DNA from: Microcaldota archaeon
GTDB taxonomy: Archaea; Micrarchaeota; Micrarchaeia; Micrarchaeales; CABMGC01
Assembly: GCA_021802765.1 (NCBI GenBank)
Contig: JAJZRI010000001.1
Location: 186,001-250,000, forward strand
Direction of reading: 5' to 3'
DNA: 64,000 nucleotides
The notes under the pieces: model-generated
The model's database searches: none
What the model was told of the DNA's origin: nothing
The model's input: the letters and a program-made list of their open reading frames with translations, nothing else
Shown here: in pieces, positions 1-64,000 of the stretch
Position numbering within the stretch: position 1 is the stretch's first letter
How the letters are laid out: each line of letters begins with the position of its first letter
Made by a program: the position numbers and the translations under genes

Positions 1-1215
1 ATACAAACCTGCGAAGGTCTGGTTGACCTTTACGTACAAGTTGTGCGTACCTACCTGGAACTTTGTCAGTGAACCTGGATTCAACTGGGTCACGTTCGTC
101 AGGTTGCCTTTGTAGTAGACATCTACTGCAGCTGGAGAAATTCCATTTGCAGGCTGTCCCAAGTCTGTAAGGGATACTGAAAAGTTGTTGCTGGTTATGT
201 TGTGGCCAACATATACTGTCTGCAGTGGGGTCAATGATGCAGCAAGCTGCAGTTTTCCTCCTACAGCTGCACTAGTTGAAGTTGGAGTTCCGGATGTATC
301 TGAATTCTGGTAATTTAATACAGTCCAGTTCTGGCCTAGCAATTGTATAGCTGCATTATTTACCGTATTAGTTCCAGCATTTGCATTCAAACTAGTGCTT
401 GAATAATATGGTTCTTGTATTGCCTTATTGAAGGTTATCTGATAAGCGCCGCCTACACCAAACACTGCAAATGTCTGTGAAGGAGTTGCTCCATTCTGTT
501 GCTGGTCATAAACTGGAAATCCAGTAAGCCAGAGATTTTCTGTCTCTCCATTTGTACCCCAATTATTTAACAACGCCGATAGTTGTGTTGGAGTTATCTG
601 CAAAAGGTTATCATACTTACTTGAACCGCTTGTTGCAGTGAAACCAGATGAGAATACCAAACCACCACCATTATTTGATGAAACAGTAGTTCCTGTTGGA
701 ACAGATACTGTTGCAAATGGTGAAGACGCTGGCGAAGATTGCGTTTGGTATGGATTATTCTTTGGGAATGCATAGGTAGTTGACGTCTGCGTATTCTTTG
801 TGTACGAAGGCGCTCCAAGCAGTACTCCCTGGTTAAGCACTGATCCTATCAATGCTGTGAAGGAGTATGATCCTGCTGGTCCTGCAAAGCCCTTCTCACC
901 GAACCAGACCTGCTGGTTTGTAAGTGTGCACGTAGGGGTCGTTACAACGCAGTTTACGTTGCTCAGTCCCGTCGGTGTTGCAGTTACGTTCTGGCTTGTG
1001 AAAGCTAGATTTCCGAGGACAGCGGCTATGTTAGCAGCTACGACTCCGTCGCTTGGTGCAGCCTGACTTCCGACTACGACCTGTACGGATGGAACTCCCG
1101 CATTGCTTATTATCGGGACGTTATTCCACGTCACTCCTCCTTGTCCTGCGAACGCAAGACCCATCAACAAACTTGCTGCAACGGCAGCTATTCTCTTTGC
1201 ATTTATGGATTTCAT
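1..1215 (-). CDS. S-layer protein, 5' part (runs off the left edge)
   Basis: This is the first 405 codons of an open frame with no stop down to base 1. It starts at ATG 1215, preceded by a GGGATCG ribosome-binding-like stretch. Residues 1-23 form a signal peptide (MKSINAKRI, then a hydrophobic run ending AFA). The mature N-terminus, with the phrase PSVQVVVGSQAAPSDGVVAA, is typical of archaeal S-layer proteins of the methanogen/Micrarchaeota type, which form the outer protein lattice. The rest is rich in Ser, Thr, Asn and Gly with several N-X-S/T sequons, so N-glycosylation is likely. A TATA-like element lies about 40 bases upstream. The C-terminal anchor is outside the window. The signal peptide and composition are seen directly; the S-layer identity is a family-level recognition. 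Confidence 0.8.
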   Translation of the reverse strand, partial: MKSINAKRIAAVAASLLMGLAFAGQGGVTWNNVPIISNAGVPSVQVVVGSQAAPSDGVVAANIAAVLGNLAFTSQNVTATPTGLSNVNCVVTTPTCTLTNQQVWFGEKGFAGPAGSYSFTALIGSVLNQGVLLGAPSYTKNTQTSTTYAFPKNNPYQTQSSPASSPFATVSVPTGTTVSSNNGGGLVFSSGFTATSGSSKYDNLLQITPTQLSALLNNWGTNGETENLWLTGFPVYDQQQNGATPSQTFAVFGVGGAYQITFNKAIQEPYYSSTSLNANAGTNTVNNAAIQLLGQNWTVLNYQNSDTSGTPTSTSAAVGGKLQLAASLTPLQTVYVGHNITSNNFSVSLTDLGQPANGISPAAVDVYYKGNLTNVTQLNPGSLTKFQVGTHNLYVKVNQTFAGLY

Positions 1216-1255
1216 TTCGATCCCTTTAGTATTTCTGGATATAGAGCTCGCGTAA

Positions 1256-1265
1256 GGTATTTAAA
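1256..1265 (-). promoter_or_regulatory. TATA box of the S-layer gene
   Basis: On the minus strand this reads TTTAAATACC, a good archaeal TATA element, 41 bases before the S-layer start codon. Transcription would begin near 1232 and leave a short leader with a purine-rich ribosome-binding site. It overlaps the 3' end of the small gene upstream. Confidence 0.5.
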
Positions 1266-1443
1266 GGCTTCTTACACCCTTATCTTTTAATTTATATATT
1301 AAATGCAGATATACGTCATCCGCATAACATGGCTTCTTTTGAAGACGAAGTGCTTCGACGTAAGCCATATTTCCCAAAGATTCGGCAATTGCAGATGCCA
1401 TTTGCATTTTTGCCCTTGGACTTTGCGATGCTCCTTTCTCCAT
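1261..1443 (-). CDS. small hypothetical protein
   Basis: A 60-residue basic protein starting MEKGASQSPR. It is largely helical in appearance (MASAIAESLGNMAYVEALRL), has one Cys and ends KDKGVRSL. I do not recognise the family. Residue composition (Lys, Arg and Ala rich, few rare patterns) looks coding. It points the same way as the S-layer gene, whose promoter overlaps its end. The opposite-strand frame over the same bases looks like its shadow. Confidence 0.45.
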   Translation of the reverse strand: MEKGASQSPRAKMQMASAIAESLGNMAYVEALRLQKKPCYADDVYLHLIYKLKDKGVRSL

Positions 1444-1534
1444 GATATATTATTCGCAAAATCGGATTATAAACCTTTGCAGAGAATATAGAGTTGGTAA
1501 TAAAGTCGAATAGAATAGATATAGGATTGATTAT

Positions 1535-1879
1535 ATGATGCCGAATGTTGATCCCAGGCAGCTCAAGAAGCTGATGGACAGTATGGGGATAAAGTCCTCC
1601 GAGATAAGGGCTGGAAGGGTGGTCATTGAAGGAGAGGGGATGGACATAGTTATAGAGAATCCCCAGGTCACAAGGATCGATGCAAAAGGTAATGTGAGCT
1701 TCCAGGTGAGCGGGGAGGTCAGGGAGGTGGAGAAGAATGCTGCAAAGGTAGAGATAGGCGAAGATGACGTTAAGCTCGTGATGCAGCAGGCAGGAGTCTC
1801 TGATGAGAGCCTTGCACGCTCAGCCCTTGAGGAGACCAATGGAGACATAGCTGAAGCGATATTGAAGCTTAAGGGCTAA
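1535..1879 (+). CDS. nac: nascent polypeptide-associated complex protein
   Basis: Archaeal NAC, a 114-residue homologue of eukaryotic alpha-NAC that acts as a homodimer at the ribosome exit tunnel and contacts emerging nascent chains. The N-terminal part (MMPNVDPRQLKKLMDSMGIK) and the NAC beta-barrel core (residues about 25-70) are followed by a UBA domain at about 78-114, with the typical phrase EETNGDIAEAILKLKG at the end. Length matches the family. Two adjacent ATG codons (1535, 1538) could both serve as start. It stands alone, convergent with the DUF424 gene. Confidence 0.92.
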   Translation: MMPNVDPRQLKKLMDSMGIKSSEIRAGRVVIEGEGMDIVIENPQVTRIDAKGNVSFQVSGEVREVEKNAAKVEIGEDDVKLVMQQAGVSDESLARSALEETNGDIAEAILKLKG

Positions 1880-1955
1880 AACAGCTTATTTTGTCATTAA
1901 TTGGACCAATACCGGGCCTTTTTTCTGAAATCCTATATATAGTATATAATATAGG

Positions 1956-2032
1956 TAGAGTATACTGCGCCAAAAAGGTTAATTTTATACAAGATAGAGT
2001 ATACGGCGCCTAAAAGTTACTTTTATACAAGA
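1956..2032. repeat. tandem pair of about 39-bp imperfect direct repeats
   Basis: Copy 1 is 1956-1994 and copy 2 is 1995-2032, directly abutting. Both begin TAGAGTATAC, carry a GCGCC core and end TTTTATACAAGA; they differ at a few internal positions and by one base in length. They lie in the gap between the 3' ends of two convergent genes, so they are unlikely to be promoter elements for either. Function unknown. Confidence 0.7.
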
Positions 2033-2080
2033 AATAGGTAGTATGGGTGGGCATTGGGCACTTAAGATGCCATTATTCAC

Positions 2081-2139
2081 TAAAATTAAACTCCAGTTGC
2101 ATTTAAGTTGGGATAAAATTTAACTGGAGTTGAATTTTG
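2081..2139. repeat. long imperfect inverted repeat between convergent genes
   Basis: Arms 2081-2098 and 2122-2139 match at 16 of 18 positions, including a perfect 10-bp core (AACTCCAGTT against AACTGGAGTT) and a flanking AATTTT-type tract. The spacer is 23 bases. The site lies 41 bases beyond the stop codon of the minus-strand DUF424 gene and about 200 bases beyond NAC. It could be a bidirectional terminator-like hairpin or the footprint of a small inverted-repeat element. Confidence 0.6.
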
Positions 2140-2179
2140 GCAGGTTGTTGGACGACACTGGCATTATTGCATACTACAG

Positions 2180-2497
2180 CTACTTCTCTACCTTGAAGAG
2201 ATGGAGCATTGGTACCCCCTGCACGGACTTTACCTCTTCGGGGCGCACAAGTCCCGCGTCTATGAAGAGCTTCACGCTCCTCTCGCCGACCACGTTTGCT
2301 GAGTATACCGCATCGCTTATGGACGCAGCCGCAACGGCCTCGCTGACCAGCCTTCCCTTGTAGAAGCCGCCATACTGCTTGAGGTCCAGCACTATCTTGC
2401 CCTCGGTAAAGATCTTGCCCAGCAGCTCCTCGTCGCACATCGCTATCACTATGCCTTTGGGGGAGTCAAAGCTATTCATGTATATCAAGCGGGCCAC
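2180..2497 (-). CDS. DUF424 family protein
   Basis: A 105-residue protein of the archaeal DUF424 family, whose biochemical role is not established. The family hallmark is the N-terminal phrase MCDEELLGK (residues 20-28) followed by an EGKIVLDLK strand and a C-terminal GVPMLHLF strand. It starts one base before the stop codon of the glycosyltransferase gene ends, so the two are transcribed together and probably coupled in translation. A second ATG six codons downstream is an alternative start. Confidence 0.75.
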   Translation of the reverse strand: MARLIYMNSFDSPKGIVIAMCDEELLGKIFTEGKIVLDLKQYGGFYKGRLVSEAVAAASISDAVYSANVVGERSVKLFIDAGLVRPEEVKSVQGVPMLHLFKVEK

Positions 2498-4054
2498 CTA
2501 TCCGTATTTGTAGAAGAGAACGAAGGTCGAAGAGTAGAGGAGCGCGTACCATAGCAGCCATACCGCGCCGTAGATGTTGTTTAGCAGGAAGGCGAATAGG
2601 CCCAGCACTAATAGGGATGAGGAGAATGCGGTCTCTGTCATCGTGGTCTTGAGCGTGTGCACTATCTTGTTCTTCATGTTGCTCTCCTCGCCCTTTGCCC
2701 ATCCGGCGCGGGGATTGCTGTTTGTAGAGGCGGCTATGGCCGCCTTTGTCCTCACGAATGAGAGCGAGAAGTTGAGCATGAAGACCATGAAGCCCTTCCT
2801 CATCGACTTGAAGTGGATCTTTGTGAGGGCCATGGGGGCAAGGATGCTCATCACGAAGGTGCTTATCCCAAGTATCTCCATCGCTGTCGTTATGTATTTT
2901 GCCTGGACGAGCTCCCTGACCGTGACCTGCGAGGGCGAGACGGCAGAGAATATGATCAAAACTGACATGATGGTGAACATTATCAGTATGATCGAGACAT
3001 AATTCATCCCTAGGCCGTGCGTAACATAGTCTATCTTTGACATGAGCGGCTGCTTCTTTATGCTTGGATCCTTCATCCGGTTCATGTAGTAGAGCATGAA
3101 CTGCGTGTCGCCGTAATTGTATCTCCACTGCTGCTTGACCAGGTCGGTGAAGGTGGTTATGGGCTTGCCGTATGCGTAGACCTTGGGTAAGTATATGCTC
3201 GTGTAGTTGTGCATGTCGGACTCTAGGCTAAAGAAGGTGTCCTCTATTATGTACTCGGGAAAACCGCCTATCCTGTCAAGCGCCGATCTCCTTATGAGGC
3301 CGCAGGAGCCGGCAAATATCGCCGTGTTGTTGAGCGCCCTTGAAGGCTGCACGAAACTAAAGAAGAACGCATCGAAGAGGTCGACGGTGTCAGAGAAGAA
3401 TGTTCCCTTGAAGTACCTCTTCTCCGTCTGTATGTATGAGAGCTTCTTGTCATCGAAGTACGGAAGGAGGTCCTCTAGGAAGGCAGTGTTTGTCAGGTAT
3501 TCGTCGTAGTCGAAGAGCGCGATGTACTCCTCCTTTGAGTGCTTGAGCATGTTGTTGAGAGCGCCGGCCTTGAAGCCCTTGCGATCGTCCCTGTGCAGGT
3601 AAGTTATGCCCTCGCTTGCGGCAAAGCTGCTAAGTTCGTCCCTTATCTCCTGCCTTGTGGAGTCGTCCAGGAGGTAGAAGTGCAGCAGGGTCCCTGGGTA
3701 CTTAAGGCTCCTGAGCCTTAGCATGTTCCTCTTGACGGTCTTTGCGTCCTCATTGTATACGGGCATCACCACTGCGACGCTTGGATGGCGCGCAAGGGGC
3801 TTGAGGTACCGCTTTATCCCCTCGAGATACTCGTTGTAGAAGGAGGACCTGTAGTATGAATAGGCTATGAAGATGTTGAAGAATCCCGATACCAGCGAGA
3901 GGGCTATGAAGAGCCCGGCAAGAGCGTAGTTGTATATGGTATGTGCCCCGAAGTAGATCAGATAGAGCGAGAAGACCAGTCCCGAGAGCGTGAGAAATAC
4001 GAACAGGAGGACGACTAGGAGCCTCATTGTCGACTTCTTCAAAGTAGCAACCAT
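2498..4054 (-). CDS. membrane family-2 glycosyltransferase, cellulose-synthase-like
   Basis: A 518-residue membrane enzyme of the processive GT2 type, which moves sugar from a nucleotide-sugar onto a growing polymer or lipid acceptor. Two N-terminal membrane segments (about 10-32 and 44-66) precede the cytosolic GT-A domain: VVMPVYNED (95-103), the nucleotide-binding DD at 130-131, the metal-binding FDYDEY (181-186), the base EDTFF (271-275) and the acceptor-site QQWRY (308-312), a variant of the Q-Q-x-R-W signature. Four or more membrane segments follow from about 345. The product is unknown; a surface polysaccharide or glycolipid is likely. It has its own start well clear of the tRNA-Ser gene and leads an operon with DUF424. 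Confidence 0.85.
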   Translation of the reverse strand: MVATLKKSTMRLLVVLLFVFLTLSGLVFSLYLIYFGAHTIYNYALAGLFIALSLVSGFFNIFIAYSYYRSSFYNEYLEGIKRYLKPLARHPSVAVVMPVYNEDAKTVKRNMLRLRSLKYPGTLLHFYLLDDSTRQEIRDELSSFAASEGITYLHRDDRKGFKAGALNNMLKHSKEEYIALFDYDEYLTNTAFLEDLLPYFDDKKLSYIQTEKRYFKGTFFSDTVDLFDAFFFSFVQPSRALNNTAIFAGSCGLIRRSALDRIGGFPEYIIEDTFFSLESDMHNYTSIYLPKVYAYGKPITTFTDLVKQQWRYNYGDTQFMLYYMNRMKDPSIKKQPLMSKIDYVTHGLGMNYVSIILIMFTIMSVLIIFSAVSPSQVTVRELVQAKYITTAMEILGISTFVMSILAPMALTKIHFKSMRKGFMVFMLNFSLSFVRTKAAIAASTNSNPRAGWAKGEESNMKNKIVHTLKTTMTETAFSSSLLVLGLFAFLLNNIYGAVWLLWYALLYSSTFVLFYKYG

Positions 4055-4160
4055 TCAAATCAGACGCAATTCAATATAATTGACAAGTAGGTATTTATTA
4101 CTTTTATCGTTTCAAACTCTTATTACTGCGCCGGGATGGCAGAATCCGGTATCGCGCCAG

Positions 4161-4173
4161 AAGACATGGCGAA
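4161..4173 (+). other. tRNA intron 1, 13 nt, at position 30/31
   Basis: Exon bases CGCC (4155-4158) pair with intron bases GGCG (4168-4171) as the four-pair central helix. The three-base bulges are AGA and AAA, each cut after its second base as the archaeal splicing endonuclease does. There is no inner helix, only a six-base loop, so this is the relaxed bulge-helix-loop form. The location inside the anticodon stem is non-canonical (canonical is 37/38). Confidence 0.8.
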
Positions 4174-4212
4174 ACTCGAGATCTGGTGGCCTTCGGGCTT
4201 TTAGGGTTCAAA

Positions 4213-4239
4213 TTGGGTTACGATACCTGCCCATGGAAA
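4213..4239 (+). other. tRNA intron 2, 27 nt, in the T-loop at 59/60
   Basis: Exon TTCA (4207-4210) pairs with intron TGGA (4234-4237, one T-G pair) as the central helix. The bulges are AAT on both sides, and the inner helix is TGGG (4214-4217) with CCCA (4230-4233). This is a complete helix-bulge-helix-bulge-helix site. Splicing after the second bulge base restores a seven-base T-loop TTCAAAT. Confidence 0.85.
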
Positions 4240-4255
4240 TCCCTATCCCGGCGGA

Positions 4256-4261
4256 TTTTTT
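4256..4261 (+). terminator. T-run terminator of tRNA-Ser
   Basis: Six T residues begin two bases after the discriminator base of the tRNA, the usual position and form of an archaeal RNA polymerase terminator. From here to 4462 I see nothing convincing: only a 63-codon frame (4262-4453) without recognisable features, and an AT-rich stretch around 4405-4440. Confidence 0.5.
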
Positions 4262-4462
4262 ATGTCTGCTTGGGAAAGGTTAGGGGTTGTAGAAGGATCG
4301 GATTATGGCAGCTTATTGGACTCGCCTACTGATAGACTGACTTCGCGCATCATAGTCCCAGTTATTCCCAGGATTGACGCACTGCAATGCATTTTGCTAC
4401 TGAACACTTATTTAGAGTGCAAAAAAGTTATATACGAACTGGGAAGAGGCTAGAAACTATGG

Positions 4463-5152
4463 CTATTGGTCAGGATCCAGGACGAACTGCCAGCCTATGT
4501 GCGCCTCCAAGAACTCCTTGAAGATCTTGTTGTACTTTGGAAGACGCGCCTTTCCAATCCACGTTGACTTATCGGCAAAAGACTTTATCTCTGCTGAGGG
4601 CTCGAAATATGATACCGCGTTATTGCAGCTCAGGACGAACGGGGCATGGCCGTAGTACATGTCTATCCAGCTTGCTATTATGCTCCCGGTCCTGTGGTTT
4701 CCCTCTATGAAGAGCTGAGGATAGCCAAGTATTGCCACGTAAACTTCCGATGCAACCTTGAGCGGATGGGGTTCGCCCTTCATATGGCTATCATGCCATT
4801 TTACTATCGGCCTTATGTTTCGGTAGTACTTCTCCTCGTTTGCTGCGATTGCCTGCCTGTACTCCCTCCTTAGCGCCTTGCCATCGCCATAGTGTACGAA
4901 TTCGTTGAGCCTGCAGATCTCCCTTATGCTATCTTGCGAGAAGGGCCTTACTCCGTCCCTTAGCAGCGCGTCAAGATGGCTGTATGCGACGATCATGCGC
5001 TCCTTAAGTTGGGAATTGAACGGGGCGTCCTTCTTACCGATGCTTCTCTTTGAAAGTTCAAATTCTATGCGCTGCCAGTCTCTTTGCACCTCTGAAAGGG
5101 ACTGCTCTACTGCGACAAGATTGAGCCGTAATATCCTTCTCTCTTTTGGCAT
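4463..5152 (-). CDS. Fic-domain-like protein with degenerate active site
   Basis: A 229-residue protein. An all-helical N-terminal part is followed by the Fic core at about 130-165, with QLFIEGNHRTG at 146-156. Fic enzymes transfer AMP or other phosphate-containing groups using the motif HPFxxGNGRxxR. Here the loop and the phosphate-binding GN-R are present, but the catalytic His-Pro is Gln-Leu and the second Gly is His. Either the His is supplied elsewhere, the protein only binds nucleotide, or this is a divergent subfamily. No antitoxin-like partner is adjacent; neighbours are tRNA-Ser and TruD. Confidence 0.65.
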   Translation of the reverse strand: MPKERRILRLNLVAVEQSLSEVQRDWQRIEFELSKRSIGKKDAPFNSQLKERMIVAYSHLDALLRDGVRPFSQDSIREICRLNEFVHYGDGKALRREYRQAIAANEEKYYRNIRPIVKWHDSHMKGEPHPLKVASEVYVAILGYPQLFIEGNHRTGSIIASWIDMYYGHAPFVLSCNNAVSYFEPSAEIKSFADKSTWIGKARLPKYNKIFKEFLEAHIGWQFVLDPDQ

Positions 5153-5192
5153 GCTACTTCGGATATATTGGCGCTATCCGTGATATAAATAG

Positions 5193-6413
5193 CTATTCCT
5201 GAGTCTTGGTTATCTCGCTTAGAAGTATTGTTGCGTAGCTCCCTGATGGGATCGCAAAGTCCATCTTTGCAGAGCCATCATGCGGGCCTTGCGAGAATGC
5301 GAGATTCTTTATCGGGGCAAGGAGCACGCGCCTTTGGCCCTTCATGCTCAGCTCAGGCATTGACTTTATCTTCATCTCCTCTGTGGCAAGCCCCATCTTC
5401 TCCATTGCCTCCCTCTCGTAGTCGTCTATCTCCTCGGGCTTGGTCTCATATCCTATGAGATTTGCGATTGCAAACTCTCCTCGCTTGCCCGCGCCGGATG
5501 CTTCGATGTCAGGGAAGCCGAAGAAGTCCTTCTTGCAGGTCCTGCCTGTCTTGAAGTCCTCCTCCTTTATCCTTGCCTCGAGGGCGATGTTGAAGACCAT
5601 TGACTGGACCGAGTGTATGAACATTACAAGAAGTCCGCGTGGTATCTTTCTAAGGGCATTGGCGTAGTTGTCGTATCTTGAGAGGTACTCTATCACCATG
5701 CGCTCGTTGCCCAGGTTCCTTGGGAAGTAGTCCAGAGCGGCCTTGTAGTCCATCTCCTCCTTGAGCCTTGTCCTTGCGGCAACGGAATTCTGGTTTGTCT
5801 CAAACTGCGTGTCTGTCAGGAACTTCATGACCGCGCCCTCGAAGTCGCCCCTTATTATGCATGCGCCGATGTCGGCGTTGTTCATCCTTATCCCGAACCT
5901 CTGCCTGTCGAAGTAGTTTGGCATGCGTCCGCCTAGCTCCTCGATCACCTCTGCGGCCCTGTCAGGATCCTTGCATTCCCTTATCATGGTGGAGAACTCG
6001 TTGCCCAGGTTCTTGCCCAGCTCTATTCCCTTAGAGCTCTTCCAGGCTCCGTTTATCGATATGTCCTTTACCTTGGCCTGCATGAGCTGGAGCGGCTCTA
6101 CGCCGTATAGGCTTGCTATCTGCACAGAGACCGAGAGCCGGTCCTTTGAGCCGAAGTATCCTATCGACTTCTTGCCCCTTCCGAACTTCTTCCCTATGGT
6201 TATTAGCGCGTGTATAGTGTCCCAGTCCCTTTTCTGCAGCACGAATCTGGTGAAGCTGCCCTCCTCCTCATTTACATCGCCGACATCGCTTGGGGAGTAC
6301 TTCACGCCCTCCCTGAGCACCGTCCCGTTGGCCTCTATCTCCCTTACAATGAAGTCCTCTGGAGTGCTCTTTATCTTCCCGCCTGTGCCTTTCCCCCTTG
6401 ACAACGTAAGCAT
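5193..6413 (-). CDS. truD: tRNA pseudouridine synthase TruD family
   Basis: A 406-residue TruD/Pus7 enzyme, which isomerises uridine-13 in tRNA (and U35-type sites in some archaeal substrates). The catalytic Asp is D91 in FGSKDRLSVSVQ (88-98), the family pattern G-x-K-D-x-x-x-x-x-x-Q. The second signature NYFDRQRFG is at 166-174. Length is normal for archaeal TruD, with the insertion domain between about 190 and 300. Start ATG 6413. Divergent from the proline-dehydrogenase-like gene, separated by an AT-rich promoter gap (6414-6485). Confidence 0.93.
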   Translation of the reverse strand: MLTLSRGKGTGGKIKSTPEDFIVREIEANGTVLREGVKYSPSDVGDVNEEEGSFTRFVLQKRDWDTIHALITIGKKFGRGKKSIGYFGSKDRLSVSVQIASLYGVEPLQLMQAKVKDISINGAWKSSKGIELGKNLGNEFSTMIRECKDPDRAAEVIEELGGRMPNYFDRQRFGIRMNNADIGACIIRGDFEGAVMKFLTDTQFETNQNSVAARTRLKEEMDYKAALDYFPRNLGNERMVIEYLSRYDNYANALRKIPRGLLVMFIHSVQSMVFNIALEARIKEEDFKTGRTCKKDFFGFPDIEASGAGKRGEFAIANLIGYETKPEEIDDYEREAMEKMGLATEEMKIKSMPELSMKGQRRVLLAPIKNLAFSQGPHDGSAKMDFAIPSGSYATILLSEITKTQE

Positions 6414-6485
6414 TTAAAAAACCATTTATACTCTCTATTCTGTACGCTATATTATATAAGGGAGACTTTACCATATTAGGTTGCT

Positions 6486-7304
6486 GTGGTTTATTTGGAT
6501 AGAGAACCTATAGTGGAACGGATAATACACAGGCTGGTAAGGAAGCATATTGCAGGCACCACTATGGAGTCTGCGCTAGATGCCGCAAAGGAACTAAACG
6601 ACAGGAACCTCTCAGTCTCTCTTACCTTCCTAAGCGCCAATGCCACGGAGAAGGCAAAGGCAAAGTACATAACGACGACCTACAGCGAGCTGGTCAGGAG
6701 GGTGGCAAGGATGGGCATAAAGGCAGGGGTGCACGTCGGACTTGACCAGCTGGGCAGCGCGATAGGGACTGACTTTGCAATGGATAATTTCAGGGAGATA
6801 TGGGGCGTTGGAAATAAGTACGGGGTCTTCCTATGGCTCGATGCCGACGGGCTTGCGGCCTCGGAACTCTCGGCGGTGCCCAAGATGGGCGGAGTCGGGC
6901 TTGTGGTGCGCCACGACAAGGCGCACGAGTATGCCAAGATAGGCGAGAAGGTGGGTCATGTCAAGCTCGCATTCCGCGACTATGCGCCAAAAGAGAAGAA
7001 CGGCATAGTCAAGATGGCCGAGGCGGCAAGAAAGGGTCTGCAGGACCTTGTCCTTTGCGAGGTGCCTGATGGAGAGCTCTCCGGGATACTCAAGAGCAAG
7101 ATAAAGTCCGATGTAGGGCTGGAGTTCGGCTATGGATACAGCGATAAGAAGATGGCTGCGGCGGTAAAGAGGGGAGCCAAGGTAAGCGTACTGGTGCCAT
7201 TTGGCAAGGACTGGATAAAATACGCAATGAACAGCGCACCAGAAGGTTATATGAGATTTGTTGCTGGAAGATTACTCAAGGAGGGTGAACTGGATGACGC
7301 CTAA
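6486..7304 (+). CDS. proline dehydrogenase-like TIM-barrel protein
   Basis: A 272-residue protein starting at GTG 6486. The opening (about 20-55) with the phrase HIAGTTMESALDAAKELNDR, the SVSLTFLS strand and the later GLDQLGSAIG segment follow the order of conserved blocks in the proline dehydrogenase barrel (FAD-dependent oxidation of proline to pyrroline-5-carboxylate). It is shorter than typical PRODH, and the usual R-L-V-K-G-A-Y strand appears only as HVKLAFRDY, so substrate and cofactor are uncertain. It overlaps the next gene by 11 bases, implying co-expression with the epimerase. It may be a related barrel enzyme rather than a true PRODH. Confidence 0.55.
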   Translation: MVYLDREPIVERIIHRLVRKHIAGTTMESALDAAKELNDRNLSVSLTFLSANATEKAKAKYITTTYSELVRRVARMGIKAGVHVGLDQLGSAIGTDFAMDNFREIWGVGNKYGVFLWLDADGLAASELSAVPKMGGVGLVVRHDKAHEYAKIGEKVGHVKLAFRDYAPKEKNGIVKMAEAARKGLQDLVLCEVPDGELSGILKSKIKSDVGLEFGYGYSDKKMAAAVKRGAKVSVLVPFGKDWIKYAMNSAPEGYMRFVAGRLLKEGELDDA

Positions 7305-8283
7305 GAAGAACGCCAATCTTTTCAACTTGAAAAAGAGCGGGGACGGCAAGACCGTCTTCATGACCGGAGGAGGGGGAAGGATAGGCAGGAGCCTCTCGAG
7401 GGCGCTCATAAGAAACGGGTATACTGTAAGGGCCCTGTCGCACGACAAGGAGTTCATACATACAATGCCTGCTGGAGTGGTCCCTTACGTAGGAGATCTA
7501 AGCGACAAGAAGCTGCTAAACGATGCATGCCGCGGAGTCGACATAGTCTACCACCTGGCAGCCATAGTAAGCGAGTACAGGGAGAGCACAAAGACGCTGA
7601 TGGATGTAAATGTTGGTGGCACAGAGAACGTGCTTGAGGCCTGCAGGAAGAACGGCGTGGGCCACTTCATATTCTCAAGCAGCCTTGACGTATATGGAAG
7701 GGTGCGGCAGGAAGTGCTCGAAGAGGAGTCCATGCTCAATCCTACGGACAAGTACGGATACAGCAAGGCGATGGCAGAGAGGAAGATACTGGAGTACGGC
7801 GACAAGATAGACTATACCATACTGCGCATGGCTACGATTTACGGCACCGGGTTCGAGAGCTCTTATTTCAAGCTCTTCAAGGCGATAAAGACCGGTAAGG
7901 CATACATAATAGGCGACGGGAAGAACAGCCTCTCAATGATAAACATAGAGGACGTGCTCAGCGCCATGCTGCTTGCTGCGGAGAGAAAGGCCAGCAACAG
8001 GAACGTCTACAATCTTAGCGACGGCGTCAAGTACACGCAGGAGGGCCTTATGAACCTGGCAGCGGATCTGCTCAAGGCGGAGAGGCCCACTAGGCACATA
8101 AGCCAGCTGGTGGTGAGCCTTGTGGCAAAGAGCAGGGGGCTGGATAGCGATGAGCTCAGGTTCCTTACAAGCAACAGGATAGTCGACATAGGAAAGGCGA
8201 AAAAGGAGCTCGGATTCGAGCCTAGCGTCGATATAAAGGACGGGGCAATAGACATGGTGAGGGACTTTTTGAGCCGAGGATAA
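7294..8283 (+). CDS. NAD-dependent epimerase/dehydratase (extended SDR)
   Basis: A 329-residue extended short-chain dehydrogenase. The Rossmann dinucleotide loop is TGGGGRIG (24-31), the catalytic Tyr-Lys pair is Y154/K158 in KYGYSK, and the Ser-rich strand FIFSSSLDVYG (126-136) supplies the catalytic Ser. Such enzymes epimerise or dehydrate nucleotide sugars, or act on related carbonyl substrates. I chose ATG 7294 because AAGGAGGGTG lies 6-8 bases upstream, although the frame is open to 7258. It sits between the PRODH-like gene and GGGP synthase on the same strand. Confidence 0.85.
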   Translation: MTPKKNANLFNLKKSGDGKTVFMTGGGGRIGRSLSRALIRNGYTVRALSHDKEFIHTMPAGVVPYVGDLSDKKLLNDACRGVDIVYHLAAIVSEYRESTKTLMDVNVGGTENVLEACRKNGVGHFIFSSSLDVYGRVRQEVLEEESMLNPTDKYGYSKAMAERKILEYGDKIDYTILRMATIYGTGFESSYFKLFKAIKTGKAYIIGDGKNSLSMINIEDVLSAMLLAAERKASNRNVYNLSDGVKYTQEGLMNLAADLLKAERPTRHISQLVVSLVAKSRGLDSDELRFLTSNRIVDIGKAKKELGFEPSVDIKDGAIDMVRDFLSRG

Positions 8284-8315
8284 GGTTATCTTTAGATTAT
8301 ATTCATGGTGTGTTT

Positions 8316-9113
8316 ATGGCATTTAAGATAGGAAAGATCGAGAAGTACATATACGAAAGGCTCGAGGACAAAGGGGCGCTGATGTTCATGCTCGTAGACC
8401 CTGTGGACTACAAGACCCCGGATATTGCGATAAAGACCGCCAAGGAGGCTGCCGATGGCGGCGCGGACATGATACTTGTAGGGGGAAGCATAGGCGCGCA
8501 GGGAGAGCTCCTTGACTATGTTACAAAAGGGATAAAGGACGTCGTGGATTCGCCGGTAGTCCTCTTCCCTGGAAACATAGCCACGCTCACAAGCCACGCA
8601 GATGCGGTCTATTTCATGTCGTTGCTCAATGCGAGGGGAACGTACTGGATAACGCATGCGCAGATGCTCTCAGCTCCGATAGTCAGGCAGATGAAGATAG
8701 AGCCGCTTCCAGTAGGATACGTAGTGGTGGCACCTGGCGGGACGGTCGGATGGGTGGCTGATGTCAACCTCGTGCCTAGGGAGAAGGAGAAGATAGCCGC
8801 AGCGCTTGCTCTTGCAGGGGAATACCTTGGGAACAGGTTCATAATAACTGACGTCGGATCCAACCCGCAGATGATGGGTAGCGGACCGGTGCCGCCCAAG
8901 ATGATAAGGGCGGTAAAGGACGCAATATCAGTCCCGTACATAGTCGCAGGAGGGATAAAGGACGTGGGCACTCTGAAGGCCACGATATCTGCAGGTGCAG
9001 ACATAGTCCAGATAGGCACGGCGATAGAGCAGTCCTCCAAGGCAAGAAGGCAGGCCGAGCTCTTCTCAAGAATAGTAAAGGAGGAGGGCGCTAAGAAGCT
9101 TAAGAAGTCATGA
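8316..9113 (+). CDS. geranylgeranylglyceryl phosphate synthase
   Basis: GGGP synthase makes the first ether bond of archaeal membrane lipids, joining sn-glycerol-1-phosphate and geranylgeranyl diphosphate on a TIM barrel. Visible signatures are MLVDPVDY near the N-terminus, ADMILVGGS (G1P region), LFPGN, THAQML, and the phosphate-binding C-terminal loops VAGGIKD and GADIVQIGTAIE. Length (265 residues) suits the family. ATG 8316 is preceded by GGTG at 8307-8310; GTG 8310 in frame is an alternative. The last codons overlap the start of the RqcH-like gene by four bases (ATGA). Confidence 0.95.
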   Translation: MAFKIGKIEKYIYERLEDKGALMFMLVDPVDYKTPDIAIKTAKEAADGGADMILVGGSIGAQGELLDYVTKGIKDVVDSPVVLFPGNIATLTSHADAVYFMSLLNARGTYWITHAQMLSAPIVRQMKIEPLPVGYVVVAPGGTVGWVADVNLVPREKEKIAAALALAGEYLGNRFIITDVGSNPQMMGSGPVPPKMIRAVKDAISVPYIVAGGIKDVGTLKATISAGADIVQIGTAIEQSSKARRQAELFSRIVKEEGAKKLKKS

Positions 9114-10231
9114 TGCCGATGCACGAAATCACGGCCCTCGAACTGGGGCTTGCGATAGGGGAGCTCAGGCCAAAGGTGGTCGGGAGTTATCTCAAGAAGT
9201 TCTACGACCTTGGAAACGAGTCCTTCAGGTTATCATTCCATAACGCCGAAGGGAACTTCGTAGTCTACTGCAAGCTTGGAGAGACTCTCAATGAGACCTC
9301 TTTTGTCGAGGAGTCCGGGATGGCGACCAACTTCGCTGTCGCTGTGAGAAAGAGGGTAGAGGACTCCAAGGTGGTCGGCTTTTATCAGCAGGGAGGTGAC
9401 AGGATCGCGGTTCTGGAGGTGCAGGGAAGAGGGAGGCTGTGCAGGGTATTCATCGAGATGTTCGGAAAGGGAAATCTCATAGTCGCAGACGACGGCAACA
9501 TGATAGAGATTGCCTACAAACTCATGTCCTATAAGGACAGGGAGATAAAGCCGCGAGTGCCTTATGTGCTCCCAAAGAGCAGCGCGATGCCGATAGACGG
9601 CATGGATGACCGCGCAGTCGAAGAGATGCTGGATAAGGTCTCAAGCTCTGGAAACCGGATGATAGCAGAGCTCTCCAGATACTTCAATGTCGGGCCAATA
9701 TATCTCGAGGACATAATAGTCGGGGCAGGACTTGATCCCAAGGCCGTGCTTGCAGATGCGGATAAGGAAAGGCTCAAAGATGCCATACTCTCATTCATAG
9801 AGAAGATAGGCTCGCCGCAGCCCACTATCTACATTAAGGATGGAGTTATAGAGGATTATTCAGTGCTTGCACTGGCCAAGTATTCCGGGCTTGAAGCGCA
9901 GAAATGCGAAAGCATAAGCGAGATGCTAGATACGATCAGCGTCTCTGAGAGGATGAGCGTGAAGGACGACTCGGTGGTAAACAACACTGAGGAGGTCGAT
10001 GCTGCAATAGCAAAGCAAAGAGAGCTCGTGCTGGAGTTCGAGAAGAACTCGGTTGACTATGCAAGGTATGGGAAGAAGATATTCGAGAGGATGGGAGAGA
10101 TAAACGAGCTCATAATGAGGATACGGGAGAAGAGACGGACCACGGCCCAGGAGCTTCAGGCGGAGTTTCCGCACCTTAGGATAATTGAGCTAAGCTTAAA
10201 GGACAAGACAGTTACAATAGATGTTGATTGA
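9110..10231 (+). CDS. RqcH/NFACT-like protein lacking the C-terminal NFACT-R half
   Basis: A 373-residue protein matching only the N-terminal half of the RqcH/Tae2/NEMF family, which works with stalled large ribosomal subunits. It has the NFACT-N domain (about 1-170), with phrases such as GNFVVYCKL and FIEMFGKGNLIV, then the helix-hairpin-helix-like segment (about 175-265) and one coiled-coil arm (about 290-350). It ends after FPHLRIIELSLKDKTVTIDV, the strand that normally leads into NFACT-R. Full-length archaeal members are much longer. There is no matching continuation downstream, since the next frame is RNase Z starting at the very next base. Whether the other half is encoded elsewhere cannot be seen. 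Confidence 0.8.
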   Translation: MMPMHEITALELGLAIGELRPKVVGSYLKKFYDLGNESFRLSFHNAEGNFVVYCKLGETLNETSFVEESGMATNFAVAVRKRVEDSKVVGFYQQGGDRIAVLEVQGRGRLCRVFIEMFGKGNLIVADDGNMIEIAYKLMSYKDREIKPRVPYVLPKSSAMPIDGMDDRAVEEMLDKVSSSGNRMIAELSRYFNVGPIYLEDIIVGAGLDPKAVLADADKERLKDAILSFIEKIGSPQPTIYIKDGVIEDYSVLALAKYSGLEAQKCESISEMLDTISVSERMSVKDDSVVNNTEEVDAAIAKQRELVLEFEKNSVDYARYGKKIFERMGEINELIMRIREKRRTTAQELQAEFPHLRIIELSLKDKTVTIDVD

Positions 10232-11125
10232 ATGGAGATAAGAATTACGATGCTGGGCACCTCGGGCTCCTCGCCAACCAAGAGCAGGTCGATGCCGGGA
10301 CTTGCGCTGACGTACAACGGCGGAGTCTATCTCTTCGACTGTGGGGAGGCATCCCAGATGCAGATGATAAAGTACGGAATAAGCTTCTCTAAGATAAATG
10401 CGATATTCATAAGCCATGCGCACGGAGACCACATAATAGGAATAGCAGGCCTGATAAGGACAATGGCGATGAACAGGAGGAGCGCGGACCTTGACATATT
10501 CATACCCAAAGGCTACGAGAGCACGGTGAAGGCGCTCATCTCGTTCGACCGCGCACTGATGACATATAAGATAAATGTGCATGGGATAGGGACCGGGGTA
10601 ATCTATCGCGGAAAGGGATTCTCTGTGCGATCATTCAGGCTCAATCACACCGTTACCTCTTACGGCTACGTGTTCAGGGAGGATGATAGGCATAGGTTCA
10701 TAGTAGACAAGGCAAAAAGGCTGGGGGTAAAGGGCGAGATGTATTCGAAGCTGCAGAAGAACGGCGCGATTAGGATCGATGGGAGGAGGATAACGCTAGA
10801 TAGCATTGCCAGAGTTCAGAAGGGAAAGGCATTTGTTTACGCTGGAGATTCTCGCCCGTCCAAAGCGACTATTGTAGCTGCAAGGGGAGCGGACCTACTC
10901 GTCCATGAGTCTTCGTATTCGGGCTCTGAGAGGCATCTTGCGATGGAGAGGAAGCATTCAACATCAGAGGAGGCCGCGCAGGTGGCAAAGAGCGCAGGCG
11001 TAAAGAGGCTGATACTAACCCACATAAGCGCAAGGCACAGCTCCGTTGATGATCTGGAGAGGCAGGCGCGCAGGATCTTCAAGAAGACCAACGTAGCACA
11101 GGACGGAGATATTATAATCCTTTAG
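10232..11125 (+). CDS. rnz: ribonuclease Z
   Basis: tRNA 3' endonuclease of the metallo-beta-lactamase fold, which cuts precursor tRNAs just after the discriminator base. The zinc-binding HAHGDH is at 62-67, with further ligands in LNHTVTSYGYVF, the FVYAGDSRPS strand with its Asp, and LTHISARHS near the C-terminus. At 297 residues it is the short tRNase Z form usual in archaea. ATG directly follows the TGA of the RqcH-like gene, so it closes the operon that begins with the PRODH-like gene. tRNA-Val follows 17 bases downstream. Confidence 0.93.
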   Translation: MEIRITMLGTSGSSPTKSRSMPGLALTYNGGVYLFDCGEASQMQMIKYGISFSKINAIFISHAHGDHIIGIAGLIRTMAMNRRSADLDIFIPKGYESTVKALISFDRALMTYKINVHGIGTGVIYRGKGFSVRSFRLNHTVTSYGYVFREDDRHRFIVDKAKRLGVKGEMYSKLQKNGAIRIDGRRITLDSIARVQKGKAFVYAGDSRPSKATIVAARGADLLVHESSYSGSERHLAMERKHSTSEEAAQVAKSAGVKRLILTHISARHSSVDDLERQARRIFKKTNVAQDGDIIIL

Positions 11126-11142
11126 AACAGATTAAATTTTGC

Positions 11143-11213
11143 GGGGGTATCGTCTAGTGGTAGGATGGCAGATTGACATTCTGCAGGCAGGAGTTCAATT
11201 CTCCTTACCCCCA
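11143..11213 (+). tRNA. tRNA-Val (anticodon GAC)
   Basis: Acceptor GGGGGTA pairs with TACCCCC (11206-11212), discriminator A11213. The anticodon stem GCAGA/TCTGC encloses TTGACAT, giving anticodon GAC. The T-arm is AGGAG-TTCAATT-CTCCT. No intron. CCA is not encoded. It lies just downstream of RNase Z. Confidence 0.93.
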
Positions 11214-11310
11214 CTTGCTCTTACTGAATAATTCTGACGAGTACGAAGGAAAAGCTTGGTTTTGGTTTTATAAGGTTGGTAGACTTTCTAGTACAGCACT
11301 TTATAGATAA

Positions 11311-13959
11311 TTACTTAAGTCGCCTTCTCTGACCCTTATTTAGATACCATACAACAAATATTATTACAACGATGGCAACTATAATCCATAGCACATAGGA
11401 GCCAGTTGGTGTGGCAGATGAATACGCCGGCACTGTTGTTTGCGCGGTAAGAGGCGGCGGAACTGTTGTCGAATTGGCTGATGCGGATGTTGGCTGCTGT
11501 ACAGTATTTTGGAATAGACCTATTATTGGATCGTTTGTAATAGAGAATGCTACCAAGCATCTTGCAGCATTAACTGTGAATTTTGGTATGGGCTGCCAGG
11601 TGCCATTTTCTAGCTTGTAAGGAGCGATTTTCGAGGCCGAAATTGCACATGGATAAGCGAATGTGACGTTTGTCGAGACATTTGGAGCAGCTATGCTTAT
11701 GTTAACTGCAACCACAGTTGCAAATCCCTGAGGAGGATTAGGCACATTATTTGTTACATTAGTTACGGTAACTTTGCCTTTGGAGCCGTTTCCTTGTGCA
11801 ACTATCGTCAACAATAGCCCAACATTTGTTACATTTATATTTGTGGCGCTTGAATTTGAGAAGGTATTATTTGTGGTTATTGAGAATGGTATCGTTGTGG
11901 TTGAAGGTGCTGTTGTTTGGGGCACTGTAGTTTGAGGGACTGTCGTAGTGGTTTTGACGATAGTTGTGGTTAGAAATACGCCAGAACCGCCGCTTCCTTG
12001 CACGCAGTTGGAGCATGGTGGAGGGCTGCTTACGGTTATCAGGCCCGAAAGTATTGAATTGACCGTTCCGGATACGGCATTATCTGTCACGAAAACGTTC
12101 GCATTCAGGGTGTTACCTGCCTCGCCAGAAGGAAGAACATATGCAAAGCTGTTCGAGGTAGTAAGCATATTTGCGACGATTATGTTCGTGTCAGAATTAT
12201 AGACTAGGAAATTGTAGGTGTATGGAAGGGAACCGCCTGTTTCGTATGCTGCGAATGTCACTGTCTGGCCGGTAGTATACGACTGCGCAGATGAAGGGGA
12301 TATTGTTGGCGTCGAAAGCGCGGTATTTACCGTTATTGTTTGGCTCAGCACCGAATTGACGGTTACGGCCGTGCTTGCAGAGTCTTTCACAAACACATTT
12401 GCATTCAGGGTGTTTCCGCTGTTTCCGGTCACTTGGAATGTGAATGTATTTGAAGTTGCAATGTCTCCGGTCAGCAGATCGTTGAACACGATTACATTGG
12501 TGACCGAATTATAGACTAGGAAATTGATTGTGTAAGGAGTCGTACCTGCAGACCATCCGCTTGCCGTTAGTGTCTCCCACTGACCGGAGTCTATGGCAAG
12601 GGTATTGGAGATCAATAGGCTAGGCGTGCCGGTTAGCACAGAGTTGAAGCCTAATGGAGAGTATATCGAGTTTGCTATGCCATTGGTGGTTGCGCTGTCG
12701 CGTATAAGCACATTTGCCCGCAGGGTGTTACCAGCATACCAGGAAGGGAAGTAGAACGTTGCAGTTGGAGTCGCCCCGGTTACCAGAATTGAATTGACCA
12801 CCGCGCCCGTAACTGAATTTGAGATAGTGAAAAGGGCATTGTAAGGAGAGGTGCCTCCTGGAGATACTGTGTTGACTGTAAAAGTGGAGTACTGGCCGGA
12901 GTCTACTAATGTGTTTGAAATTGAGAATGTCGGTGCAGAATTTAGAACGGAATTGAACCCTAACGGCACATATATCGAGTTTGCTATGCCATTGGTGGTT
13001 GCGCTGTCGCGTATAAGCACATTTGCCCGCAGGGTGTTACCAGCATACCAGGAAGGGAAGTAGAACGTTGCAGTTGGAGTCGCCCCGGTTACCAGAATTG
13101 AATTGACCACCGCGCCCGTAACTGAATTTGAGATAGTGAAAAGGGCATTGTAAGGAGAGGTGCCTCCTGGAGATACTGTGTTGACTGTAAAAGTGGAGTA
13201 CTGGCCGGAGTCTACTAATGTGTTTGAAATTGAGAATGTCGGTGCAGAATTTAGAACGGAATTGAACCCTAACGGCACATATATCGAGTTTGCTATGGAG
13301 TTGGTCGTGGCGGAGTCTGTTATTACTACATTTACCTGGAGGGAGTTTCCTACCACCCAGGAAGGCAAGTAGAACAATTCTGCTGTTCCAGAGGATACGA
13401 TAGCGCTTATCGAATTTATGGGCACCTTTGTTATGGAATTTGAAATTATTATGTTCTGAACGTAATTAGGCGCCCCGCCAGAAATAGTCGGTGTTATTAG
13501 GACATATTGCCCTGCATCGAGCATAGTATTTGATGGGGTTGCAAGTGTTGGGGTCTGCAGTGCGTTGTATGCTTTGTATGTTGAATAAACGGTGTTGGCA
13601 GGAGTATCGGAGGCCGAATCGGTTACCAGCACATTGACATCTATTGGACTGTTTGAAGGTTCATTCGCACCTACGAACCATGTCGCAGTAAATGTATTGG
13701 TTGATAGCGCTGAAGAGACTATAGTATTTACAATCAGACCCGGAGATATTGAGTTGACAACATTGACACTAAACGTATTTGTTGCAGCTGCTGTGCCCCC
13801 CGATACTGAGACGGTTATTGATTGCCATTGCCCTTGGTCCACTATCGCATTTGTTGGTAGGGTATTTGCGATTGTTAGGGTAGTGGCATTAACCAGAGGT
13901 ACGCTCATTACAAATGCTAAGACAAACAGCAGTACAACAGGCAATAATCTGTCATTCAT
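11311..13959 (-). CDS. repeat-rich membrane-anchored surface protein
   Basis: An 882-residue protein exported by a signal peptide (MNDRLLPVV, hydrophobic to residue 25) and held by a C-terminal membrane segment (SYVLWIIVAIVVIIFVVWYL) with a basic tail. The ectodomain consists of at least six Ig-like beta-sandwich repeats of roughly 100 residues, each with phrases like DSGQYSTFTV and GNTLRANVLIRDSATT. These are followed by a Thr/Pro linker (TTTTVPQTTVPQTT) and a membrane-proximal beta domain. N-glycosylation sequons are frequent. Two consecutive repeats are nearly identical at the DNA level. The role is presumably adhesion or cell envelope; no enzyme motif is visible. Confidence 0.85.
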   Translation of the reverse strand: MNDRLLPVVLLFVLAFVMSVPLVNATTLTIANTLPTNAIVDQGQWQSITVSVSGGTAAATNTFSVNVVNSISPGLIVNTIVSSALSTNTFTATWFVGANEPSNSPIDVNVLVTDSASDTPANTVYSTYKAYNALQTPTLATPSNTMLDAGQYVLITPTISGGAPNYVQNIIISNSITKVPINSISAIVSSGTAELFYLPSWVVGNSLQVNVVITDSATTNSIANSIYVPLGFNSVLNSAPTFSISNTLVDSGQYSTFTVNTVSPGGTSPYNALFTISNSVTGAVVNSILVTGATPTATFYFPSWYAGNTLRANVLIRDSATTNGIANSIYVPLGFNSVLNSAPTFSISNTLVDSGQYSTFTVNTVSPGGTSPYNALFTISNSVTGAVVNSILVTGATPTATFYFPSWYAGNTLRANVLIRDSATTNGIANSIYSPLGFNSVLTGTPSLLISNTLAIDSGQWETLTASGWSAGTTPYTINFLVYNSVTNVIVFNDLLTGDIATSNTFTFQVTGNSGNTLNANVFVKDSASTAVTVNSVLSQTITVNTALSTPTISPSSAQSYTTGQTVTFAAYETGGSLPYTYNFLVYNSDTNIIVANMLTTSNSFAYVLPSGEAGNTLNANVFVTDNAVSGTVNSILSGLITVSSPPPCSNCVQGSGGSGVFLTTTIVKTTTTVPQTTVPQTTAPSTTTIPFSITTNNTFSNSSATNINVTNVGLLLTIVAQGNGSKGKVTVTNVTNNVPNPPQGFATVVAVNISIAAPNVSTNVTFAYPCAISASKIAPYKLENGTWQPIPKFTVNAARCLVAFSITNDPIIGLFQNTVQQPTSASANSTTVPPPLTAQTTVPAYSSATPTGSYVLWIIVAIVVIIFVVWYLNKGQRRRLK
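12661..13296. repeat. exact in-gene tandem duplication, 309-bp period
   Basis: Bases about 12661-12987 recur about 309 bases on (12970-13296) with no difference that I can find, and the period is exactly 103 codons. The outer repeats of the same gene are clearly diverged. This points to a recent in-frame duplication of one surface-domain repeat unit, or ongoing copy-number change. It could also be an assembly-sensitive site. Confidence 0.85.
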
Positions 13960-14154
13960 TCAAACATTCCTAAGTATAGAGTCCTATTTATGTAAAGATT
14001 AATAATTGTTTGGGAAAATCGGCTCAGATTAGATTGCCAGGCCGATATCTGTGGGGGGTAGGAATATCCAAATAAGATACTGCACACAGGAAAAGCATAT
14101 AAGAAGGGATATGAAATATTTATCAATTGATTTGCTGGATTAGGATGTGATGAA

Positions 14155-14556
14155 ATGGACGTGAAGCAGTCTGCATCGAAGGAGATAGAGTTCGACATCA
14201 GGAAGAAGCCCGCTGGAAGCGTGAATGGCACGATAAAGGACAAGGAGGAGAACTTAAACCGCTTCAGCTACGGCAAGGGATTCGAGATAGACGGCCCTTC
14301 TACGATAACTTTCGATGTCTACAACATGGAGCTTAGCGTTCCTGCGGAGTTCGTGGAGATAGAAGGAACCCTATCGATAATGCTTGACGGGTCAAGGTTC
14401 CTGGAGATAGCGGCGAACAAACTTGTCTCGGGAGTCAATACACTTGACATGGACCAGGTGATAGGCAAGGGACATAAGATATCGGCAGTGCTCAATTACA
14501 CTAACGTCAAGGGGCTGGGCCACTACAACCTGCAGCTAAAGCTCCAGAACAGGTAA
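14155..14556 (+). CDS. hypothetical protein, beta-rich
   Basis: A 133-residue soluble protein starting MDVKQSASKEIEFDIRKK. Alternating hydrophobic strands (STITFDVYNMELSVPAEFVE, EGTLSIMLDG) suggest a beta-sandwich, and there is no signal peptide or Cys. I do not recognise a family. A TATA-like AAATATTTATC lies about 45 bases upstream, so it is probably a single-gene transcript, divergent from the surface protein and convergent with the next membrane gene. Confidence 0.65.
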   Translation: MDVKQSASKEIEFDIRKKPAGSVNGTIKDKEENLNRFSYGKGFEIDGPSTITFDVYNMELSVPAEFVEIEGTLSIMLDGSRFLEIAANKLVSGVNTLDMDQVIGKGHKISAVLNYTNVKGLGHYNLQLKLQNR

Positions 14557-14557
14557 A

Positions 14558-15154
14558 TCAGCGCGATTTTCTTGCGGCAAGAGCCCTTCTTCTAAGCAGT
14601 ATCATCAAGACCAGCAGGGTATTTGCGACTATTATTACTGACGGATAGAGGGCGGTTACCAGACTAAATGAGCCCAGGGCAAAAAGGGAGAGGACAAAGC
14701 CAAGGCCGCTGAGAATGAACAGGCTGGTTGACTCCTCGAAAGGATTCTTGTAGGCCTTCGTGAGCGTAGGCACTAGGGCTATAAGGTCGACTATTGAGGA
14801 TATGACGACGCCCCATAGGGAGTTCATTGTCACAACCCACAGGGCTATTCCAAACAGGGCAAGACCAAGGCAGAGCTTGTCAAGGCCAGTTATCCGCGTC
14901 TCTCCGCTGCGCATCGCTGCCGCTGCTATTATTATGTTGAGGATCCCTTGCGCGCCAAGAGTCCACGCGCCTGCCGCGCCTCCCTTTGATATTGACACAG
15001 AAAACGCTATGAATGTCAGTATGGCCCATATCAGCCACGAGAAAGCATGAGGCTTGATCCTCTTTCTTAGCATGTCCCTGAAATAAGGCAGATATCCCGA
15101 TATTCCTAGGATTGTAGCCGCTATGCCTAACAGTATCTTGTAGTCTAATAACAT
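14558..15154 (-). CDS. PQ-loop/SemiSWEET-like membrane protein
   Basis: A 198-residue protein with about seven membrane segments arranged as two related halves. In the first, GISGYLPYFRDMLRKRI is followed by HAFSWLIW; in the second, DLIALVPTLTKAYKNP is followed by ESTSLFILSG. The P-Y/T plus charged loop plus F-W pattern resembles the PQ-loop transporters (small solute, sugar or amino-acid transport). The assignment is structural inference; the substrate is unknown. The stop codon is one base beyond that of the convergent upstream gene. C-terminal tail is Arg-rich and cytosolic. Confidence 0.6.
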   Translation of the reverse strand: MLLDYKILLGIAATILGISGYLPYFRDMLRKRIKPHAFSWLIWAILTFIAFSVSISKGGAAGAWTLGAQGILNIIIAAAAMRSGETRITGLDKLCLGLALFGIALWVVTMNSLWGVVISSIVDLIALVPTLTKAYKNPFEESTSLFILSGLGFVLSLFALGSFSLVTALYPSVIIVANTLLVLMILLRRRALAARKSR

Positions 15155-15211
15155 ATAGACATCCTTAAGAGCCGCAATTATTAAGGGCCGACATTAGACA
15201 TTTGCATTCCC

Positions 15212-15223
15212 CTTATATAAATT
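15212..15223 (+). promoter_or_regulatory. TATA box of the ion-exchanger gene
   Basis: CTTATATAAATT is a near-consensus archaeal TATA element 30-40 bases before ATG 15253. Transcription would start around 15240, leaving a very short leader, and this argues against the earlier in-frame start at 15202. Confidence 0.55.
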
Positions 15224-15252
15224 ATCACTACTTAGTAATCTGCTGGTTGCCT

Positions 15253-16203
15253 ATGGACATTGGGATGATAGCTGAAGTGGCGCTTGCACTTGCCGGATTC
15301 TTCGTTGCGGCCGAATTCACCTCAAAAGGCGTCGAGAACTTTGAGCCGGTAATGGGCCAGGGAATGGCAGGGGGCGTTGTGCTTGGACTTCTGGGCGCGC
15401 TTCCGGAGACGGTCTTTGTGATAATCGCAACGCTCTCTTCATCTTACCAAGTGGCACTTGGATCTGCGCTAGGAGGCAACATAATACTCTTCACGCTTGG
15501 CATTGGGCTCATTGGGATAGCACATGCGTTGAAGTGGAAGAAGCCGATAGACATGAAGGATGATTACAAGATAGAGCTCTACTTCCTTTTCGCATCTACC
15601 GTGCTGCTTGTCGCGCTGATGTTCTACGGATCGCTGGACAAGGCATCCGGCAGCGTACTTATAGCCTTATATCTGGTTTACGTGGCATATAGATACGCCG
15701 TAGCGCGCTCAAAGGCGGATAAGCGCCTTACCAGGGACAGGAAAAGAAAGCTGCTTCTTGAAGGAGGAGCATGCATAACGGCAGGCCTGATCATCGTGCT
15801 TGCACTATCCAGCGTCTTCGTGAATGCCATATCCGGAATATCACATATGATAGGAGTATCTCCTCTGTGGCTTGCGCTTGTAATATCCCCACTGGCCGCG
15901 GATATAAACGAGAACATAAGCGCCAATAGGATAACCATGCGAAAAGTTGGCGGAGGATCGACTGCGATAGTGAGCTTCATAGGCGGCAAGCTTCAGAACA
16001 ACACCGTGCTGCTCGGGCTTATAGGTATACTATCTGCAAGCAGCGTTGCTGTTGGAGGGGCCTTCTGGGATTTCATTGCAGTGATATTGGTCAACCTTCT
16101 CGCCATTGCGGTGATTCTGAGGGGAAGGCTTGATTACAGGGAGAGCATGCTACTTGTTATTGCATACCTGGTTGTGATTGCAGTAGCATTTATGGCAGGA
16201 TGA
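15253..16203 (+). CDS. CaCA-type cation (sodium/calcium) exchanger
   Basis: A 316-residue antiporter of the calcium/cation exchanger superfamily with about ten membrane segments. The two inverted alpha-repeats are visible: GALPETVFVIIA with GSALGGNIILFTLG in the first half, and SPLWLALVISPLAADINENISA in the second. The acidic residues E (in LPET) and the D/E of ADINEN are the expected ion ligands. It probably exchanges a divalent cation for sodium or protons. The basic loop between halves (about 150-175) is cytosolic. The start is set by the TATA element upstream. Confidence 0.8.
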   Translation: MDIGMIAEVALALAGFFVAAEFTSKGVENFEPVMGQGMAGGVVLGLLGALPETVFVIIATLSSSYQVALGSALGGNIILFTLGIGLIGIAHALKWKKPIDMKDDYKIELYFLFASTVLLVALMFYGSLDKASGSVLIALYLVYVAYRYAVARSKADKRLTRDRKRKLLLEGGACITAGLIIVLALSSVFVNAISGISHMIGVSPLWLALVISPLAADINENISANRITMRKVGGGSTAIVSFIGGKLQNNTVLLGLIGILSASSVAVGGAFWDFIAVILVNLLAIAVILRGRLDYRESMLLVIAYLVVIAVAFMAG

Positions 16204-16226
16204 GCGCCTGCATTATGGGCTGAAAA

Positions 16227-16925
16227 TTAGACGTTATTCAGCCTTGCCTTTATCTCTTCGGTTGAGAGCTTTGTGCTCAATAGAGGTATCTTCTCTATCT
16301 GCGCTATCTTTATGGCAAGCTTGTCCATGTCCGCCACGTTCTGTATGACAACTATCCTTGGTTTTATCGGGGCGACCCTTATGACCACCATCGGAGACCT
16401 TCCGGTGCTGACCTGGTCGAATATGAAGGCGCGCTCGTTTGTAGGGCCGAAGAGCTTCGGATACTCGCTTGGGGAGATCTCAAGGATCACCCTTATGCTG
16501 TCTATAAGCGTATAGCCGAATATCTTGACGGTGTCAAGAAGGTTTGGGTTGGAGATTATCTTCGCGTCTATTATCCTTGCGAAGTCCGTTCCGCTTATGG
16601 GCGATGCGAAGTCGTGTATCAGGTAGAACGGATCCTTCTCCTGCGGCAGGTTGTACTTCTCCAGGTTCCTTACAACCTCTCCGCCCTTTGACCCATCTAT
16701 GGCAAAGAGCGCTGCTACGAATCTCTTTATTATTCCTACGCCGGGGCTTGCCCTCCTGTTCCCCTCGTAGTCGCTTATTGTTGACGTTGATATCTTAAGG
16801 AATTTTGAGAGCTCGACCTGCGATATGCCAAAGAGCTCGCGCCACTTCTTCATTGTGCTTCCCGGGCTATCCGATAGGGTTATCTCTCCTGCAATCCTCT
16901 CCTGCAGCGTATCCATACCAATCAT
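16227..16925 (-). CDS. HTH transcriptional regulator, archaeal COG1709-like
   Basis: A 232-residue regulator with an N-terminal XRE-type helix-turn-helix at about 30-62 (GISQVELSKFLKIS, recognition helix TSTISDYEG). It is followed by a long C-terminal domain with beta-strands (PMVVIRVAPIKPRIVVIQ) typical of the archaeal predicted-regulator family with one N-terminal HTH. The effector domain has no known ligand. It lies 24 bases downstream of a membrane-protein gene on the same strand. Confidence 0.8.
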   Translation of the reverse strand: MIGMDTLQERIAGEITLSDSPGSTMKKWRELFGISQVELSKFLKISTSTISDYEGNRRASPGVGIIKRFVAALFAIDGSKGGEVVRNLEKYNLPQEKDPFYLIHDFASPISGTDFARIIDAKIISNPNLLDTVKIFGYTLIDSIRVILEISPSEYPKLFGPTNERAFIFDQVSTGRSPMVVIRVAPIKPRIVVIQNVADMDKLAIKIAQIEKIPLLSTKLSTEEIKARLNNV

Positions 16926-16949
16926 CTCTGCGTTAACTCTTTTAATACC

Positions 16950-17645
16950 TTACCCGCTGCGCCTTCTACTGCGCCTGCTGGACGCCGCTCGCCTTGGCAG
17001 CCTGGATTTTTCTGCTCTGGCTGGTCGTTGGATGTCTTGCTGCGCATCGCTTTTCTTTACGAATACAGAATAGAATATTATGAACAGACCTCCGAAGAAT
17101 AGCAGCATTGCAATTGCGCCGTAAGCTGCATTTGATATGAACGTGCTATTTATCTGGGACTGGGGCTTTAGGACTGTGGAATAATATACAGTAATCGGAC
17201 TGTTGCCGGTATTGTGGAATATCGCATAGTAGTTTCCGGCAGCAAGTATCGGAGACTGCAAGGTGTAGTGCACTAGCTGCGTCCCGTTTTGCATCTGATA
17301 TGGGAATATCCCGTATGCGGAGTTATACGACATCTCCAATATGCCCGACCCGTTTGCAGATGTAGCAGGCCATAATGAACTTGAATTTATACTGGCCAAG
17401 GCATCCGCGAGACCTGACTCGTTCGTGAATGCAAAATTCACGGTGTTTCTATTGGTATAGTATGCCATGCCCAGCGCAGTGCTGTTAGGAAGCATGATAA
17501 GCACCGGTGTCGTATTCTGCGCAGGAAGCAGGGTCTGCTGCAGCGCGGACCCGGTTACGGCTTGCTGGAAGCTTAACGAACTCATGTAGACTATTATTAT
17601 AGAAAATATGAATGCGAGTATGCCGATCTTTGTGAGATTCTCCAT
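16950..17645 (-). CDS. membrane protein with extracellular domain
   Basis: A 231-residue protein with an N-terminal membrane segment (KIGILAFIFSIIIVYM), an outward domain of about 150 residues rich in Asn, Ser and Tyr with several glycosylation sequons, a second membrane segment (AIAMLLFFGGLFIIFYSVF) and a strongly basic C-terminal tail (many Arg). I chose ATG 17645. The open frame extends to 18101, but that extension is only the antisense of the KaiC gene. It is divergent from that KaiC gene, with both promoters in 17646-17718. Function unknown. Confidence 0.7.
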   Translation of the reverse strand: MENLTKIGILAFIFSIIIVYMSSLSFQQAVTGSALQQTLLPAQNTTPVLIMLPNSTALGMAYYTNRNTVNFAFTNESGLADALASINSSSLWPATSANGSGILEMSYNSAYGIFPYQMQNGTQLVHYTLQSPILAAGNYYAIFHNTGNSPITVYYSTVLKPQSQINSTFISNAAYGAIAMLLFFGGLFIIFYSVFVKKSDAQQDIQRPARAEKSRLPRRAASSRRSRRRSG

Positions 17646-17718
17646 ATGACCACAATTATATTCCACTAAATACATAAATTTATATAAGGCCGAAGCGGAA
17701 TCATTCTTAGGGACGGGT

Positions 17719-18450
17719 ATGGCAGACCTGATTAAAAGCGGCATAGACGGAATGGACTCGATGCTATTTGGCGGGTTCCCTAGGGAGAACCAGATAATGG
17801 TAGGCGGCGGACCGGGAGCAGGAAAGAGCCTCATAGCCTTCGAATACATATACCGTGGCGCGCTTGCCGGAGAGCCTGGAATGATATTCGCATTTGACGA
17901 AGAGCCAAAGAAGATAATAAGCAACGTAAAGGGGGCGTTTCCTAATTTCGAAAGACTGGACGGGCTTATAGATGAAGGACTGATAAAGATAGAGGGAAGG
18001 GACATACTGCAGGAGGCATTCAACAAGTATGAGCAGGCAGGCATGGAATTCGGCAGGATAGTTGCAGACATGGAAAAGAAGGTCATTGCAAGCGGCGCCA
18101 AGCGCGCGGTCGTCGATTCTTCGTCGGACTTCGAGCTTGTGATAAAGGACCCGATAATTTATAGGAGATCGATGTGGTCCCTTGCCGCGAATTTCAGGAG
18201 GCTTGGAGTCACCACAGTATTTACATCGGAGATACACAATCCGGACAGGAAGAAGCTAGTTTTCAAGCCAGAGCACTTCATATTCGATGGCATAATATTG
18301 ATGTACCAGAATGGCGAGGACTCCAGGAGAATCCCTGCGCTTGAGATAATAAAGATGAGGGGCCATAAGCATAGCTTCTCTACTGCTCCTTACGAGATAA
18401 CACCAAATGGATTCAAGATATACTCGCCGGAGACTATCGATGACCAATAG
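17719..18450 (+). CDS. KaiC/RadA-like ATPase
   Basis: A 243-residue single-domain RecA-fold ATPase of the archaeal KaiC-like group, often tied to signalling or motility. Walker A is GGGPGAGKS (29-37). The Walker B strand is RAVVDSSSDFE (about 129-139), preceded by the DEEP signature (FAFDEEPKK). A later GIILMYQNGEDSRR and the IIKMRG-H strand are characteristic. No second ATPase domain and no clear autophosphorylation region. TATA-like TTTATATAAGG lies upstream. It is followed after 39 bases by the Cys-repeat membrane protein on the same strand. Confidence 0.9.
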   Translation: MADLIKSGIDGMDSMLFGGFPRENQIMVGGGPGAGKSLIAFEYIYRGALAGEPGMIFAFDEEPKKIISNVKGAFPNFERLDGLIDEGLIKIEGRDILQEAFNKYEQAGMEFGRIVADMEKKVIASGAKRAVVDSSSDFELVIKDPIIYRRSMWSLAANFRRLGVTTVFTSEIHNPDRKKLVFKPEHFIFDGIILMYQNGEDSRRIPALEIIKMRGHKHSFSTAPYEITPNGFKIYSPETIDDQ

Positions 18451-18489
18451 TTAAATACCTTGGTCGAATAATCTTATCAGTGATCTGCA

Positions 18490-19593
18490 GTGGTTCTAGA
18501 AAAGCAAGGCGATAGCCGGAGCGTCGCAGCTCCTTCGGAGCATAAGATGCGGCTCTATGTTCTGGCTGCAGTGGCGCTGGTGGTCTTGGCCATGGCATCC
18601 ATACTTCTTGTTCCGTCTGGTGGCAGTGGGACGGCATCAAGATGCAACGGGCTCCTCTTCCAGCAGAGCAGGTACAGCTGCATAGAGTCGGTAGCGGCTT
18701 CTTCGCACAACGCGAGCATGTGCAGCAGCCTACCTCAAGCATACAGCAACTACTGCTACCTTGGGATAGCAAAAAACAGCTCGGACGTGTCCCTATGCGG
18801 AAAAATAAATTCAACTGACCTCAGCAACCAATGCTATGTTCAGATGGCAAACCGCACTGGCAATGCGCAGATATGCGGCATGGTGAATGGGAATGGCAGC
18901 TCTGAGTGTTTTTATATGATGGCGCTAAAGCAAGGCGATGGCAGGGCATGCTCATCTGTGATCGGGCAGGGAGGGCAGGCGCAGTGCAACGACACGATAA
19001 TTTTCAACAGGGCGCTACAGACTAAAGATGCGGCCCTCTGCGCCAATATAACCAGCAATGACAACACGAGCATGAGCGATGGAATACTGCAGAATTCGAG
19101 CATTGGATCTTATGCGCAGCTCGGACTCAACATAAGCCAGTTCATCGACCTTGCAGTATTCTACAACCAGTCAATAGGGGCAAGGGACATATGCTATGCA
19201 AGCATGGCATACGAGTCTCTAAACAGATCATACTGTGGCAAGATAGAAAACAGCTACTTCAACGGCCTGTGCTACGGCGGGCTCAATCAAAACAAGACCT
19301 CGTCTGTGGGAAATGTCACGTCAAACTTTACCGCCCTATATGATACTTGCACTGGGACGCCTGAGCAGATTGACGCATGCAAGTATAGTTATATGTCGCT
19401 GGAGGCCCTGCAAACCGGTAATCTATCCATATGCAAAAGCATACCGCAGAATTATTCCACTACATGCTTCTATTACCTGGCTAAGAGATACAACAGTACA
19501 AGATATTGCGGATACATATCGAATTCTACGCTCAGCAGCGCGTGCATAGGAGATATCGAAGGGCTGTATCCAAACGTAAATACGAGTGGTTGA
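18490..19593 (+). CDS. secreted cysteine-repeat protein, N-terminally anchored
   Basis: A 367-residue protein starting at GTG 18490, with a cytosolic N-terminus, one membrane segment (about 22-43) and a long external part. The external part is built of about nine units of roughly 20-35 residues with the pattern C-Y/F-x2-[IMA]-A, then 7-10 residues, then C (for example NYCYLGIAKNSSDVSLCGKI). Paired cysteines likely form disulfides. Many N-X-S/T sites. Similar Cys ladders occur in proteins of small-genome archaea, but I know no assigned function. Its stop overlaps the next gene by eight bases. Confidence 0.75.
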   Translation: MVLEKQGDSRSVAAPSEHKMRLYVLAAVALVVLAMASILLVPSGGSGTASRCNGLLFQQSRYSCIESVAASSHNASMCSSLPQAYSNYCYLGIAKNSSDVSLCGKINSTDLSNQCYVQMANRTGNAQICGMVNGNGSSECFYMMALKQGDGRACSSVIGQGGQAQCNDTIIFNRALQTKDAALCANITSNDNTSMSDGILQNSSIGSYAQLGLNISQFIDLAVFYNQSIGARDICYASMAYESLNRSYCGKIENSYFNGLCYGGLNQNKTSSVGNVTSNFTALYDTCTGTPEQIDACKYSYMSLEALQTGNLSICKSIPQNYSTTCFYYLAKRYNSTRYCGYISNSTLSSACIGDIEGLYPNVNTSG

Positions 19594-21001
19594 ATTGCCC
19601 AGAGTAGTCTCATGCATAAAACACGGATCGCCAAAAGACCAGACCTATTTCATAATAGACACATCAGATGGATTTGCAGCAGAGGAAGCCCATGGGGACC
19701 TTCCTCTTGCGGTCGGAGACATCGTGGAAGAGACTGAATCTGGCGCGCTTGCACCTTCAAAGAAGGCATATGGGAAGGACGAGTTAAGGCTGGAGGCAAA
19801 AAAGAGCTCATCGTCGCTTATAAGGAAGGGAAAGTACATCACCGGTAATTCCGAAATCGACCAGATTACTTCTAGGATGAAGAGCAAGCTTGACGATATA
19901 GCAGAGCTCATAGTAAGGAAGATGATGCTCTGCGCGCCGATAGTTGTAAGGTTCCACAATGATGCAGACGGATCGGGAGGCGCATATGCGCTCTACCTGT
20001 CCGTGCGCGATTTTGCCTCGTCACATTCGCTTAAGACCAACTTCGTATGGCTTATGCAGCGCGGCGTCTCGTACTCCAGGCAGGATGCAGAGAACGACAT
20101 ACTGATAACGAACAACTATGAATGCATCGAAAAGCCCCTGCTTGTGATAATAGACTTCGGCACAAATCCAGAGAGCAACCAGGGCATAGGGGCGGTTAAG
20201 GACAGATTTGATATAGCATGGCTTGACCACCATCCGATTGTGCCGGACTTTGCAGGGTTGGAGCTGCCAGGTTATGCAAACACCTGGCAATTCGGCGGCG
20301 ACTCGAACTACACCGCGGGATTGCTCACATCCGTAATGTGCAAGTCATTTTCAAAAGTGGACACCTCGGAGATGGAGGGAGCATCGCTCATAGGAGATTA
20401 CAGCGATTATGCGACAGAGAAGGGCGCGGACATGTCTGCGCTTTTGGACTTTGTGACCAGTGATCTACAGGCGATATACGGACCTGGAAAGATGAACGTG
20501 ACGCCGCAGGAGATAGACGCCATAGTGGCAGATAAGGAGAAGTCGCGCGAGCTACTCGAGTATGCGAACATGAGGATGGAGGAGGCGCTGGACAATGGGA
20601 TCAAATCAATAAGGAAGTATTCGCTAAGAAGCGCCAATCTTGCGGTGCTTGATTTCGAGGATATACGCTCCGAGGACTCAAAGTACCCGCTTCCTGGAAG
20701 ATACGCATCGAAGCTGCTTGACAGGCTTGACGAGAAGGGAATGAAGAGGACCGTGCTTGTAGTAAGCGTCGGATCTTACCTCCTGATGAGGATAGACAAG
20801 GATCTGTGCGCCGACTTTGACCTCACTAGGGCAATGGACGAGATGAAGAATAGATATCCGGATGAGATTGCAGGAGGAGGCGGGCATAGGTGCGCTGGAA
20901 GCATAAAGCTCAAATTCAAGGAGCTTGGCAGGCAGATGACAGCTTCACTTGTAGGAATAATAAGGGCAGAGTTGGGGCCCAAGGAGATCAGTGAGGATTA
21001 G
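19586..21001 (+). CDS. DHH-family phosphoesterase, archaeal RecJ-like
   Basis: A 471-residue DHH/DHHA1 phosphoesterase. The DHH motifs are HNDADGSGG (124-132), IIDFGT (198-203) and LDHHP (213-217), and the DHHA1 substrate loop GGGGHRCAG lies at about 431-439. An N-terminal OB-like segment (1-70) precedes them. Archaeal relatives are single-strand exonucleases linked to the replication complex (GAN/RecJ) or cyclic dinucleotide phosphodiesterases; the N-terminal domain favours a nucleic-acid role. GTG 19586 overlaps the previous stop, TTG 19595 is an alternative. The 3' end overlaps the convergent gene by four bases. Confidence 0.85.
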   Translation: MVELPRVVSCIKHGSPKDQTYFIIDTSDGFAAEEAHGDLPLAVGDIVEETESGALAPSKKAYGKDELRLEAKKSSSSLIRKGKYITGNSEIDQITSRMKSKLDDIAELIVRKMMLCAPIVVRFHNDADGSGGAYALYLSVRDFASSHSLKTNFVWLMQRGVSYSRQDAENDILITNNYECIEKPLLVIIDFGTNPESNQGIGAVKDRFDIAWLDHHPIVPDFAGLELPGYANTWQFGGDSNYTAGLLTSVMCKSFSKVDTSEMEGASLIGDYSDYATEKGADMSALLDFVTSDLQAIYGPGKMNVTPQEIDAIVADKEKSRELLEYANMRMEEALDNGIKSIRKYSLRSANLAVLDFEDIRSEDSKYPLPGRYASKLLDRLDEKGMKRTVLVVSVGSYLLMRIDKDLCADFDLTRAMDEMKNRYPDEIAGGGGHRCAGSIKLKFKELGRQMTASLVGIIRAELGPKEISED

Positions 21002-21696
21002 GCTCCGTGGAACCAGAAGCCCTTATCGTTGTCCCCTTTTCCTTTCCCCTTTAGCCTGTCAATAAGCGATGGCTTCTTTGGCTTTTTGACGTGCCCATAC
21101 TCCTTTGCGAGCTCGGGATGCGAATCGAGATAACGCTCCTGGAAAGCCCTGAACTTTTCATACTTGGACTCGCTAGTAGCCTTCTGGCGCTCCTGCCATT
21201 CTGGCTTGAGCTTCTTCCACTCTTCCCTGGAATAGCCATAGGGCGCATGCTCCCTTATAGTGGCGGGCTCGAACTGCGGCTTGTATATCTCCTCGAAATA
21301 GTCCACATCGCGCTCCTTGGCGTGCTCCTTGCTTGTCCTGATTCCCTCCTTGGCGAGAAAATCGATAAGCTCCTTGGTGCTTGTCTTCTCCTTCCTGTTC
21401 TGCGCTTCATGCGGATTGTAGGTTATTGTTATCCTGTTCTTGACGAATTCGACCTTCGCCTTGAGCACCGAATCCATTAGAAGAAGCCTGTATTGCAGCC
21501 TTGCCGAGTTCTCTATGCTTTTAAGATCGCCAGCACTTATGTCAAGGAAGACCACTTCCTTTATCATCTGGTAAGGGACCCGGTAAACCTTTCCGTTATA
21601 CTCAACCTTGTCATTGTACTCCTTCTCCTCTGCCTTCAGATCCTTGATGAAGCCGTTCTCAGACGGCTCGTTGTCTCGCCTGTCCATCGGATACAT
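20998..21696 (-). CDS. hypothetical protein beside the Tes-like gene
   Basis: A 232-residue charged soluble protein. The central part (about 35-120) alternates strands and helices (EVVFLDISAGDLKSIENSA; KVEFVKNRITITYNPHEA; TKELIDFLAKEG), resembling a ferredoxin-like heavy-metal-associated fold but without its Cys pair. The C-terminal half is helical and rich in Lys, Glu, Trp and Tyr (YSREEWKKLKPEWQERQK) with a basic end. It follows the radical SAM gene after nine bases on the same strand, so they are probably co-expressed and may work together. I do not recognise the family. Confidence 0.65.
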   Translation of the reverse strand: MYPMDRRDNEPSENGFIKDLKAEEKEYNDKVEYNGKVYRVPYQMIKEVVFLDISAGDLKSIENSARLQYRLLLMDSVLKAKVEFVKNRITITYNPHEAQNRKEKTSTKELIDFLAKEGIRTSKEHAKERDVDYFEEIYKPQFEPATIREHAPYGYSREEWKKLKPEWQERQKATSESKYEKFRAFQERYLDSHPELAKEYGHVKKPKKPSLIDRLKGKGKGDNDKGFWFHGA

Positions 21697-21705
21697 CTTT
21701 TATGC

Positions 21706-23643
21706 TTAGCATCCCCCGCATTCGCAGCTGCCTGCAGATTCGGTCTTGCCGCAGCCGCACCCTGATTCGTTATTGCCGCATGCGCATCCGTCATCTTTTT
21801 GTTTATGCTGCTCCTCCTTTGCCACCCTCTTTATGGCGCTTGCTGATGCGAGGCTTGCCTTGACTGTGGCGGCGGGATAGGTCCTGCCGGTAATCTTAGA
21901 CATCTCGCTGGCCGCGGCCTTGTTAACTGGCAAGGAGAAGAAATCGATCATGCCGCCATATGACTTCCTGTATGATTCTGTGGCCTCTATCTCCTTCACG
22001 TTCCTCACGTACTTGTCTCCGCCATAATCCCAGTCGCTATGCATGTTCTTCCATTCCTTCGAAGGTATTGCATACTGCCTTTGGATCTTGTCCCTGTACA
22101 CCTCCGGGAAGACATTGAATGTACAGAAAGGAAGCACCCTGCCGTCCGGCATTGCGTAGTGTATGTCGCACTTCTCTACACGCTTTATATCATAAGTATA
22201 TTCATCCTGGAAATGCATCATGCCCAGAAAGATCGACTTCATTTGGAACTTGCCCATTGTCGCAAAGTCATGGTTGAAGATGACAGACATGAGAAGTTTT
22301 CTGAAGTTGACCGACTTTGGCTGCTTTGACTCATCTATGTACTTCTTTATGCCGTAAAGGGCCTTGAGCGCTATCACCCTCCTATGCAGCTTCGACTTTC
22401 CCTCCATCTCGTTTATCGCGTCCTGCAGGTGTTCGAGCAGCCCTGCCGCGTCTACGAACCTTGTGAGTGGAACTATCTTTCCATCAGAATCCTGGAAGAT
22501 ATACGAACCTGCGCCGCATGCGAAATGTATTGATAGGTCATACTTGTACTCTCCAGATAGTGCCTCTATGAACTTATTGATGCCCCCCACATAAGGCACC
22601 GAGAACCAGTCCTCTTTTGTTATCACGCCGCCAGTCTGCTCCTCTATGAGCTTTATCGCGCCTGGAATGGATATCCTCTGCTTCTCCCTGAGCCTCGAGG
22701 GCATCCTGCCTACTAGGGATACCGGCTGGAAGTTTACTGCGCGCACTATATCGCTGTTGTTGAGGGCGAAGTTGATTATGTTTCCAAGTTCGTGGTCATT
22801 TATCGTTCTTATGACTGTCGGCACAAGCACTACTCCAAGATTGGCCTTCCTGCAGGCATCAAGAGTCGCTGGGACCTCCCAGTGGTTCTTCGGATTGGCT
22901 CTCTTCGAGACACCGTCATAGCTCATGTACAGGCAGCTTACTCCTGCGTGCCTAAGCTTTACAGCCTCTTCAGGATGCGCACCTAGATTTATCCCTGTAG
23001 TGTTTAATTGTATCTGGTCGAATCCGGCCTTCTTTGCCATGCCAACTATCTTCACCAGGTCCTCGCGCATGGTAGGCTCTCCGCCGGTTATCTGCAGGGC
23101 GTTTGCAGGGATGGGCTTTTGCGTCCTCAATACCGTGAATATCCTCTCTATCTCGTCCAGGGTAGGCTCATATATCGCCTCGCCTTCCTTTGCATAGAAG
23201 AAGCAGTACCAGCAGCTGAGGTGGCACCTGTTGGTTATGACCACATTGGCAAGGCCCGTGTGCGACTTGTGTCTCTCGCATATTCCGCAGTCGAATGGGC
23301 AGTTCTCCCCCTTGTTTATGTAATTTGGATTGTCGAATCCCCTTCCGTAATAATTGTAATTCTTCATCTTCACGTACATGTCATAGTCCTCCCAGTACTT
23401 CTCCACGGTCAGGCCGTGTTCCGGACAGTTCTTGCGTATCATGACGTTGTCTTCGTCCTTGTAGATGGTTCCGTCTATTATCAATTTGCACTCGGGGCAT
23501 ACCGTCTTTGTGCGCTCAAGGACCGGCATCTTCTCCATAGCTTCAAGAGTCCTATGATATGGTGCAAGTATGGGATTTGAAGAGTAGTCCTCCAGCTTCA
23601 TTTCGACCCTTGGCGCAGTTGATGGCTTATCATCGCTTGTCAT
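21706..23643 (-). CDS. radical SAM protein, tetraether lipid synthase (Tes)-like
   Basis: A 645-residue radical SAM enzyme. It has N-terminal Cys pairs (C49/C52 and C73 in KNCPEHG), an auxiliary-cluster-like C115/C119/C122, the radical SAM cluster CHLSCWYC (C140, C144, C147) and the SAM-binding ITGGEPTMRE. A C-terminal extra domain contains CDIHYAMPDGRVLPFC. This order matches the archaeal Tes family, which joins the ends of two archaeol chains to make macrocyclic or tetraether lipids. The last 30 residues form an unusual Cys-Gly tail with nine Cys in CxC and CGxxC-like spacing. Start ATG 23643. Confidence 0.85.
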   Translation of the reverse strand: MTSDDKPSTAPRVEMKLEDYSSNPILAPYHRTLEAMEKMPVLERTKTVCPECKLIIDGTIYKDEDNVMIRKNCPEHGLTVEKYWEDYDMYVKMKNYNYYGRGFDNPNYINKGENCPFDCGICERHKSHTGLANVVITNRCHLSCWYCFFYAKEGEAIYEPTLDEIERIFTVLRTQKPIPANALQITGGEPTMREDLVKIVGMAKKAGFDQIQLNTTGINLGAHPEEAVKLRHAGVSCLYMSYDGVSKRANPKNHWEVPATLDACRKANLGVVLVPTVIRTINDHELGNIINFALNNSDIVRAVNFQPVSLVGRMPSRLREKQRISIPGAIKLIEEQTGGVITKEDWFSVPYVGGINKFIEALSGEYKYDLSIHFACGAGSYIFQDSDGKIVPLTRFVDAAGLLEHLQDAINEMEGKSKLHRRVIALKALYGIKKYIDESKQPKSVNFRKLLMSVIFNHDFATMGKFQMKSIFLGMMHFQDEYTYDIKRVEKCDIHYAMPDGRVLPFCTFNVFPEVYRDKIQRQYAIPSKEWKNMHSDWDYGGDKYVRNVKEIEATESYRKSYGGMIDFFSLPVNKAAASEMSKITGRTYPAATVKASLASASAIKRVAKEEQHKQKDDGCACGNNESGCGCGKTESAGSCECGGC

Positions 23644-23775
23644 TTAAAATCCGCCTTGTTGTATTATAACTCTGTTTTAAAATTAACATATTTAAAGCTT
23701 CTTTACAAGATCTTTACCTTATTAAGGCAGATTTTTATCCCTTTAGACAAACGCATAACGGATTAGGTCATGCGA

Positions 23776-24210
23776 TCAAACATCAACAGTTATATCTATA
23801 ATTATTAACCCAGCCTTTCTGCTTATGCGCAGGTCGTGTGGAGTGACTGCTTTGACCGAAAGTAGCGCATTATCCCCCCTTGACCTGCTGCATATCAAAG
23901 AGCCCTCCAGGATTATGTCGCCTTGGCTTCTCCTTATCGACCTTGTCCTAAACTGGTAGGCATTGAGCTTTTTAGCATCAACTTTTGACAGGATGTCCTG
24001 CAGCGTAAACCATACAAGATCCTCCTCGGTCTTGGCCCGCTGCGATATCCTGACAGCCCTAGCCGCTTTGGCTTGAGTGCGTATCTTTCGTATGTCAAGC
24101 ATTATGCCAAGCAGTGCGAGCGCGGCATTGTCAAGGGCGGCCTTAAGGCTGCTGCCATACGCCCTAAACCTCATGTCAGCAGTATGCGGCAGGTACCTGA
24201 ACTTCTGCAT
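23776..24210 (-). CDS. archease
   Basis: A 144-residue archease, the small activator of the RNA ligase RtcB in tRNA splicing and RNA repair. The N-terminal LPHTADMRFRAYG with the conserved metal-binding Asp, the helix AALDNAALALLGIM, and the C-terminal VKAVTPHDLRI with a final acidic strand (IIIDITVDV) are the family landmarks. Its presence fits a genome with intron-containing tRNA genes such as the tRNA-Ser in this window. RtcB is not in the window. Start ATG 24210. The 132-base gap to the radical SAM gene is AT-rich. Confidence 0.9.
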   Translation of the reverse strand: MQKFRYLPHTADMRFRAYGSSLKAALDNAALALLGIMLDIRKIRTQAKAARAVRISQRAKTEEDLVWFTLQDILSKVDAKKLNAYQFRTRSIRRSQGDIILEGSLICSRSRGDNALLSVKAVTPHDLRISRKAGLIIIDITVDV

Positions 24211-24266
24211 GATAGGGATTTGTCAATAAATCTATATATATGTGCCAATCAATATACCTCTGTCCT

Positions 24267-24341
24267 ATGAAGACAAGAGTAACTACTGAACATATGATGA
24301 AGTCCATATCGACTGAGGACAATTTTGGTGCAGAAAGATGA
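24267..24341 (+). CDS. possible 24-codon upstream ORF of the archaeosortase gene
   Basis: ATG 24267 opens a 24-codon frame (MKTRVTTEHM at the start) whose TGA overlaps the archaeosortase start codon as ATGA. A TATA-like CTATATATATG at about 24231-24241 would start transcription just before it, so this ORF would be the first cistron of the mRNA. Coupled translation is the likely reason. The stretch also holds ATGATGA, twelve bases, then CTGA (24294-24316), which resembles one half of a box C/D RNA, so the call is tentative. Confidence 0.35.
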   Translation: MKTRVTTEHMMKSISTEDNFGAER

Positions 24342-25822
24342 AATTTGGGAGAGGCTTCGGCCTTGTTGCGTTTACTGTTATGCTTGCAGCGCTCCTCTTC
24401 TTTTCAATATCTGTGACCCAGAGCTATGTAAGCGATACTGATGCGTCAAGCTATGTCATAGTGCCGATGCTGATGCTGCCTTTGCTTGCGGTCTTCATGT
24501 TCAAGCACTCGGATAGGATCGTGCCGGACGTTGACACCCAGAGTCTTGTTGCAGGATCAGTTCTCTTCGCACTGTTCATATGCGCAGCACTTGTTCTTGA
24601 CGCGTATCTGGGGCCGCTCTTCATGAGTTATAGGATGGACATGCTTCTCATGCCCATTGCCATAATCTCCCTTGCGCTATTGATATTCGGCAGGAGCAAC
24701 CTGAAGTGGTTTATGGCAATTGCGACATATGCACTTTTCGCCTCGCCGCTTTTGCTTCTTCCTTTTGTCAACATGAATTTGGCTTTTGCATCCCTCAACT
24801 CGGTGGCCATATACCACATAGCAGGCTTATTCTTCCACGGGATCGGTCTCCAGCAGCCAATCACATTGTCATACAATGGATATCAGATAAGCATAGGCAA
24901 TAGCTGCATAGGCATAGGCGCGCTCATCGCACTTGCCCTCCTGCTTGCTCCGGTTGCCTATTTCACTGAGGGAAGGCCCAGGCAGAAGCTCCTGTGGGCG
25001 GCAAGCGGTGTTGCGCTTATGCTCGCACTTAACTTCCTGCGCATGTTTGTTATAACTGTTATGTGGTTCGCCTACGGTCCGAACCAATCTCTACTAGATT
25101 TTCACGCACTGGCAGGGGAAATAATATTCTACCTGATTGTGATTGTAATGCTTGTCGTGTCGGGCAAGTACGGGCTCTCATATCCAAGGATAGGTCTTGG
25201 AAGAAAGAGTAAGGAGTATGGTGGGAAGGGAATGGCGCTTGCGATTGCACTTACTATTGTTGGAATATTTGTATCCGCTGGATATGCATCTGCGCAGATC
25301 GTACCGATAACATCGCTGGGAAGCAACGTCACACTTAACCAAGCCGCAATTGGAGACTTCTATCACAATTATCTAAACTACAAAGGTGCATCGTACGGCC
25401 TGTTGAGCGCGGACAATAAGAGCGCCGAGATAGGATTGGCAAATGTGTCGAATACTACAAATGCGGTGGCAATATTCAGCCAGAATAGCACGTTTGATGG
25501 GGCTGTGCTGGCTGAAAACAACAGCGTGCGCGCGTGGAAGGAATATGCAGGCAACGGCGGCGCAACGTATCTGTACGTGCTTGACACAAATCCGGTGTCG
25601 CTGCTCTACTATTCGAGGATAATTTATCCGCAGGGGCTACTGAACTATCCGTTCTCGCTCTATGTAGTTGCGCCGGAGTACTCTGGCGCAAAGAATGCAT
25701 CATGCCAAAGCGCTTACGAGAAGATATATGGAACGCTGCTTAATCTTGCATCCTTAAACCCAAGCACGTTCAACTCCAACCTCGATGGATATTACTGCGC
25801 GTTCAGGAGGCTGGTAAGATGA
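24338..25822 (+). CDS. archaeosortase/exosortase family transpeptidase
   Basis: A 494-residue protein. The N-terminal half (1-285) has eight or so membrane segments and the exosortase catalytic triad: C190 in SIGNSCIGIGALIALA, R235 in LNFLRMFVI and H256 in DFHALAGE. Archaeosortases cut a C-terminal sorting signal from surface proteins and attach them to lipid. After a further membrane segment (about 305-325), residues 325-494 form an external domain rich in Asn and Ser. It overlaps the Nudix-UDG gene by four bases. I see no PGF-CTERM-type tail on the surface proteins in this window, so its substrates are unknown. Confidence 0.85.
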   Translation: MKFGRGFGLVAFTVMLAALLFFSISVTQSYVSDTDASSYVIVPMLMLPLLAVFMFKHSDRIVPDVDTQSLVAGSVLFALFICAALVLDAYLGPLFMSYRMDMLLMPIAIISLALLIFGRSNLKWFMAIATYALFASPLLLLPFVNMNLAFASLNSVAIYHIAGLFFHGIGLQQPITLSYNGYQISIGNSCIGIGALIALALLLAPVAYFTEGRPRQKLLWAASGVALMLALNFLRMFVITVMWFAYGPNQSLLDFHALAGEIIFYLIVIVMLVVSGKYGLSYPRIGLGRKSKEYGGKGMALAIALTIVGIFVSAGYASAQIVPITSLGSNVTLNQAAIGDFYHNYLNYKGASYGLLSADNKSAEIGLANVSNTTNAVAIFSQNSTFDGAVLAENNSVRAWKEYAGNGGATYLYVLDTNPVSLLYYSRIIYPQGLLNYPFSLYVVAPEYSGAKNASCQSAYEKIYGTLLNLASLNPSTFNSNLDGYYCAFRRLVR

Positions 25823-26775
25823 TTAGGGAGTATTCAGCAGGAGCATTCGTGTACATGAAGAAAGATGACAGGATAGTCTTCCTTTTACTCGAGAAGGTGA
25901 ACGGGGAGTACGACATGCCAAAGGGACACATAGAAAAAGGCGAGAGCTCGGAGCAGGCGGCGGTGAGGGAGATTGGGGAGGAGACTGGGATTGATGCGAA
26001 GCTAGACAAGTTCTTCTCGATATCTACTGGATATTTCTTTTTCAATGGAAGGCAAAAGGTTGCGAAGTCCGTCAAGTTCTTTCTGTGCGAGGTATATTCT
26101 GACAAGGTAAGGATATCTAAGGAGCATAAGGGATACACTTGGTGCGACTATGAGACGGCTATGAAGAAACTCAAGTACAAGAACCTAAAGCAGCTGCTGA
26201 CAGTTGTCATGGATTACGTATCGCGCAAGCAGGCAATCGGAAAGATAAATGAGGAGTACGCAGGGCTTGCTAAGAGCTCTTCTGACTGGGAGCTTAGCAA
26301 AAAGTTCGTGCCGGGGGAAGGGAGGCTTGATGCAAAGCTCATGATAATAGGCCAAGCGCCAGGAGCCAGGGAAGACGAGCAGCTGCGGCCATTTGTAGGC
26401 AGGAGCGGGCAGCTGCTGGACTCGCTGCTCAGGAAAGTCGGGATAGTTCGAGGAGACGCATACATAACAAGCGTGGTGCAATTCTTCCCTCCGGGCAACC
26501 GGCTCCCATCAAAGAAGGAGGTGGCGCTGTGCAGACCCTTCCTTGAAAGGCAGATTGAGATAATAGGGCCCAGATACGTGATTGCGCTAGGCAACCTTTC
26601 GGCGGACGTAGTGCTTGGCAGCGGCGAAGTCGCAAAAAACCATGGAAAGATGATAGATAAGGATGGGCGCACATGCCTGATAACCTTCCACCCGGCAGCA
26701 GCACTACGATTCAAGGATAATTACGGGCTCATGCTAAGCGACTTTAGGAAATTGCGGGAAAGGATGGGAAAATAA
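25819..26775 (+). CDS. Nudix hydrolase fused to family-4-like uracil-DNA glycosylase
   Basis: A 318-residue two-domain protein. Residues 1-135 are a Nudix hydrolase with the complete box from G36 (GHIEKGE, then REIGEETGI, 50-58), which hydrolyses nucleoside diphosphate compounds. Residues about 160-318 are a UDG of the family 4/5 type: GQAPGARED (178-186), PFVGRSGQLLD (191-201), NRLP, and HPAAA (291-295), and they would remove uracil from DNA. Family 4 enzymes use four Cys for an iron-sulfur cluster; here only C238 remains and the K-C-R-P site is QFFPP, so the cluster is probably absent. No frameshift or internal start suggests two genes. Confidence 0.88.
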   Translation: MIREYSAGAFVYMKKDDRIVFLLLEKVNGEYDMPKGHIEKGESSEQAAVREIGEETGIDAKLDKFFSISTGYFFFNGRQKVAKSVKFFLCEVYSDKVRISKEHKGYTWCDYETAMKKLKYKNLKQLLTVVMDYVSRKQAIGKINEEYAGLAKSSSDWELSKKFVPGEGRLDAKLMIIGQAPGAREDEQLRPFVGRSGQLLDSLLRKVGIVRGDAYITSVVQFFPPGNRLPSKKEVALCRPFLERQIEIIGPRYVIALGNLSADVVLGSGEVAKNHGKMIDKDGRTCLITFHPAAALRFKDNYGLMLSDFRKLRERMGK

Positions 26776-26835
26776 GCCCGAAACTCGCCCAAATCATATC
26801 GTTATTTATACCTTCCAAAAGACCTTACTAGGCGT

Positions 26836-26910
26836 GGGCTCGTAGCTCAGTCTGGTTAGAGCGTTCGACTGATAATCGAAAGATCGTGAGTTCAAATCTC
26901 ATCGGGCCCA
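26836..26910 (+). tRNA. tRNA-Ile (anticodon GAT)
   Basis: Acceptor GGGCTCG (26836-26842) pairs with CGGGCCC (26903-26909, one G-T pair), discriminator A. The anticodon stem TTCGA/TCGAA encloses CTGATAA, giving GAT. T-arm GTGAG-TTCAAAT-CTCAT. No intron and no encoded CCA. It is a single gene between the Nudix-UDG gene and a convergent hypothetical gene. Confidence 0.94.
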
Positions 26911-26953
26911 TACCGAATTAGGGGTTATATATGACCCCCATAATGAATTAGCA

Positions 26954-27793
26954 TTATGCGAAAGGATCAACTGCTGCTGTAAGCATGCGCACAAAATAAT
27001 CTGTTATCGATGCAACCTTCAATTCGACGGCGCCTGACAGGGACGACTTCCCTTCGAGATAATATTTGGTTATCTGATCGCTTACTGGAGCAATCTCCTC
27101 GTCAAATACTCTTCGCATGTTTTTTAACAGTTGTAGATGATGCGGATCTTGGCCCAGATCAACTAGGGCCCTCTTTGTCTCCTTTAGTAGCGACTCAACA
27201 TCGGGGTCAGGGTTGAGCCTTGACATCTTGAGATTTTTGGCCAGCCCGCCTGAAATCTGGTCGATGTGCATCGCACCGCAAACGATGACCAGCGTGCCGA
27301 TGGAGTTTGATGCAATGGCTTCGTTTATCTTTGAGAGCATGTGCTCCGAGCGCTCCGTTGAAGTCTTGGTTAGTGCGAGGTTGTGGATTTCACTGAGCGT
27401 TTTTATCACCTCCGCATTGGCGCGGTAGGATATTGCCACATTATAGTATGCGGCGGTGACTTCGCCAAAAAATAGGTGTGGCATTACGCTATCCATGTAA
27501 ACCGTGGATACGCCCCTTTCATCACCGTATTTGAGGACGGCGCTTCCAAGCACATCCTCTTCGGCATGTATGGGAAAGAATTCACTAAGTATAGTTATGG
27601 GACCGGAGTTATTCTTGCGCAGCAAGTCCATTGCCTTGATGAATTCGTGGCTCTGCTTCTCGCCCATCGAATGACATGCGCTAAATGAGTATATTCTGGG
27701 AGATGCTGCTCCGGAGCGCAATGGCTCAGCTTGGAGATTCATTTTGTGCATTCTTTGCGCAAACATAAAAGTAATGGACATTTCCTCATACAT
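26954..27793 (-). CDS. hypothetical protein, possibly TraB/ChaN-like
   Basis: A soluble protein of up to 279 residues. Mixed alpha/beta: YSFSACHSMGEKQSHEFIKA near the N-terminus, ITILSEFFPIHAEED, and TLVIVCGAMHIDQISGGLAK around residue 170-190. The last resembles the G-A-x-H loop of TraB/ChaN-type proteins, which bind metal or haem, but the match is weak. The C-terminal part is helical. The start is uncertain: internal ATG codons such as 27742 are equally possible. Divergent from AMMECR1. Confidence 0.6.
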   Translation of the reverse strand: MYEEMSITFMFAQRMHKMNLQAEPLRSGAASPRIYSFSACHSMGEKQSHEFIKAMDLLRKNNSGPITILSEFFPIHAEEDVLGSAVLKYGDERGVSTVYMDSVMPHLFFGEVTAAYYNVAISYRANAEVIKTLSEIHNLALTKTSTERSEHMLSKINEAIASNSIGTLVIVCGAMHIDQISGGLAKNLKMSRLNPDPDVESLLKETKRALVDLGQDPHHLQLLKNMRRVFDEEIAPVSDQITKYYLEGKSSLSGAVELKVASITDYFVRMLTAAVDPFA

Positions 27794-27862
27794 AAATGTG
27801 ATGCATGGGCCGCTGCTTGGATGTTTTAAATACTTTGTCAGCCACTATATCCACCATCGGCG

Positions 27863-28480
27863 ATGGCTATGCCTTACTCCATTGAGGACGGAACTCTCCT
27901 GATAAAGGCTGCGCGGACGGCAATAGAGCTATCGCTTAAATCGCCAAGGTTCAGCAGATTGATGGTTGAGAGGATCTTATCGGGCTTCACGGAAAGCTCG
28001 GGAGTCTTCGTTACGCTTGAACATTATCCAACGATGAGCCTGCGGGGGTGCATAGGCTACCCAAACCCGATAGGGCCGCTAAAGCGGCTTCTGGTAGAAG
28101 CGGCGATAGCAGCGGCTTTCGAGGACCCGAGATTCACTCCAGTCTCTGAACCAGAGCTATCCGAACTCATTGTAGAGGTGAGCGTACTGAGCAAGCCCGA
28201 GCATATAGACAGTTCCTCGCCGAGCGGAAGACTAAAGGAGATAAAGGTGGGCAGGGATGGCCTCATTATAAAGTACGGGTTCAAGTCGGGAGTTCTGCTG
28301 CCGATAGTCGCTGTCGAAGAGCTCTGGAACAAGGAGGAATTCCTCAGGAACCTCTGCATCAAGGCTGACCTTCCTGAAGACTCATGGAAAAGGCCCGAGA
28401 TAGACCTATATAAGTTCACTTCGCAGGTCTTCAGGGAGACCGAGCCTTCGGGGAATATTGAAGAAGTCCCGCTTGATTGA
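27863..28480 (+). CDS. AMMECR1 family protein
   Basis: A 205-residue AMMECR1-domain protein, conserved from archaea to humans but without a settled biochemical role. The hallmark LRGCIGYP lies near residue 55, followed by IAAAFEDPRFTPVSEPEL and IVEVSVLSKPE. The C-terminal part contains the GVLLPIVAVEE strand and the SW-KRPEIDLYKF end. Starts at 27863 or 27869. It precedes dinB by nine bases on the same strand, so they are probably co-transcribed. Confidence 0.93.
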   Translation: MAMPYSIEDGTLLIKAARTAIELSLKSPRFSRLMVERILSGFTESSGVFVTLEHYPTMSLRGCIGYPNPIGPLKRLLVEAAIAAAFEDPRFTPVSEPELSELIVEVSVLSKPEHIDSSSPSGRLKEIKVGRDGLIIKYGFKSGVLLPIVAVEELWNKEEFLRNLCIKADLPEDSWKRPEIDLYKFTSQVFRETEPSGNIEEVPLD

Positions 28481-28489
28481 AGGATTGAA

Positions 28490-29551
28490 ATGAGAGTAAT
28501 AATGCTAATAGACATGGACTACTTCTACGTGGCATGCGAAGAGCTAAGGAATAAGGAGGTTGGTGCGCGTCCAACAATAGTCGGATCTGATCCAAAGCAA
28601 GGTGCTGGAAGGGGCGTTGTAATGACCTGCAACTATGCAGCTAGGAAATTCGGGATACACAGCGGCATGCCTATATCGATGGCTTATAGACTAAAGCCTG
28701 ACGCCCTCTATCTTCCGCTGGACTACGAGTATTACGAATCAATATCTAGAAGGATAATGGGGAGGATAGAGGAATTCGCAGATAAGTTCGAGCAGGTCAG
28801 CATAGATGAGGCATTCATAGACGTCTCTGAGAAGATACGAAGTTATGGAAAGGCAATGGAGTATGCCGAGGAGATAAGAAGAGACATACTTGAGAGCGTT
28901 GGAATAAAATGCTCGATAGGTATCGGCCCAAACAAGCTCATCGCCAAGATGGCCTGCGAGAGGTCAAAGCCCAACGGAGTCATGGCGGTTGGTGGGGGTG
29001 AGGTGAAAAGCTTTCTTTTAGAATCAAAGATAGAGGATCTCTACGGCATAGGCGCAAAGACTGCCGAGAGGCTAAAGAAGCTCGGATATGGCACGGTAGA
29101 GCAGTTGGCCAAGGCAGATAGCATGGTTCTTGCGGAGAATTTCGGCGCGCCGTTTGGCGCTGAGCTCAAGGCATTTGCAAGCGGGATTGACGAGCGCGAA
29201 GTGGTGGGCAATTACGACATAAAGTCAATAAGCAGGGAATTCACATTCGAAAAAGACACCAAGAATTCTCAGGAGATAAAGGAGGCTATAGGAAGGCTTA
29301 GCAAAGAGGTCGCAAAAGACGTTGAGAAGAACCAGGTCGCATTCAAGACAATAACGCTTAAGCTCAGGTACTTTGACTTCTCAGAGCATTTGCACAGCAG
29401 AAGCGTGAAGGCAACTAGCAGCCTTGAAACAGTGATAAGAACCGCATGCGGGCTCTATGACGATAACGTCGAAAAGAACAAGGATGTTAGAAAGATAGGC
29501 GTAAGAGTCTCGGGGCTTGTCAGCTACAAAGGCCAGAAGAGATTTGCGTGA
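28490..29551 (+). CDS. dinB: DNA polymerase IV (Y-family, Dpo4-type)
   Basis: A 353-residue translesion polymerase. The palm carries catalytic acids in IDMDYFYVACEE (7-18) and SIDEAF (about 104-109). NYAARKFGI is the finger motif, and GIGPNKLIAKMA with an HhH thumb (IEDLYGIGAKTAERLKKLG) follows. The little-finger domain runs from about 240 to 345. No C-terminal PCNA-binding peptide of the usual Q-x-x-L form is obvious, although KGQKRFA ends the protein. PCNA is encoded elsewhere in the window. The start is ATG 28490. Confidence 0.95.
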   Translation: MRVIMLIDMDYFYVACEELRNKEVGARPTIVGSDPKQGAGRGVVMTCNYAARKFGIHSGMPISMAYRLKPDALYLPLDYEYYESISRRIMGRIEEFADKFEQVSIDEAFIDVSEKIRSYGKAMEYAEEIRRDILESVGIKCSIGIGPNKLIAKMACERSKPNGVMAVGGGEVKSFLLESKIEDLYGIGAKTAERLKKLGYGTVEQLAKADSMVLAENFGAPFGAELKAFASGIDEREVVGNYDIKSISREFTFEKDTKNSQEIKEAIGRLSKEVAKDVEKNQVAFKTITLKLRYFDFSEHLHSRSVKATSSLETVIRTACGLYDDNVEKNKDVRKIGVRVSGLVSYKGQKRFA

Positions 29552-29553
29552 CT

Positions 29554-29757
29554 CTACTGGCGCCTTGCGGCCTTGAGATCGAAGTATTTCTTTAAAGCGT
29601 ATGCTGATCCTAGGATTCCGACCGGCCCTAGAGCGACGGCGGTTGCCTGCAAAGCAAGAAGCGCAGAGTTGCCAGTTATGGCCTCTGCGACGACCGAACC
29701 TACAACTGCCGCAGCTGCAAGATTCCTCCCCAGATGACCCTTTGTCCTTCCCTCCAT
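29554..29757 (-). CDS. small membrane protein
   Basis: A 67-residue protein with two hydrophobic stretches (LAAAAVVGSVVAEAITG and LLALQATAVALGPVGILGSAYAL) and basic ends, so likely a two-segment membrane hairpin. Not recognised. Its stop lies two bases past the convergent dinB stop. A promoter-like AT-rich gap lies upstream (29758-29851). Confidence 0.5.
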   Translation of the reverse strand: MEGRTKGHLGRNLAAAAVVGSVVAEAITGNSALLALQATAVALGPVGILGSAYALKKYFDLKAARRQ

Positions 29758-29851
29758 ATCACTTTACCCTGATAGTACTTGGACGGGAAGCCTTATAAAA
29801 AGATTATACAAGAATCTGTGATTTGTCGATTAGAAGCAAGATATTGCAGCA

Positions 29852-30781
29852 TCATTTTTCACTGCCTAGGCCTGCAAGATACTCCCTTACGGCAAGCGCC
29901 GCCTTTACGCCGCTTCCGCTAGCCGTTGCCGCCTGCCTAAAGACATGGTCTGCTACGTCGCCCGCAACGAAGACGCCCTCGACGTTAGTGTAGACCTCAT
30001 CCCTTGCGGGGACTATATACCTCTTTTCATCGAGCGTTATCTGCCCGGCGAAGATCTCGGTGTTTGGGGAGTAGCCTATCGCCACGAAGACCCCATCGGT
30101 CTTCATCTCCTGCACCTGACCTGTGGCGACGTTCTTTAGCGCCACTGATCCGACAGACTTGTCGCCCCTTATCTCCTCTATCACTGTATCAAATACTATC
30201 TTTATCTTTGGATTGGACTTTAGCCTGTCCTGCATTATCTTGCTCGCCCGCAGTGCCGAGCCCCTATGGATTATCGTAACGCTACTTGCAAACCGGGTCA
30301 GAAATAGTGAGTCCTCAGCCGCGGTATCCCCGCCGCCGATTGTCACCACGCCTTTGCCCTTGTAAAATGGGCCGTCACACGTGGCACAGTTTGAAACGCC
30401 ATGGCCTATAAACTTCTTCTCAGAAGGTATGCCGAGCCATTTCGCGTTGGCACCGGTCGCTATTATAACGGCATTGGATTCGTAAGTCTTACCGTCCGCA
30501 GTCATCTTGAAAGGCCTCTTGCTAAAATCCACGGCAGTAGCATTTGAGTCTATGAATCTGGTGCCAAATTTTTCCGCCTGCTTTCTCATCTGAGATATAA
30601 GCACCGGACCATCTATGCCTTCCGGGAATCCCGGGAAGTTCTCCACCACTGTTGTGAGAAGCAGCTGCCCGCCTGGGCTAAAGCCGCCTATGACCAGGGG
30701 CTCAAAGCCCTCCCTTGAAGCGTATATCGCAGCTGAGAGACCTGCAGGGCCCGATCCGAGTATTATCACTTTTTCTACCAT
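29852..30781 (-). CDS. trxB: thioredoxin reductase
   Basis: A 309-residue low-molecular-weight NAD(P)H:thioredoxin (or disulfide) reductase. FAD-binding GSGPAGLSAAIYA (9-21) and the redox-active CATC at 132-135 are intact, and GGGDTAAEDSLFL is the NAD(P)H-binding loop. The C-terminal FAD motif VFVAGDVADHVFRQA is also intact. I start at ATG 30781 since nine extra upstream codons are outside the family. Divergent from the beta-CASP gene. It maintains cytosolic thiols; the partner thioredoxin is not in the window. Confidence 0.95.
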   Translation of the reverse strand: MVEKVIILGSGPAGLSAAIYASREGFEPLVIGGFSPGGQLLLTTVVENFPGFPEGIDGPVLISQMRKQAEKFGTRFIDSNATAVDFSKRPFKMTADGKTYESNAVIIATGANAKWLGIPSEKKFIGHGVSNCATCDGPFYKGKGVVTIGGGDTAAEDSLFLTRFASSVTIIHRGSALRASKIMQDRLKSNPKIKIVFDTVIEEIRGDKSVGSVALKNVATGQVQEMKTDGVFVAIGYSPNTEIFAGQITLDEKRYIVPARDEVYTNVEGVFVAGDVADHVFRQAATASGSGVKAALAVREYLAGLGSEK

Positions 30782-30869
30782 ATAAAAAACCAAGGAATTG
30801 TAAATCAATCATATTATTGGCACAATAAATATAAAAGACTTGCACGGCACTCCACTAAATGGCGAGCAG

Positions 30870-31832
30870 ATGGCATTGCATGTTGGAGGCTATAGGATAT
30901 CTTTGGATGCAAAGGAATCTGAGGCAAACCTTAACTTTGTCTCGCACGCGCATTCTGACCACACTGGGGGGGTTAGGAAAAATAGTGAGATACTGTGCAG
31001 CGAGATCACTAGGGACTTATTGAGCACCAGGGTAAGATATGAGCTCAAGATGGTCGGGACGCCCGGTGGAGTCAAGCTGCTCAATGCAGGCCATATGCTG
31101 GGGTCAAAGCAGCTCTATGTGGAATCGGATGCGCTGGGCGCGGTAGTCTACACCGGAGATTACCAGATGCAGATGTCTCCGGTGGCGGAAGGCATCGAGA
31201 TAAAGCAGGCCGACACGCTTATAATAGACTCTACTTACCCCTTCCCCAACGTCGTATTTGAGGAGAAGGCTGAGGTCATAACAGCAATGCAGCATTACAT
31301 AAGATCCAAGATGGATATAGGTAGCACCCTCTTTGGCGCATACGCAATGGGAAAGGCGCAGGAGCTGATAAAAATATGCAATGACATGGGAGTCACGCCA
31401 ATAGTAGACCAGCCGATAGCCAGGGTGAGTGAGGTCTACTCCAGGCATGGTGTGAAGCTGGACTATGTTGAGAGGAACCTGCATGAGGGCATAGTCTATC
31501 CTGATTTCTCGGTGCCAGTGTGGATAGTCAGCATGCATAGGATGGACATGGTACGCGCCAATGTGGCGGCGCTCGGCAAGAGGATATTCACAGGCCTTGC
31601 GACAGGTTTTGCGATGACGCAGAGGTTCAACACCGACGTGCAATTCGCCCTGAGCGACCATGCCGACTTTAATCAGGCCGTTGAATATATAGAGGCATGC
31701 CGGCCTAGAAGAATATACACCCGCGGGTCGGGGAAGGATACTTTTGCAAGGAATCTAAAAGCGGCAGGGTACAACGCCGGTCAACTTGGCGGACATACAG
31801 AATTCGCCCAACTTCTTGCAGAAGAGGTTTAG
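30870..31832 (+). CDS. beta-CASP metallo-beta-lactamase nuclease
   Basis: A 320-residue metallo-beta-lactamase/beta-CASP protein of the archaeal mRNA 3'-end-processing exonuclease group (COG1236-like). Zinc-binding HAHSDH is at 26-31, with a later NAGHMLGSKQ, VVYTGDYQ, LIIDSTYPF and the C-terminal LSDHADF histidine. The beta-CASP cap occupies about 145-260. Roles in the family are RNA processing or DNA repair. ATG 30870 places the first strand (MALHVGGYRISLDA) as in relatives and leaves room for the TATA-like AATAAATATAAAAG at 30824-30838; the frame itself opens at TTG 30840. Confidence 0.85.
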   Translation: MALHVGGYRISLDAKESEANLNFVSHAHSDHTGGVRKNSEILCSEITRDLLSTRVRYELKMVGTPGGVKLLNAGHMLGSKQLYVESDALGAVVYTGDYQMQMSPVAEGIEIKQADTLIIDSTYPFPNVVFEEKAEVITAMQHYIRSKMDIGSTLFGAYAMGKAQELIKICNDMGVTPIVDQPIARVSEVYSRHGVKLDYVERNLHEGIVYPDFSVPVWIVSMHRMDMVRANVAALGKRIFTGLATGFAMTQRFNTDVQFALSDHADFNQAVEYIEACRPRRIYTRGSGKDTFARNLKAAGYNAGQLGGHTEFAQLLAEEV

Positions 31833-31861
31833 CCGTATCATACTTATTCTTTAAGCATCAA

Positions 31862-31879
31862 GGGCGGCCTGGGCCGCCC
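31862..31879. repeat. perfect GC-rich hairpin after the beta-CASP gene
   Basis: GGGCGGCC-TG-GGCCGCCC is an 8-bp perfect inverted repeat about 30 bases past the stop codon. No long T-run follows (AAGATTTCT), so it is not a standard terminator, but it would form a very stable 3' end structure on the mRNA. Confidence 0.6.
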
Positions 31880-31987
31880 AAGATTTCTAGGTGATGCCAG
31901 CACACGCAGGCACAGTATCTTACGCACCTAACAAATATAAATGTTTCTTTAAGTATAATATCTTGTAGTAAGGTATATATAGTTTAT

Positions 31988-32398
31988 TTGAGTAAAATAG
32001 ATTGCATAACGCGACGCCCGACGCTATACAAGATGGGCACACTTTTTCTAGGTGATTTAATGGGAGCCGGAATAAAATATATGGGAGAGAAGAGGAGGAA
32101 GGCTGCGTTGAGGAGTGCAATCTGGAGCAATATGGAATATCTTGTTCCGCCAGACTTCGACTACGATGCCGCAAGCGAGATAGTATCTCAGTTGTGCGGG
32201 GTCGTTAGCACGGTTGCCGAAGACTTCAAGAACGTGGCAGAATTTGACAGGATAGGATACAGGAAGCAGCACTGGTATGCGCTACACGTGCACATATCAG
32301 GAGACAGGATGACTGTGCAGAATACATTAGAGGGGGCGAACTGCACGCCCTACGACCCACCAGCACACGGCGGCATTTTATTTTGCGCGGCGCATTGA
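31988..32398 (+). CDS. hypothetical protein
   Basis: A protein of up to 136 residues starting at TTG 31988, or at ATG 32033 or 32060. The middle section (LVPPDFDYDAASEIVSQLC, EDFKNVAEFDRIGYRKQHW) looks coding. An LHVHISGDRMTVQ strand follows, and the tail is Gly/His/Cys containing (HGGILFCAAH). No family recognised. Upstream is a TATA-like GTATATATAG at 31973-31982. It may belong with the next gene. Confidence 0.5.
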   Translation: MSKIDCITRRPTLYKMGTLFLGDLMGAGIKYMGEKRRKAALRSAIWSNMEYLVPPDFDYDAASEIVSQLCGVVSTVAEDFKNVAEFDRIGYRKQHWYALHVHISGDRMTVQNTLEGANCTPYDPPAHGGILFCAAH

Positions 32399-32444
32399 CC
32401 AGAAGGCGCAAAGGTTTATTACCTTCGGTTTGGATAATTATTTC

Positions 32445-32993
32445 ATGCCTGAAGACGCGCCGGCGTGGATGCTTTGCGAGGACATGATAACGCGGCTCAA
32501 GGACGAGCTAATACTTGAGGCAATAGACCTACTTCATGACGAACTCAAGGCTGGAAGAGTTGACATAAGCGGATACGTGGCGCTTCTGCCTGACAGGTCG
32601 GATGAGCTTCAAAAAGACATGTATATAATAGGCAATCTGGTGCAGAGGGAGTCGGAGATAGAGGAGCAGTACAGGCCGCTCATTGAGAACGCCGCAAATG
32701 AAAAGGATCCGGAAAAGGTAGCTGCGATTGAGAGACTGGGGAAGTTCCTGCTTTCTGTGCGTGCGATAACCACGCTTATGAGGCTTAGCGAGATTGCGGG
32801 AGAATGGGCACAAGGCACTGGGAAATATTCAAGATACGCAGATAGGAAGGAGATACTGTCAAAGAGCATGGCTGAGGACGGCGCAAGATGCGAGCTGGTT
32901 GACTTTGCTCTCTCCAGCAGGAAGTTCATTAGCAGCAAGGCGCTAACGGATGAAGAGATAGCAATACTTAGGCAGGCAAGGCCTTCCACTTAG
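32445..32993 (+). CDS. hypothetical helical protein
   Basis: A 182-residue acidic protein that appears all-helical (MITRLKDELILEAIDLLHDE; QRESEIEEQYRPLIENA). It has two Cys, no membrane segment and no motif that I recognise. ATG 32445 is chosen because the frame upstream offers only TTG 32430 and a promoter-like stretch ends there. Its 3' end overlaps the convergent kinase gene by 26 bases. Confidence 0.6.
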   Translation: MPEDAPAWMLCEDMITRLKDELILEAIDLLHDELKAGRVDISGYVALLPDRSDELQKDMYIIGNLVQRESEIEEQYRPLIENAANEKDPEKVAAIERLGKFLLSVRAITTLMRLSEIAGEWAQGTGKYSRYADRKEILSKSMAEDGARCELVDFALSSRKFISSKALTDEEIAILRQARPST

Positions 32994-33870
32994 AGCTATC
33001 TACTCCTGCGCGATCTGCGGCGATTAGAAGCGAGCCCAGGGCCGGTGGCTGGATTATCTCAGAGGAGTCAAGACCGCGCTCTCCAAGCCTCTTTGTGAAG
33101 TTCTGCCTGAATCTCTCGAACCTAAATACGCCTCCTTTCATATAAACATGTTTTACTCCGATGGACTTCGCAATGGATATTGCATTGTCGGCAAGGTAAG
33201 TGCTTGCCCTCTCAAGTATGGAGATCGCCACGGTGTCTGCCAAGTTTGCGGCTTTGTTTACTGCTATAGCTGCTCCGGCGATATTGGCTACGCTGCCGGA
33301 ATCGGAGTACGCCCATTTCATCAGCTCATCGGGATTCTTCAATGAGAGATGATCGAGCATGTGGTTTTTAAGCGGCGTTTCCTCCTGCTCCTCGAATATC
33401 ATCCTTGCAGCAGCGCGCAGGCCTTCCTTGCCTATGTAATATCCAGATGCATCATCGCCAAGAAGCCAGCCCATGTCGCAGCGCCTATGCCTCTTCCTGC
33501 CATCATACCCGAGCACCACGCTTCCTGTGCCAGATATTGCAATCACGCCTGGCGCGCCGCGTGTCTTTATGTAAAGCTCGGCGTAGGCATCATGCTCTAG
33601 CAGAGCGCCGGGATATTCTTCCTGCAGCCTTTTGCTGAGCAGATTAAAATCCGAGTCGCTGTTTATTGCAGCAAGAGCAACGCACAGGTGGTCTGGCTTT
33701 TGCGCCCCCGCCGCCTTGAGCGCCTTGCGTATGGATGCCATTGTTGAGGCTATGCCTATGTTGTGGTAGTTTGACGGGCCACTTATGCCCTTGCCTACAA
33801 CCCTGCCTTTTTCGTCGCAGCAGATTACCTCCGTGTCAGTGCCGCCGCCATTGACCCCAGCAATTATCAT
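32968..33870 (-). CDS. BadF/BcrA-type ASKHA kinase (N-acetylglucosamine kinase-like)
   Basis: A 300-residue sugar-kinase-fold protein of the BadF/BcrA/NAGK group. PHOSPHATE-1 loop is VNGGGTDTEVICCDEKG (6-22), the second motif VIAISGTGSVVLGYDG (about 108-123), and a later GDDASGYYIGKEGLRAA is typical of N-acetylglucosamine kinases. The adenosine region is VYMKGGVFRF. It probably phosphorylates an amino sugar at the expense of ATP. Start ATG 33870 is preferred; 33885 is in frame. Divergent from endonuclease IV. Confidence 0.85.
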   Translation of the reverse strand: MIIAGVNGGGTDTEVICCDEKGRVVGKGISGPSNYHNIGIASTMASIRKALKAAGAQKPDHLCVALAAINSDSDFNLLSKRLQEEYPGALLEHDAYAELYIKTRGAPGVIAISGTGSVVLGYDGRKRHRRCDMGWLLGDDASGYYIGKEGLRAAARMIFEEQEETPLKNHMLDHLSLKNPDELMKWAYSDSGSVANIAGAAIAVNKAANLADTVAISILERASTYLADNAISIAKSIGVKHVYMKGGVFRFERFRQNFTKRLGERGLDSSEIIQPPALGSLLIAADRAGVDSSKWKALPA

Positions 33871-33922
33871 TTGCCTCAGCATCATATCTCCAGCAAGCTT
33901 AATATCGCTTTACGGCAAGTAT

Positions 33923-34759
33923 ATGCTGGATTTAATGGCGCTTGTAGGCAGGCACGTCTCTATTGCCGGAGGGCTCGATCTTGCATATGACAGATCTGTT
34001 GCACTTGATGCCACTGCGATGCAGATCTTCGTTACCAATCCGCGCGGATGGTCGATGAGCGCGCTGTCGGACGAAGCTGTGGAGGCTTTTAGGAGGAAGG
34101 GGAGACAGACCAAGATAGCCACTATAGCGCACATGCCGTACCTTCCGAATATAGCCTCATCCAATAGCGAGTCGTTCAAAAAGTCTGTTGCCTCGCTCAT
34201 AGAAAACATGGAGAGGTGCAAACGACTTGATATAGGATACCTTGTAACGCACATGGGAAGCCATATGGACCAGGGGAAGGAGAAGGGACTTGCCAACGTG
34301 GCAAGGGCTGTGAGGGAGGCTCTGGATAACGTCGATGATGTAAGCATACTTCTCGAAAATGAGGCCGGGCATAAGAACAGCGTAGGCGACAGGATCGAGG
34401 ACCTTGCAGCTGTGGCGGATGAGGTGGATGGGAAGCGGCTTGGATTTTGCCTGGATACGTGCCATCTCTTCGCATCGGGATATGATATAGGAAAGCACGA
34501 AGTACTTGATGAAATGTTTGGCAAATTGGACATTAAGAAGGTGAAGGCAATACATTTAAACGACGCGATGAAGGATCTCGGATCGAACCTTGACAGACAC
34601 GCGAACATAGGTTACGGATACATCGGGAATGATAGGTTCAGAAGCTTCCTGAAGTATGGGGAAATCGCCTCCAAGATAGTAGTGCTTGAGACCCCAGTTG
34701 ATCTTGAAATAAGCGAGGAGGACGAGCTGACCCTAGCAAAGAGTCTTTTTCCTAAATAA
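33923..34759 (+). CDS. nfo: endonuclease IV (AP endonuclease)
   Basis: A 278-residue Xth-independent AP endonuclease with a TIM barrel and three zinc ions, which nicks DNA at abasic sites. HVSIAGGLDLA near the start, IAHMPYLPNIAS, VTHMGSH, LLENEAGHKNSVG, GFCLDTCHLFASGYD and AIHLNDAMKDLGSNLDRH supply the metal ligands, and the last part has ETP. The open frame extends upstream antisense to the kinase gene; ATG 33923 or 33935 is the true start. It lies eleven bases before the HerA-type ATPase gene and is probably co-transcribed with it. Confidence 0.93.
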   Translation: MLDLMALVGRHVSIAGGLDLAYDRSVALDATAMQIFVTNPRGWSMSALSDEAVEAFRRKGRQTKIATIAHMPYLPNIASSNSESFKKSVASLIENMERCKRLDIGYLVTHMGSHMDQGKEKGLANVARAVREALDNVDDVSILLENEAGHKNSVGDRIEDLAAVADEVDGKRLGFCLDTCHLFASGYDIGKHEVLDEMFGKLDIKKVKAIHLNDAMKDLGSNLDRHANIGYGYIGNDRFRSFLKYGEIASKIVVLETPVDLEISEEDELTLAKSLFPK

Positions 34760-34770
34760 AAGGCGGGAAC

Positions 34771-36375
34771 ATGATTACAAATAACAAATCGGTTATTGGA
34801 AATGTTGAGCGCGAACTCAAGTCTGGATTTATCTCCGTAGGCGAGAACAGGCTTGGATGGCGCAGGAGGTACTTTGCAAGGTTCAGATTTGAGCCGCGAG
34901 GTTGGGCGAATCCTCACGTCGCCATAGTCGGCGGAAGCGGCGGCGGAAAATCGAATGCCTGCAAAAAGATAGTAGTGTCGCTCTGCGCACAGGGAGCAAG
35001 GGTTGCAATACTCGACCCGCACGGCGAATATGTTGGCATTTCAGGGAACATCGGCGCGAAAGTGTACGACGCGTCAAGAAACGGCATAAACATCTTTGAC
35101 CCTGACGGGATGACTGAAGGGGAGAAGGCGAGCGAAGTCACAGGCATGATGAAGAGGAACTTCAGGCTTGGTGAGGTCCAGGGATACACGCTTTACAAGT
35201 GCATAATGTATTCCTACAGGAAGCTTTCTGAGGAGGGCAAGGTGCCGAATATACACAACGTCCTCTTTGCGATAAAGGCATTCAAAAAGAACTCAAAGTC
35301 GGCTTCGGAGAAGACGGTACTGGAGTCCCTTGAGAGGAGGCTTGCGCTAGTTGCAAGCGGCGCATTCGAGAAGAGTGCCAACATGTCAGAGGTGATGTCG
35401 GGCAACAGCATCTTCATGCTCTCAAGGCTGCACACCCCGGAGGCGCAGAGCATATACATAGAGGGATTCCTCAGAAAGATCTACTCCAGGATGCTCTTGC
35501 TCGAGAAATCTGGAAAGCCGAATTTTTATGTGGTGATAGACGAGGCAGAGAAAGTCGGCGACAATCCAATAATAGGCAAGATAGCTGCAGAAGGGAGGAA
35601 GTATGGAATCGGGATAATAGCATTATCACAGAGGGCAAAGCTCATGGATAGAGACCTGAGGGCAAATGCCTCTGCGCTGATCTCCTTTGGCATAAAGGAG
35701 CCTGAGGAGCTCAATTACGTGTCCAATTTCATATCGGGGGGAAATGAAAACGGAAGATTCATAGAGATAAAGAGAGCATTGCGAAGCGTCGGACGGGGAA
35801 CGGCGCTTGTTGTTGGTGCAGGAATGAGGAATCCAGTTATAGTGAGATTCGACAGGTTTGATGGCGGATTCGAGAGCGCTGAGTTTGTAGTGGCAGAGTC
35901 CGCCCGGGGAGGCATCCCGGCTTTGGAACTTGGTGCGCGGATTGGGAATATGGAAAAGAGCGGAATTATTGAAAGGATGGTAAACAGTGGCGCAATAAAA
36001 TGCCATGATATAGCGGCAGGCATATATCAGGGCAGATGGTACATATCTGACAGCCACAACAGCGCAGAGCATGACATATCAGTGAACATAATAAGCAAGC
36101 ATCTGACGGCCTTGGGAGTGAAGAACAGGATATACAACAGCTCATACGGCCCTGACATAGTGGCATTCTATGGGGGCAGGAGGATTGCAATAGAGTATGA
36201 GACCGGAAGCAAGAGCATAGAGTCTTCTGCGCGGATGATTGAGAGCAGGTCTAGGGACTATTTCAAGACAATAGTAGTGACCAATGATGCCGTTTTAGGA
36301 AGATATGCTGGGATTGGCCATCCTATGAGCTTTTGTGAGTTCCCGGACAGATTATTTGGGGCGCTTGCAGCTTAG
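34771..36375 (+). CDS. HerA-like ATPase with C-terminal nuclease-like domain
   Basis: A 534-residue HerA/VirB4-type DNA-translocase-like ATPase: Walker A GGSGGGKS (54-61), LDPHGEYVG, Walker B VVIDEAEKVG (about 252-261) and a sensor LSQRAK. After the ATPase core (to about 375) comes a short winged-helix-like part (about 395-430). The final domain has DISVNIISKHL, then GPDIVAFYGGRRIAIEYETG (about 459-478): D, then E-Y-E, the layout of a PD-(D/E)XK nuclease. HerA normally works with the separate nuclease NurA; here ATPase and nuclease-like parts are joined. Neighbouring endonuclease IV hints at repair. The nuclease reading is inference. Confidence 0.75.
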   Translation: MITNNKSVIGNVERELKSGFISVGENRLGWRRRYFARFRFEPRGWANPHVAIVGGSGGGKSNACKKIVVSLCAQGARVAILDPHGEYVGISGNIGAKVYDASRNGINIFDPDGMTEGEKASEVTGMMKRNFRLGEVQGYTLYKCIMYSYRKLSEEGKVPNIHNVLFAIKAFKKNSKSASEKTVLESLERRLALVASGAFEKSANMSEVMSGNSIFMLSRLHTPEAQSIYIEGFLRKIYSRMLLLEKSGKPNFYVVIDEAEKVGDNPIIGKIAAEGRKYGIGIIALSQRAKLMDRDLRANASALISFGIKEPEELNYVSNFISGGNENGRFIEIKRALRSVGRGTALVVGAGMRNPVIVRFDRFDGGFESAEFVVAESARGGIPALELGARIGNMEKSGIIERMVNSGAIKCHDIAAGIYQGRWYISDSHNSAEHDISVNIISKHLTALGVKNRIYNSSYGPDIVAFYGGRRIAIEYETGSKSIESSARMIESRSRDYFKTIVVTNDAVLGRYAGIGHPMSFCEFPDRLFGALAA

Positions 36376-36881
36376 GGGGTTATCCTTATGCTGTCTCCTG
36401 CCCTAAGACCGGTCCTGTTGGCAAAACCTGACGAGGCTTCGATCACGTAATTGGCGATGCGGCCTTGCGAGTAATTGTTGTATATCGTGCAGTTGGCCTG
36501 CGCGGCGCTGTAGTGTGAACAGGGGATTGCATATGCTATGTACGTGACATTTGAGCCGTTGACCCAGATTATGTCAAGAGGGTAGTATGTGTCCTTCATC
36601 CAGAATGGATACACTCCGGGAGTGTTGAAGTCAAAGAGCTCGAAGGTGTTGCTGCCAACGGTCTTGTTCATCAGCCCCGATTCCCATGCCGAGAGGTTGG
36701 ATGCTACATAGGTGAAGGCGTAGGTTTGATTTTTGAATACAAAATTTGGCTGTACGCTTGGAAGCTGCGCCTTTTCTGATGCCTGCTTGTTGGAGAGTAT
36801 CAGGCCGATGGAAATAGCGCCTACGAGTATTATGAATGCGAAATAGAATGCCGCCGAGTACATCATCTTCCTGTTTATCAT
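36372..36881 (-). CDS. DUF192 family protein, membrane-anchored
   Basis: A 169-residue protein with an N-terminal membrane anchor (AAFYFAFIILVGAISIGLIL) and an external DUF192 domain. The family signatures are GLMNKTV, PFWMKDTYYPLDIIWVNG, AIPCSH and NYVIEASSGFANRTGLRAGD. The role of DUF192 is not established. ATG 36881 is taken because the 26 codons before it run into the promoter of the divergent gene. The stop overlaps the HerA-type gene's end by four bases. Confidence 0.85.
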   Translation of the reverse strand: MINRKMMYSAAFYFAFIILVGAISIGLILSNKQASEKAQLPSVQPNFVFKNQTYAFTYVASNLSAWESGLMNKTVGSNTFELFDFNTPGVYPFWMKDTYYPLDIIWVNGSNVTYIAYAIPCSHYSAAQANCTIYNNYSQGRIANYVIEASSGFANRTGLRAGDSIRITP

Positions 36882-36957
36882 CCATGTCCCTTGCGCATAT
36901 AGAATCTTGAAGAAATATTTTAAATACAGGCACCCCTCATTATTGCTTGTTGAGTTC

Positions 36958-37521
36958 ATGGCAGTCAGAAAAGCTAGAGAAGATGTTCATGCAAAGGTCA
37001 GCAAGGGCAGCCTGGGTGAGAGGGCGCTGGTAAGGCTTGGCGAGGTGCTAAAGGACATGAAGTACCTTACGCTCAACAGGGACACGCGGGAGTTCGAGAT
37101 GGTTGATGTGACCCCCGACTTTGTCAGGTCTCTTGTGAAGCATCCTGGGATGGGATTTGTTGTTGAGAACAACCTTGAGAATTACCTTATGGAGATGACA
37201 AAGTCCACAATGATCAAGTTCCTAAACAAGATAAGGGAGAACAAGCCCGAAGGCTCAACCACTGAAAGAAGCGCGCTTGTATTCGATCTGCTCGAGAGGT
37301 ATTCGGCAGGTATAAAGGGAGACGAGAGGCTGCTTGAGAACAACCAGTTCACGAAGGAATTTGTCAGTACCGGAGCTTTTAGGGATGTGTGGAACGATAT
37401 AATAAGCGTAAGCCAGGTGCTCACTATGTCGTCGCTTAATGATATGGTCGCATTCATGACCAAGAATGGAGACCTAGACGAGCAAGTGATAAAGAGCGGA
37501 CTTCCAAGGCTAAGGAAATAG
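36958..37521 (+). CDS. hypothetical helical protein
   Basis: A 187-residue soluble protein starting MAVRKAREDVHAKVSK, predominantly helical and charged, without Cys or recognisable motifs. TATA-like TTTTAAATAC lies at about 36918-36927, which argues for ATG 36958 rather than the earlier in-frame ATG 36907. It ends two bases before the convergent Nop5 stop. Codon use looks like that of its neighbours. Function unknown. Confidence 0.6.
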   Translation: MAVRKAREDVHAKVSKGSLGERALVRLGEVLKDMKYLTLNRDTREFEMVDVTPDFVRSLVKHPGMGFVVENNLENYLMEMTKSTMIKFLNKIRENKPEGSTTERSALVFDLLERYSAGIKGDERLLENNQFTKEFVSTGAFRDVWNDIISVSQVLTMSSLNDMVAFMTKNGDLDEQVIKSGLPRLRK

Positions 37522-37523
37522 GG

Positions 37524-38453
37524 CTACCTGCCCCCATGCCTCCTGTTGCGCCAGTTGCCCTGATTCTTGTCAAAATTCCTAAAGCCCTGTCCATGCCGCG
37601 GCCTTTCGTTCTGCTGGCTCCTTGCCTGGAACCTGTTTTGTGAACCTGGCTTTGGAGGCCGGTTTGACTGCTTCTTGATTATCTCGTCGAGCTGCGCCTT
37701 GAGCTTGTCGGCTATGAAGTTCTTTGATATGCCATCTGCCCTTGCAGCTATGGCCAGTTTTGCGCCGTATGCCCTTGCTATCCTTCCTCTATCGAACCTT
37801 GCAGCGCCTCCGACCTGCTGGAGCTTGAATATCGAGCCATACTTTGGAGGCTTCGATCCGAACTTTATGTGCTTGAATAGCGCCTTCTCTGCCCCTAGGA
37901 GCTGTATCGTGCCGGCAGGCATGAGCGCGAGCTTATCAAGCGATCCGGCCTTGCCCAAAAGCTCGGCTGCGACCTTGTAGTCTATCAGATAAGTTATGTT
38001 TGGCATAAGGGCCTTTGTAGATGTCTCCAGGTACTTGTCAAGCGCATCTCCAGTCTCTGCTATGTGCAGCTCGAGCTCGGCCAGCGCCTTTAGTTGAAGG
38101 TACTCCTCTTGGGTGGGCTCCCTGCCTATGCTGTTCTCAGCCTGGGTTCTTACCTGCTCTGCGGCGCCTCCAAGCAGCGCTGCGAGCTGCGCGGAATCTG
38201 CTGCCTTCTTGTCCTTTCCGAATGCTATTATGAATTTGGCATAGGTGATCTGGTTTGTGAGCCTGAGCTCTGGGAAGAATATTCCGTACCACTCCTCGAG
38301 CTTCTCGTGGACGAGGTTCCTTGCCTTCTCAAGCTCGTTGAACGAGGCTATCGCCTGCGTTATCGAGTGCTCTGTGCCTGCATAGGCGCTGCCCACACTG
38401 GACTTGGCAAGATTAAGAAGCCGGTTTCTCTTCTCCTCAGCAGTCTCCTTCAA
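37524..38453 (-). CDS. Nop5/Nop56-like protein without the N-terminal domain
   Basis: A 309-residue protein matching the coiled-coil and C-terminal Nop domain of archaeal Nop5, the scaffold of box C/D methylation particles. KLEEWYGIFFPEL (about 51-63) opens the coiled coil. The NOP domain contains the phrases GAEKALFKHIKFGSKPPKYG and DRGRIARAYGAKLAIAARAD. The tail is rich in Arg, Asn, Gln and Gly (RGG-like). Usual archaeal Nop5 carries about 110 more N-terminal residues that bind fibrillarin; these are missing here. No fibrillarin gene lies in the window. Confidence 0.88.
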   Translation of the reverse strand: MKETAEEKRNRLLNLAKSSVGSAYAGTEHSITQAIASFNELEKARNLVHEKLEEWYGIFFPELRLTNQITYAKFIIAFGKDKKAADSAQLAALLGGAAEQVRTQAENSIGREPTQEEYLQLKALAELELHIAETGDALDKYLETSTKALMPNITYLIDYKVAAELLGKAGSLDKLALMPAGTIQLLGAEKALFKHIKFGSKPPKYGSIFKLQQVGGAARFDRGRIARAYGAKLAIAARADGISKNFIADKLKAQLDEIIKKQSNRPPKPGSQNRFQARSQQNERPRHGQGFRNFDKNQGNWRNRRHGGR

Positions 38454-38554
38454 GCATTCACCAAAGATAAAACTATTTAGATATGCAGTAAAGACATATA
38501 AAGATTCAATTTGCCGCGCTTACGCTTGCAGAGTTATTGGCTGAAAGAGGATTA

Positions 38555-38645
38555 GAAAGTAAAAATGTGGGCGCGTGTTTTACCACGCGCCAATTGGGAT
38601 TGGGTATGTTGGGTCTGTTTTAGAAAAACAGCGTGATTCTGATGA
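38555..38645 (-). ncRNA. candidate small RNA with two hairpins and T-run end
   Basis: On the minus strand, a TATA box (TTTTATATAAAA, 38663-38674) would start transcription near 38645. The next 90 bases contain no ORF but two perfect hairpins, CTGTTTT-TCT-AAAACAG (38616-38632) and GGCGCGTG-GTAAAA-CACGCGCC (38570-38591), the second followed by CACATTTTTAC. It lies in a 410-base gap between Nop5 and the Lrp-like gene. The rest of that gap is very AT-rich promoter-like DNA. Expression is inferred. Confidence 0.4.
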
Positions 38646-38752
38646 TTACACTATACTACGCCCTTTTATATAAAATCGATTAAGCCCTATCTAGCACTAT
38701 TCTAGACTGAAATTGCAAAATATTAAATATTATTGAACTTTTCATCCTAATT

Positions 38753-38788
38753 TTCAGTTTAGAATATTTTATACCATATAAAACTGAA
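38753..38788. promoter_or_regulatory. inverted repeat upstream of the Lrp-like gene, possible operator
   Basis: TTCAGTTT (38753-38760) and AAACTGAA (38781-38788) are perfect inverted copies 20 bases apart, about 80-110 bases before ATG 38865. A TATA element (TTTTATATATACC, about 38834-38846) follows. Autoregulation by the Lrp-like product is a reasonable guess. Confidence 0.4.
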
Positions 38789-38864
38789 TAATTTTACGAG
38801 TAATATTCTAATTCTATGGAAGTACCAATATCCTTTTATATATACCATTTTAAATATACCATAT

Positions 38865-40199
38865 ATGGAACTGCCGGCAAAAGTGCTTGAAGCCCTCAAT
38901 GAACTGCGCAAGCGACACAGCCATTATGTCGATATAAAGATAATCAATGGGAGATGCTATGTCTACGAGTCAACAAGCAGTTGGGACAAGGAGAGGAAGA
39001 AGGTAAAGAAGACGGCCCGGTATCTTGGAAAGATAACACTTGACGGCATCTTCGTGCCTTCAGTACCCAGACAGCGAGGTCTTGAAGCCGCACTTGTGGA
39101 AGGACGGCCTGACGGATCTGGGGAGCAGAGACGAATATACAGGAAGAGCGTCGAACGCGTAGGGAAGTACGAGCAGGAGATACTTATGATGCTCAGCATG
39201 GACGGCAGGGCTACGGTCTCGGAGATTGCAAAGAAGATAGGTCTAAAGAACACAGCTACAGAATGGCACAGGAGAAACATAGAGGAGAAGTACGGGATAA
39301 GGTACATTGCAGAGATAGACATAGGCAAACTTGGATATCTTACATACATAATACTGATAAAATTCGAGAACAAAAGGCCCGGGATAAACGAGGCGCGCAG
39401 GGAGCTTGAGAAGGAAGTATCAGTGCAGCTTGCAATGATGACTTATGGCAAGTTCGACATAATAATGTACATGGTAATGTCACGTTATGATGATATCAAA
39501 TCGCATCTCTTCAAGATGCGTGGTAGAATATTCCAGGATTTTGATTTAAAGCTGTATGTGGTTCCGTTCTATCTCGACTACAGTTTTGTCCCCCTGCGCG
39601 AAGAGTTCATAGACACGCTTGAGGAGAGGGTCTGGAGCAGAAGTGCCGATCGGCCGCGCCCGCGCGAGGGAGACCTTCTTAGAAGGGAATACGCTGTTCT
39701 AAGGGCTCTTGGCAAGGATGGGCGCAGAGAGTTTACGAGCATAGATTCGGAGTATGGGTTGACGGCTGGGAGCGCAAGGCACACTTACCATTCGATGATG
39801 GGAGATGGAACGATAAAGCGCATAACGATATCCATGAGCAAGGTGCACATAAATTACATATCGGCAATATCGATAGAAAAAATCAATCATGTTAAGTTTG
39901 CGGAAGACCGTCAGTACCTGATGCGCAGCATAGCAGAGGACATGGATGGATCGGTAATGAACAAGTACGCGCTGGTTGGGGACATAAAGATGCCGGAAGG
40001 GGTCTTCATACTTATGCCGGTTGCCAACAACGAGGACATGATAGCCGTTGATGAACAGCTAAAGGAGATAGGCGGCACCGAGATAGACACGCAGATAATA
40101 ACCAATGTCATTGTCGGATCGCTATGCTATCGCAAATTTGACAATAGTGAATCAAGCCAGTATAAGATATTAAAAACAGAATATGAGAACGAGATGTGA
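38865..40199 (+). CDS. large Lrp/AsnC-like regulator with extra N-terminal domain
   Basis: A 444-residue protein. Residues about 15-65 (YVYESTSSWDKERKKVKKTARYLG split over about 28-50) resemble the N-terminal segment common in some IS-type transposases and archaeal regulators. Residues about 100-245 form an Lrp-type unit: HTH ILMMLSMDGRATVSEIAKKIG, then a ferredoxin-like domain. A second HTH-plus-ferredoxin-like unit occupies about 275-425 (YAVLRALGKDGRREFTSIDSEYG). It is thus a tandem Lrp-like protein roughly three times normal length. Ligand unknown. Preceded by a strong TATA box and an inverted repeat. Confidence 0.7.
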   Translation: MELPAKVLEALNELRKRHSHYVDIKIINGRCYVYESTSSWDKERKKVKKTARYLGKITLDGIFVPSVPRQRGLEAALVEGRPDGSGEQRRIYRKSVERVGKYEQEILMMLSMDGRATVSEIAKKIGLKNTATEWHRRNIEEKYGIRYIAEIDIGKLGYLTYIILIKFENKRPGINEARRELEKEVSVQLAMMTYGKFDIIMYMVMSRYDDIKSHLFKMRGRIFQDFDLKLYVVPFYLDYSFVPLREEFIDTLEERVWSRSADRPRPREGDLLRREYAVLRALGKDGRREFTSIDSEYGLTAGSARHTYHSMMGDGTIKRITISMSKVHINYISAISIEKINHVKFAEDRQYLMRSIAEDMDGSVMNKYALVGDIKMPEGVFILMPVANNEDMIAVDEQLKEIGGTEIDTQIITNVIVGSLCYRKFDNSESSQYKILKTEYENEM

Positions 40200-40206
40200 A
40201 GTGGGA

Positions 40207-40251
40207 TTATCCACCGTCTCCGCCTCCTCCGCCGCCCTTGCAATATTGCAT
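40207..40251 (-). CDS. possible 14-residue Cys/Gly micro-ORF
   Basis: ATG at 40251 (minus strand) opens MQYCK followed by six Gly, Asp and two Gly, then TAA. It sits between two plus-strand genes. Such Gly-runs can be remnants or chance in GC-rich triplets. No promoter is evident beyond TTAAAG-like bases about 45 upstream. The remainder of the gap 40200-40353 holds the GlyRS promoter region only. Confidence 0.15.
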   Translation of the reverse strand: MQYCKGGGGGGDGG

Positions 40252-40353
40252 ATTATCGTTACCTTTAACCGTGTAATCTATTGCTAAGAAGCTTTAAAAG
40301 ATTTTCCTACGCACGATGTACACATAGACTCTTTTCAGGACGAGATTGATGGC

Positions 40354-41832
40354 ATGGATAATGAGAGTTCGGCGGAAGACATAGTAAAGAGACGGTCAAT
40401 ATTCTTCAGGTCTTTCGGAATATACACTGAAGTAGGCGGATTCTATGATTATGGCCCGATAGGTCTTAGGATAAAGAGGAATGTGGAATCCGCATGGCGC
40501 GCTCTGTTTCCAGAGGGGCTTGGACTTCTCGAGGTTGAGACGAGTATAGTGCTGCCTGAGATAGTGCTAAAGGCAAGCGGTCATCTCGCCACATTCACCG
40601 ATCCGGTGGGCATATGCTCCACGTGCAAGACTGCGCACAGGCTGGACAAGACGCTCGAGGAGTATTATGAGAAGAAGGGAGATGCCGAAGGGATGGCGCA
40701 GGTCAAGAAGATGAAGCTTGATGAACTGGCATCAAAGATAAACGAGCTTGGAATAAAATGCAACAAGTGCGGAGGCGTCATAGGAAGCCCTGAGAACTTC
40801 AATCTCATGTTCAAGACCCAGATGGGTCAGAAGAGCACAGATGTCGCATATCTCAGGCCGGAGACGGCGCAGGGGATATTCGTGGACTTCAAGGAGATAT
40901 ATAGGTCGCACGGGCTAAAGCTTCCGTGCGGAATAAGCCAGGTAGGAAAGGTCTTCAGGAACGAAATATCGCCAAGGCAGCAGCTTGTAAGGGTGCGCGA
41001 GTTTACGCAGATGGAGACGGAGATATTCATAGACAAGGACGCTAAGTTCGAGGGATTCGGTGGCGTGGATATGAGAAGAGTGGAGGCTGAAAAACTTCCA
41101 TTCATTAAGCGCGGAACGAATAACGAGGTAGAGCTGAGCATAAAGGAGCTTCTTGCAGACGGCGCGATACCTAATGAATACTTTGCGATAATGCTTTACA
41201 AGGAGAAGGAGCTTATAGAACTGTTGGGGATAGAGAAAGGAAGATACAGGTTCAGGCAGTTAGAGAAGGAAGAGCTGCCCCATTACTCAATGGGAAATGT
41301 TGATCTAGAAGTCAAGACCTCTTATGGATACATTGAGGTATCTGGAAATGCCCACCGGAGCGACTATGACCTATCATCGCATGCAAAGATGTCAGGGAAG
41401 GATTTGACAGTCATAAGCAACGAAAAGAAGGTGCTTCCACATGTGATAGAGGCAAGTATAGGGGTTGACAGGCTACTCTTCTCCGTAATTGACGGCGCAG
41501 CAAAGGATGATGGGCGCGGATGGAAGGTGCTTGCGCTCAAGAAGGCAGCGGCACCGTACCTGTGCGCAGTATTTCCATTACAGAAAGATGACAAACTTAT
41601 TGAGAAGGCAAAGGAGATAGAGGGTATGCTTGTGGCAAATAAGATTCCGGCATTCTATTCCGATTCAGGAAGCATCGGCAAAAGATATGCAAAGGCTGAC
41701 GAAATAGGCGTGCCAAGCGCCATCACAATAGACTTCGAGACGCTAAATGATGGCATGGTAACGATAAGGGACAGGGACACTTCAAAGCAGGTTAGGAAGA
41801 AGATAGAGGAGATATTCGAACTGGTGGTCTGA
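40354..41832 (+). CDS. glyS: glycyl-tRNA synthetase (archaeal/eukaryotic type)
   Basis: A 492-residue class II synthetase of the alpha-2 type. Motif 1 region (VESAWRALFPEGLGLLEVETSIVLPE split), FTDPVGICSTCKTAHR with a zinc-type Cys pair, a second pair KCNKCGG, then LRPETAQGIFVDFK and QVGKVFRNEISPRQQLVRVREFTQMETE give motif 2. Motif 3 is VIEASIGVDRLLF near residue 370. The C-terminal anticodon-binding domain starts at about 395 (YLCAVFPL). Length fits archaeal GlyRS. The stop overlaps the start of the Rieske gene by one base (TGATGG). Confidence 0.96.
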   Translation: MDNESSAEDIVKRRSIFFRSFGIYTEVGGFYDYGPIGLRIKRNVESAWRALFPEGLGLLEVETSIVLPEIVLKASGHLATFTDPVGICSTCKTAHRLDKTLEEYYEKKGDAEGMAQVKKMKLDELASKINELGIKCNKCGGVIGSPENFNLMFKTQMGQKSTDVAYLRPETAQGIFVDFKEIYRSHGLKLPCGISQVGKVFRNEISPRQQLVRVREFTQMETEIFIDKDAKFEGFGGVDMRRVEAEKLPFIKRGTNNEVELSIKELLADGAIPNEYFAIMLYKEKELIELLGIEKGRYRFRQLEKEELPHYSMGNVDLEVKTSYGYIEVSGNAHRSDYDLSSHAKMSGKDLTVISNEKKVLPHVIEASIGVDRLLFSVIDGAAKDDGRGWKVLALKKAAAPYLCAVFPLQKDDKLIEKAKEIEGMLVANKIPAFYSDSGSIGKRYAKADEIGVPSAITIDFETLNDGMVTIRDRDTSKQVRKKIEEIFELVV

Positions 41833-42146
41833 TGGAGCAGAAACTTGGAATAAAGATATCCGAGCTCGAGGACGACATGGTAGTTGAGATGGATATAGGC
41901 GGCCAGAATCTTGCCGTTGTGAAGCATGAGGGACGGCTTCGCGTCCTGCAAGGCAGGTGCACACATGAAGGAGGTGCACTTGGGAAGGGCCGTGTAGAGG
42001 GTGAGGAGCTAATATGTCCCTTGCATGCCGGCGCATTCGACCTTGAGACCGGCGCGGCGAGCAAGAACACGCCGTGGGTAACTGATATAAAGATCTACAG
42101 GACGCGCGTTGACAATGTAACCGGAGACATTTACGTTGAGGTTTAA
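41832..42146 (+). CDS. Rieske [2Fe-2S] ferredoxin
   Basis: A 104-residue soluble Rieske protein. The cluster ligands are C43-x-H45 in CTHEGGAL and C62-x-x-H65 in CPLHAGAF, both complete. Proteins of this size act as electron carriers for oxygenases or other redox enzymes; none is adjacent. Translation is probably coupled to GlyRS (overlapping stop and start) and Rpp21 begins two bases after its stop. Confidence 0.93.
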   Translation: MEQKLGIKISELEDDMVVEMDIGGQNLAVVKHEGRLRVLQGRCTHEGGALGKGRVEGEELICPLHAGAFDLETGAASKNTPWVTDIKIYRTRVDNVTGDIYVEV

Positions 42147-42148
42147 TC

Positions 42149-42526
42149 ATGATAAAAAATCAGAAGCTACTAAAAGAGATGGCTCAGGAGAGGATAGGCA
42201 GACTACTGTCAATGGCAAAGGCAAGAACATTAGAGCAGCGCAAAAGTGATGCACTCTCTAAGAGGTATGTCAACATTGCAAAAAATATTGTAAGCCATTA
42301 CAAGATGCCGAAAGGCAAACAGATGAAGGCTGAGGTGTGCAGTTCGTGCGATTCTGTGCTAATACCTGGAATAAACTGCTCGGTTAGGCTTGCAAGCTCT
42401 TATGGATACATAGTCTACAGGTGCAAATGCGGCGCTGAGAAGCATGTGATATATCGCGAGGCCGCATCAAAAGGATTTGGAAGTGGAACGGCATTCGATA
42501 GGGAAAGTAAGGCGCGAAAGTGCTGA
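42149..42526 (+). CDS. rnp4: RNase P protein component 4 (Rpp21/Rpr2)
   Basis: A 125-residue subunit of archaeal RNase P, which trims tRNA 5' leaders. N-terminal helices contain AQERIGRLLSMAKA and KRYVNIAKNIVSHYKMP. A zinc ribbon follows: C64-x-x-C67 (CSSC), SVLIPGINCSVRLAS, and C92-x-C94 (RCKCG). The order and spacing fit Rpp21, though the second Cys pair is CxC. It ends the GlyRS-Rieske-Rpp21 operon, with its stop codon abutting that of the convergent gene. Confidence 0.9.
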   Translation: MIKNQKLLKEMAQERIGRLLSMAKARTLEQRKSDALSKRYVNIAKNIVSHYKMPKGKQMKAEVCSSCDSVLIPGINCSVRLASSYGYIVYRCKCGAEKHVIYREAASKGFGSGTAFDRESKARKC

Positions 42527-43048
42527 CTACTTTGCTCCCAGCTTCCTAAGTAGGAGGTCTATGAATACCAATGTCTTGTCATTGTTTCCCAATGTAAGTA
42601 TGTCCTTATCAAATTCCGGATCCTCCTTTGACTCTATGCCATGGTATAATGACACAAGCCTTCGCGTGTCTTCATCCTTGACCGGTGCTACCTTCACCCC
42701 AGATATTATGTTGGCCCTAGCAATTATCTTAAGCGAATTGCCTATTCCTGCAATGAGTTTCTTGCGGGTGGAAAACATCTTGACCAGATCCAGAAGCTGC
42801 CTGAAATCATAGAGCCTGTACTCGTCCACCCCTTTTCCGTCTACAAGTATGAGTGCATCGAACTCATCAGGACTTATCTTTGCCGCATTGAGCTCGACAT
42901 TGTATACTGCGCCATGATATCCTACGAGCTCGCTCGTGGAGTAGCTTGTTAGGACGCTCTCTATACCCCATTTTTCAAGCATGATCCGCAGGCTTGAAAC
43001 CGATTCGTCCTTAAAGTCCTTTGGAGGAACAAGTATCGCCGCTTTCAT
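42527..43048 (-). CDS. DJ-1/PfpI-like protein without the nucleophile Cys
   Basis: A 173-residue protein with the flavodoxin-like layout of the DJ-1/PfpI superfamily: AAILVPPKDFKDESV at the start, YNVELNAAKISPDEFDALILVDG in the middle and KKLIAGIGNSLKIIARA where relatives have A-I-C-x-G. The nucleophilic elbow Cys is replaced (G-I-G-N), so peptidase or glyoxalase activity is unlikely. It could be a structural or binding member. Confidence 0.65.
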   Translation of the reverse strand: MKAAILVPPKDFKDESVSSLRIMLEKWGIESVLTSYSTSELVGYHGAVYNVELNAAKISPDEFDALILVDGKGVDEYRLYDFRQLLDLVKMFSTRKKLIAGIGNSLKIIARANIISGVKVAPVKDEDTRRLVSLYHGIESKEDPEFDKDILTLGNNDKTLVFIDLLLRKLGAK

Positions 43049-43079
43049 GCTTGCCTATTGGTAGTCAAGAATTATAATA

Positions 43080-45068
43080 TCAATCGTTGGACTTCGGTAT
43101 GTTGTGATTGCGTAGGCGGTGACTTATAAGCAGATAGCCCGTGCCAGCTAAAATAAGCACGATTGCAAATACGGCAATGTCCAGGTCAGATATCACAAGG
43201 ATCTTTGCGACTGATCCCATTGATGATGTAGCGGATATTACTTCTCCGCCGTAATTTGCGGTTGCATGGACCTGACCGTACGGCACATCCAGGAAGGTAA
43301 GCGATCCGTCAGGCCCCGAATATCCGCTATAGGATGTGCCATTAGCAAATCGCACAGTAACAGGCACATTTACAGGTATTCCAAATATATCAGTAGCACG
43401 TATCTCCGCATGATATATGGGCAACTGCACGGTTATGTTTGACGGTCCTGTGATGTTTTCAGTACGATTAATTCCCAATGTAACGCCTTTGTAGATTGCA
43501 AAAGAGAGATTGTACGGGTGATTGTTGAATAAGAATACGGATCCGTTCGTCTGCATTGCGCCTATGTCGAATATCTCACCGGATACCGGATTCCCATACG
43601 CATCTGTTCCAAGCAGAGTTGCCCTTGACTGGTTAAGGAATATCGCATCTAGAAAGATTGGGCTTGACATTCGGATGTTAAGTGAAGCGCTACTGTTGCC
43701 GTTGCTCCACGAATAGAATGCCTGACGTGTGTTGCTGCCTGTGCTATGATTCAATATTGGGAGGGATAGTGTTGCAGTCGAATTCTGGTACTTCCATCCG
43801 GAGCCGATTACCCTACCAAACGGTGACGAAGCATTTAGCAGGTACTGTTTTTTCCATGTTGCATTTATCGAGTACGGCTGCGACATGCGCAGAGTGGAAT
43901 GCTGCGCCGTCTCACCGTTGCTCCATCCGCTGAAGTTCCACCTCGTCCCGCGATTAAGATATATGTCGCTCGGGTTAACAGAATAATTAACAGTGCTATT
44001 GGTGTTGTACCACCCAGAACCGCTGGTCCTTCCGAATTCTGAAGATAGATTTAACAAGTACTGAAGGTTCCAATTTGCAGTCTCGGTAACGTTACCGAAA
44101 AGTGTTATGGTCGCCTGTGGCAATGATCCAGAGTATGAACCGGGCCCTTCTCCGGACCAGTTTAAGAAAGCCGCCCTGGAATTGGTATTGAGATATACCA
44201 CGCTCGGAGCAGATAGGGCTATGTCACGATATGCGAGATATTGGTTGGTTCCGGAGATGTTGCCGTAATTAGAATGTATGTTAAGATTGAATCCGAATTG
44301 CCACAGTTCAGTCCCGTCAGCAAGATGGGGAAGGCCGGATCCTACGCCAAAGTAGTTTACCTTGTTTTGCATCTCAGCCACGCCGTATGGATTTGGGATG
44401 GTTGACGCGCTGCCAACACCGTAGCCTATGTACGAATAGCCCCTTACGACATTTAGGTATCTGCCGAAGCTCATGAAGGATAAGTTTGAGAATGTGACAG
44501 GCTTTAGGAAGGTGTTTGGATTTGAAGTGTTGGCCACCTCTGCAAATGCCACAGGTCCGTTGTTCCCTGAATTATTTGACCCGAGATTGACAGAACCGAG
44601 CGTCTGATTGTCCATGAAAAAGTACCAGGCGTTGCCCTTTGAATAGAAGCCATAGGTATGGAGGCTGCCTCCAGTGCCTACTGAATCGTTGGGGCCTATA
44701 GCACCCATGAAGGCATTGTCCGACGAGCCCGGATTGAAGTATTCATAGAACCATTCAGTGGATCCGGCTGCAAGATAGGTTCTCTGCGAGCAACCAGAGG
44801 ATGTGCAGAACGAAGGATAGAGTCCGCTCCTGTTTGTTATGAGATACCCGACCTGTAGGAATGCGCCATTGGCAATATTCTCGCCGACCCAGTAGGCTAT
44901 TGATCCGGACATTGGGGTTTGATTGGTAAGGGTCTGCACGGTCACCTTCGCACCGGTGTTGTAATAGGCAGTCTGACCAGAGCGCGCCCCGAACTGAAAC
45001 CAGTATTGGGAATGCGCCACGTTTGCAAATAGTAACAGCAGAAGTATTGCGAAACTATATCCTTTCAT
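43080..45068 (-). CDS. large secreted, membrane-anchored surface protein
   Basis: A 662-residue protein with a signal peptide (MKGYSFAILLLLLFANVAHS). A large beta-rich N-terminal domain of about 270 residues contains lectin-like aromatic strands. Three or so InlB-B-like repeats follow (QYLLNLSSEFGRTSGSGWYN; QYLLNASSPFGRVIGSGWKY), then a carboxypeptidase-regulatory-like domain (ATDIFGIPVNVPVTVRF), and a C-terminal membrane anchor (DLDIAVFAIVLILAGTGYLLI) with a short basic tail. More than twenty N-glycosylation sites. Role likely adhesion or substrate binding. It starts within the last codons of dtdA (14-base overlap). Confidence 0.8.
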   Translation of the reverse strand: MKGYSFAILLLLLFANVAHSQYWFQFGARSGQTAYYNTGAKVTVQTLTNQTPMSGSIAYWVGENIANGAFLQVGYLITNRSGLYPSFCTSSGCSQRTYLAAGSTEWFYEYFNPGSSDNAFMGAIGPNDSVGTGGSLHTYGFYSKGNAWYFFMDNQTLGSVNLGSNNSGNNGPVAFAEVANTSNPNTFLKPVTFSNLSFMSFGRYLNVVRGYSYIGYGVGSASTIPNPYGVAEMQNKVNYFGVGSGLPHLADGTELWQFGFNLNIHSNYGNISGTNQYLAYRDIALSAPSVVYLNTNSRAAFLNWSGEGPGSYSGSLPQATITLFGNVTETANWNLQYLLNLSSEFGRTSGSGWYNTNSTVNYSVNPSDIYLNRGTRWNFSGWSNGETAQHSTLRMSQPYSINATWKKQYLLNASSPFGRVIGSGWKYQNSTATLSLPILNHSTGSNTRQAFYSWSNGNSSASLNIRMSSPIFLDAIFLNQSRATLLGTDAYGNPVSGEIFDIGAMQTNGSVFLFNNHPYNLSFAIYKGVTLGINRTENITGPSNITVQLPIYHAEIRATDIFGIPVNVPVTVRFANGTSYSGYSGPDGSLTFLDVPYGQVHATANYGGEVISATSSMGSVAKILVISDLDIAVFAIVLILAGTGYLLISHRLRNHNIPKSND

Positions 45069-45864
45069 AGCCTATCCCGATATCCTCGAGTTTTTTTATT
45101 ATGGCAGACCTCTGGCCCGATTTTATGCTTTTCCAGTCCATCACAGCCATCTCCGCAGGCTCCGAAGACTTAGCTATCGCCTGCTCCAGCATCTCTATAT
45201 TATCTGTACCGTCTGGATTTAATATTGCGTGCTTGGGCATCATGTGCGAAAATGCATAGCCCTTCTCAAGAGCTAGTGCGGTAAAGCGCCCGGGATAATG
45301 GGTACTGCCTATTCCGACCACTACCTTGGCTGCTTTCTCATTCTCCTCGCCTGCTACATGAGATTTGCAAAACGAGTGCACTACTCCGGCGAGCCTTGCG
45401 GCAAACTTTGCGCTGTTTATCGTCTCTTCATTGCCCCCAAATTCAGCAAAAAGGGCAGGCACAGAAAGCACTGGACCATGGTGCGTTGCCTCGTATGTAA
45501 TTGCTATGTCATTGCGACTTTCATTGAGTAAGCGAAGTATTGATAGCATCGGCGAGGGCGCGGAGATTGATAATGTCCTTGGCATGCCGCCAAGACTTGC
45601 CTGCGGGCCCCAATTGCCCATCGGGTGCACAGTCATTGCTGGCGTTCCCGATGAGCTGCTGTGCCTGCTCATAAATATGACAAGAGTCGCATCTTCAGGG
45701 CTTAGGCCTTTTGCGATAGGAAGGGGCGAATCCAGTATCTGCAGTCGTATTCCCTCACCGCAATAGGTATTCCCTCCGGTGTCCTCAAGGCCTGCAATGG
45801 AGATGAATGCCTTTGCCGCATTTGCAGATGCAATGTCTTGGGAAGAGCATGCAACAAGTATCAT
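45055..45864 (-). CDS. dtdA: D-aminoacyl-tRNA deacylase, archaeal DTD2 type
   Basis: A 269-residue proofreading enzyme that removes D-amino acids from tRNA, found in archaea and plants. MILVACSSQDIASANAA opens the protein. FMSRHSSSSGTPAMTVHPMGNWG, YEATHHGP and VGIGSTHYPGRFT carry the conserved His/Gly residues, and FSHMMPKHAI is also typical. Length is normal. It is transcribed with the downstream surface-protein gene, which it overlaps, an odd pairing of translation quality control and envelope. Confidence 0.93.
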   Translation of the reverse strand: MILVACSSQDIASANAAKAFISIAGLEDTGGNTYCGEGIRLQILDSPLPIAKGLSPEDATLVIFMSRHSSSSGTPAMTVHPMGNWGPQASLGGMPRTLSISAPSPMLSILRLLNESRNDIAITYEATHHGPVLSVPALFAEFGGNEETINSAKFAARLAGVVHSFCKSHVAGEENEKAAKVVVGIGSTHYPGRFTALALEKGYAFSHMMPKHAILNPDGTDNIEMLEQAIAKSSEPAEMAVMDWKSIKSGQRSAIIKKLEDIGIGYERI

Positions 45865-46008
45865 GATTATCTTAAATGATGCAAATAGATAAAACAGCTG
45901 CGCATTACGGCAAATAGACGACTGTAAAGGCTGCTTGAGGTCCGAAGAGATAGGTTATTTATTAGTATTGGTCTCATTAAGTTATAGACTAATTATAAGC
46001 GTGATTGA

Positions 46009-46752
46009 ATGTTTGAGCTTAAGATTGACAATGCTAAATATTGGAGGGACTGTGTAGAATCTATAGTGAGTCTTGTTGACGAAGGTATGTTCAACATAAC
46101 AAAGGATGGCATTGGCTTAAAGGCCATGGATCCTTCAAGCATAAGTATGGTTTCATTCTTCATGCCAAGCAAATCGTTCTCAAAGTATTCCGTAGAAAAG
46201 AATGCTGGAATAGGGCTGAACATAGAGAACCTGAGCAAGATATTGCAAAGGACCAGGGATGGGGAGGCGCTCGTCATGCGCGATGTTGACAATAAGCTTC
46301 TGCTGGAATTCATAGGGCCGGGAAGCAGGAGGAGATACAAGCTGCAGATGATAGACGTGAAGAAGAGCGTAGAGAAGGAGCCGAGCGTTCAGTTCGATGC
46401 GCATATAGACATAGTCGGGGAACCTTTAAAGGACATGATAAAGGACGCGAGCATGCTCTCGTCATACATAGCATTCAAGGCCTCCAAGGACCAATTTGTA
46501 GTAAGTGCAAGAGGAGACTCCGGCGAGCTTGAGGAACTGCATGAGAAGGACGGCGCCTTTATGAAGGCTGCCAACGTGCAAAAAAATGCGGATGCGACCT
46601 TCAACCTCGACTTCCTTGAGAAGATGGTGAGATCCTGCCCTATAGGGAGCCATATAGGCATAGACCTCAAGTCCAACGAGCCCATGAAGTTGAACTACAA
46701 CATAGGCGATTCGAGCATAACATACTTCCTTGCGCCCTACATGGAAGAGTAA
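46009..46752 (+). CDS. pcn: DNA polymerase sliding clamp PCNA
   Basis: A 247-residue PCNA. The two-domain clamp fold is recognisable: MFELKIDNAKYWRDCVESI, DGIGLKAMDPSSISMVSFFM (a classic block), the interdomain connector around residues 115-130, and the C-terminal KLNYNIGDSSITYFLAPYMEE. It forms a trimeric ring that tethers polymerases, FEN1 and ligase. The only PCNA gene in this window. It is followed by DUF357 and Trm1 with tight spacing, a typical archaeal block. Confidence 0.95.
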   Translation: MFELKIDNAKYWRDCVESIVSLVDEGMFNITKDGIGLKAMDPSSISMVSFFMPSKSFSKYSVEKNAGIGLNIENLSKILQRTRDGEALVMRDVDNKLLLEFIGPGSRRRYKLQMIDVKKSVEKEPSVQFDAHIDIVGEPLKDMIKDASMLSSYIAFKASKDQFVVSARGDSGELEELHEKDGAFMKAANVQKNADATFNLDFLEKMVRSCPIGSHIGIDLKSNEPMKLNYNIGDSSITYFLAPYMEE

Positions 46753-46762
46753 GGTAGCCTTC

Positions 46763-47026
46763 ATGGAGATAGAAGAAAGAGTAAAGAAGAACATAGCTAT
46801 TTTTAAGGAGAACGAGAAGCGTGTGGCAGTGCTTGAGCTTGGACCGGATGAAAAAGAGGTCGTGGAGCTCGCAAAGATGTATGCAAGCGATACGGAGGCC
46901 TGGATCAAGAAAGGGGATTATGTGACAGCGTTCTCAAGCATAGAGTACGCGCATGGGCTACTTGATGCGATATTGAAGATAAACGGTGCAGATCCATATG
47001 AACACGAGACGGATACGGGAGGGTAA
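46763..47026 (+). CDS. DUF357 family protein
   Basis: An 87-residue helical-hairpin protein of the archaeal DUF357 family, with ALELGPDE-like turn and the C-terminal helix AWIKKGDYVTAFSSIEYAHGLLDAIL. ATG 46763 is eleven bases past the PCNA stop; an earlier in-frame ATG lies within PCNA. It overlaps the start of trm1 by 29 bases, so the three are probably translated in series. Function unknown, though the family is often next to tRNA or replication genes. Confidence 0.85.
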   Translation: MEIEERVKKNIAIFKENEKRVAVLELGPDEKEVVELAKMYASDTEAWIKKGDYVTAFSSIEYAHGLLDAILKINGADPYEHETDTGG

Positions 47027-48077
47027 AGCTACAATAAGCTTGTCTGACGGCATATTTTACAATACTGAGATGTCCGAGCTCAGGGACATATCCGTGCTCT
47101 TCATACGGGCCATTGGCGCGAAGGACAAGAGAGTGCTTGATGCAACTGCGGCAACTGGGGTGAGGGCGATAAGGTACGGTCTTGAGGCAAAAGCAAACGA
47201 CATTACCGCACTTGATATGAACGCGTCTGCTGCCAGGCTTGCGAAGAGAAATGTTCGCATGAATGGACTGAAGTTTGAGGTAATAAATACTAGCCTGCAG
47301 GAGTTTGCAAATGCGTCAAGGAAGAAGTTTGACATAATCGATTTTGACCCGTTTGGAAGCCCTGCACCGGGCATAAATGACCTTATGCGGCTCTCGGAAG
47401 ACGGCACGGTATTGATGATAACTGCCACGGACACCGCAGTACTATGCGGAGCGCATGAGGCTGCATGCGTAAAGGTATATGGAGCAAAGCCACTTCACAA
47501 TGAGATGTGCAAGGAGGCTGGAATAAGGATGTTGATAGCCTACATCGCAAGAGTTGCGGCCGGATTCAATTTTGGCACCCAGGCAATCCTATCCATATCC
47601 GACAAGCACTACATGCGGGTATTTTTGCGATTGCAATATGGAGCAAAGAACGCGGCGGCATCCATTAAGGGGACTGGACTTGGAGCATTCTGCAGGCAGT
47701 GCTACTCATTTAGATTTGGCACCGGACCGGCTCCGCTTATCTCGCCAGAATGCCCAAAGTGCAAAGGCAGGTCGGAGGCGTTCGGCCCGCTGTGGCTGGG
47801 CAGAATGCAAGATAAAACGTTTATTGAGACGATGCTAAAACTTGGGGATGCGCCATTGGTCAGGCAGGCTCTGGAGGAGCCTGATACCATGATGCTCTTC
47901 TCCATACCACACATGACCGAGAAGTTGGGGTTTAGCTCAGTATCAAAATACAAGGTGATTGAGATATTGCGCGCTGAAGGCTACCTTGCCACAAAAACAC
48001 AGTTCAGCAAAGAAGGAATAAAAACAGATGCAGATATACGGGAGGTTCTAAGGGCAGTAAAGAAGGCAAGGACGTAG
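46998..48077 (+). CDS. trm1: tRNA (guanine-26-N2) dimethyltransferase
   Basis: A 359-residue SAM-dependent enzyme making m2,2G26 in tRNA. N-terminal REGKATISL and FYNTEMSELRDIS, SAM-binding LDATAATGVRAIRYG, the catalytic IIDFDPFGSPAPG, and ITATDTAVLCGAH are all present. A C-terminal zinc-binding-type segment CRQC...CPKC follows at about 235-265, and a wH-like end. I take ATG 46998 (MNTRRIREGK); a GTG lies four codons earlier. Position 26 of the tRNA-Ser in this window is G. Confidence 0.95.
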   Translation: MNTRRIREGKATISLSDGIFYNTEMSELRDISVLFIRAIGAKDKRVLDATAATGVRAIRYGLEAKANDITALDMNASAARLAKRNVRMNGLKFEVINTSLQEFANASRKKFDIIDFDPFGSPAPGINDLMRLSEDGTVLMITATDTAVLCGAHEAACVKVYGAKPLHNEMCKEAGIRMLIAYIARVAAGFNFGTQAILSISDKHYMRVFLRLQYGAKNAAASIKGTGLGAFCRQCYSFRFGTGPAPLISPECPKCKGRSEAFGPLWLGRMQDKTFIETMLKLGDAPLVRQALEEPDTMMLFSIPHMTEKLGFSSVSKYKVIEILRAEGYLATKTQFSKEGIKTDADIREVLRAVKKART

Positions 48078-48083
48078 GTGTAA

Positions 48084-48965
48084 TCAAGGCGTTATAGTTG
48101 TGCCGGATCCCCCAGACACTACTAAGGCCGCACTGTCCATCGAACCTATTGATGCTGGTCGCTTTCTGTGCATTACAAAGGAGAGGCATGCACGCACCTT
48201 TGGAGCCATGCTACCCTGTTCAAATTGGCCGGCATTTAAATATTCCTCCAGTTCCCTTGTCCTGATGCGCCTTAATAGTTTCTCGCCCCTGCGCTTGAAA
48301 TTTATGAATACGCCATCGACATTTGTAAGTATTATGAAATGATCTGCAGATATCTGACTGGCAAGCAGGGACGATGCGCTGTCCTTGTCTATCACCGCAT
48401 CTGCAAAGCGAAGTCCTTGGCCGCTATCAAATACAGGTATGCCTCCACCGCCACAGGCTATTACTATGTGACCGGACCAAAGAAGCTTGATTATTGTACT
48501 TCGCCCAATTATGTCCTTGGCCTCTGGAGATGGCACAACCCTACGGTATCCGTTTATGAGTTTCTTCATGTGCATCCCAGTTCTTGACATTCTTGCAGCC
48601 TCACTGCTCCGGTAAAATCTGCCTATTGGCTTGGCTGGATTCCTAAAAGCCGGATCCATTCGGTCCACAAGCGTCCTTGTGAGCATTATTTCAGGTATAG
48701 AATCGCTAGCGCGAATCCTAAGTCGCCTTAGCTCGTTTGAGATCCTACTGGATATGTTGAGACCTATCCATGCCTGGGTCTGCGCCGTGAGGACTGCCAG
48801 GTTTTCGTGTTCTGCTATTGCTAGCGCGCCGACCTGCGGACCGTTGCCGTGAGTTACGACTACCTGGTCGCCCTTAGCATATAGTCTGGCAATAACTTTT
48901 GCAGCCTTGGACATTGCCGTATTGTCGTCGAGAGCATTACCGCCCAGCGCTATAAGATACCTCAT
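48084..48965 (-). CDS. arcC: carbamate kinase
   Basis: A 293-residue amino-acid-kinase-fold enzyme catalysing ATP formation from carbamoyl phosphate and ADP (or the reverse). LIALGGNAL opens the protein, VVTHGNGPQVG is the phosphate loop, and GRFYRSSEAARM with RRVVPSPEAKDII are typical. VIACGGGGIPVF and AVIDKDSASSLLASQI complete the active site. No arginine deiminase or ornithine carbamoyltransferase lies nearby. Start ATG 48965 is preferred; ATG 48980 is in frame. Confidence 0.92.
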   Translation of the reverse strand: MRYLIALGGNALDDNTAMSKAAKVIARLYAKGDQVVVTHGNGPQVGALAIAEHENLAVLTAQTQAWIGLNISSRISNELRRLRIRASDSIPEIMLTRTLVDRMDPAFRNPAKPIGRFYRSSEAARMSRTGMHMKKLINGYRRVVPSPEAKDIIGRSTIIKLLWSGHIVIACGGGGIPVFDSGQGLRFADAVIDKDSASSLLASQISADHFIILTNVDGVFINFKRRGEKLLRRIRTRELEEYLNAGQFEQGSMAPKVRACLSFVMHRKRPASIGSMDSAALVVSGGSGTTITP

Positions 48966-49069
48966 CTTACCATTCCGCATTTTTTGTTTTTATGGAATAA
49001 CGCAATGTATAAATATAAGGAGAATGGTAATACTACTTTGCTAGGGTTGGGGAACCTCGGTGGGTAACA

Positions 49070-49456
49070 ATGGGAGATTTTGAATATGGAATTGGTGAGA
49101 ATGGGTACTGCGAAAATGCGACTTTGTTCGATCAGAAGGTAACTGCATCGGACGGCATCGTGCGTGGCGTGGCTGATTCTGAAAGACAGGATCTGACACA
49201 CCTTGTGGAGAATAGCTGCATGTCGTGCAACAAGCTGCTAGGTCGCAAGGAGATAAAAGTCGTTCCGCCTAGATACGTGCAGGAGAGGGACCAGTACGTC
49301 AAGTCCGGAGCGGTGCTTAGGCGAATAATGTGTGTCGAGTGCTACAACACGCTAAAGACGGTCACAAAAAGCAGGATAAGATATAGAGACACTGCGGTAT
49401 CACGCAGAAAGTTCCTGATAAGGTCGATTATAAATAACATACTACTAAAGCAGTAG
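49070..49456 (+). CDS. zinc-ribbon hypothetical protein
   Basis: A 128-residue protein. The N-terminal 40 residues are acidic. Two Cys pairs, C50-x-x-C53 (CMSCNKLL) and C88-x-x-C91 (CVECYN), probably form one zinc site with 34 residues between, and the C-terminus is basic and helical (SRRKFLIRSIINNILLK). A nucleic-acid-binding role is plausible but not shown. Its TATA-like GTATAAATATAAG (about 49006-49018) lies about 55 bases upstream. Confidence 0.6.
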   Translation: MGDFEYGIGENGYCENATLFDQKVTASDGIVRGVADSERQDLTHLVENSCMSCNKLLGRKEIKVVPPRYVQERDQYVKSGAVLRRIMCVECYNTLKTVTKSRIRYRDTAVSRRKFLIRSIINNILLKQ

Positions 49457-49475
49457 GTACTAAAGCAGTAGAGGC

Positions 49476-49787
49476 CTATCTGCGCCTTCTTTTGACGTGA
49501 CCTTTCTTTACGGCGGGCCTTGGCGCAGAGGCTCTTGATGCGTGCCTTTGCATGACGTCGAACAGAATCCATGCCAGGACCGACCAGATCAGAATATCGA
49601 CAGCGAAGTTAAAGTAATTTATGAACCATGGGTTGTAGATCGGTGCTATTACCCTTTGTGTGAGCCATGTAAGAGGATATCCGAAGTTGGTCGCACCGAT
49701 TAGCTGCAGCGTGCTGGCATAACCAGTCAGCAGGGTTATTAGTACCCCTAAGAGAACGGCTATGACCTTCAACTTCAGCTTGTACAT
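49476..49787 (-). CDS. small membrane protein
   Basis: A 103-residue protein starting MYKLKLKVIAVLLG, with two membrane segments (about 6-28 and 58-80), an intervening aromatic external loop with Trp and Tyr, and a very basic tail (VKKGHVKRRRR). Not recognised. The earlier in-frame ATG 49805 is possible but adds only six residues. Confidence 0.5.
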   Translation of the reverse strand: MYKLKLKVIAVLLGVLITLLTGYASTLQLIGATNFGYPLTWLTQRVIAPIYNPWFINYFNFAVDILIWSVLAWILFDVMQRHASRASAPRPAVKKGHVKRRRR

Positions 49788-49857
49788 GATAGAATATCTG
49801 CACAAATAGGATTAAAAAGATTCCTCAAGAGAACCCTACGAATCCGATGAGACCAAC

Positions 49858-50904
49858 TCAGGGATTTATGGGTGGGGAATTGCCATAGGGATATATCCAT
49901 ACTTGGCCTGCTCCTCCGGCGCCGGAGTCCTGTTGTGCCGCGCCTCCGGCAACACTGTAGCTTCCAGGTGTGAATCCTCCAGATCCATATGAAAATATCA
50001 CTACCCCACCACCGCCGCCTCCGCCCGAGTCTCTTCCTTCACCTAAAAGAGATTGAAGTCCAGATGCGTTCACCGATCCGGCAACTATCGCTCTGCCTTG
50101 AAGGTATATTCCATAAGAACCACTAGCGCCTGGGGATCCGCCTGAATCAGTACACGGTACAAAGCTATTGATATTTGAGACGATTCCGCCGGGCACGGTC
50201 GTTGAGCCGCCTGCGCCTCCAGACTTATTTAAGGCGCATGCACCGCCGCCCCCTGCTCCAGTAAGATAATTTATGAATCCACTATTAAACCAGGAAGATA
50301 TCTTTGTGTTGCTTAGCGAAGCGTTTCCAGCAATAGAGCCGCTTTCAGACTGGCCCCCGCCACCTCCGCCAGCGCCGCCTGAGCCTCCGTATGAATTTGG
50401 ATAATTCTTGCCGACAGTACTTTCCGGCGCGCTATCACCAGGATTTCCGGCATTGATTTGCCCTTGATTATTGAGAGTGCCTCCGGCAATTATGCTGTGC
50501 CCATTTGTGGTCACCGTGACCCCATTTTGTATTATAACATTGCCAGTAGTACCTATATTGCCTGTGAGTGTAATATTCGAAATGTATTTTACGTCTCCGG
50601 AGAATGCCATGCCATTTGAGGGGTTGCTTATAACTGTGGTTGTAACAATAGTGGTTGTTGAATATGCGTGCGTGGCGGGGGCGGATTTCCAGAAGTGCAG
50701 CACTATATAGGCAAGGATAAATAGTATAAGCAGTATAAGCAGGATTTTGAGATAGGGACGCACCTCCTCAAAGAGGATGCTCTCGGCCTGCTGTTCGTCT
50801 TCTGCAGGCAGAGTATTCTCATAGCTTGGCTCGAATTTTGCGCCGCAGTGACTGCAATACCTTGCGTTTTCTGGATTTTCGGTATCGCATTTGGGGCAGA
50901 TCAT
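49858..50904 (-). CDS. zinc-ribbon, membrane-anchored glycine-rich surface protein
   Basis: A 348-residue protein. The cytosolic N-terminus is a zinc ribbon (C3-x-x-C6, C18-x-x-C21; phrases MICPKCDTENPENARYCSHC). A single membrane segment (LKILLILLILFILAYIVLHF) follows at about 50-70. The external part starts with a Thr/Val stretch, a beta-helix-like region (NITLTGNIGTTGNVIIQNGV), and long Gly-rich runs (GGSGGAGGGGGG). The frame extends to 51006, but ATG 50904 begins the ribbon. Cytosolic sensing linked to a surface matrix is conceivable; not established. Confidence 0.7.
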   Translation of the reverse strand: MICPKCDTENPENARYCSHCGAKFEPSYENTLPAEDEQQAESILFEEVRPYLKILLILLILFILAYIVLHFWKSAPATHAYSTTTIVTTTVISNPSNGMAFSGDVKYISNITLTGNIGTTGNVIIQNGVTVTTNGHSIIAGGTLNNQGQINAGNPGDSAPESTVGKNYPNSYGGSGGAGGGGGGQSESGSIAGNASLSNTKISSWFNSGFINYLTGAGGGGACALNKSGGAGGSTTVPGGIVSNINSFVPCTDSGGSPGASGSYGIYLQGRAIVAGSVNASGLQSLLGEGRDSGGGGGGGVVIFSYGSGGFTPGSYSVAGGAAQQDSGAGGAGQVWIYPYGNSPPINP

Positions 50905-51024
50905 CCTAATCCCTAAGAAGCTGGGATTATAATTACTTAAAGTTTTCCACAAGCTTTCCAAAGAATATATAGGATAAGCTATATGTTTATATACTCTTGC
51001 CGTCATTCTTTTGGATGTGATAAT

Positions 51025-51198
51025 ATGAAGGACGTAAAGATAAAAGCAACTAAGAATGGGCCAGATTTGGTCGTAGTTGACGGGACAGTGCAGTTCGCAC
51101 TATGCAGATGCGGCCACTCGAAGAACAAGCCATTCTGTGACGGAGCGCACCATGCAGCAAAGTTTGAAGCGGAAGAGAAGGAACTTGAGATAAAATAA
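51025..51198 (+). CDS. CDGSH iron-sulfur domain protein
   Basis: A 57-residue CDGSH-type protein binding a [2Fe-2S] cluster through C27, C29, C38 and H42 (CRCGHSKNKPFCDGAH). Start ATG 51025 follows TAAT within a short leader; the frame is open from 50983. Small stand-alone CDGSH proteins are electron or cluster carriers. The partner is unknown. Confidence 0.92.
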   Translation: MKDVKIKATKNGPDLVVVDGTVQFALCRCGHSKNKPFCDGAHHAAKFEAEEKELEIK

Positions 51199-51288
51199 TA
51201 ATGGTGCCAAATTTACGCCTTGCCTTTGTCCTGAAAGCCAATGGCAAGGCTTTTAATAATAAATATGGTATAGTAATCAGGGATATCC

Positions 51289-51429
51289 ATGGAAGCATAT
51301 TGTGTTAAGTGCAAAGCAAAGAGAGAGATGAAGGACGCAAAGCAGGTAACAATGAAGAATGGAAAGAAGGCAATGGCAGGAGTCTGCCCTGTCTGCGGAA
51401 CCAAGATGTTCAAAATAGGAGGCGCCTAA
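51289..51429 (+). CDS. DUF5679 small zinc-ribbon protein
   Basis: A 46-residue protein with two Cys pairs, CVKC near the N-terminus and CPVCGTKM near the C-terminus, separated by basic helical residues (REMKDAKQVTMKNGKKAMAG). This matches the short archaeal DUF5679 family, thought to be a zinc-ribbon nucleic-acid binder. TATA-like TTTTAATAATAAATATGG (51251-51268) lies upstream. It is easily missed because of its size. Confidence 0.85.
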   Translation: MEAYCVKCKAKREMKDAKQVTMKNGKKAMAGVCPVCGTKMFKIGGA

Positions 51430-51479
51430 ACTCTCGGCTTACAGGTTTTGTTTGGGCCGTTTCTTTATCGGCCTTTGTT

Positions 51480-51983
51480 CTATTTCTGTATTTTTACTAC
51501 TTCTACTGTGAAAATTAGGGTCTGTCCTGCAAGAGGCGAATTGAAGTCCACAGTTGCGTTGGTCTTGTTTACCTCAGTAACGATACCTTGCATCTGCTGG
51601 CCTTTGGCATTGTACGAAACGTGCATCCCCACAGTAGGGGTAAGATTGCCGAATTGAGATATTGGGACGGTTACTATTAAGGTAGGGTTAACTGCCCCGT
51701 AGGCCTGCGCCGCAGGTATCGTTATAGTCTTGTTCTGATTAAGCTTCATTCCGATTACGCCTTGGTCGAATCCTGCTATCATCTGCCCCGCGCCTACTGT
51801 GAAGTTAAGCGGTTCCTTTCCTACATTAGTGTCGAACACAGTACCGTTAACCAGCTTTCCAGTATAATAAACACTTATATTATCCCCTTTTGCCACTACG
51901 GGCGGATTGTTTGCTTCCAAATAAATCACGATTATCAAAATTGCTACAGCAAGTGCTGCGGCTATTATGTAGCTTTGCTTCAA
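51480..51983 (-). CDS. FKBP-type peptidyl-prolyl isomerase, membrane-anchored
   Basis: A 167-residue SlyD-like FKBP with an N-terminal membrane anchor (SYIIAAALAVAILIIVIYL) and an external isomerase domain: GDNISVYYTGKLVNGTVFDTN, FTVGAGQMIAGFDQGVIGMK, then an insert-in-flap region (PISQFGNLTPTVGMHV) and the closing NATVDFNSPLAGQTLIF. Such anchored FKBPs assist folding of exported proteins, which fits the many surface proteins of the window. Confidence 0.93.
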   Translation of the reverse strand: MKQSYIIAAALAVAILIIVIYLEANNPPVVAKGDNISVYYTGKLVNGTVFDTNVGKEPLNFTVGAGQMIAGFDQGVIGMKLNQNKTITIPAAQAYGAVNPTLIVTVPISQFGNLTPTVGMHVSYNAKGQQMQGIVTEVNKTNATVDFNSPLAGQTLIFTVEVVKIQK

Positions 51984-52081
51984 GAAATCCCCGAATGCTC
52001 TTCTCTACTCGTATAATTAATTTAAACGTTTCTATTTAACAGCCTTATTAAAATCTGTAGCAGCATAATGCATTGATAGAC

Positions 52082-52777
52082 ATGTGCAGAATGTTTGCGT
52101 ACGTTGGAGACTCAAACAAGGAGCTTATGCAACTTTACTCTGCACTGAAGAAAGCCGCTGAGCACGATCCAATTGCCGAAAGGCTTGGGGTTGGGTTCAA
52201 AAGCCATGGGGATGGGTGGGGATACGTGATTGCAGGGGATGATGGATCCTTGTACCATTACAGAACGGCTAAAGCGATATATGAAGATTTGCACGAAGTG
52301 CCAAAGATTAACGGCAATTTTAGCGCAATATTTCATGTTAGGAAGGCAAGTGACAATACAACGATAAGACCTTCGTTTTCACATCCGTTACTTGAAGACA
52401 ATGAACGGGAGCTAATATTCTTCGCACACAACGGATCCATAAAGAAAGAGCCCTTGGCAAAGGAACTTGGATTTGATGGGGTGGCCATAGATAGCGAGCT
52501 TGCTGCAAAGCTGTTTGCAAGGGATGGGATTAGATGTATGCGTTTGCTTGAGAAGAACACAAAGTCGGCGCTGAATCTGCTTATAATGAGCATAGACAGA
52601 AAGACAGGTAAAGTAAAAATCAGCTACAAGAATTATTACGTCAAGAAGGACAGATCTGAGTTCTATGACCTTTACTACAAGAAGCTTGATAACGGCAGGG
52701 CAGTATATTCATCTACGCTAGACCTGCTTGGACTGAACGGAAATAAGGTTGCTGGGGATGGACTTGGTCGCTTGTAA
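52082..52777 (+). CDS. class II glutamine amidotransferase
   Basis: A 231-residue Ntn-type amidotransferase of the YafJ/EgtC-like group. Cys2 after the initiator Met is the expected nucleophile (MCRMFAYVG). HGDGWGYVIAG, FHVRKASDNTT, FSHPL and FAHNGSI are the substrate-binding blocks. The frame opens at TTG 52073, but ATG 52082 places the Cys correctly. No synthase partner domain is fused and none is adjacent, so the acceptor reaction is unknown. Confidence 0.88.
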   Translation: MCRMFAYVGDSNKELMQLYSALKKAAEHDPIAERLGVGFKSHGDGWGYVIAGDDGSLYHYRTAKAIYEDLHEVPKINGNFSAIFHVRKASDNTTIRPSFSHPLLEDNERELIFFAHNGSIKKEPLAKELGFDGVAIDSELAAKLFARDGIRCMRLLEKNTKSALNLLIMSIDRKTGKVKISYKNYYVKKDRSEFYDLYYKKLDNGRAVYSSTLDLLGLNGNKVAGDGLGRL

Positions 52778-52899
52778 TTCATTGCGCAATAGCACTGAGT
52801 GCATGGTTGCATCGTGGTCGGGATATAGCAAGTTTAAGCATTCGCAGAAGGTTTTCCCACATTTGTTAAATATGTTGAATAAATATGATATGTGAAAAC

Positions 52900-53424
52900 A
52901 TGAAAAAGAGTGAAATTATTGTATTTACCATCGGCCACTCAACACGCCTGACCAGAGACTTTCTAGGAGTGCTTGATGCATATGGAATAGAGGAGGTCAT
53001 AGATGTACGCACCATACCCAGATCAAGAAAAAATCCCCAATTCAATGAGAAAAGGCTCTCTGCAACCCTTAGAAGGCACAAAGTAAGGTATAAACATATG
53101 GGCGGGCTTGGAGGGCTTAGGCACGCGCTAAAGGACTCAGTCAATACCTACTGGCATAATGCCTCATTTAGGGGTTTTGCAGATTATATGCAGACTGATG
53201 AATTCAAGGACAATATTGATTCATTGATAAAGATAGCAAAGAAAAGGCAGGTGACTTTAATGTGCGCAGAGGCTGTGCCGTGGAGATGCCATAGGTCATT
53301 AATAGCAGATGCCCTTGCAGTTAGGGGAATTAAAGTAATTCACATATTTAGCGCCACAAATTCAAGACGACATGAGATTACAAGGAGTGCGAAGGTAAGA
53401 AAGGGAAATATAGTATATAAATGA
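52900..53424 (+). CDS. DUF488 family protein
   Basis: A 174-residue DUF488 protein: TIGHSTR near the start, VIDVRTIPRSRKNPQFN, YKHMGGLGGLR, and LMCAEAVPWRCHRSLIADAL, with the Cys pair typical of the family. The biochemical role is not known; the conserved residues suggest nucleic-acid or metal binding. ATG 52900 is chosen (52885 in frame). TATA-like GTTAAATATG lies about 35 bases upstream. Confidence 0.88.
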   Translation: MKKSEIIVFTIGHSTRLTRDFLGVLDAYGIEEVIDVRTIPRSRKNPQFNEKRLSATLRRHKVRYKHMGGLGGLRHALKDSVNTYWHNASFRGFADYMQTDEFKDNIDSLIKIAKKRQVTLMCAEAVPWRCHRSLIADALAVRGIKVIHIFSATNSRRHEITRSAKVRKGNIVYK

Positions 53425-53451
53425 TCGTTTAGCAGTAGTATTAGTGAATTG

Positions 53452-53868
53452 ATGGATAATGTAGCTGGAACAAGCAGGATGGCACGGATATACATAGCGA
53501 CAGGGTTTCTTTACTTCATCATAGGCACGATTCTTCTGGCACTCAATCTCTCTAATCTTATTGCCATAAATAGGGATCCGATATTCATACTGCTGCTATA
53601 CGGTTTTGTTGCCCAGTTGATTTTCGGTGTTTCTTATATTTTTGTGCCTGGCGTCTCTAGGCACAGTGGAACAGATTACAGAATCATAATAGCAGAGTAC
53701 ATTCTTCTAAATATTGGTATAATAGCATTTGAGATAGTTGCACTTAGTGGCCAAAAGGACGTTGCAGTGCTCATCACAGGACTGATTGTATTAATTGTGG
53801 CAGTTCTGCTGCATGCGACCAACATATGGCGCACGATAATTGGTAGGGAGAATAAAGGCACTGTCTGA
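53452..53868 (+). CDS. four-segment membrane protein
   Basis: A 138-residue protein with four membrane segments (about 15-37, 45-65, 78-97, 103-124) and short loops. The phrase GFVAQLIFGVSYIFVPGVSRH recalls proteins of the haem-copper oxidase subunit I-like or NnrS-like type, but haem His ligands are not evident. Not assigned. ATG 53452 follows a TTG that also opens the frame. Confidence 0.55.
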   Translation: MDNVAGTSRMARIYIATGFLYFIIGTILLALNLSNLIAINRDPIFILLLYGFVAQLIFGVSYIFVPGVSRHSGTDYRIIIAEYILLNIGIIAFEIVALSGQKDVAVLITGLIVLIVAVLLHATNIWRTIIGRENKGTV

Positions 53869-53881
53869 TTCAAAGTATTAA

Positions 53882-53983
53882 ATGCCATTGAGAGTGTCCT
53901 TGCAGGATCTGGTGGGTTATGCGAATCAGATTACAAGATGGCCATCACGTAAGAAGGATTCAAAAAGTCTACACGTTAAATAG
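53882..53983 (+). CDS. possible 33-residue ORF
   Basis: ATG 53882 to TAG 53983, a basic peptide (MPLRVSLQDL at the start, many Lys/Ser at the end) filling the gap between the membrane protein and the transporter on the same strand. Composition looks protein-like, but there is no second line of evidence. Confidence 0.25.
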   Translation: MPLRVSLQDLVGYANQITRWPSRKKDSKSLHVK

Positions 53984-53988
53984 CATAT

Positions 53989-55233
53989 ATGTTCTTGCCC
54001 TTATCAGTCATAGTATTGGCAATGTCTTTTGTGCTGGTAGCTGTAAGGCAGGTAGGCAGAGTCAGATTGCAGATATGGCAGATAATCCTTGGTGGAGCAG
54101 TAGTTGTGATACTGACAGGGCAGATATCTGTAACTGCAGCAATATCCTACATAGACCCCACCATCATAGTCTTCCTAATCGGAATCTTTATTCTTGGCGA
54201 AGCACTTACAAGGAGCGGATACATACAATATCTTGCTTACAGGATTTTTAGGCATTTTAGATCTGTGGATAGCCTAGTACTTGCAATCCTTTTCTCGATG
54301 GGATTGGCATCCATGTTCATGCTTAACGATACTATGGCAATCATAGGCACGCCAATAATCATGCTCTTTGCGATTAAAGAAGGCATAAACCCAAAGCTCA
54401 TGCTGTTGTGCCTTGCATTTGCGATAACAATAGGCAGCGTTGCAAGCCCCATAGGCAATCCTCAGAATTTGCTTATAGCTTCAAGCGGTTTTGTTAAGTC
54501 ACCGTTTGCAACTTTTTTCTCTAGCCTTTTGATACCGACACTGATAAATCTTTTCGTGACTTATTTAGTCCTTAGGCTATTTTTCAGAAGCGAGTTCCAC
54601 AATAAACAGCTTATCCATAGCCACGTAAGGATAAAGGATAAGGAACTAGCCAGACTTTGCAACTTATCTCTTGCCTTGCTTGGCATTTTAATTCTTTTTT
54701 ATGTCGTAATTGAGATTTTTGGTTTTATGCATGGCCTTAGTTTTGCATACATTGCAGTTATTTCGGCTTTGCCCATAGTGCTTTTCAGCAAGCAGAGATT
54801 TTCCATAGTCAAGCAGATAGATTGGTCGACAATAGTGTTTTTCATGGCCCTTTTCGTTCTTGTGGGCAGCGTATGGCAGTCGGACTTTTTCCAATATGCT
54901 ACAAATAGCCTGCATCTTGACTTAGGTTATGTTCCGACAGTACTGCTTTCCAGTGTTATAGGCAGTCAGTTTATTTCAAACGTGCCAATGGTGCTACTCT
55001 ATCTAAAACTTTTGGCATATGTGCACATCACAACAACAACTGCAATGGCACTTGCCGCAGGAAGTACAATTGCTGGTAATCTATTCATTCTGGGAGCCGC
55101 AAGCAATGTGATAATAGTACAAATGGCAGAGAAGAGATACAACAGTTCCCTGTCGTTTTTTGATTTCGCAAGGGTCGGCATTGTTGTTACAGCACTTAAT
55201 GTACTCATATACTGGATATTCCTGACGGTATAG
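53989..55233 (+). CDS. ArsB/NhaD-type anion or ion transporter
   Basis: A 414-residue membrane protein of the ion transporter superfamily (ArsB, NhaD, SLC13-like) with about eleven segments in two halves. The first re-entrant motif contains SMFMLNDTMAIIGTPI and AITIGSVASPIGNPQN; the second contains SNVPMVLLY and AAGSTIAGNLFILGAASN. The N-P/N-D signatures fit sodium-coupled anion carriers or arsenite pumps. No arsenate reductase is adjacent, but the ArsR-type gene is about 4 kb away. Start at ATG 53989. Confidence 0.85.
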   Translation: MFLPLSVIVLAMSFVLVAVRQVGRVRLQIWQIILGGAVVVILTGQISVTAAISYIDPTIIVFLIGIFILGEALTRSGYIQYLAYRIFRHFRSVDSLVLAILFSMGLASMFMLNDTMAIIGTPIIMLFAIKEGINPKLMLLCLAFAITIGSVASPIGNPQNLLIASSGFVKSPFATFFSSLLIPTLINLFVTYLVLRLFFRSEFHNKQLIHSHVRIKDKELARLCNLSLALLGILILFYVVIEIFGFMHGLSFAYIAVISALPIVLFSKQRFSIVKQIDWSTIVFFMALFVLVGSVWQSDFFQYATNSLHLDLGYVPTVLLSSVIGSQFISNVPMVLLYLKLLAYVHITTTTAMALAAGSTIAGNLFILGAASNVIIVQMAEKRYNSSLSFFDFARVGIVVTALNVLIYWIFLTV

Positions 55234-55337
55234 ATTTAATTTTATAGAGATTTAACTTCTGATTGTTTAATGCATCGTAATTAAATAGCAACATTAGGTG
55301 CATTGTCATTTTTATTGGTATTTGACTTACGCCATGC

Positions 55338-57722
55338 TCAGATGCGCTTGAGCACAGCAAGCTTGACTGCATCGTTTACGAATAATGAAATCAGTGATAT
55401 CAAAAATACTGCTGCTATTGGCGCGATGCCTATTTCAGGCATAAGTATCCCTAAATATGCCATTGCAGTCCCTACTATTATTCCTGCTGAAGATGCTATA
55501 ACAAGGAATGCGCTTGGTGCTGACTTCCAGAACGCTCGCTTCTCTCTTAGGTTTATTACGGTGAACTTGTCTGTAACGTTCAGGAGCAGAAATACCATTG
55601 TTGGGAACTGTAGGCGGCTAAGACCCAACAGGCCGAACCCGATAGGTATAAGTGCAAGTGCTTCGACAAGTAGGAACGCACCAACCGAGCCAGATAATAT
55701 AAGGAGATTGCGCACATTCCACACGTCTGGCTTGATCGAATATCCGGCATTATCTGTAGATATGGATATGTTTACCATGTCATTGGTAAATATCAAAAGT
55801 ATAAGAAGGAATGCAGTTATTGGTATAAAATGCAGTGACATGAAGGTTATGGCTATGAAACCAACTATCTGAAACACCTTGGAGACCTTGGCCATTGCGT
55901 AAGTTGACATCCTCTCAAATATCCTCCGGCTCTCCTTAACGGCATCCGCTATGACCCCCAGACCATCTCTGGTAAGCACCAAGGCGGCAGCGCTCTTGGC
56001 CACATCAGTGGCATTGGATACGGCTATACCAACCTCTGCCTGCTTTAGTGCGGGAGCGTCGTTAACACCATCTCCAGTCATTCCTACAATATACCCTTTT
56101 GCCTGCAGCGCCCTTACCAGCGAGTACTTGTCCTGCGGATACACGTTTGCAAATCCACCAGCAGAAATGGCATTGAGCTCAAGGAGGCTCTGGTCGCGAC
56201 CAACTCCAGAGGACATATCCACTATAAGCCCTGGTAGTCCGACTTCTTCAGCTATGTGCTTGGCAACGGCTGCATTGTCACCAGTCAGCATCTTTATTGA
56301 TATGCCGAGCTTTGACAATTCTAATACCAGATCCTTGGCATCCTGCCTAGGCTTGTCATAAAGGGCCACGAGCCCGTCAATGACCCAGCTATCGCCAGGT
56401 TTTTTTACTGCAACCATTATCGGCCGCATGCCCCGAGACGCCAGTTCATCTGCCTTTGAACTAATCTCAACCAAACTGGAACCGTTAAGACCGGCCGCTT
56501 TTAGAACAGATACGACTGCGCCCTTCATAACCTCGTATTTGAATTCGCCACCCATTACTGCGGCGGTGCACTTCGTTTCTGGACTAAAGGGCGTGAAGCT
56601 GGACTGAATTCCCGGATGGATGCCAAGGCGTTCGGCGTAATCCAAAATGGCATTGTCCATAGGATCGTTGTCCTCCCTCCGCGACGCCTCAGCGGCATGC
56701 TTGAGAACTGATGCCACATCAGCAAGCACTGGCACTACCTCGCCCACTGTTATTCGGTTTTCAGTCAGTGTGCCAGTCTTATCTGCACACAGTATGCTCA
56801 TTGTCGCAGTACTCTCTATTGCTTCCAATCTAGTTACAAGTATCGACTTTTGCGCAAGCCGCCCTGTGCCCAGTGCCATCGCCACGGTAAACGCTGCCTC
56901 TAAAGCTACAGGTACCGATGCTATGAATACCACGAGCAGAAAAGGCACCATGATTGCAAGCGACATATGCAGCAAAAAGAACCCATACAGGAACATAACG
57001 GCAATAACCACCAGGTCGCCTGCTACAAGATATTTCACTATGTGCATTATTGCAATTTCAAGATGCGATTTTGGCGATGCCTTCTGCACTAGTCGCGCAG
57101 TTTTTCCATAAACTGTCCCGTATCCTGTGCCGGTGACTATGCACGTTGCCTCTCCACGGCGCGCAATTGCGCCCTGATATACTGTGTCCCCTATGGATTT
57201 TTCTATTGGCAGCGACTCGCCGCTTATCACCGATTCGTCCGATTCGAATATTTCAGATTCGATTATCCTAGAATCCGCGGGTATTATGTCGCCTAGTTTG
57301 ATCCGGATAATGTCTCCAGGAACAAGCTCTCGGGCAGGCAGAGTGGTCCATACGCCATCCCTTAGAAGCCTTGCCTTTGAGGCCAACTGGTTCATCAGAG
57401 CCTGGACAGATACGTCGGCCTTGTACTCCTCCACGAAGCCGACTATGGAATTGAACACCAAAAGAGCCACGACTATGTAGAAGTCTTGCATATGGCCAAG
57501 CACATAGGAAAGGATAATTACAAGCCACAGTAATGCTTGCACCGGGCCATAGAACTTCCTTGCGAATTGATAATAGTAGTTGGGCTTCTTTGCTGTTATC
57601 TCATTGTATCCATATTTGGCAATTCTTAACCTAGCTTCAGCAGAACTTAGTCCGGTTTTGCCAGTGCCGGCATCTGAGACAGCTCCATCTGCGCCAATCG
57701 GATGAAAATCACTATCTGCCAT
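55338..57722 (-). CDS. P-type ATPase, plasma-membrane proton-pump type (P3A)
   Basis: A 794-residue P-type pump. The actuator motif is ISGESLPIEKS, phosphorylation site CADKTGTLTEN, nucleotide-binding MLTGDN, and hinge MTGDGVNDAPALKQAEVGIAVS. Segment M4 reads ASVPVALEAAFTVAMALG, where P3A proton pumps have V-A-L-P-A, so Glu replaces the Pro. Ten membrane segments are plausible. P3A pumps export protons, consistent with life at low pH, though the M4 change leaves the ion uncertain. ATG 57722 is used; an upstream frame to 57761 is unlike the family. Confidence 0.9.
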   Translation of the reverse strand: MADSDFHPIGADGAVSDAGTGKTGLSSAEARLRIAKYGYNEITAKKPNYYYQFARKFYGPVQALLWLVIILSYVLGHMQDFYIVVALLVFNSIVGFVEEYKADVSVQALMNQLASKARLLRDGVWTTLPARELVPGDIIRIKLGDIIPADSRIIESEIFESDESVISGESLPIEKSIGDTVYQGAIARRGEATCIVTGTGYGTVYGKTARLVQKASPKSHLEIAIMHIVKYLVAGDLVVIAVMFLYGFFLLHMSLAIMVPFLLVVFIASVPVALEAAFTVAMALGTGRLAQKSILVTRLEAIESTATMSILCADKTGTLTENRITVGEVVPVLADVASVLKHAAEASRREDNDPMDNAILDYAERLGIHPGIQSSFTPFSPETKCTAAVMGGEFKYEVMKGAVVSVLKAAGLNGSSLVEISSKADELASRGMRPIMVAVKKPGDSWVIDGLVALYDKPRQDAKDLVLELSKLGISIKMLTGDNAAVAKHIAEEVGLPGLIVDMSSGVGRDQSLLELNAISAGGFANVYPQDKYSLVRALQAKGYIVGMTGDGVNDAPALKQAEVGIAVSNATDVAKSAAALVLTRDGLGVIADAVKESRRIFERMSTYAMAKVSKVFQIVGFIAITFMSLHFIPITAFLLILLIFTNDMVNISISTDNAGYSIKPDVWNVRNLLILSGSVGAFLLVEALALIPIGFGLLGLSRLQFPTMVFLLLNVTDKFTVINLREKRAFWKSAPSAFLVIASSAGIIVGTAMAYLGILMPEIGIAPIAAVFLISLISLFVNDAVKLAVLKRI

Positions 57723-57830
57723 CAATAATAAACTGCAGACCAAGGTATAAAACAATTCCACAAACCAGATGGAACCAGAAGTCCGATACGTTTTTATGAT
57801 TTTTATGAGCCATATTCACTATTTAGGCAC

Positions 57831-57844
57831 TTCGTCGCGACGAA
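57831..57844. repeat. perfect 14-bp palindrome in the gap upstream of the P-type ATPase gene
   Basis: TTCGTCGCGACGAA lies about 110 bases upstream of the P-type ATPase start. With GCCACGTCGC nearby it may be an operator. The rest of the gap 57723-57929 shows only AT-rich, promoter-like DNA on the minus strand (TTTTTATGATTTTTATG region). Confidence 0.4.
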
Positions 57845-57929
57845 CGCCACGTCGCATCAAGTATTTTTCTTCCCAAGTGTACGTTTACTATAGAATCAGC
57901 TTAAACCCTGACGAGGTTAGGGGGATGCT

Positions 57930-58058
57930 CTAGGTATTCATAGCCAGTTTTGCCATGCGGTATCCAAGCGGCATGAAAGGGCAGCGGTGCCCGTGAAATT
58001 CCCATGCCCATTCTGGAAGTCCGCCATATCTGTTTATATCGTTTTTAATGAGTTCACC
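57930..58058 (-). pseudogene. FmdE-like gene fragment
   Basis: On the minus strand, 42 codons between two in-frame stops encode a segment with [20 protein letters not shown], the N-terminal signature (F-H-G-H-x-C-P-x-x-x-x-G-x-R) of the FmdE family (formylmethanofuran dehydrogenase subunit E-like, binds metal). There is no start codon upstream in frame, and a TAG follows at NT, where relatives continue for over 100 residues. It lies directly behind the TDT transporter gene and shares its decay. I read it as the remnant of a longer gene. Confidence 0.65.
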
Positions 58059-58072
58059 TTAAGCATATACAA

Positions 58073-59062
58073 TTATGATGCGCCTGCGACGGATCTGCCT
58101 TTTTTGGGATTAAGCATTTGTTTAAGAGAACCTAACAATACGATTATAAACACGGCAGTTAGGCACACGTATAAAAACAATGAAATCGTTTTGAATGGGC
58201 TGAAGAAATCAGACAAAGAGGCCGTGCCCAAAGTGAATGCTGCTGTGGGGAATACGTAACTCCACCAGCCTAGGTTAAATTGAAAACCGGACTTGAGATA
58301 TCTCCTAAAGAAAAGCAGGTTGACCCCTATGGCCCAAATTCCGAATCCCCACAAAGCCGCTCCACCTAAGGCCCCCAACGGGCTCAGGTTCATTTTAAGC
58401 AGGATTCCTGCGGAATTGGAGATTTTCATAAAGTCAACGATCAAAATCCCTATCGGGGCTAAAAGAATGTAATTCGTAGGCGCAAGTTCTACAGTGGGCA
58501 ACGTATGGCTGACTAACCGGAAAAAGAGCATGCCAAGGATTAACAGGAAAAGCATAGTACCAATGCCAAAGAAAAAGAGTGCGAATACCATAGTGACTGC
58601 GCTAACAGGGTACAGGAGCACCGCATTGGTGACAAGAATAGTGGCTACTGGCGTGATAAACCATCCGCCATGCATCTGGTCTAACTTAATCTTGATATTT
58701 GAAAAAAAGTGGTATGGCAGATAGATTGCAAGAGCAAGGATTAAGCCTGCGCCATAAACAAGCAAACCCAGATCTATGAAGCTAGGTATAATGTTCCAGC
58801 ATAAGATCGCCAAGATTACTGCAGAAATGGGTTGAAGGGCATAGAAGTTTCACAGCAATGTGTGCTTCAGCTCAGTTTTGACGATTCCAGGATGAAGAAC
58901 AAGCTTTACAAGTAATATCGCAGAAAATAACAAGAAGAAAAATACCAAAACCCAGGTTAAAGGAATTACCAGGAATGGAAGGAAGGTCTTTGATGCCAAT
59001 GCGAATCCTCCTGTTCCAAGGATTGAGCCAAAAGCCATTATAGAGAATTTACTGGTATCCAT
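58073..59062 (-). pseudogene. TDT/SLAC1-type transporter interrupted by an in-frame UGA
   Basis: Two open segments in the same frame, 58853-59062 (MDTSKFSIMAFGSILGTGGF, two membrane segments, ending ELKHTLL) and 58073-58849 (NFYALQPISAVILAIL onward, about eight segments), together make a complete tellurite-resistance/dicarboxylate transporter. They are separated by a single TGA at 58850-58852. No frameshift or gap is needed. Other genes here end in TGA, so the codon is a normal stop. Either a recent nonsense mutation, a sequencing error, or readthrough. It is led by the ArsR gene 23 bases upstream. Confidence 0.75.
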
Positions 59063-59084
59063 AATACAAACCTTATTGTATGGT

Positions 59085-59348
59085 TTAAACCCTTTTTCCA
59101 AACAGTCTAAGTACGTGCCTGTCACTTATCTTGTAAATCACCTTTTTTCCTTCCCTTCTGTTTGAGAGTATACCCGCATTTGCAAGGTACTTAAGCTGCA
59201 GTGAAACGGTGGGCTGCGCCCTGCTTACAAGCTTAGGCAGTTCGCATGCACATCTTTCCTGCTTGACCAATTTCGATACAATGTTGTACCTCGTCTTGTC
59301 CCCAAGCGCCTTGAAAAGCACGTAATTGTGCTGTTGTTTAGCGTTCAT
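59085..59348 (-). CDS. ArsR-family metal-responsive repressor
   Basis: An 87-residue winged-helix repressor: FKALGDKTRYNIVSKLV, then C33-x-C35 in RCACELPKL, the position of the ELCVC-type metal site, then the recognition helix (QPTVSLQLKYLANAGIL) and wing (NRREGKKVIYKIS). It probably binds arsenite, antimonite or a soft metal, or senses redox via the two Cys. It heads the TDT-FmdE transcript and faces a DsrE gene across a palindromic operator, so both sides are likely under its control. ATG 59348 is preferred. Confidence 0.9.
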   Translation of the reverse strand: MNAKQQHNYVLFKALGDKTRYNIVSKLVKQERCACELPKLVSRAQPTVSLQLKYLANAGILSNRREGKKVIYKISDRHVLRLFGKRV

Positions 59349-59350
59349 AA

Positions 59351-59374
59351 ATATATTTATAAGCATAAATATAT
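59351..59374. promoter_or_regulatory. palindromic operator between arsR and dsrE
   Basis: ATATATTTAT-AAGC-ATAAATATAT is a perfect 10-bp inverted repeat with a 4-base centre. It begins three bases upstream of the ArsR start codon and covers TATA-like sequences of both divergent genes, the expected place for ArsR-family binding. A leaderless ArsR transcript would be blocked by binding here. Confidence 0.7.
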
Positions 59375-59408
59375 ATAAATTTTGTGTCTATACCTATGCG
59401 GTGAACGT

Positions 59409-59762
59409 ATGAGTGGAAAAATAGCAATAATCATAGCTTCAGATTGGGATCAAAAGCTCAAAGTGACCTCGGGTCTTCATCTTGCTAAGCGCATATATGA
59501 TGCGAGACAGGAAAACGGCATAGATGCATTAGAGGTATTCCTTTATGCAGGTGGCTCAAAGCTACTGCAATCCTTGCCAGAAGGCTTCGTAAATATACTG
59601 GAAGAGCTAAAGCAGGGCAACATCCTTGTAAAGGTATGTACGACGGAGGCACGGGCGTGGAATCTTGAGGAAAGCGCAAAGAAATATGATATAGTCCTAG
59701 AATTTGCGAGAGACGCATTCTCAAGATACGCAAGGGATGGATTTACTGTTTTAACCTTTTGA
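59409..59762 (+). CDS. DsrE family protein
   Basis: A 117-residue DsrE/TusD-like protein, with IAIIIASDWDQKL, LEVFLYAGGSKLLQSLPEG and a loop LVKVCTTEARAWNLEE whose Cys may be the persulfide-carrying residue. Such proteins transfer sulfur. ATG 59409 is taken since the TTG-opened upstream codons overlap the operator region. It is divergent from ArsR and probably co-regulated. Confidence 0.8.
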   Translation: MSGKIAIIIASDWDQKLKVTSGLHLAKRIYDARQENGIDALEVFLYAGGSKLLQSLPEGFVNILEELKQGNILVKVCTTEARAWNLEESAKKYDIVLEFARDAFSRYARDGFTVLTF

Positions 59763-59779
59763 AACCATGAAGGCATGGC

Positions 59780-60019
59780 GTGGTTCCTAGGAGACCTGTT
59801 GGTGAAGTAGCCAGAAACCAACTTTCAGACCAATTGAAGAAGCTCTCAGCAATGGGCGGCACTGTTAAGAGTCTCGGAAAAATAGGACTTTTACCAAAAG
59901 AGGATCAGGTTATAGAACATTATGACAACGCTATCACTGACTTTGTAAATGGTAAGCCTGACGAAGAATCCGGTAGGCTGATTTTCAAGTGGTTAAAAAG
60001 ATGTAATGAGGCCATTTAA
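59780..60019 (+). CDS. small hypothetical protein beside the att site
   Basis: A 79-residue basic protein starting at GTG 59780, helical (QLSDQLKKLSAMGGTVKSLG; ESGRLIFKWLKRCNEAI). Not recognised. It follows DsrE by 17 bases on the same strand. Its stop is about 30 bases left of the tRNA-Asn fragment, so it belongs to the chromosomal side of the element boundary. Confidence 0.5.
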   Translation: MVPRRPVGEVARNQLSDQLKKLSAMGGTVKSLGKIGLLPKEDQVIEHYDNAITDFVNGKPDEESGRLIFKWLKRCNEAI

Positions 60020-60051
60020 TAGCGCCCATACGAATATAACCTGAAGCGCAT

Positions 60052-60110
60052 CGCCCGATGCGGGGATCGAACCTGCGACATCCTGGTTAACAGCCAGGCG
60101 CTCTACCGAC
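60052..60110 (-). tRNA. tRNA-Asn (GTT) lacking its 5' end: candidate attachment-site copy
   Basis: On the minus strand the D-loop GG, D-stem 3' half GAGC, anticodon arm CCTGG-CTGTTAA-CCAGG (anticodon GTT), variable loop, T-loop TTCGATC and 3' acceptor strand ATCGGGC plus G are all present. The 5' acceptor strand (GCCCGAT expected) and the 5' half of the D-arm are absent: upstream bases (AAAAGGCTTGCTTGTC) do not fit. The T-stem has an A-C mismatch. A partial tRNA 3' part of this kind is the usual footprint of integration at a tRNA gene, with the element on its 5' side (rightwards). An intact copy would be at the far end. Type kept as tRNA for lack of a better term. Confidence 0.75.
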
Positions 60111-60192
60111 AAGCAAGCCTTTTCATAACGAGCTTTTGCCTTGGCAACCATGCAATCGAACCCTTGTTTTCAAAAGAAAATACGCAATTTAG

Positions 60193-60200
60193 ATATAAAT
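60193..60200 (+). promoter_or_regulatory. TATA box before the structured region
   Basis: ATATAAAT (within TTTAGATATAAATATG) on the plus strand. It would place a start near 60222, just at the beginning of the hairpin-rich stretch, arguing for plus-strand transcription of a structured RNA. Confidence 0.35.
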
Positions 60201-60208
60201 ATGCGTGA

Positions 60209-60550
60209 GGTTCGATTTGATGCGGATAAACGAACCCCGACTTTAGCCAAACTTGTGTCTTTAGCCGATTCCCACGAAATGGCTAAAGAAAGATGACGAC
60301 GAAGCTCAAAAACCCTGTGTTTTTGTCGGGAGGCTTCTTTACACAAGTTTCGCGTACGGCTCAGCATCAAGCCCGCTACGGCCGCTTCGCGGCCTACCGG
60401 CCATAGGCCTGCGGGCACTACTCCAAAATCGGGTTCTAGGCCACTTTTGGGTGGGGGCAAAAGTGGCCGCTTGAAGAAAAGGTACCTTAAACTGCTCGGT
60501 GGCGAGCTTGAAGGCGCATTGGCGCCGCACGCCCCTCTGGCCGCATGGCC
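60209..60550 (+). ncRNA. dense nested inverted repeats: candidate large structured RNA or element origin
   Basis: In 340 bases I find these perfect arms: GGTTCG 60209/CGAACC 60231; AAACTTGTGT 60249-60258 with ACACAAGTTT 60341-60350, enclosing CTTTAGCC 60259/GGCTAAAG 60281, GAAGC 60301/GCTTC 60333 and CAAAAAC 60307/GTTTTTG 60319; GCCCGC 60371/GCGGGC 60411, enclosing GGCCGC-TTC-GCGGCC (60380-60394) and GGCC-ATA-GGCC (60399-60409); GGCCACTTTTG 60439/CAAAAGTGGCC 60458 (11 bp); GCTCG-GTGG-CGAGC (60494-60507); GGCGC-ATTG-GCGCC (60513-60526); GGCC-GCAT-GGCC (60539-60550). A repeat CTTTAGCC at 60241 and 60259 also looks iteron-like. No convincing ORF. The strand is inferred; it could be a replication or recombination region instead. 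Confidence 0.5.
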
Positions 60551-60567
60551 GAGCTGGGCGAAAGGAA

Positions 60568-60777
60568 TTATTTGTTTAACGGTTTAATAATCACTTTTAC
60601 GGATTTACCAACCAAGCCTTCTAGCAAGGAACTGCGTATATTTATACCGCCGTACGTATACTTGTGTTCTCCGGATTCCCTACGTCGAATATTACCTCCT
60701 TTGAGTTGCCTTTTGTATGTGAACTCAGTTACATTTACCGGATAAAATTCGAACTCATCTTTTTGGTATCTTGCCAT
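60568..60777 (-). CDS. small hypothetical protein of the element
   Basis: A 69-residue basic beta-rich protein: MARYQKDEFEFYPVNVTEFT, a basic middle (RQLKGGNIRRRES) and a final GLVGKSVKVIIKPL strand. The size and basic strands suggest a DNA-binding or SH3/AbrB-like fold, but nothing is recognised. It is transcribed towards the structured region, which would be its 3' UTR if read on the minus strand. Start ATG 60777, with an AT-rich promoter gap upstream (60780-60880) shared with the plus-strand genes. Confidence 0.55.
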   Translation of the reverse strand: MARYQKDEFEFYPVNVTEFTYKRQLKGGNIRRRESGEHKYTYGGINIRSSLLEGLVGKSVKVIIKPLNK

Positions 60778-60892
60778 ATTATCCCTATTCTATAGGGCGA
60801 CGTAGTTTTAAAAACTATTCGGACTAGTTTTTTTAAGAGGATTTTTTCGTACAAAAGATTTAATAAGGGTCACGGAGTAGGTGTTAATAGGG

Positions 60893-61240
60893 ATGGTTAT
60901 GGAATTAATAAAACAGCCGGGGTCGCAGGAGGATTTAGTTGCAAGTTTATTGGTAGGCATTTCAGATGGATGGAAGATTGGTGAAGTTGCGACTAGCACT
61001 TATAGAAGATTGCCCGATCCGCAGCCAGTATATATAGACTCATCAAATATGAGGCGCATGCATCATGGAGAAGCAGGCATGTGGATCGTGACAGCCAGCA
61101 CTTTGCTTGGTCTTGTTGCATATAGTTATGCAGATGGGCAGGATAAGGAAATGGCGATGCAGATTGCAGGAATGGGTATTGGATTTGGTGCACAGTTGAT
61201 CTGGGATGATAAAGAAGACCATAACGAATGGTTCCATTAA
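60893..61240 (+). CDS. hypothetical element protein with membrane segment
   Basis: A 115-residue protein (ATG 60893; GTG 60881 and ATG 60899 also fit). A helical N-terminal part (LVASLLVGISDGWKIGEV) and polar middle with His pair (RRMHHGEAG) are followed by a membrane segment (MWIVTASTLLGLVAYSYA), a second weaker one (AGMGIGFGAQLIW) and an acidic tail ending HNEWFH. TATA-like GATTTAATAAGG at about 60858-60869. First gene of the plus-strand element operon. No family recognised. Confidence 0.6.
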   Translation: MVMELIKQPGSQEDLVASLLVGISDGWKIGEVATSTYRRLPDPQPVYIDSSNMRRMHHGEAGMWIVTASTLLGLVAYSYADGQDKEMAMQIAGMGIGFGAQLIWDDKEDHNEWFH

Positions 61241-61626
61241 TTGGTGATAGAATTCCTAAATATAATATAATTTCTATGGGGGAAATGGCGCGCATAGGAG
61301 AGTGGGTAGAGGTATTCAGAGCGCTAATTGCACTTGGTATTCTTGGTTATGTAGCAGTTACAATATCAAGTGTCATACCTATTGGGCCATTCTTGCAGAT
61401 ATTGCCTTTGTTCTATTTTGCTATAACTGTTGCTATAGTGATTGGAGTACTGGAGGTGCCTGATCATGGAACATTGTTTACAATTGGGTGGACTTTTGCC
61501 TCTTTGCTGCTAGCCGGATCTGGACTTATAAGCAGATGGGAGGCACTATTGGATCTTGTTCCGATAGCCTTAATTATATGGAATTATTTAGATGATTCGG
61601 GTGGATTGAATGGTACATACCTCTAG
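61228..61626 (+). CDS. hypothetical element membrane protein
   Basis: A protein of up to 132 residues with four membrane segments: VFRALIALGILGYVAVTISS, ILPLFYFAITVAIVIGVLEV, LFTIGWTFASLLLAGSGLIS and LLDLVPIALIIWNYL. ATG 61228 overlaps the preceding gene by 13 bases; ATG 61276 and 61285 are alternative starts. Overlaps with both neighbours show tight operon packing typical of viruses and plasmids. Not recognised. Confidence 0.6.
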   Translation: MVPLIGDRIPKYNIISMGEMARIGEWVEVFRALIALGILGYVAVTISSVIPIGPFLQILPLFYFAITVAIVIGVLEVPDHGTLFTIGWTFASLLLAGSGLISRWEALLDLVPIALIIWNYLDDSGGLNGTYL

Positions 61627-62179
61627 ATGTTCGCGTGCTAGCAGCACGCATTGTAGTTGCTCGTGCGGCGGTGCGGCCCATGGTGGGGGTGGAGGGATAG
61701 TATCAATTGCTGAGGCATCGAGTGATAGAGACGTACCAGAATATAGGAAATTCTTTGGTAATTCTCTTGTTCAAGCAGCATTGACACATGCTTGCATGGC
61801 TGGACTGACAGTAGTTGCGCCTGGTGCAGGGTTGGCGCTGGCTACTGCATATACAACATACAACTACTCAAACTTGGGATACACCATGTTTAAGGCATAT
61901 AATGAATTCCAAAATGGAAACGTTGCCCAGCGCAGAGATTCATTAAGGACTATAACTACAAACGTAACAAGTTTTGCGGTGGGAGATAGTTCGGATAAGG
62001 CTGCAGCTTACATAGTTGACAAAGCCAAGGCTAGCGGATATGTAAAGGAATTAGCTGGGAAAAGTGGGGTGGAAGAAGTCATCCTAACAGACATGTTGGA
62101 AGGAACAACCTCACAGGCAATAAATAATGGTTTCACAGAACTGGCCAGATTTGGTGCAGGTAAGGTGTTTGGTGCTTGA
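61610..62179 (+). CDS. element protein with Cys/His/Gly N-terminus and hydrophobic core
   Basis: A 189-residue protein. Residues 1-30 are unusual: five Cys/His-rich positions (RCSRASSTHCSCSCGG) followed by AHGGGGG. A hydrophobic stretch follows (ACMAGLTVVAPGAGLALATA) at about 62-82, then a helical soluble part to the end (FGAGKVFGA). ATG 61610 is the only plausible start and overlaps the previous gene by 17 bases. The head could bind metal or be a processed leader. No family recognised. Confidence 0.6.
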   Translation: MVHTSRCSRASSTHCSCSCGGAAHGGGGGIVSIAEASSDRDVPEYRKFFGNSLVQAALTHACMAGLTVVAPGAGLALATAYTTYNYSNLGYTMFKAYNEFQNGNVAQRRDSLRTITTNVTSFAVGDSSDKAAAYIVDKAKASGYVKELAGKSGVEEVILTDMLEGTTSQAINNGFTELARFGAGKVFGA

Positions 62180-62470
62180 ATGGATGAAAAAACTTTTCAA
62201 ATCATAGGAATAATAGCGGCTCGTAAGGGCGCTTACTATACGCTAGTTAGAAATGAATTTCTTAGGCAGTTAAAGAAGCAGAAGAAGGCGATTAGTGATG
62301 ATGAGGATCAGGAAATGCGGGCGCGTTTGAGAAGGGCCATAGCACAATTACCTAATGAGTTATTCTTAGGCGTACAGGAAACAAGCAATATAGATAGGAG
62401 CCTCGGCCTAGATCAAATAAGGCTTGATACAAAAAGGATAGCCAAGGAAATAATCACAGGACTCATTTAG
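62180..62470 (+). CDS. hypothetical helical element protein
   Basis: A 96-residue charged helical protein (LVRNEFLRQLKKQKKAISD; EDQEMRARLRRAIAQLPNEL), with no membrane segment. The ATG directly follows the TGA of the previous gene. Not recognised. It lies between the small membrane-protein run and the ATPase, so a role in assembly, DNA binding or coupling is possible but unproven. Confidence 0.55.
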   Translation: MDEKTFQIIGIIAARKGAYYTLVRNEFLRQLKKQKKAISDDEDQEMRARLRRAIAQLPNELFLGVQETSNIDRSLGLDQIRLDTKRIAKEIITGLI

Positions 62471-62511
62471 ATTACAGTTAGGGTAAAATAGCTTATCATT
62501 TAAATGGAATC

Positions 62512-64000
62512 ATGGGTTTTTTAGGGGAAGGGATACATAGTAATGCCGTGAGCAAGGTTGCTGCCTACCAAATACCACTCATAAGTAATGCTAGAATGCC
62601 ACTTGTCCGAAAAAGATGCGGCGTTCTGATTAAGTCCGCTATCAAAATACCTGACTATCTAAAGAAAAAACCAAACCAAAACCTGCTTATATGCGGAACC
62701 ACTGGGCAGGGCAAGTCCAAGCTAATGCGGCTTGCTCTTGAGATAATGCCCAACCCTAAAACAATCTTCTCGTACAAGGAGAACGACGAATACCTACAAA
62801 TTGAGGGCAACTTCATAGCCGCTGAGCGCAGCTTGCCAAACCCATTCAATGACCCGGAGGCCTTTACTGATGCCTTCGCTGTGGCCTTCAACCTCCAATC
62901 TGAGGGGATACAGGCCTCTACGGCCATGTCCCTTGTAAGCAGCCTAGCCAAGGAGAGCAGGACTTGGGCTGATTTCATATCCAACGCCAAAAAGCACGCC
63001 GCGAAGGCTCGAGACGCAAACGTACGCTCTGCCACAAACTACCTGCTCGAGAAGATTAAGGCGCTTACCTACGACTCCAAGCAGATAGAGCTCGACCTTG
63101 GCAAGACCAACGTGCTCGACATGAGCCTGCTCAACGATGACGCCAAGACCTTCTACTCCGAGCTCTTCCTCAGGCAGATATACGCCGGCTTGAAGCGCCG
63201 CAGGGGCGCCGATAAGGTCATCGTGTGCGTGGACGAGGCCCATAGGCTTACTAGGAACGTCCAGAGCAAGCGCCAGAGCATAATCAACGAGATGAGCAGG
63301 GAGATAAGGGCTTTTGGGATGCTCTGGACGGCTACGCAGAACCTCTCCGACATACCCGACCCGCTTAGGAACCAGTTTGCCACCCAGTTCCTGTTCAGCA
63401 CCACATCCGAAGGGGACATGCGGGCGCTTGGGCAGATAGACAGGGACTTGGCTAGGTGCGTATCCGAGCTTAGGAACCACGAGTTTGTTGATGCAAAGCA
63501 TGAGGACGTGCACAAGTCCATTGGAATATTTAGGGCAGACATAAGCTCGCTGAAAGAGCGGGACCTTAGCAGTTTAAGGCCTGCTGAAACGGTGCAGGCC
63601 AAACCAGTAACATTAGAGGTGCCAGAAGGAAGGCCAACAACCATGCTACACGCAGCAATGTTAGCAGTATATGAGAATCCAGGAGCTGGACTTGGGAAGA
63701 TAGCTAAATACCTTAAAACTAAGGGTTGGATAACAAGCGATCCTACAATTTACGGCTCTAAAGATAGGAAGGGTGTGCTTGACAATCTGGTAAGCTTAGG
63801 TTACGCAAAGGTAGATGGCTCGGGCTACAAGCTGACCGAAAAGGCATTGTGGTGGATTGATGCAGAGATACTTGTAAAGCGTGCTAAGAACGTTGGTTCT
63901 GAACTGCACATGCAGCTTATGAGAAAAACGGTAGAAAAACTACACGAAGAGAATATGCTTGTTGTAATACCGGAGAGAAAAGATGTGCCAGATTTGATAG
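62512..64000 (+). CDS. HerA/FtsK-like ATPase with C-terminal wHTH and nuclease-like domain (partial)
   Basis: The frame from ATG 62512 stays open through the right edge (496 codons). Residues 62-69 are Walker A GTTGQGKS; Walker B is VIVCVDEAHRL (about 234-244), followed by a sensor WTATQNLSDIPDPLRNQFAT (about 270-289). Residues about 380-450 form a winged helix (AGLGKIAKYLKTKGWIT; GVLDNLVSLGYAKV). The last visible residues (ENMLVVIPERKDVPDL) look like the first half of a PD-(D/E)XK fold. The overall layout recalls the chromosomal ATPase at 34.8 kb. Likely DNA translocation, packaging or transfer by the element. Confidence 0.8.
   Translation, partial: MGFLGEGIHSNAVSKVAAYQIPLISNARMPLVRKRCGVLIKSAIKIPDYLKKKPNQNLLICGTTGQGKSKLMRLALEIMPNPKTIFSYKENDEYLQIEGNFIAAERSLPNPFNDPEAFTDAFAVAFNLQSEGIQASTAMSLVSSLAKESRTWADFISNAKKHAAKARDANVRSATNYLLEKIKALTYDSKQIELDLGKTNVLDMSLLNDDAKTFYSELFLRQIYAGLKRRRGADKVIVCVDEAHRLTRNVQSKRQSIINEMSREIRAFGMLWTATQNLSDIPDPLRNQFATQFLFSTTSEGDMRALGQIDRDLARCVSELRNHEFVDAKHEDVHKSIGIFRADISSLKERDLSSLRPAETVQAKPVTLEVPEGRPTTMLHAAMLAVYENPGAGLGKIAKYLKTKGWITSDPTIYGSKDRKGVLDNLVSLGYAKVDGSGYKLTEKALWWIDAEILVKRAKNVGSELHMQLMRKTVEKLHEENMLVVIPERKDVPDLI

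Follow-up and report, generated by a model that had tools for sequence, protein, structure and literature searches.

An integrative element in a tRNA-Asn gene of a Candidatus Micrarchaeota genome with a XerA-like integrase gene that is probably split upon insertion

What is marked by a tRNA-Asn gene without its 5' part, followed by small genes without families? The question is raised by the right end of a 64,000 nt stretch (the window) of a Candidatus Micrarchaeota MAG; positions beyond its edge are given as window-equivalents. On the minus strand Rfam recovers the partial gene as a 5'-truncated tRNA at 60060-60114, which aligns with model positions 10-63 of 71 at 34.2 bits; ARAGORN gives no gene call for it. 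The small overlapping ORFs, the hairpin-rich block and the HerA-like ATPase to its right are found where they had been noted (Table 1). The original prediction took them for the left part of an element that continues beyond the window, carries an integrase and ends at an intact minus-strand tRNA-Asn with a shared core of about 55 bases.

Such an end exists. Beyond the right edge of the window, at window-equivalent 69049-69120, the minus strand carries an intact tRNA-Asn(GTT) that scores 70.1 bits, and an integrase gene adjoins it. The shared core has 59 bp: the left attachment copy is identical in 59/59 positions (100%) to window-equivalent 69046-69104 (C6:255046-255104), the 3' part of the intact gene. 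Both copies are direct repeats at a distance of 8,997 bp, and a perfect repeat of 59 bp far exceeds chance. The right end of the element is thus found at ~69104, so that 5.1 kb of it are outside the window. A search of the assembly yielded no further tRNA-Asn gene; the closest match after these copies is a tRNA-Thr (76%).

An empty site, likewise foreseen, is present in a close relative with a right flank of 98% identity. In G095 both flanks are joined around a single tRNA-Asn with the 3' flank unchanged, and the same intact tRNA with its chromosomal 3' flank is seen in G137, G025, G066, G079 and G045; all genomes compared are drafts, mostly MAGs. A related element resides in the same tRNA in G153 (protein identities of 73% for the ATPase, 74% for the integrase and 69% for p140), with otherwise different cargo. 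A candidate far end of this sister element on contig 43 shows a stop instead of intN, and the contig ends at an AbiE-like pair. This end probably belongs to another island. Taken together, the tRNA repeats, the empty site in relatives and an own recombinase (PF00589) identify a tRNA-targeted integrative element.

Table 1. Features of the element. Positions above 64000 are window-equivalents and lie outside the window.
Feature	Position	Strand	Remark
Left attachment copy	60049..60107	-	tRNA-Asn 3' part + 3 bp; by repeat identity
intN	60108..60151	-	ATG (first base 60151) + 14-15 codons; in frame with attachment copy
Hairpin-rich left end of element	60108..60600		mostly non-coding
Palindromic stretch with TATA-like sequence	60181..60207	-	upstream of intN ATG; by sequence
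p69	60568..60777	-	69-aa ORF; no match in family search
119-aa ORF	60881..61240	+	no match in family search
p132	61228..61626	+	132-aa ORF; three TM-like segments
p189	61610..62179	+	189-aa ORF; one TM-like segment
96-aa ORF	62180..62470	+	no match in family search
HerA/VirB4/TrwB-type ATPase	62512..64224	+	570 aa; crosses window edge at 64000
AlbA_2 (AlbA_2/Schlafen) protein	64228-65499		
p140	65496-65918		
Vsr	65908-66312		
Eco47II-like endonuclease	66319-67020		
C5 methylase	66992-68008	-	
intC	68156-69045	-	adjoins intact tRNA-Asn

The integrase encoded by intC is a tyrosine integrase (PF00589, E=1.7e-14) with a complete catalytic domain, and its family was found in 88/245 genomes of the phylum surveyed. 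Invariant in the family are H211, R214, H215 and Y247, hence an HxxR type that departs from the R...KxxR...Y signature. PF16795 (Phage_integr_3) is detected in 0/22 family members at E<=1 and, across the phylum, exceeds its cut-off in no more than 2/245 genomes, which rules out an SSV-type integrase. The best relatives of solved structure are XerA (4a8e, 5hxy), and the family reaches E=1.7e-20 at best against the archaeal XerA model NF040815. The 44.6 bits of intC are far below the curated cut-off of 220 bits for this equivalog, and the first ~41 positions of the model are absent from intC. In IMG/VR, plasmid collections and phage records no match to the integrase was found.

A more unusual feature, absent from the original prediction, is the probable split of the integrase gene by integration. 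The integrase frame continues through the 3' half of the tRNA, and putative promoter, ATG and first codons are located at the other end of the element; hence integration would behead the gene. In a circle, intN would be in frame with intC, and the palindromic stretch upstream of its ATG is a putative intN promoter. As read from integrated copies, this is the layout of a suicidal integrase, with attP inside the integrase ORF and intN and intC at opposite ends. A circular form or an intact integrase copy was not found.

The layout recurs. Among family members, 47 loci have a tRNA immediately before the integrase gene and in its orientation. The integrase frame is open through the tRNA 3' end in 42 of them, compared to 19/94 when the other frames are read (Fisher p=1e-15). 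At the far attachment copies an in-frame ATG precedes any stop in 11/13 cases (the element under study and 10 of 12 others), compared to 3/26 in the other frames (p=1.4e-5). Upstream of the intC domain 29/47 loci are devoid of an in-frame ATG, and 11/47 of any in-frame ATG, GTG or TTG. Frame continuity is partly automatic because the att sequence is common to both ends, and independent evidence comes solely from the part outside att. Similar intN peptides occur in different genomes; four tRNA-Glu elements, for example, share MKLE(K/N)D(D/A)K..GQGRGAFNPATRVQIPxGA. The underlying DNA is conserved at all codon positions, with too little divergence for codon-change counts, so that selection at the protein level is not proven. 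About 30/77 family members, many of them on deeper branches, have no recognised tRNA upstream, and the split trait may thus not be universal. Some members carry fossil tRNA ends within the integrase gene, suggesting target switching. Many Micrarchaeota elements appear, as judged from their sequences, to use a self-splitting integrase.

It is highly probable that the locus is an integrative element of 8,997 bp which uses its own tyrosine recombinase to enter the 3' half of tRNA-Asn(GTT) and whose integrase gene is split on insertion. In the circular form this gene would span the attachment site, leading from promoter, ATG and 14-15 codons via att, read as protein, into the catalytic part. The gene would be split on recombination with the tRNA: intC would remain on the right, next to the intact tRNA, and intN with promoter and ATG would come to lie by the tRNA fragment on the left. 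Insertion into the 3' half would leave the tRNA-Asn(GTT) gene whole. The integrase would be off after a single use and the element locked in. A complete relative acting in trans could release it, and restriction-modification cargo would retain it meanwhile. Spread may occur by vertical descent, or by a putative DNA-transfer function of the HerA/VirB4-type ATPase together with the nuclease.

The cargo includes adjacent genes for an Eco47II-like endonuclease (RE_Eco47II, 1.9e-51) and a C5 methylase (3.3e-87), accompanied by Vsr (1e-18); endonuclease and methylase are predicted to pair as a type II restriction-modification system. The AlbA_2 protein is matched at 1e-20. A former label of p69 as a DUF2080-like protein was dropped, as Pfam gives no match. 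The ATPase has a Walker A/B core, and its predicted structure (moderate model confidence) matches HerA, VirB4 and TrwB, consistent with a translocase of the HerA/FtsK superfamily with HerA/VirB4-like fold. Structural neighbours of p140 are PD-(D/E)XK-like (EcoT38I, Hjc, Cas4) at only E=0.003-0.01. That the gene set matches no virus or plasmid type that could be named, as originally stated, is in line with IMG/VR, where ATPase and p140 have no relatives, and with the phage records, where the ATPase has none. Among plasmids the ATPase matches pPO1 of Picrophilus oshimae (36% over half the query, E=6e-49) and, weakly, one bacterial entry. The statement hence needs a qualification: the element is not wholly unlike all known plasmids. 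With integrase, ATPase and p140 unmatched in IMG/VR and plasmid matches distant or weak and limited to the ATPase, assignment to a virus or a known plasmid was set aside as improbable.

Could the locus be explained otherwise? If the fragment were a tRNA that has decayed, or that is split or intron-bearing, with ordinary fast-evolving genes next to it, no mobile element would be required at all, and intron-containing tRNAs do occur in Micrarchaeota relatives. The exact 59-bp repeat, the restored tRNA-Asn and the adjoining integrase contradict this, the empty site in congeners refutes it, and we give it practically no credence; chance similarity is ruled out on the same grounds. An ordinary tRNA-integrated element is harder to dismiss. 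Its integrase would stay intact after insertion, lambda- or pNOB8-like, frame and left ATG would be accidental, and intC would start inside the tRNA or at an unusual codon. A GTG in frame inside the element's tRNA could in principle serve a shortened intC, the entire catalytic domain is already contained in intC, and the shared att accounts for part of the frame match. However, the surplus of open frames and far-end ATGs over the other frames, the loci without any of the three start codons upstream of the domain and the lack of the first XerA model positions make this reading unlikely.

Concerning the nature of the cargo, a provirus of an undescribed virus with a restriction-modification set is equally improbable. 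The HerA-like ATPase would then package DNA, in agreement with its match to the PHROG 'terminase large subunit' (5.7e-8), and the TM-like segments of p132 and p189 would fit virion proteins. Yet neither Pfam nor PHROGs reveal capsid or other structural families, relatives are missing from the viral collections as described above, and the sister element in G153 keeps ATPase and p140, but none of the small ORFs has a recognisable counterpart there. An integrative conjugative or mobilisable element, with the ATPase as TrwB/VirB4-like coupling or translocation motor and p140 as nicking or processing nuclease, is conceivable but doubtful; it would add to the split-integrase model rather than replace it. 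The structural matches of the ATPase, its recurrent adjacency to p140 near the integrase, the N-terminal TM segments in most longer ATPase homologues and the distant relative on pPO1 point in this direction. On the other side, no relaxase family (Pfam, PHROGs) or other secretion genes were recognised in the element, its own ATPase has no TM segment, and pPO1 is typed as non-mobilizable. HerA-type ATPases also serve in defence or repair.

How does the split-integrase element relate to known systems? In the suicidal integrases of SSV1, pTN3 and pT26-2, att is likewise located inside the integrase gene, overlaps a tRNA and is read as protein, and insertion separates intN from the catalytic intC as proposed here (PMC8371274). 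Those integrases combine PF16795 with a KxxR box (PMC8371274), whereas the Micrarchaeota family shows PF00589, HxxR and XerA as nearest relative. With XerA/XerC-like and pNOB8-type recombinases it has fold, PF00589 and the match to NF040815 in common, but the pNOB8-type gene stays whole. Cryptic integrated elements of Thaumarchaeota are also small, tRNA-integrated and of mixed cargo, and one of them, NitEve-E3, carries a split integrase of the SSV1-like kind (PMC6563490). The Micrarchaeota element differs from them in its integrase group and gene set. Plasmid pPO1 has a related HerA-type ATPase, but is a free plasmid of 7.6 kb that encodes Cdc6 as well as a serine recombinase, and the other element genes have no detectable counterpart on it.

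In a 2021 review suicidal integrases are an archaeal peculiarity of single origin in the SSV/pTN3/pT26-2 group, and their change of target is treated as a conundrum (PMC8371274). The new part here is the integrase, with self-splitting predicted for a XerA-like PF00589 family, unlike the known PF16795 cases; self-splitting thus probably arose twice. On balance we favour the view that suicidal integrases evolved independently a second time, giving rise from XerA-like recombinases to a class now widespread in Micrarchaeota. The 5' end of these integrase genes would be rebuilt from tRNA 3' halves at each target change, with old targets readable as fossils. If this common, unrelated instance in DPANN archaea is true, self-splitting has evolved at least twice and so probably brings an advantage. 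Target changes of such enzymes could be read directly from the fossil tRNA ends kept in their genes. The Micrarchaeota elements would also offer a ready catalogue of the defence-like cargo, restriction-modification systems included, that moves among very small archaea.

The partial tRNA-Asn that the original prediction had placed at the left edge of the element is correct: Rfam reports a truncated tRNA there, and with a 95-bp probe a perfect 59-bp copy of this end is located at C6:255046-255104 of the source genome G000, a draft of 872 kb in 17 contigs whose contig C6 contributes the window (G000:C6:186001-250000). The distance between the two identical copies sets the element length to 8,997 bp. 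At the right copy both ARAGORN and Rfam recognise an intact tRNA-Asn(GTT) on the minus strand with 70.1 bits, so that the expected distal tRNA with a shared core exists, and it is accompanied by the expected integrase. The GC content of the element is 43.4%, compared to 48.8% in the left part of the window and 48.5% in the right flank. Coordinates are summarised in the following table.

Features of the integrated element (window positions; values above 64000 are window-equivalents)
Feature	Position	Strand	Remark
left att copy	60049-60107		identical to right copy
truncated tRNA-Asn	60060-60114	-	Rfam
left-end ORF, ATG	60151	-	intN
p69	60568-60777	-	no Pfam or PHROG family
p119	60881-61240		no Pfam or PHROG family
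p132	61228-61626		three TM-like segments; no Pfam or PHROG family
p189	61610-62179		no Pfam or PHROG family
p96	62180-62470		no Pfam or PHROG family
ATPase	62512-64224		right end outside window; weak AAA/HerA sequence matches
SLFN_AlbA_2 protein	64228-65499		outside window; 1e-20
p140	65496-65918		outside window
Vsr	65908-66312		outside window; 1e-18
Eco47II-family endonuclease	66319-67020		outside window; 1.9e-51
C5 methylase	66992-68008	-	outside window; 3.3e-87
integrase (intC)	68156-69045	-	outside window; 1.7e-14
right att copy	69046-69104		outside window

An empty site, likewise anticipated, is found in the congener G095 (right flank 98% identical), which carries one tRNA-Asn at the same place without any element DNA. 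Joining the flanks of G000 in silico yields this site, followed by GCGATGcgcttcaggttata as chromosomal 3' flank. An identical or almost identical flank follows the intact tRNA-Asn in G137, G025, G066, G079 and G045, whereas in G000 and G153, where the site is occupied, the sequence continues with element DNA (GCGATGaaatttacg.cgacaaaatcgggttc). In G045 the end of contig C3 (L053) and the start of C16 (L054) break exactly at the attachment core, which would fit a population in which some sites are occupied and others empty. On G153:C43 (L272 4130-5426) an att copy directly follows an ORF pair resembling the AbiE toxin-antitoxin system; hence different islands seem to use this tRNA-Asn as a hot spot.

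A second variable region (52716-60020; P-type ATPase, ArsR-like regulator, membrane protein) adjoins the element on the left; it is replaced by 3.7 kb of other genes in G095. In G117 the match to its gene at 53980-55232 sits 26 bp from the tRNA-Asn. Copies of the stretch 57778-57942 occur in many contigs of congeners, often close to the contig end, and on contig 17 of G153 the stretch overlaps the start of an ORF reading like IS200/IS605 TnpA. It is probably a transposon end.

Between the tRNA and the domain the integrase ORF lacks a start codon; its frame stays open through the tRNA. At the opposite end, the ORF MVAKAKARYEKACLS enters the att fragment in the integrase frame, and a TATA-like sequence is located ~40 bp upstream of its ATG. 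Judged from these frames, both parts would join as one gene in a circular form. Moreover intC aligns to the archaeal XerA model, which is matched by all sampled family members, only from position 42 of 263, meaning that its first part is missing.

A review assigns suicidal integrases to PF16795 families that probably arose once, without mention of DPANN, and the KxxR signature belongs to the SSV enzymes (PMC8371274). In the present family, PF00589 is matched by 22 of 22 sampled family members and PF16795 by none of them at E≤1; across the phylum PF16795 exceeds the cut-off in 2 of 245 genomes, versus 88 with the integrase family. The invariant residues H211, R214, H215 and Y247 read as the classical HxxR type rather than KxxR. 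The domain matches of the sampled members and the residues show that the integrase is not of the SSV type. Among solved structures the best relatives are a XerC-like recombinase (4a8e) and XerA (5hxy).

Named relatives of the integrase in GTDB genomes belong nearly all to Candidatus Micrarchaeota, and the host is probably a member of this phylum as well. Among 77 distinct family loci, a tRNA lies just upstream on the same strand in 39 according to ARAGORN and in 8 further, intron-containing cases according to Rfam, targets including Leu, Glu, Arg, Asn, Val, Lys, Ala, Pro and Asp. Of these 47 loci, 42 keep the integrase frame open, versus 19 of 94 other frames (p=1e-15), and in the 13 elements with a far att copy on the same contig an in-frame ATG precedes any stop on the non-att side of that copy in 11, versus 3 of 26 other frames (p=1.4e-5), although the rows are related by descent and both p-values overstate independence. 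G000 itself harbours a second, 3.7-kb family element in tRNA-Leu(TAG) (L145 1-4131, i.e. G000:C6:136801-140931) with intN MARNMGMKQLGNALKPLA at its far end and a 75-aa ORF reading like a HicA toxin, as well as a third integrase relative at C2:3210-3908. The intN peptides are alike between genomes at the same target, namely in four tRNA-Glu elements and in the tRNA-Leu elements of G115 and G000; since the tRNA-Glu stretches are also conserved as DNA, the likeness alone does not demonstrate protein-level selection. Downstream of the integrase in L137 (G008:C1:191201-211200) the 3' end of tRNA-Leu recurs several more times, as though elements had accumulated in tandem at one tRNA. The contigs of L130, L131, L141 and L146 stop ~20-450 bp past the end of the integrase ORF, an indication that the sequence immediately following is repeated or variable.

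On a tree of 74 integrases the target label must change 25 times (minimum possible 10; mean after shuffling 41.7), and near-identical intC parts are found behind tRNA-Pro (L105) and tRNA-Arg (L109). In 8 of the 47 loci (L109, L089, L112, L146, L094, L080, L171, L187) the interval from the present tRNA to the integrase domain contains a sequence resembling the 3' half of another or a similar tRNA: 32/32 bp of tRNA-Pro(CGG) in L109, whose present target is Arg, 31 bp of Pro at 97% in L089, 29 bp of Val in L112 and 36 bp like tRNA-Ile in L146. None occur in shuffled gaps or internal intC segments. These stretches are likely fossil attachment sites, and the best reading is that they were left behind when a new site was added upstream, which suggests target switching.

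The AlphaFold model of the ATPase (pLDDT 76, pTM 0.53) matches HerA, DndH, VirB4 and TrwB; that of p140 shows a small alpha/beta fold with PD-(D/E)XK nucleases as best PDB neighbours at weak E-values. ATPase homologues occur in 26 of 245 phylum genomes, several adjoining p140 and integrase, and most longer ones have N-terminal TM segments. A distant relative is encoded by Picrophilus oshimae plasmid pPO1 (36% over 50%, E=6e-49). ATPase and nuclease may move DNA, but no relaxase, Rep or capsid gene is recognised in the element. Type II RM systems are established to punish their loss, and by analogy losing the element with its RM set and Vsr would be punished.

Insertion is site-specific, restores the tRNA and leaves the integrase gene halves at opposite ends. 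It would thereby cut intC off from promoter and start codon and leave the enzyme unable to excise the element. Release would then depend on a related, complete integrase, which has also been proposed for SSV2 and pTN3 (PMC8371274). Elements with suicidal integrases in tRNA genes are already known as a kind of system, and one of them, from Thaumarchaeota, has a split, SSV1-like integrase (PMC6563490). A literature search that covered few of the subscription papers yielded no paper on split XerA-like integrases from Micrarchaeota. As far as the searched literature shows, what is new is the family of the recombinase, the host phylum and the presence of fossil sites.
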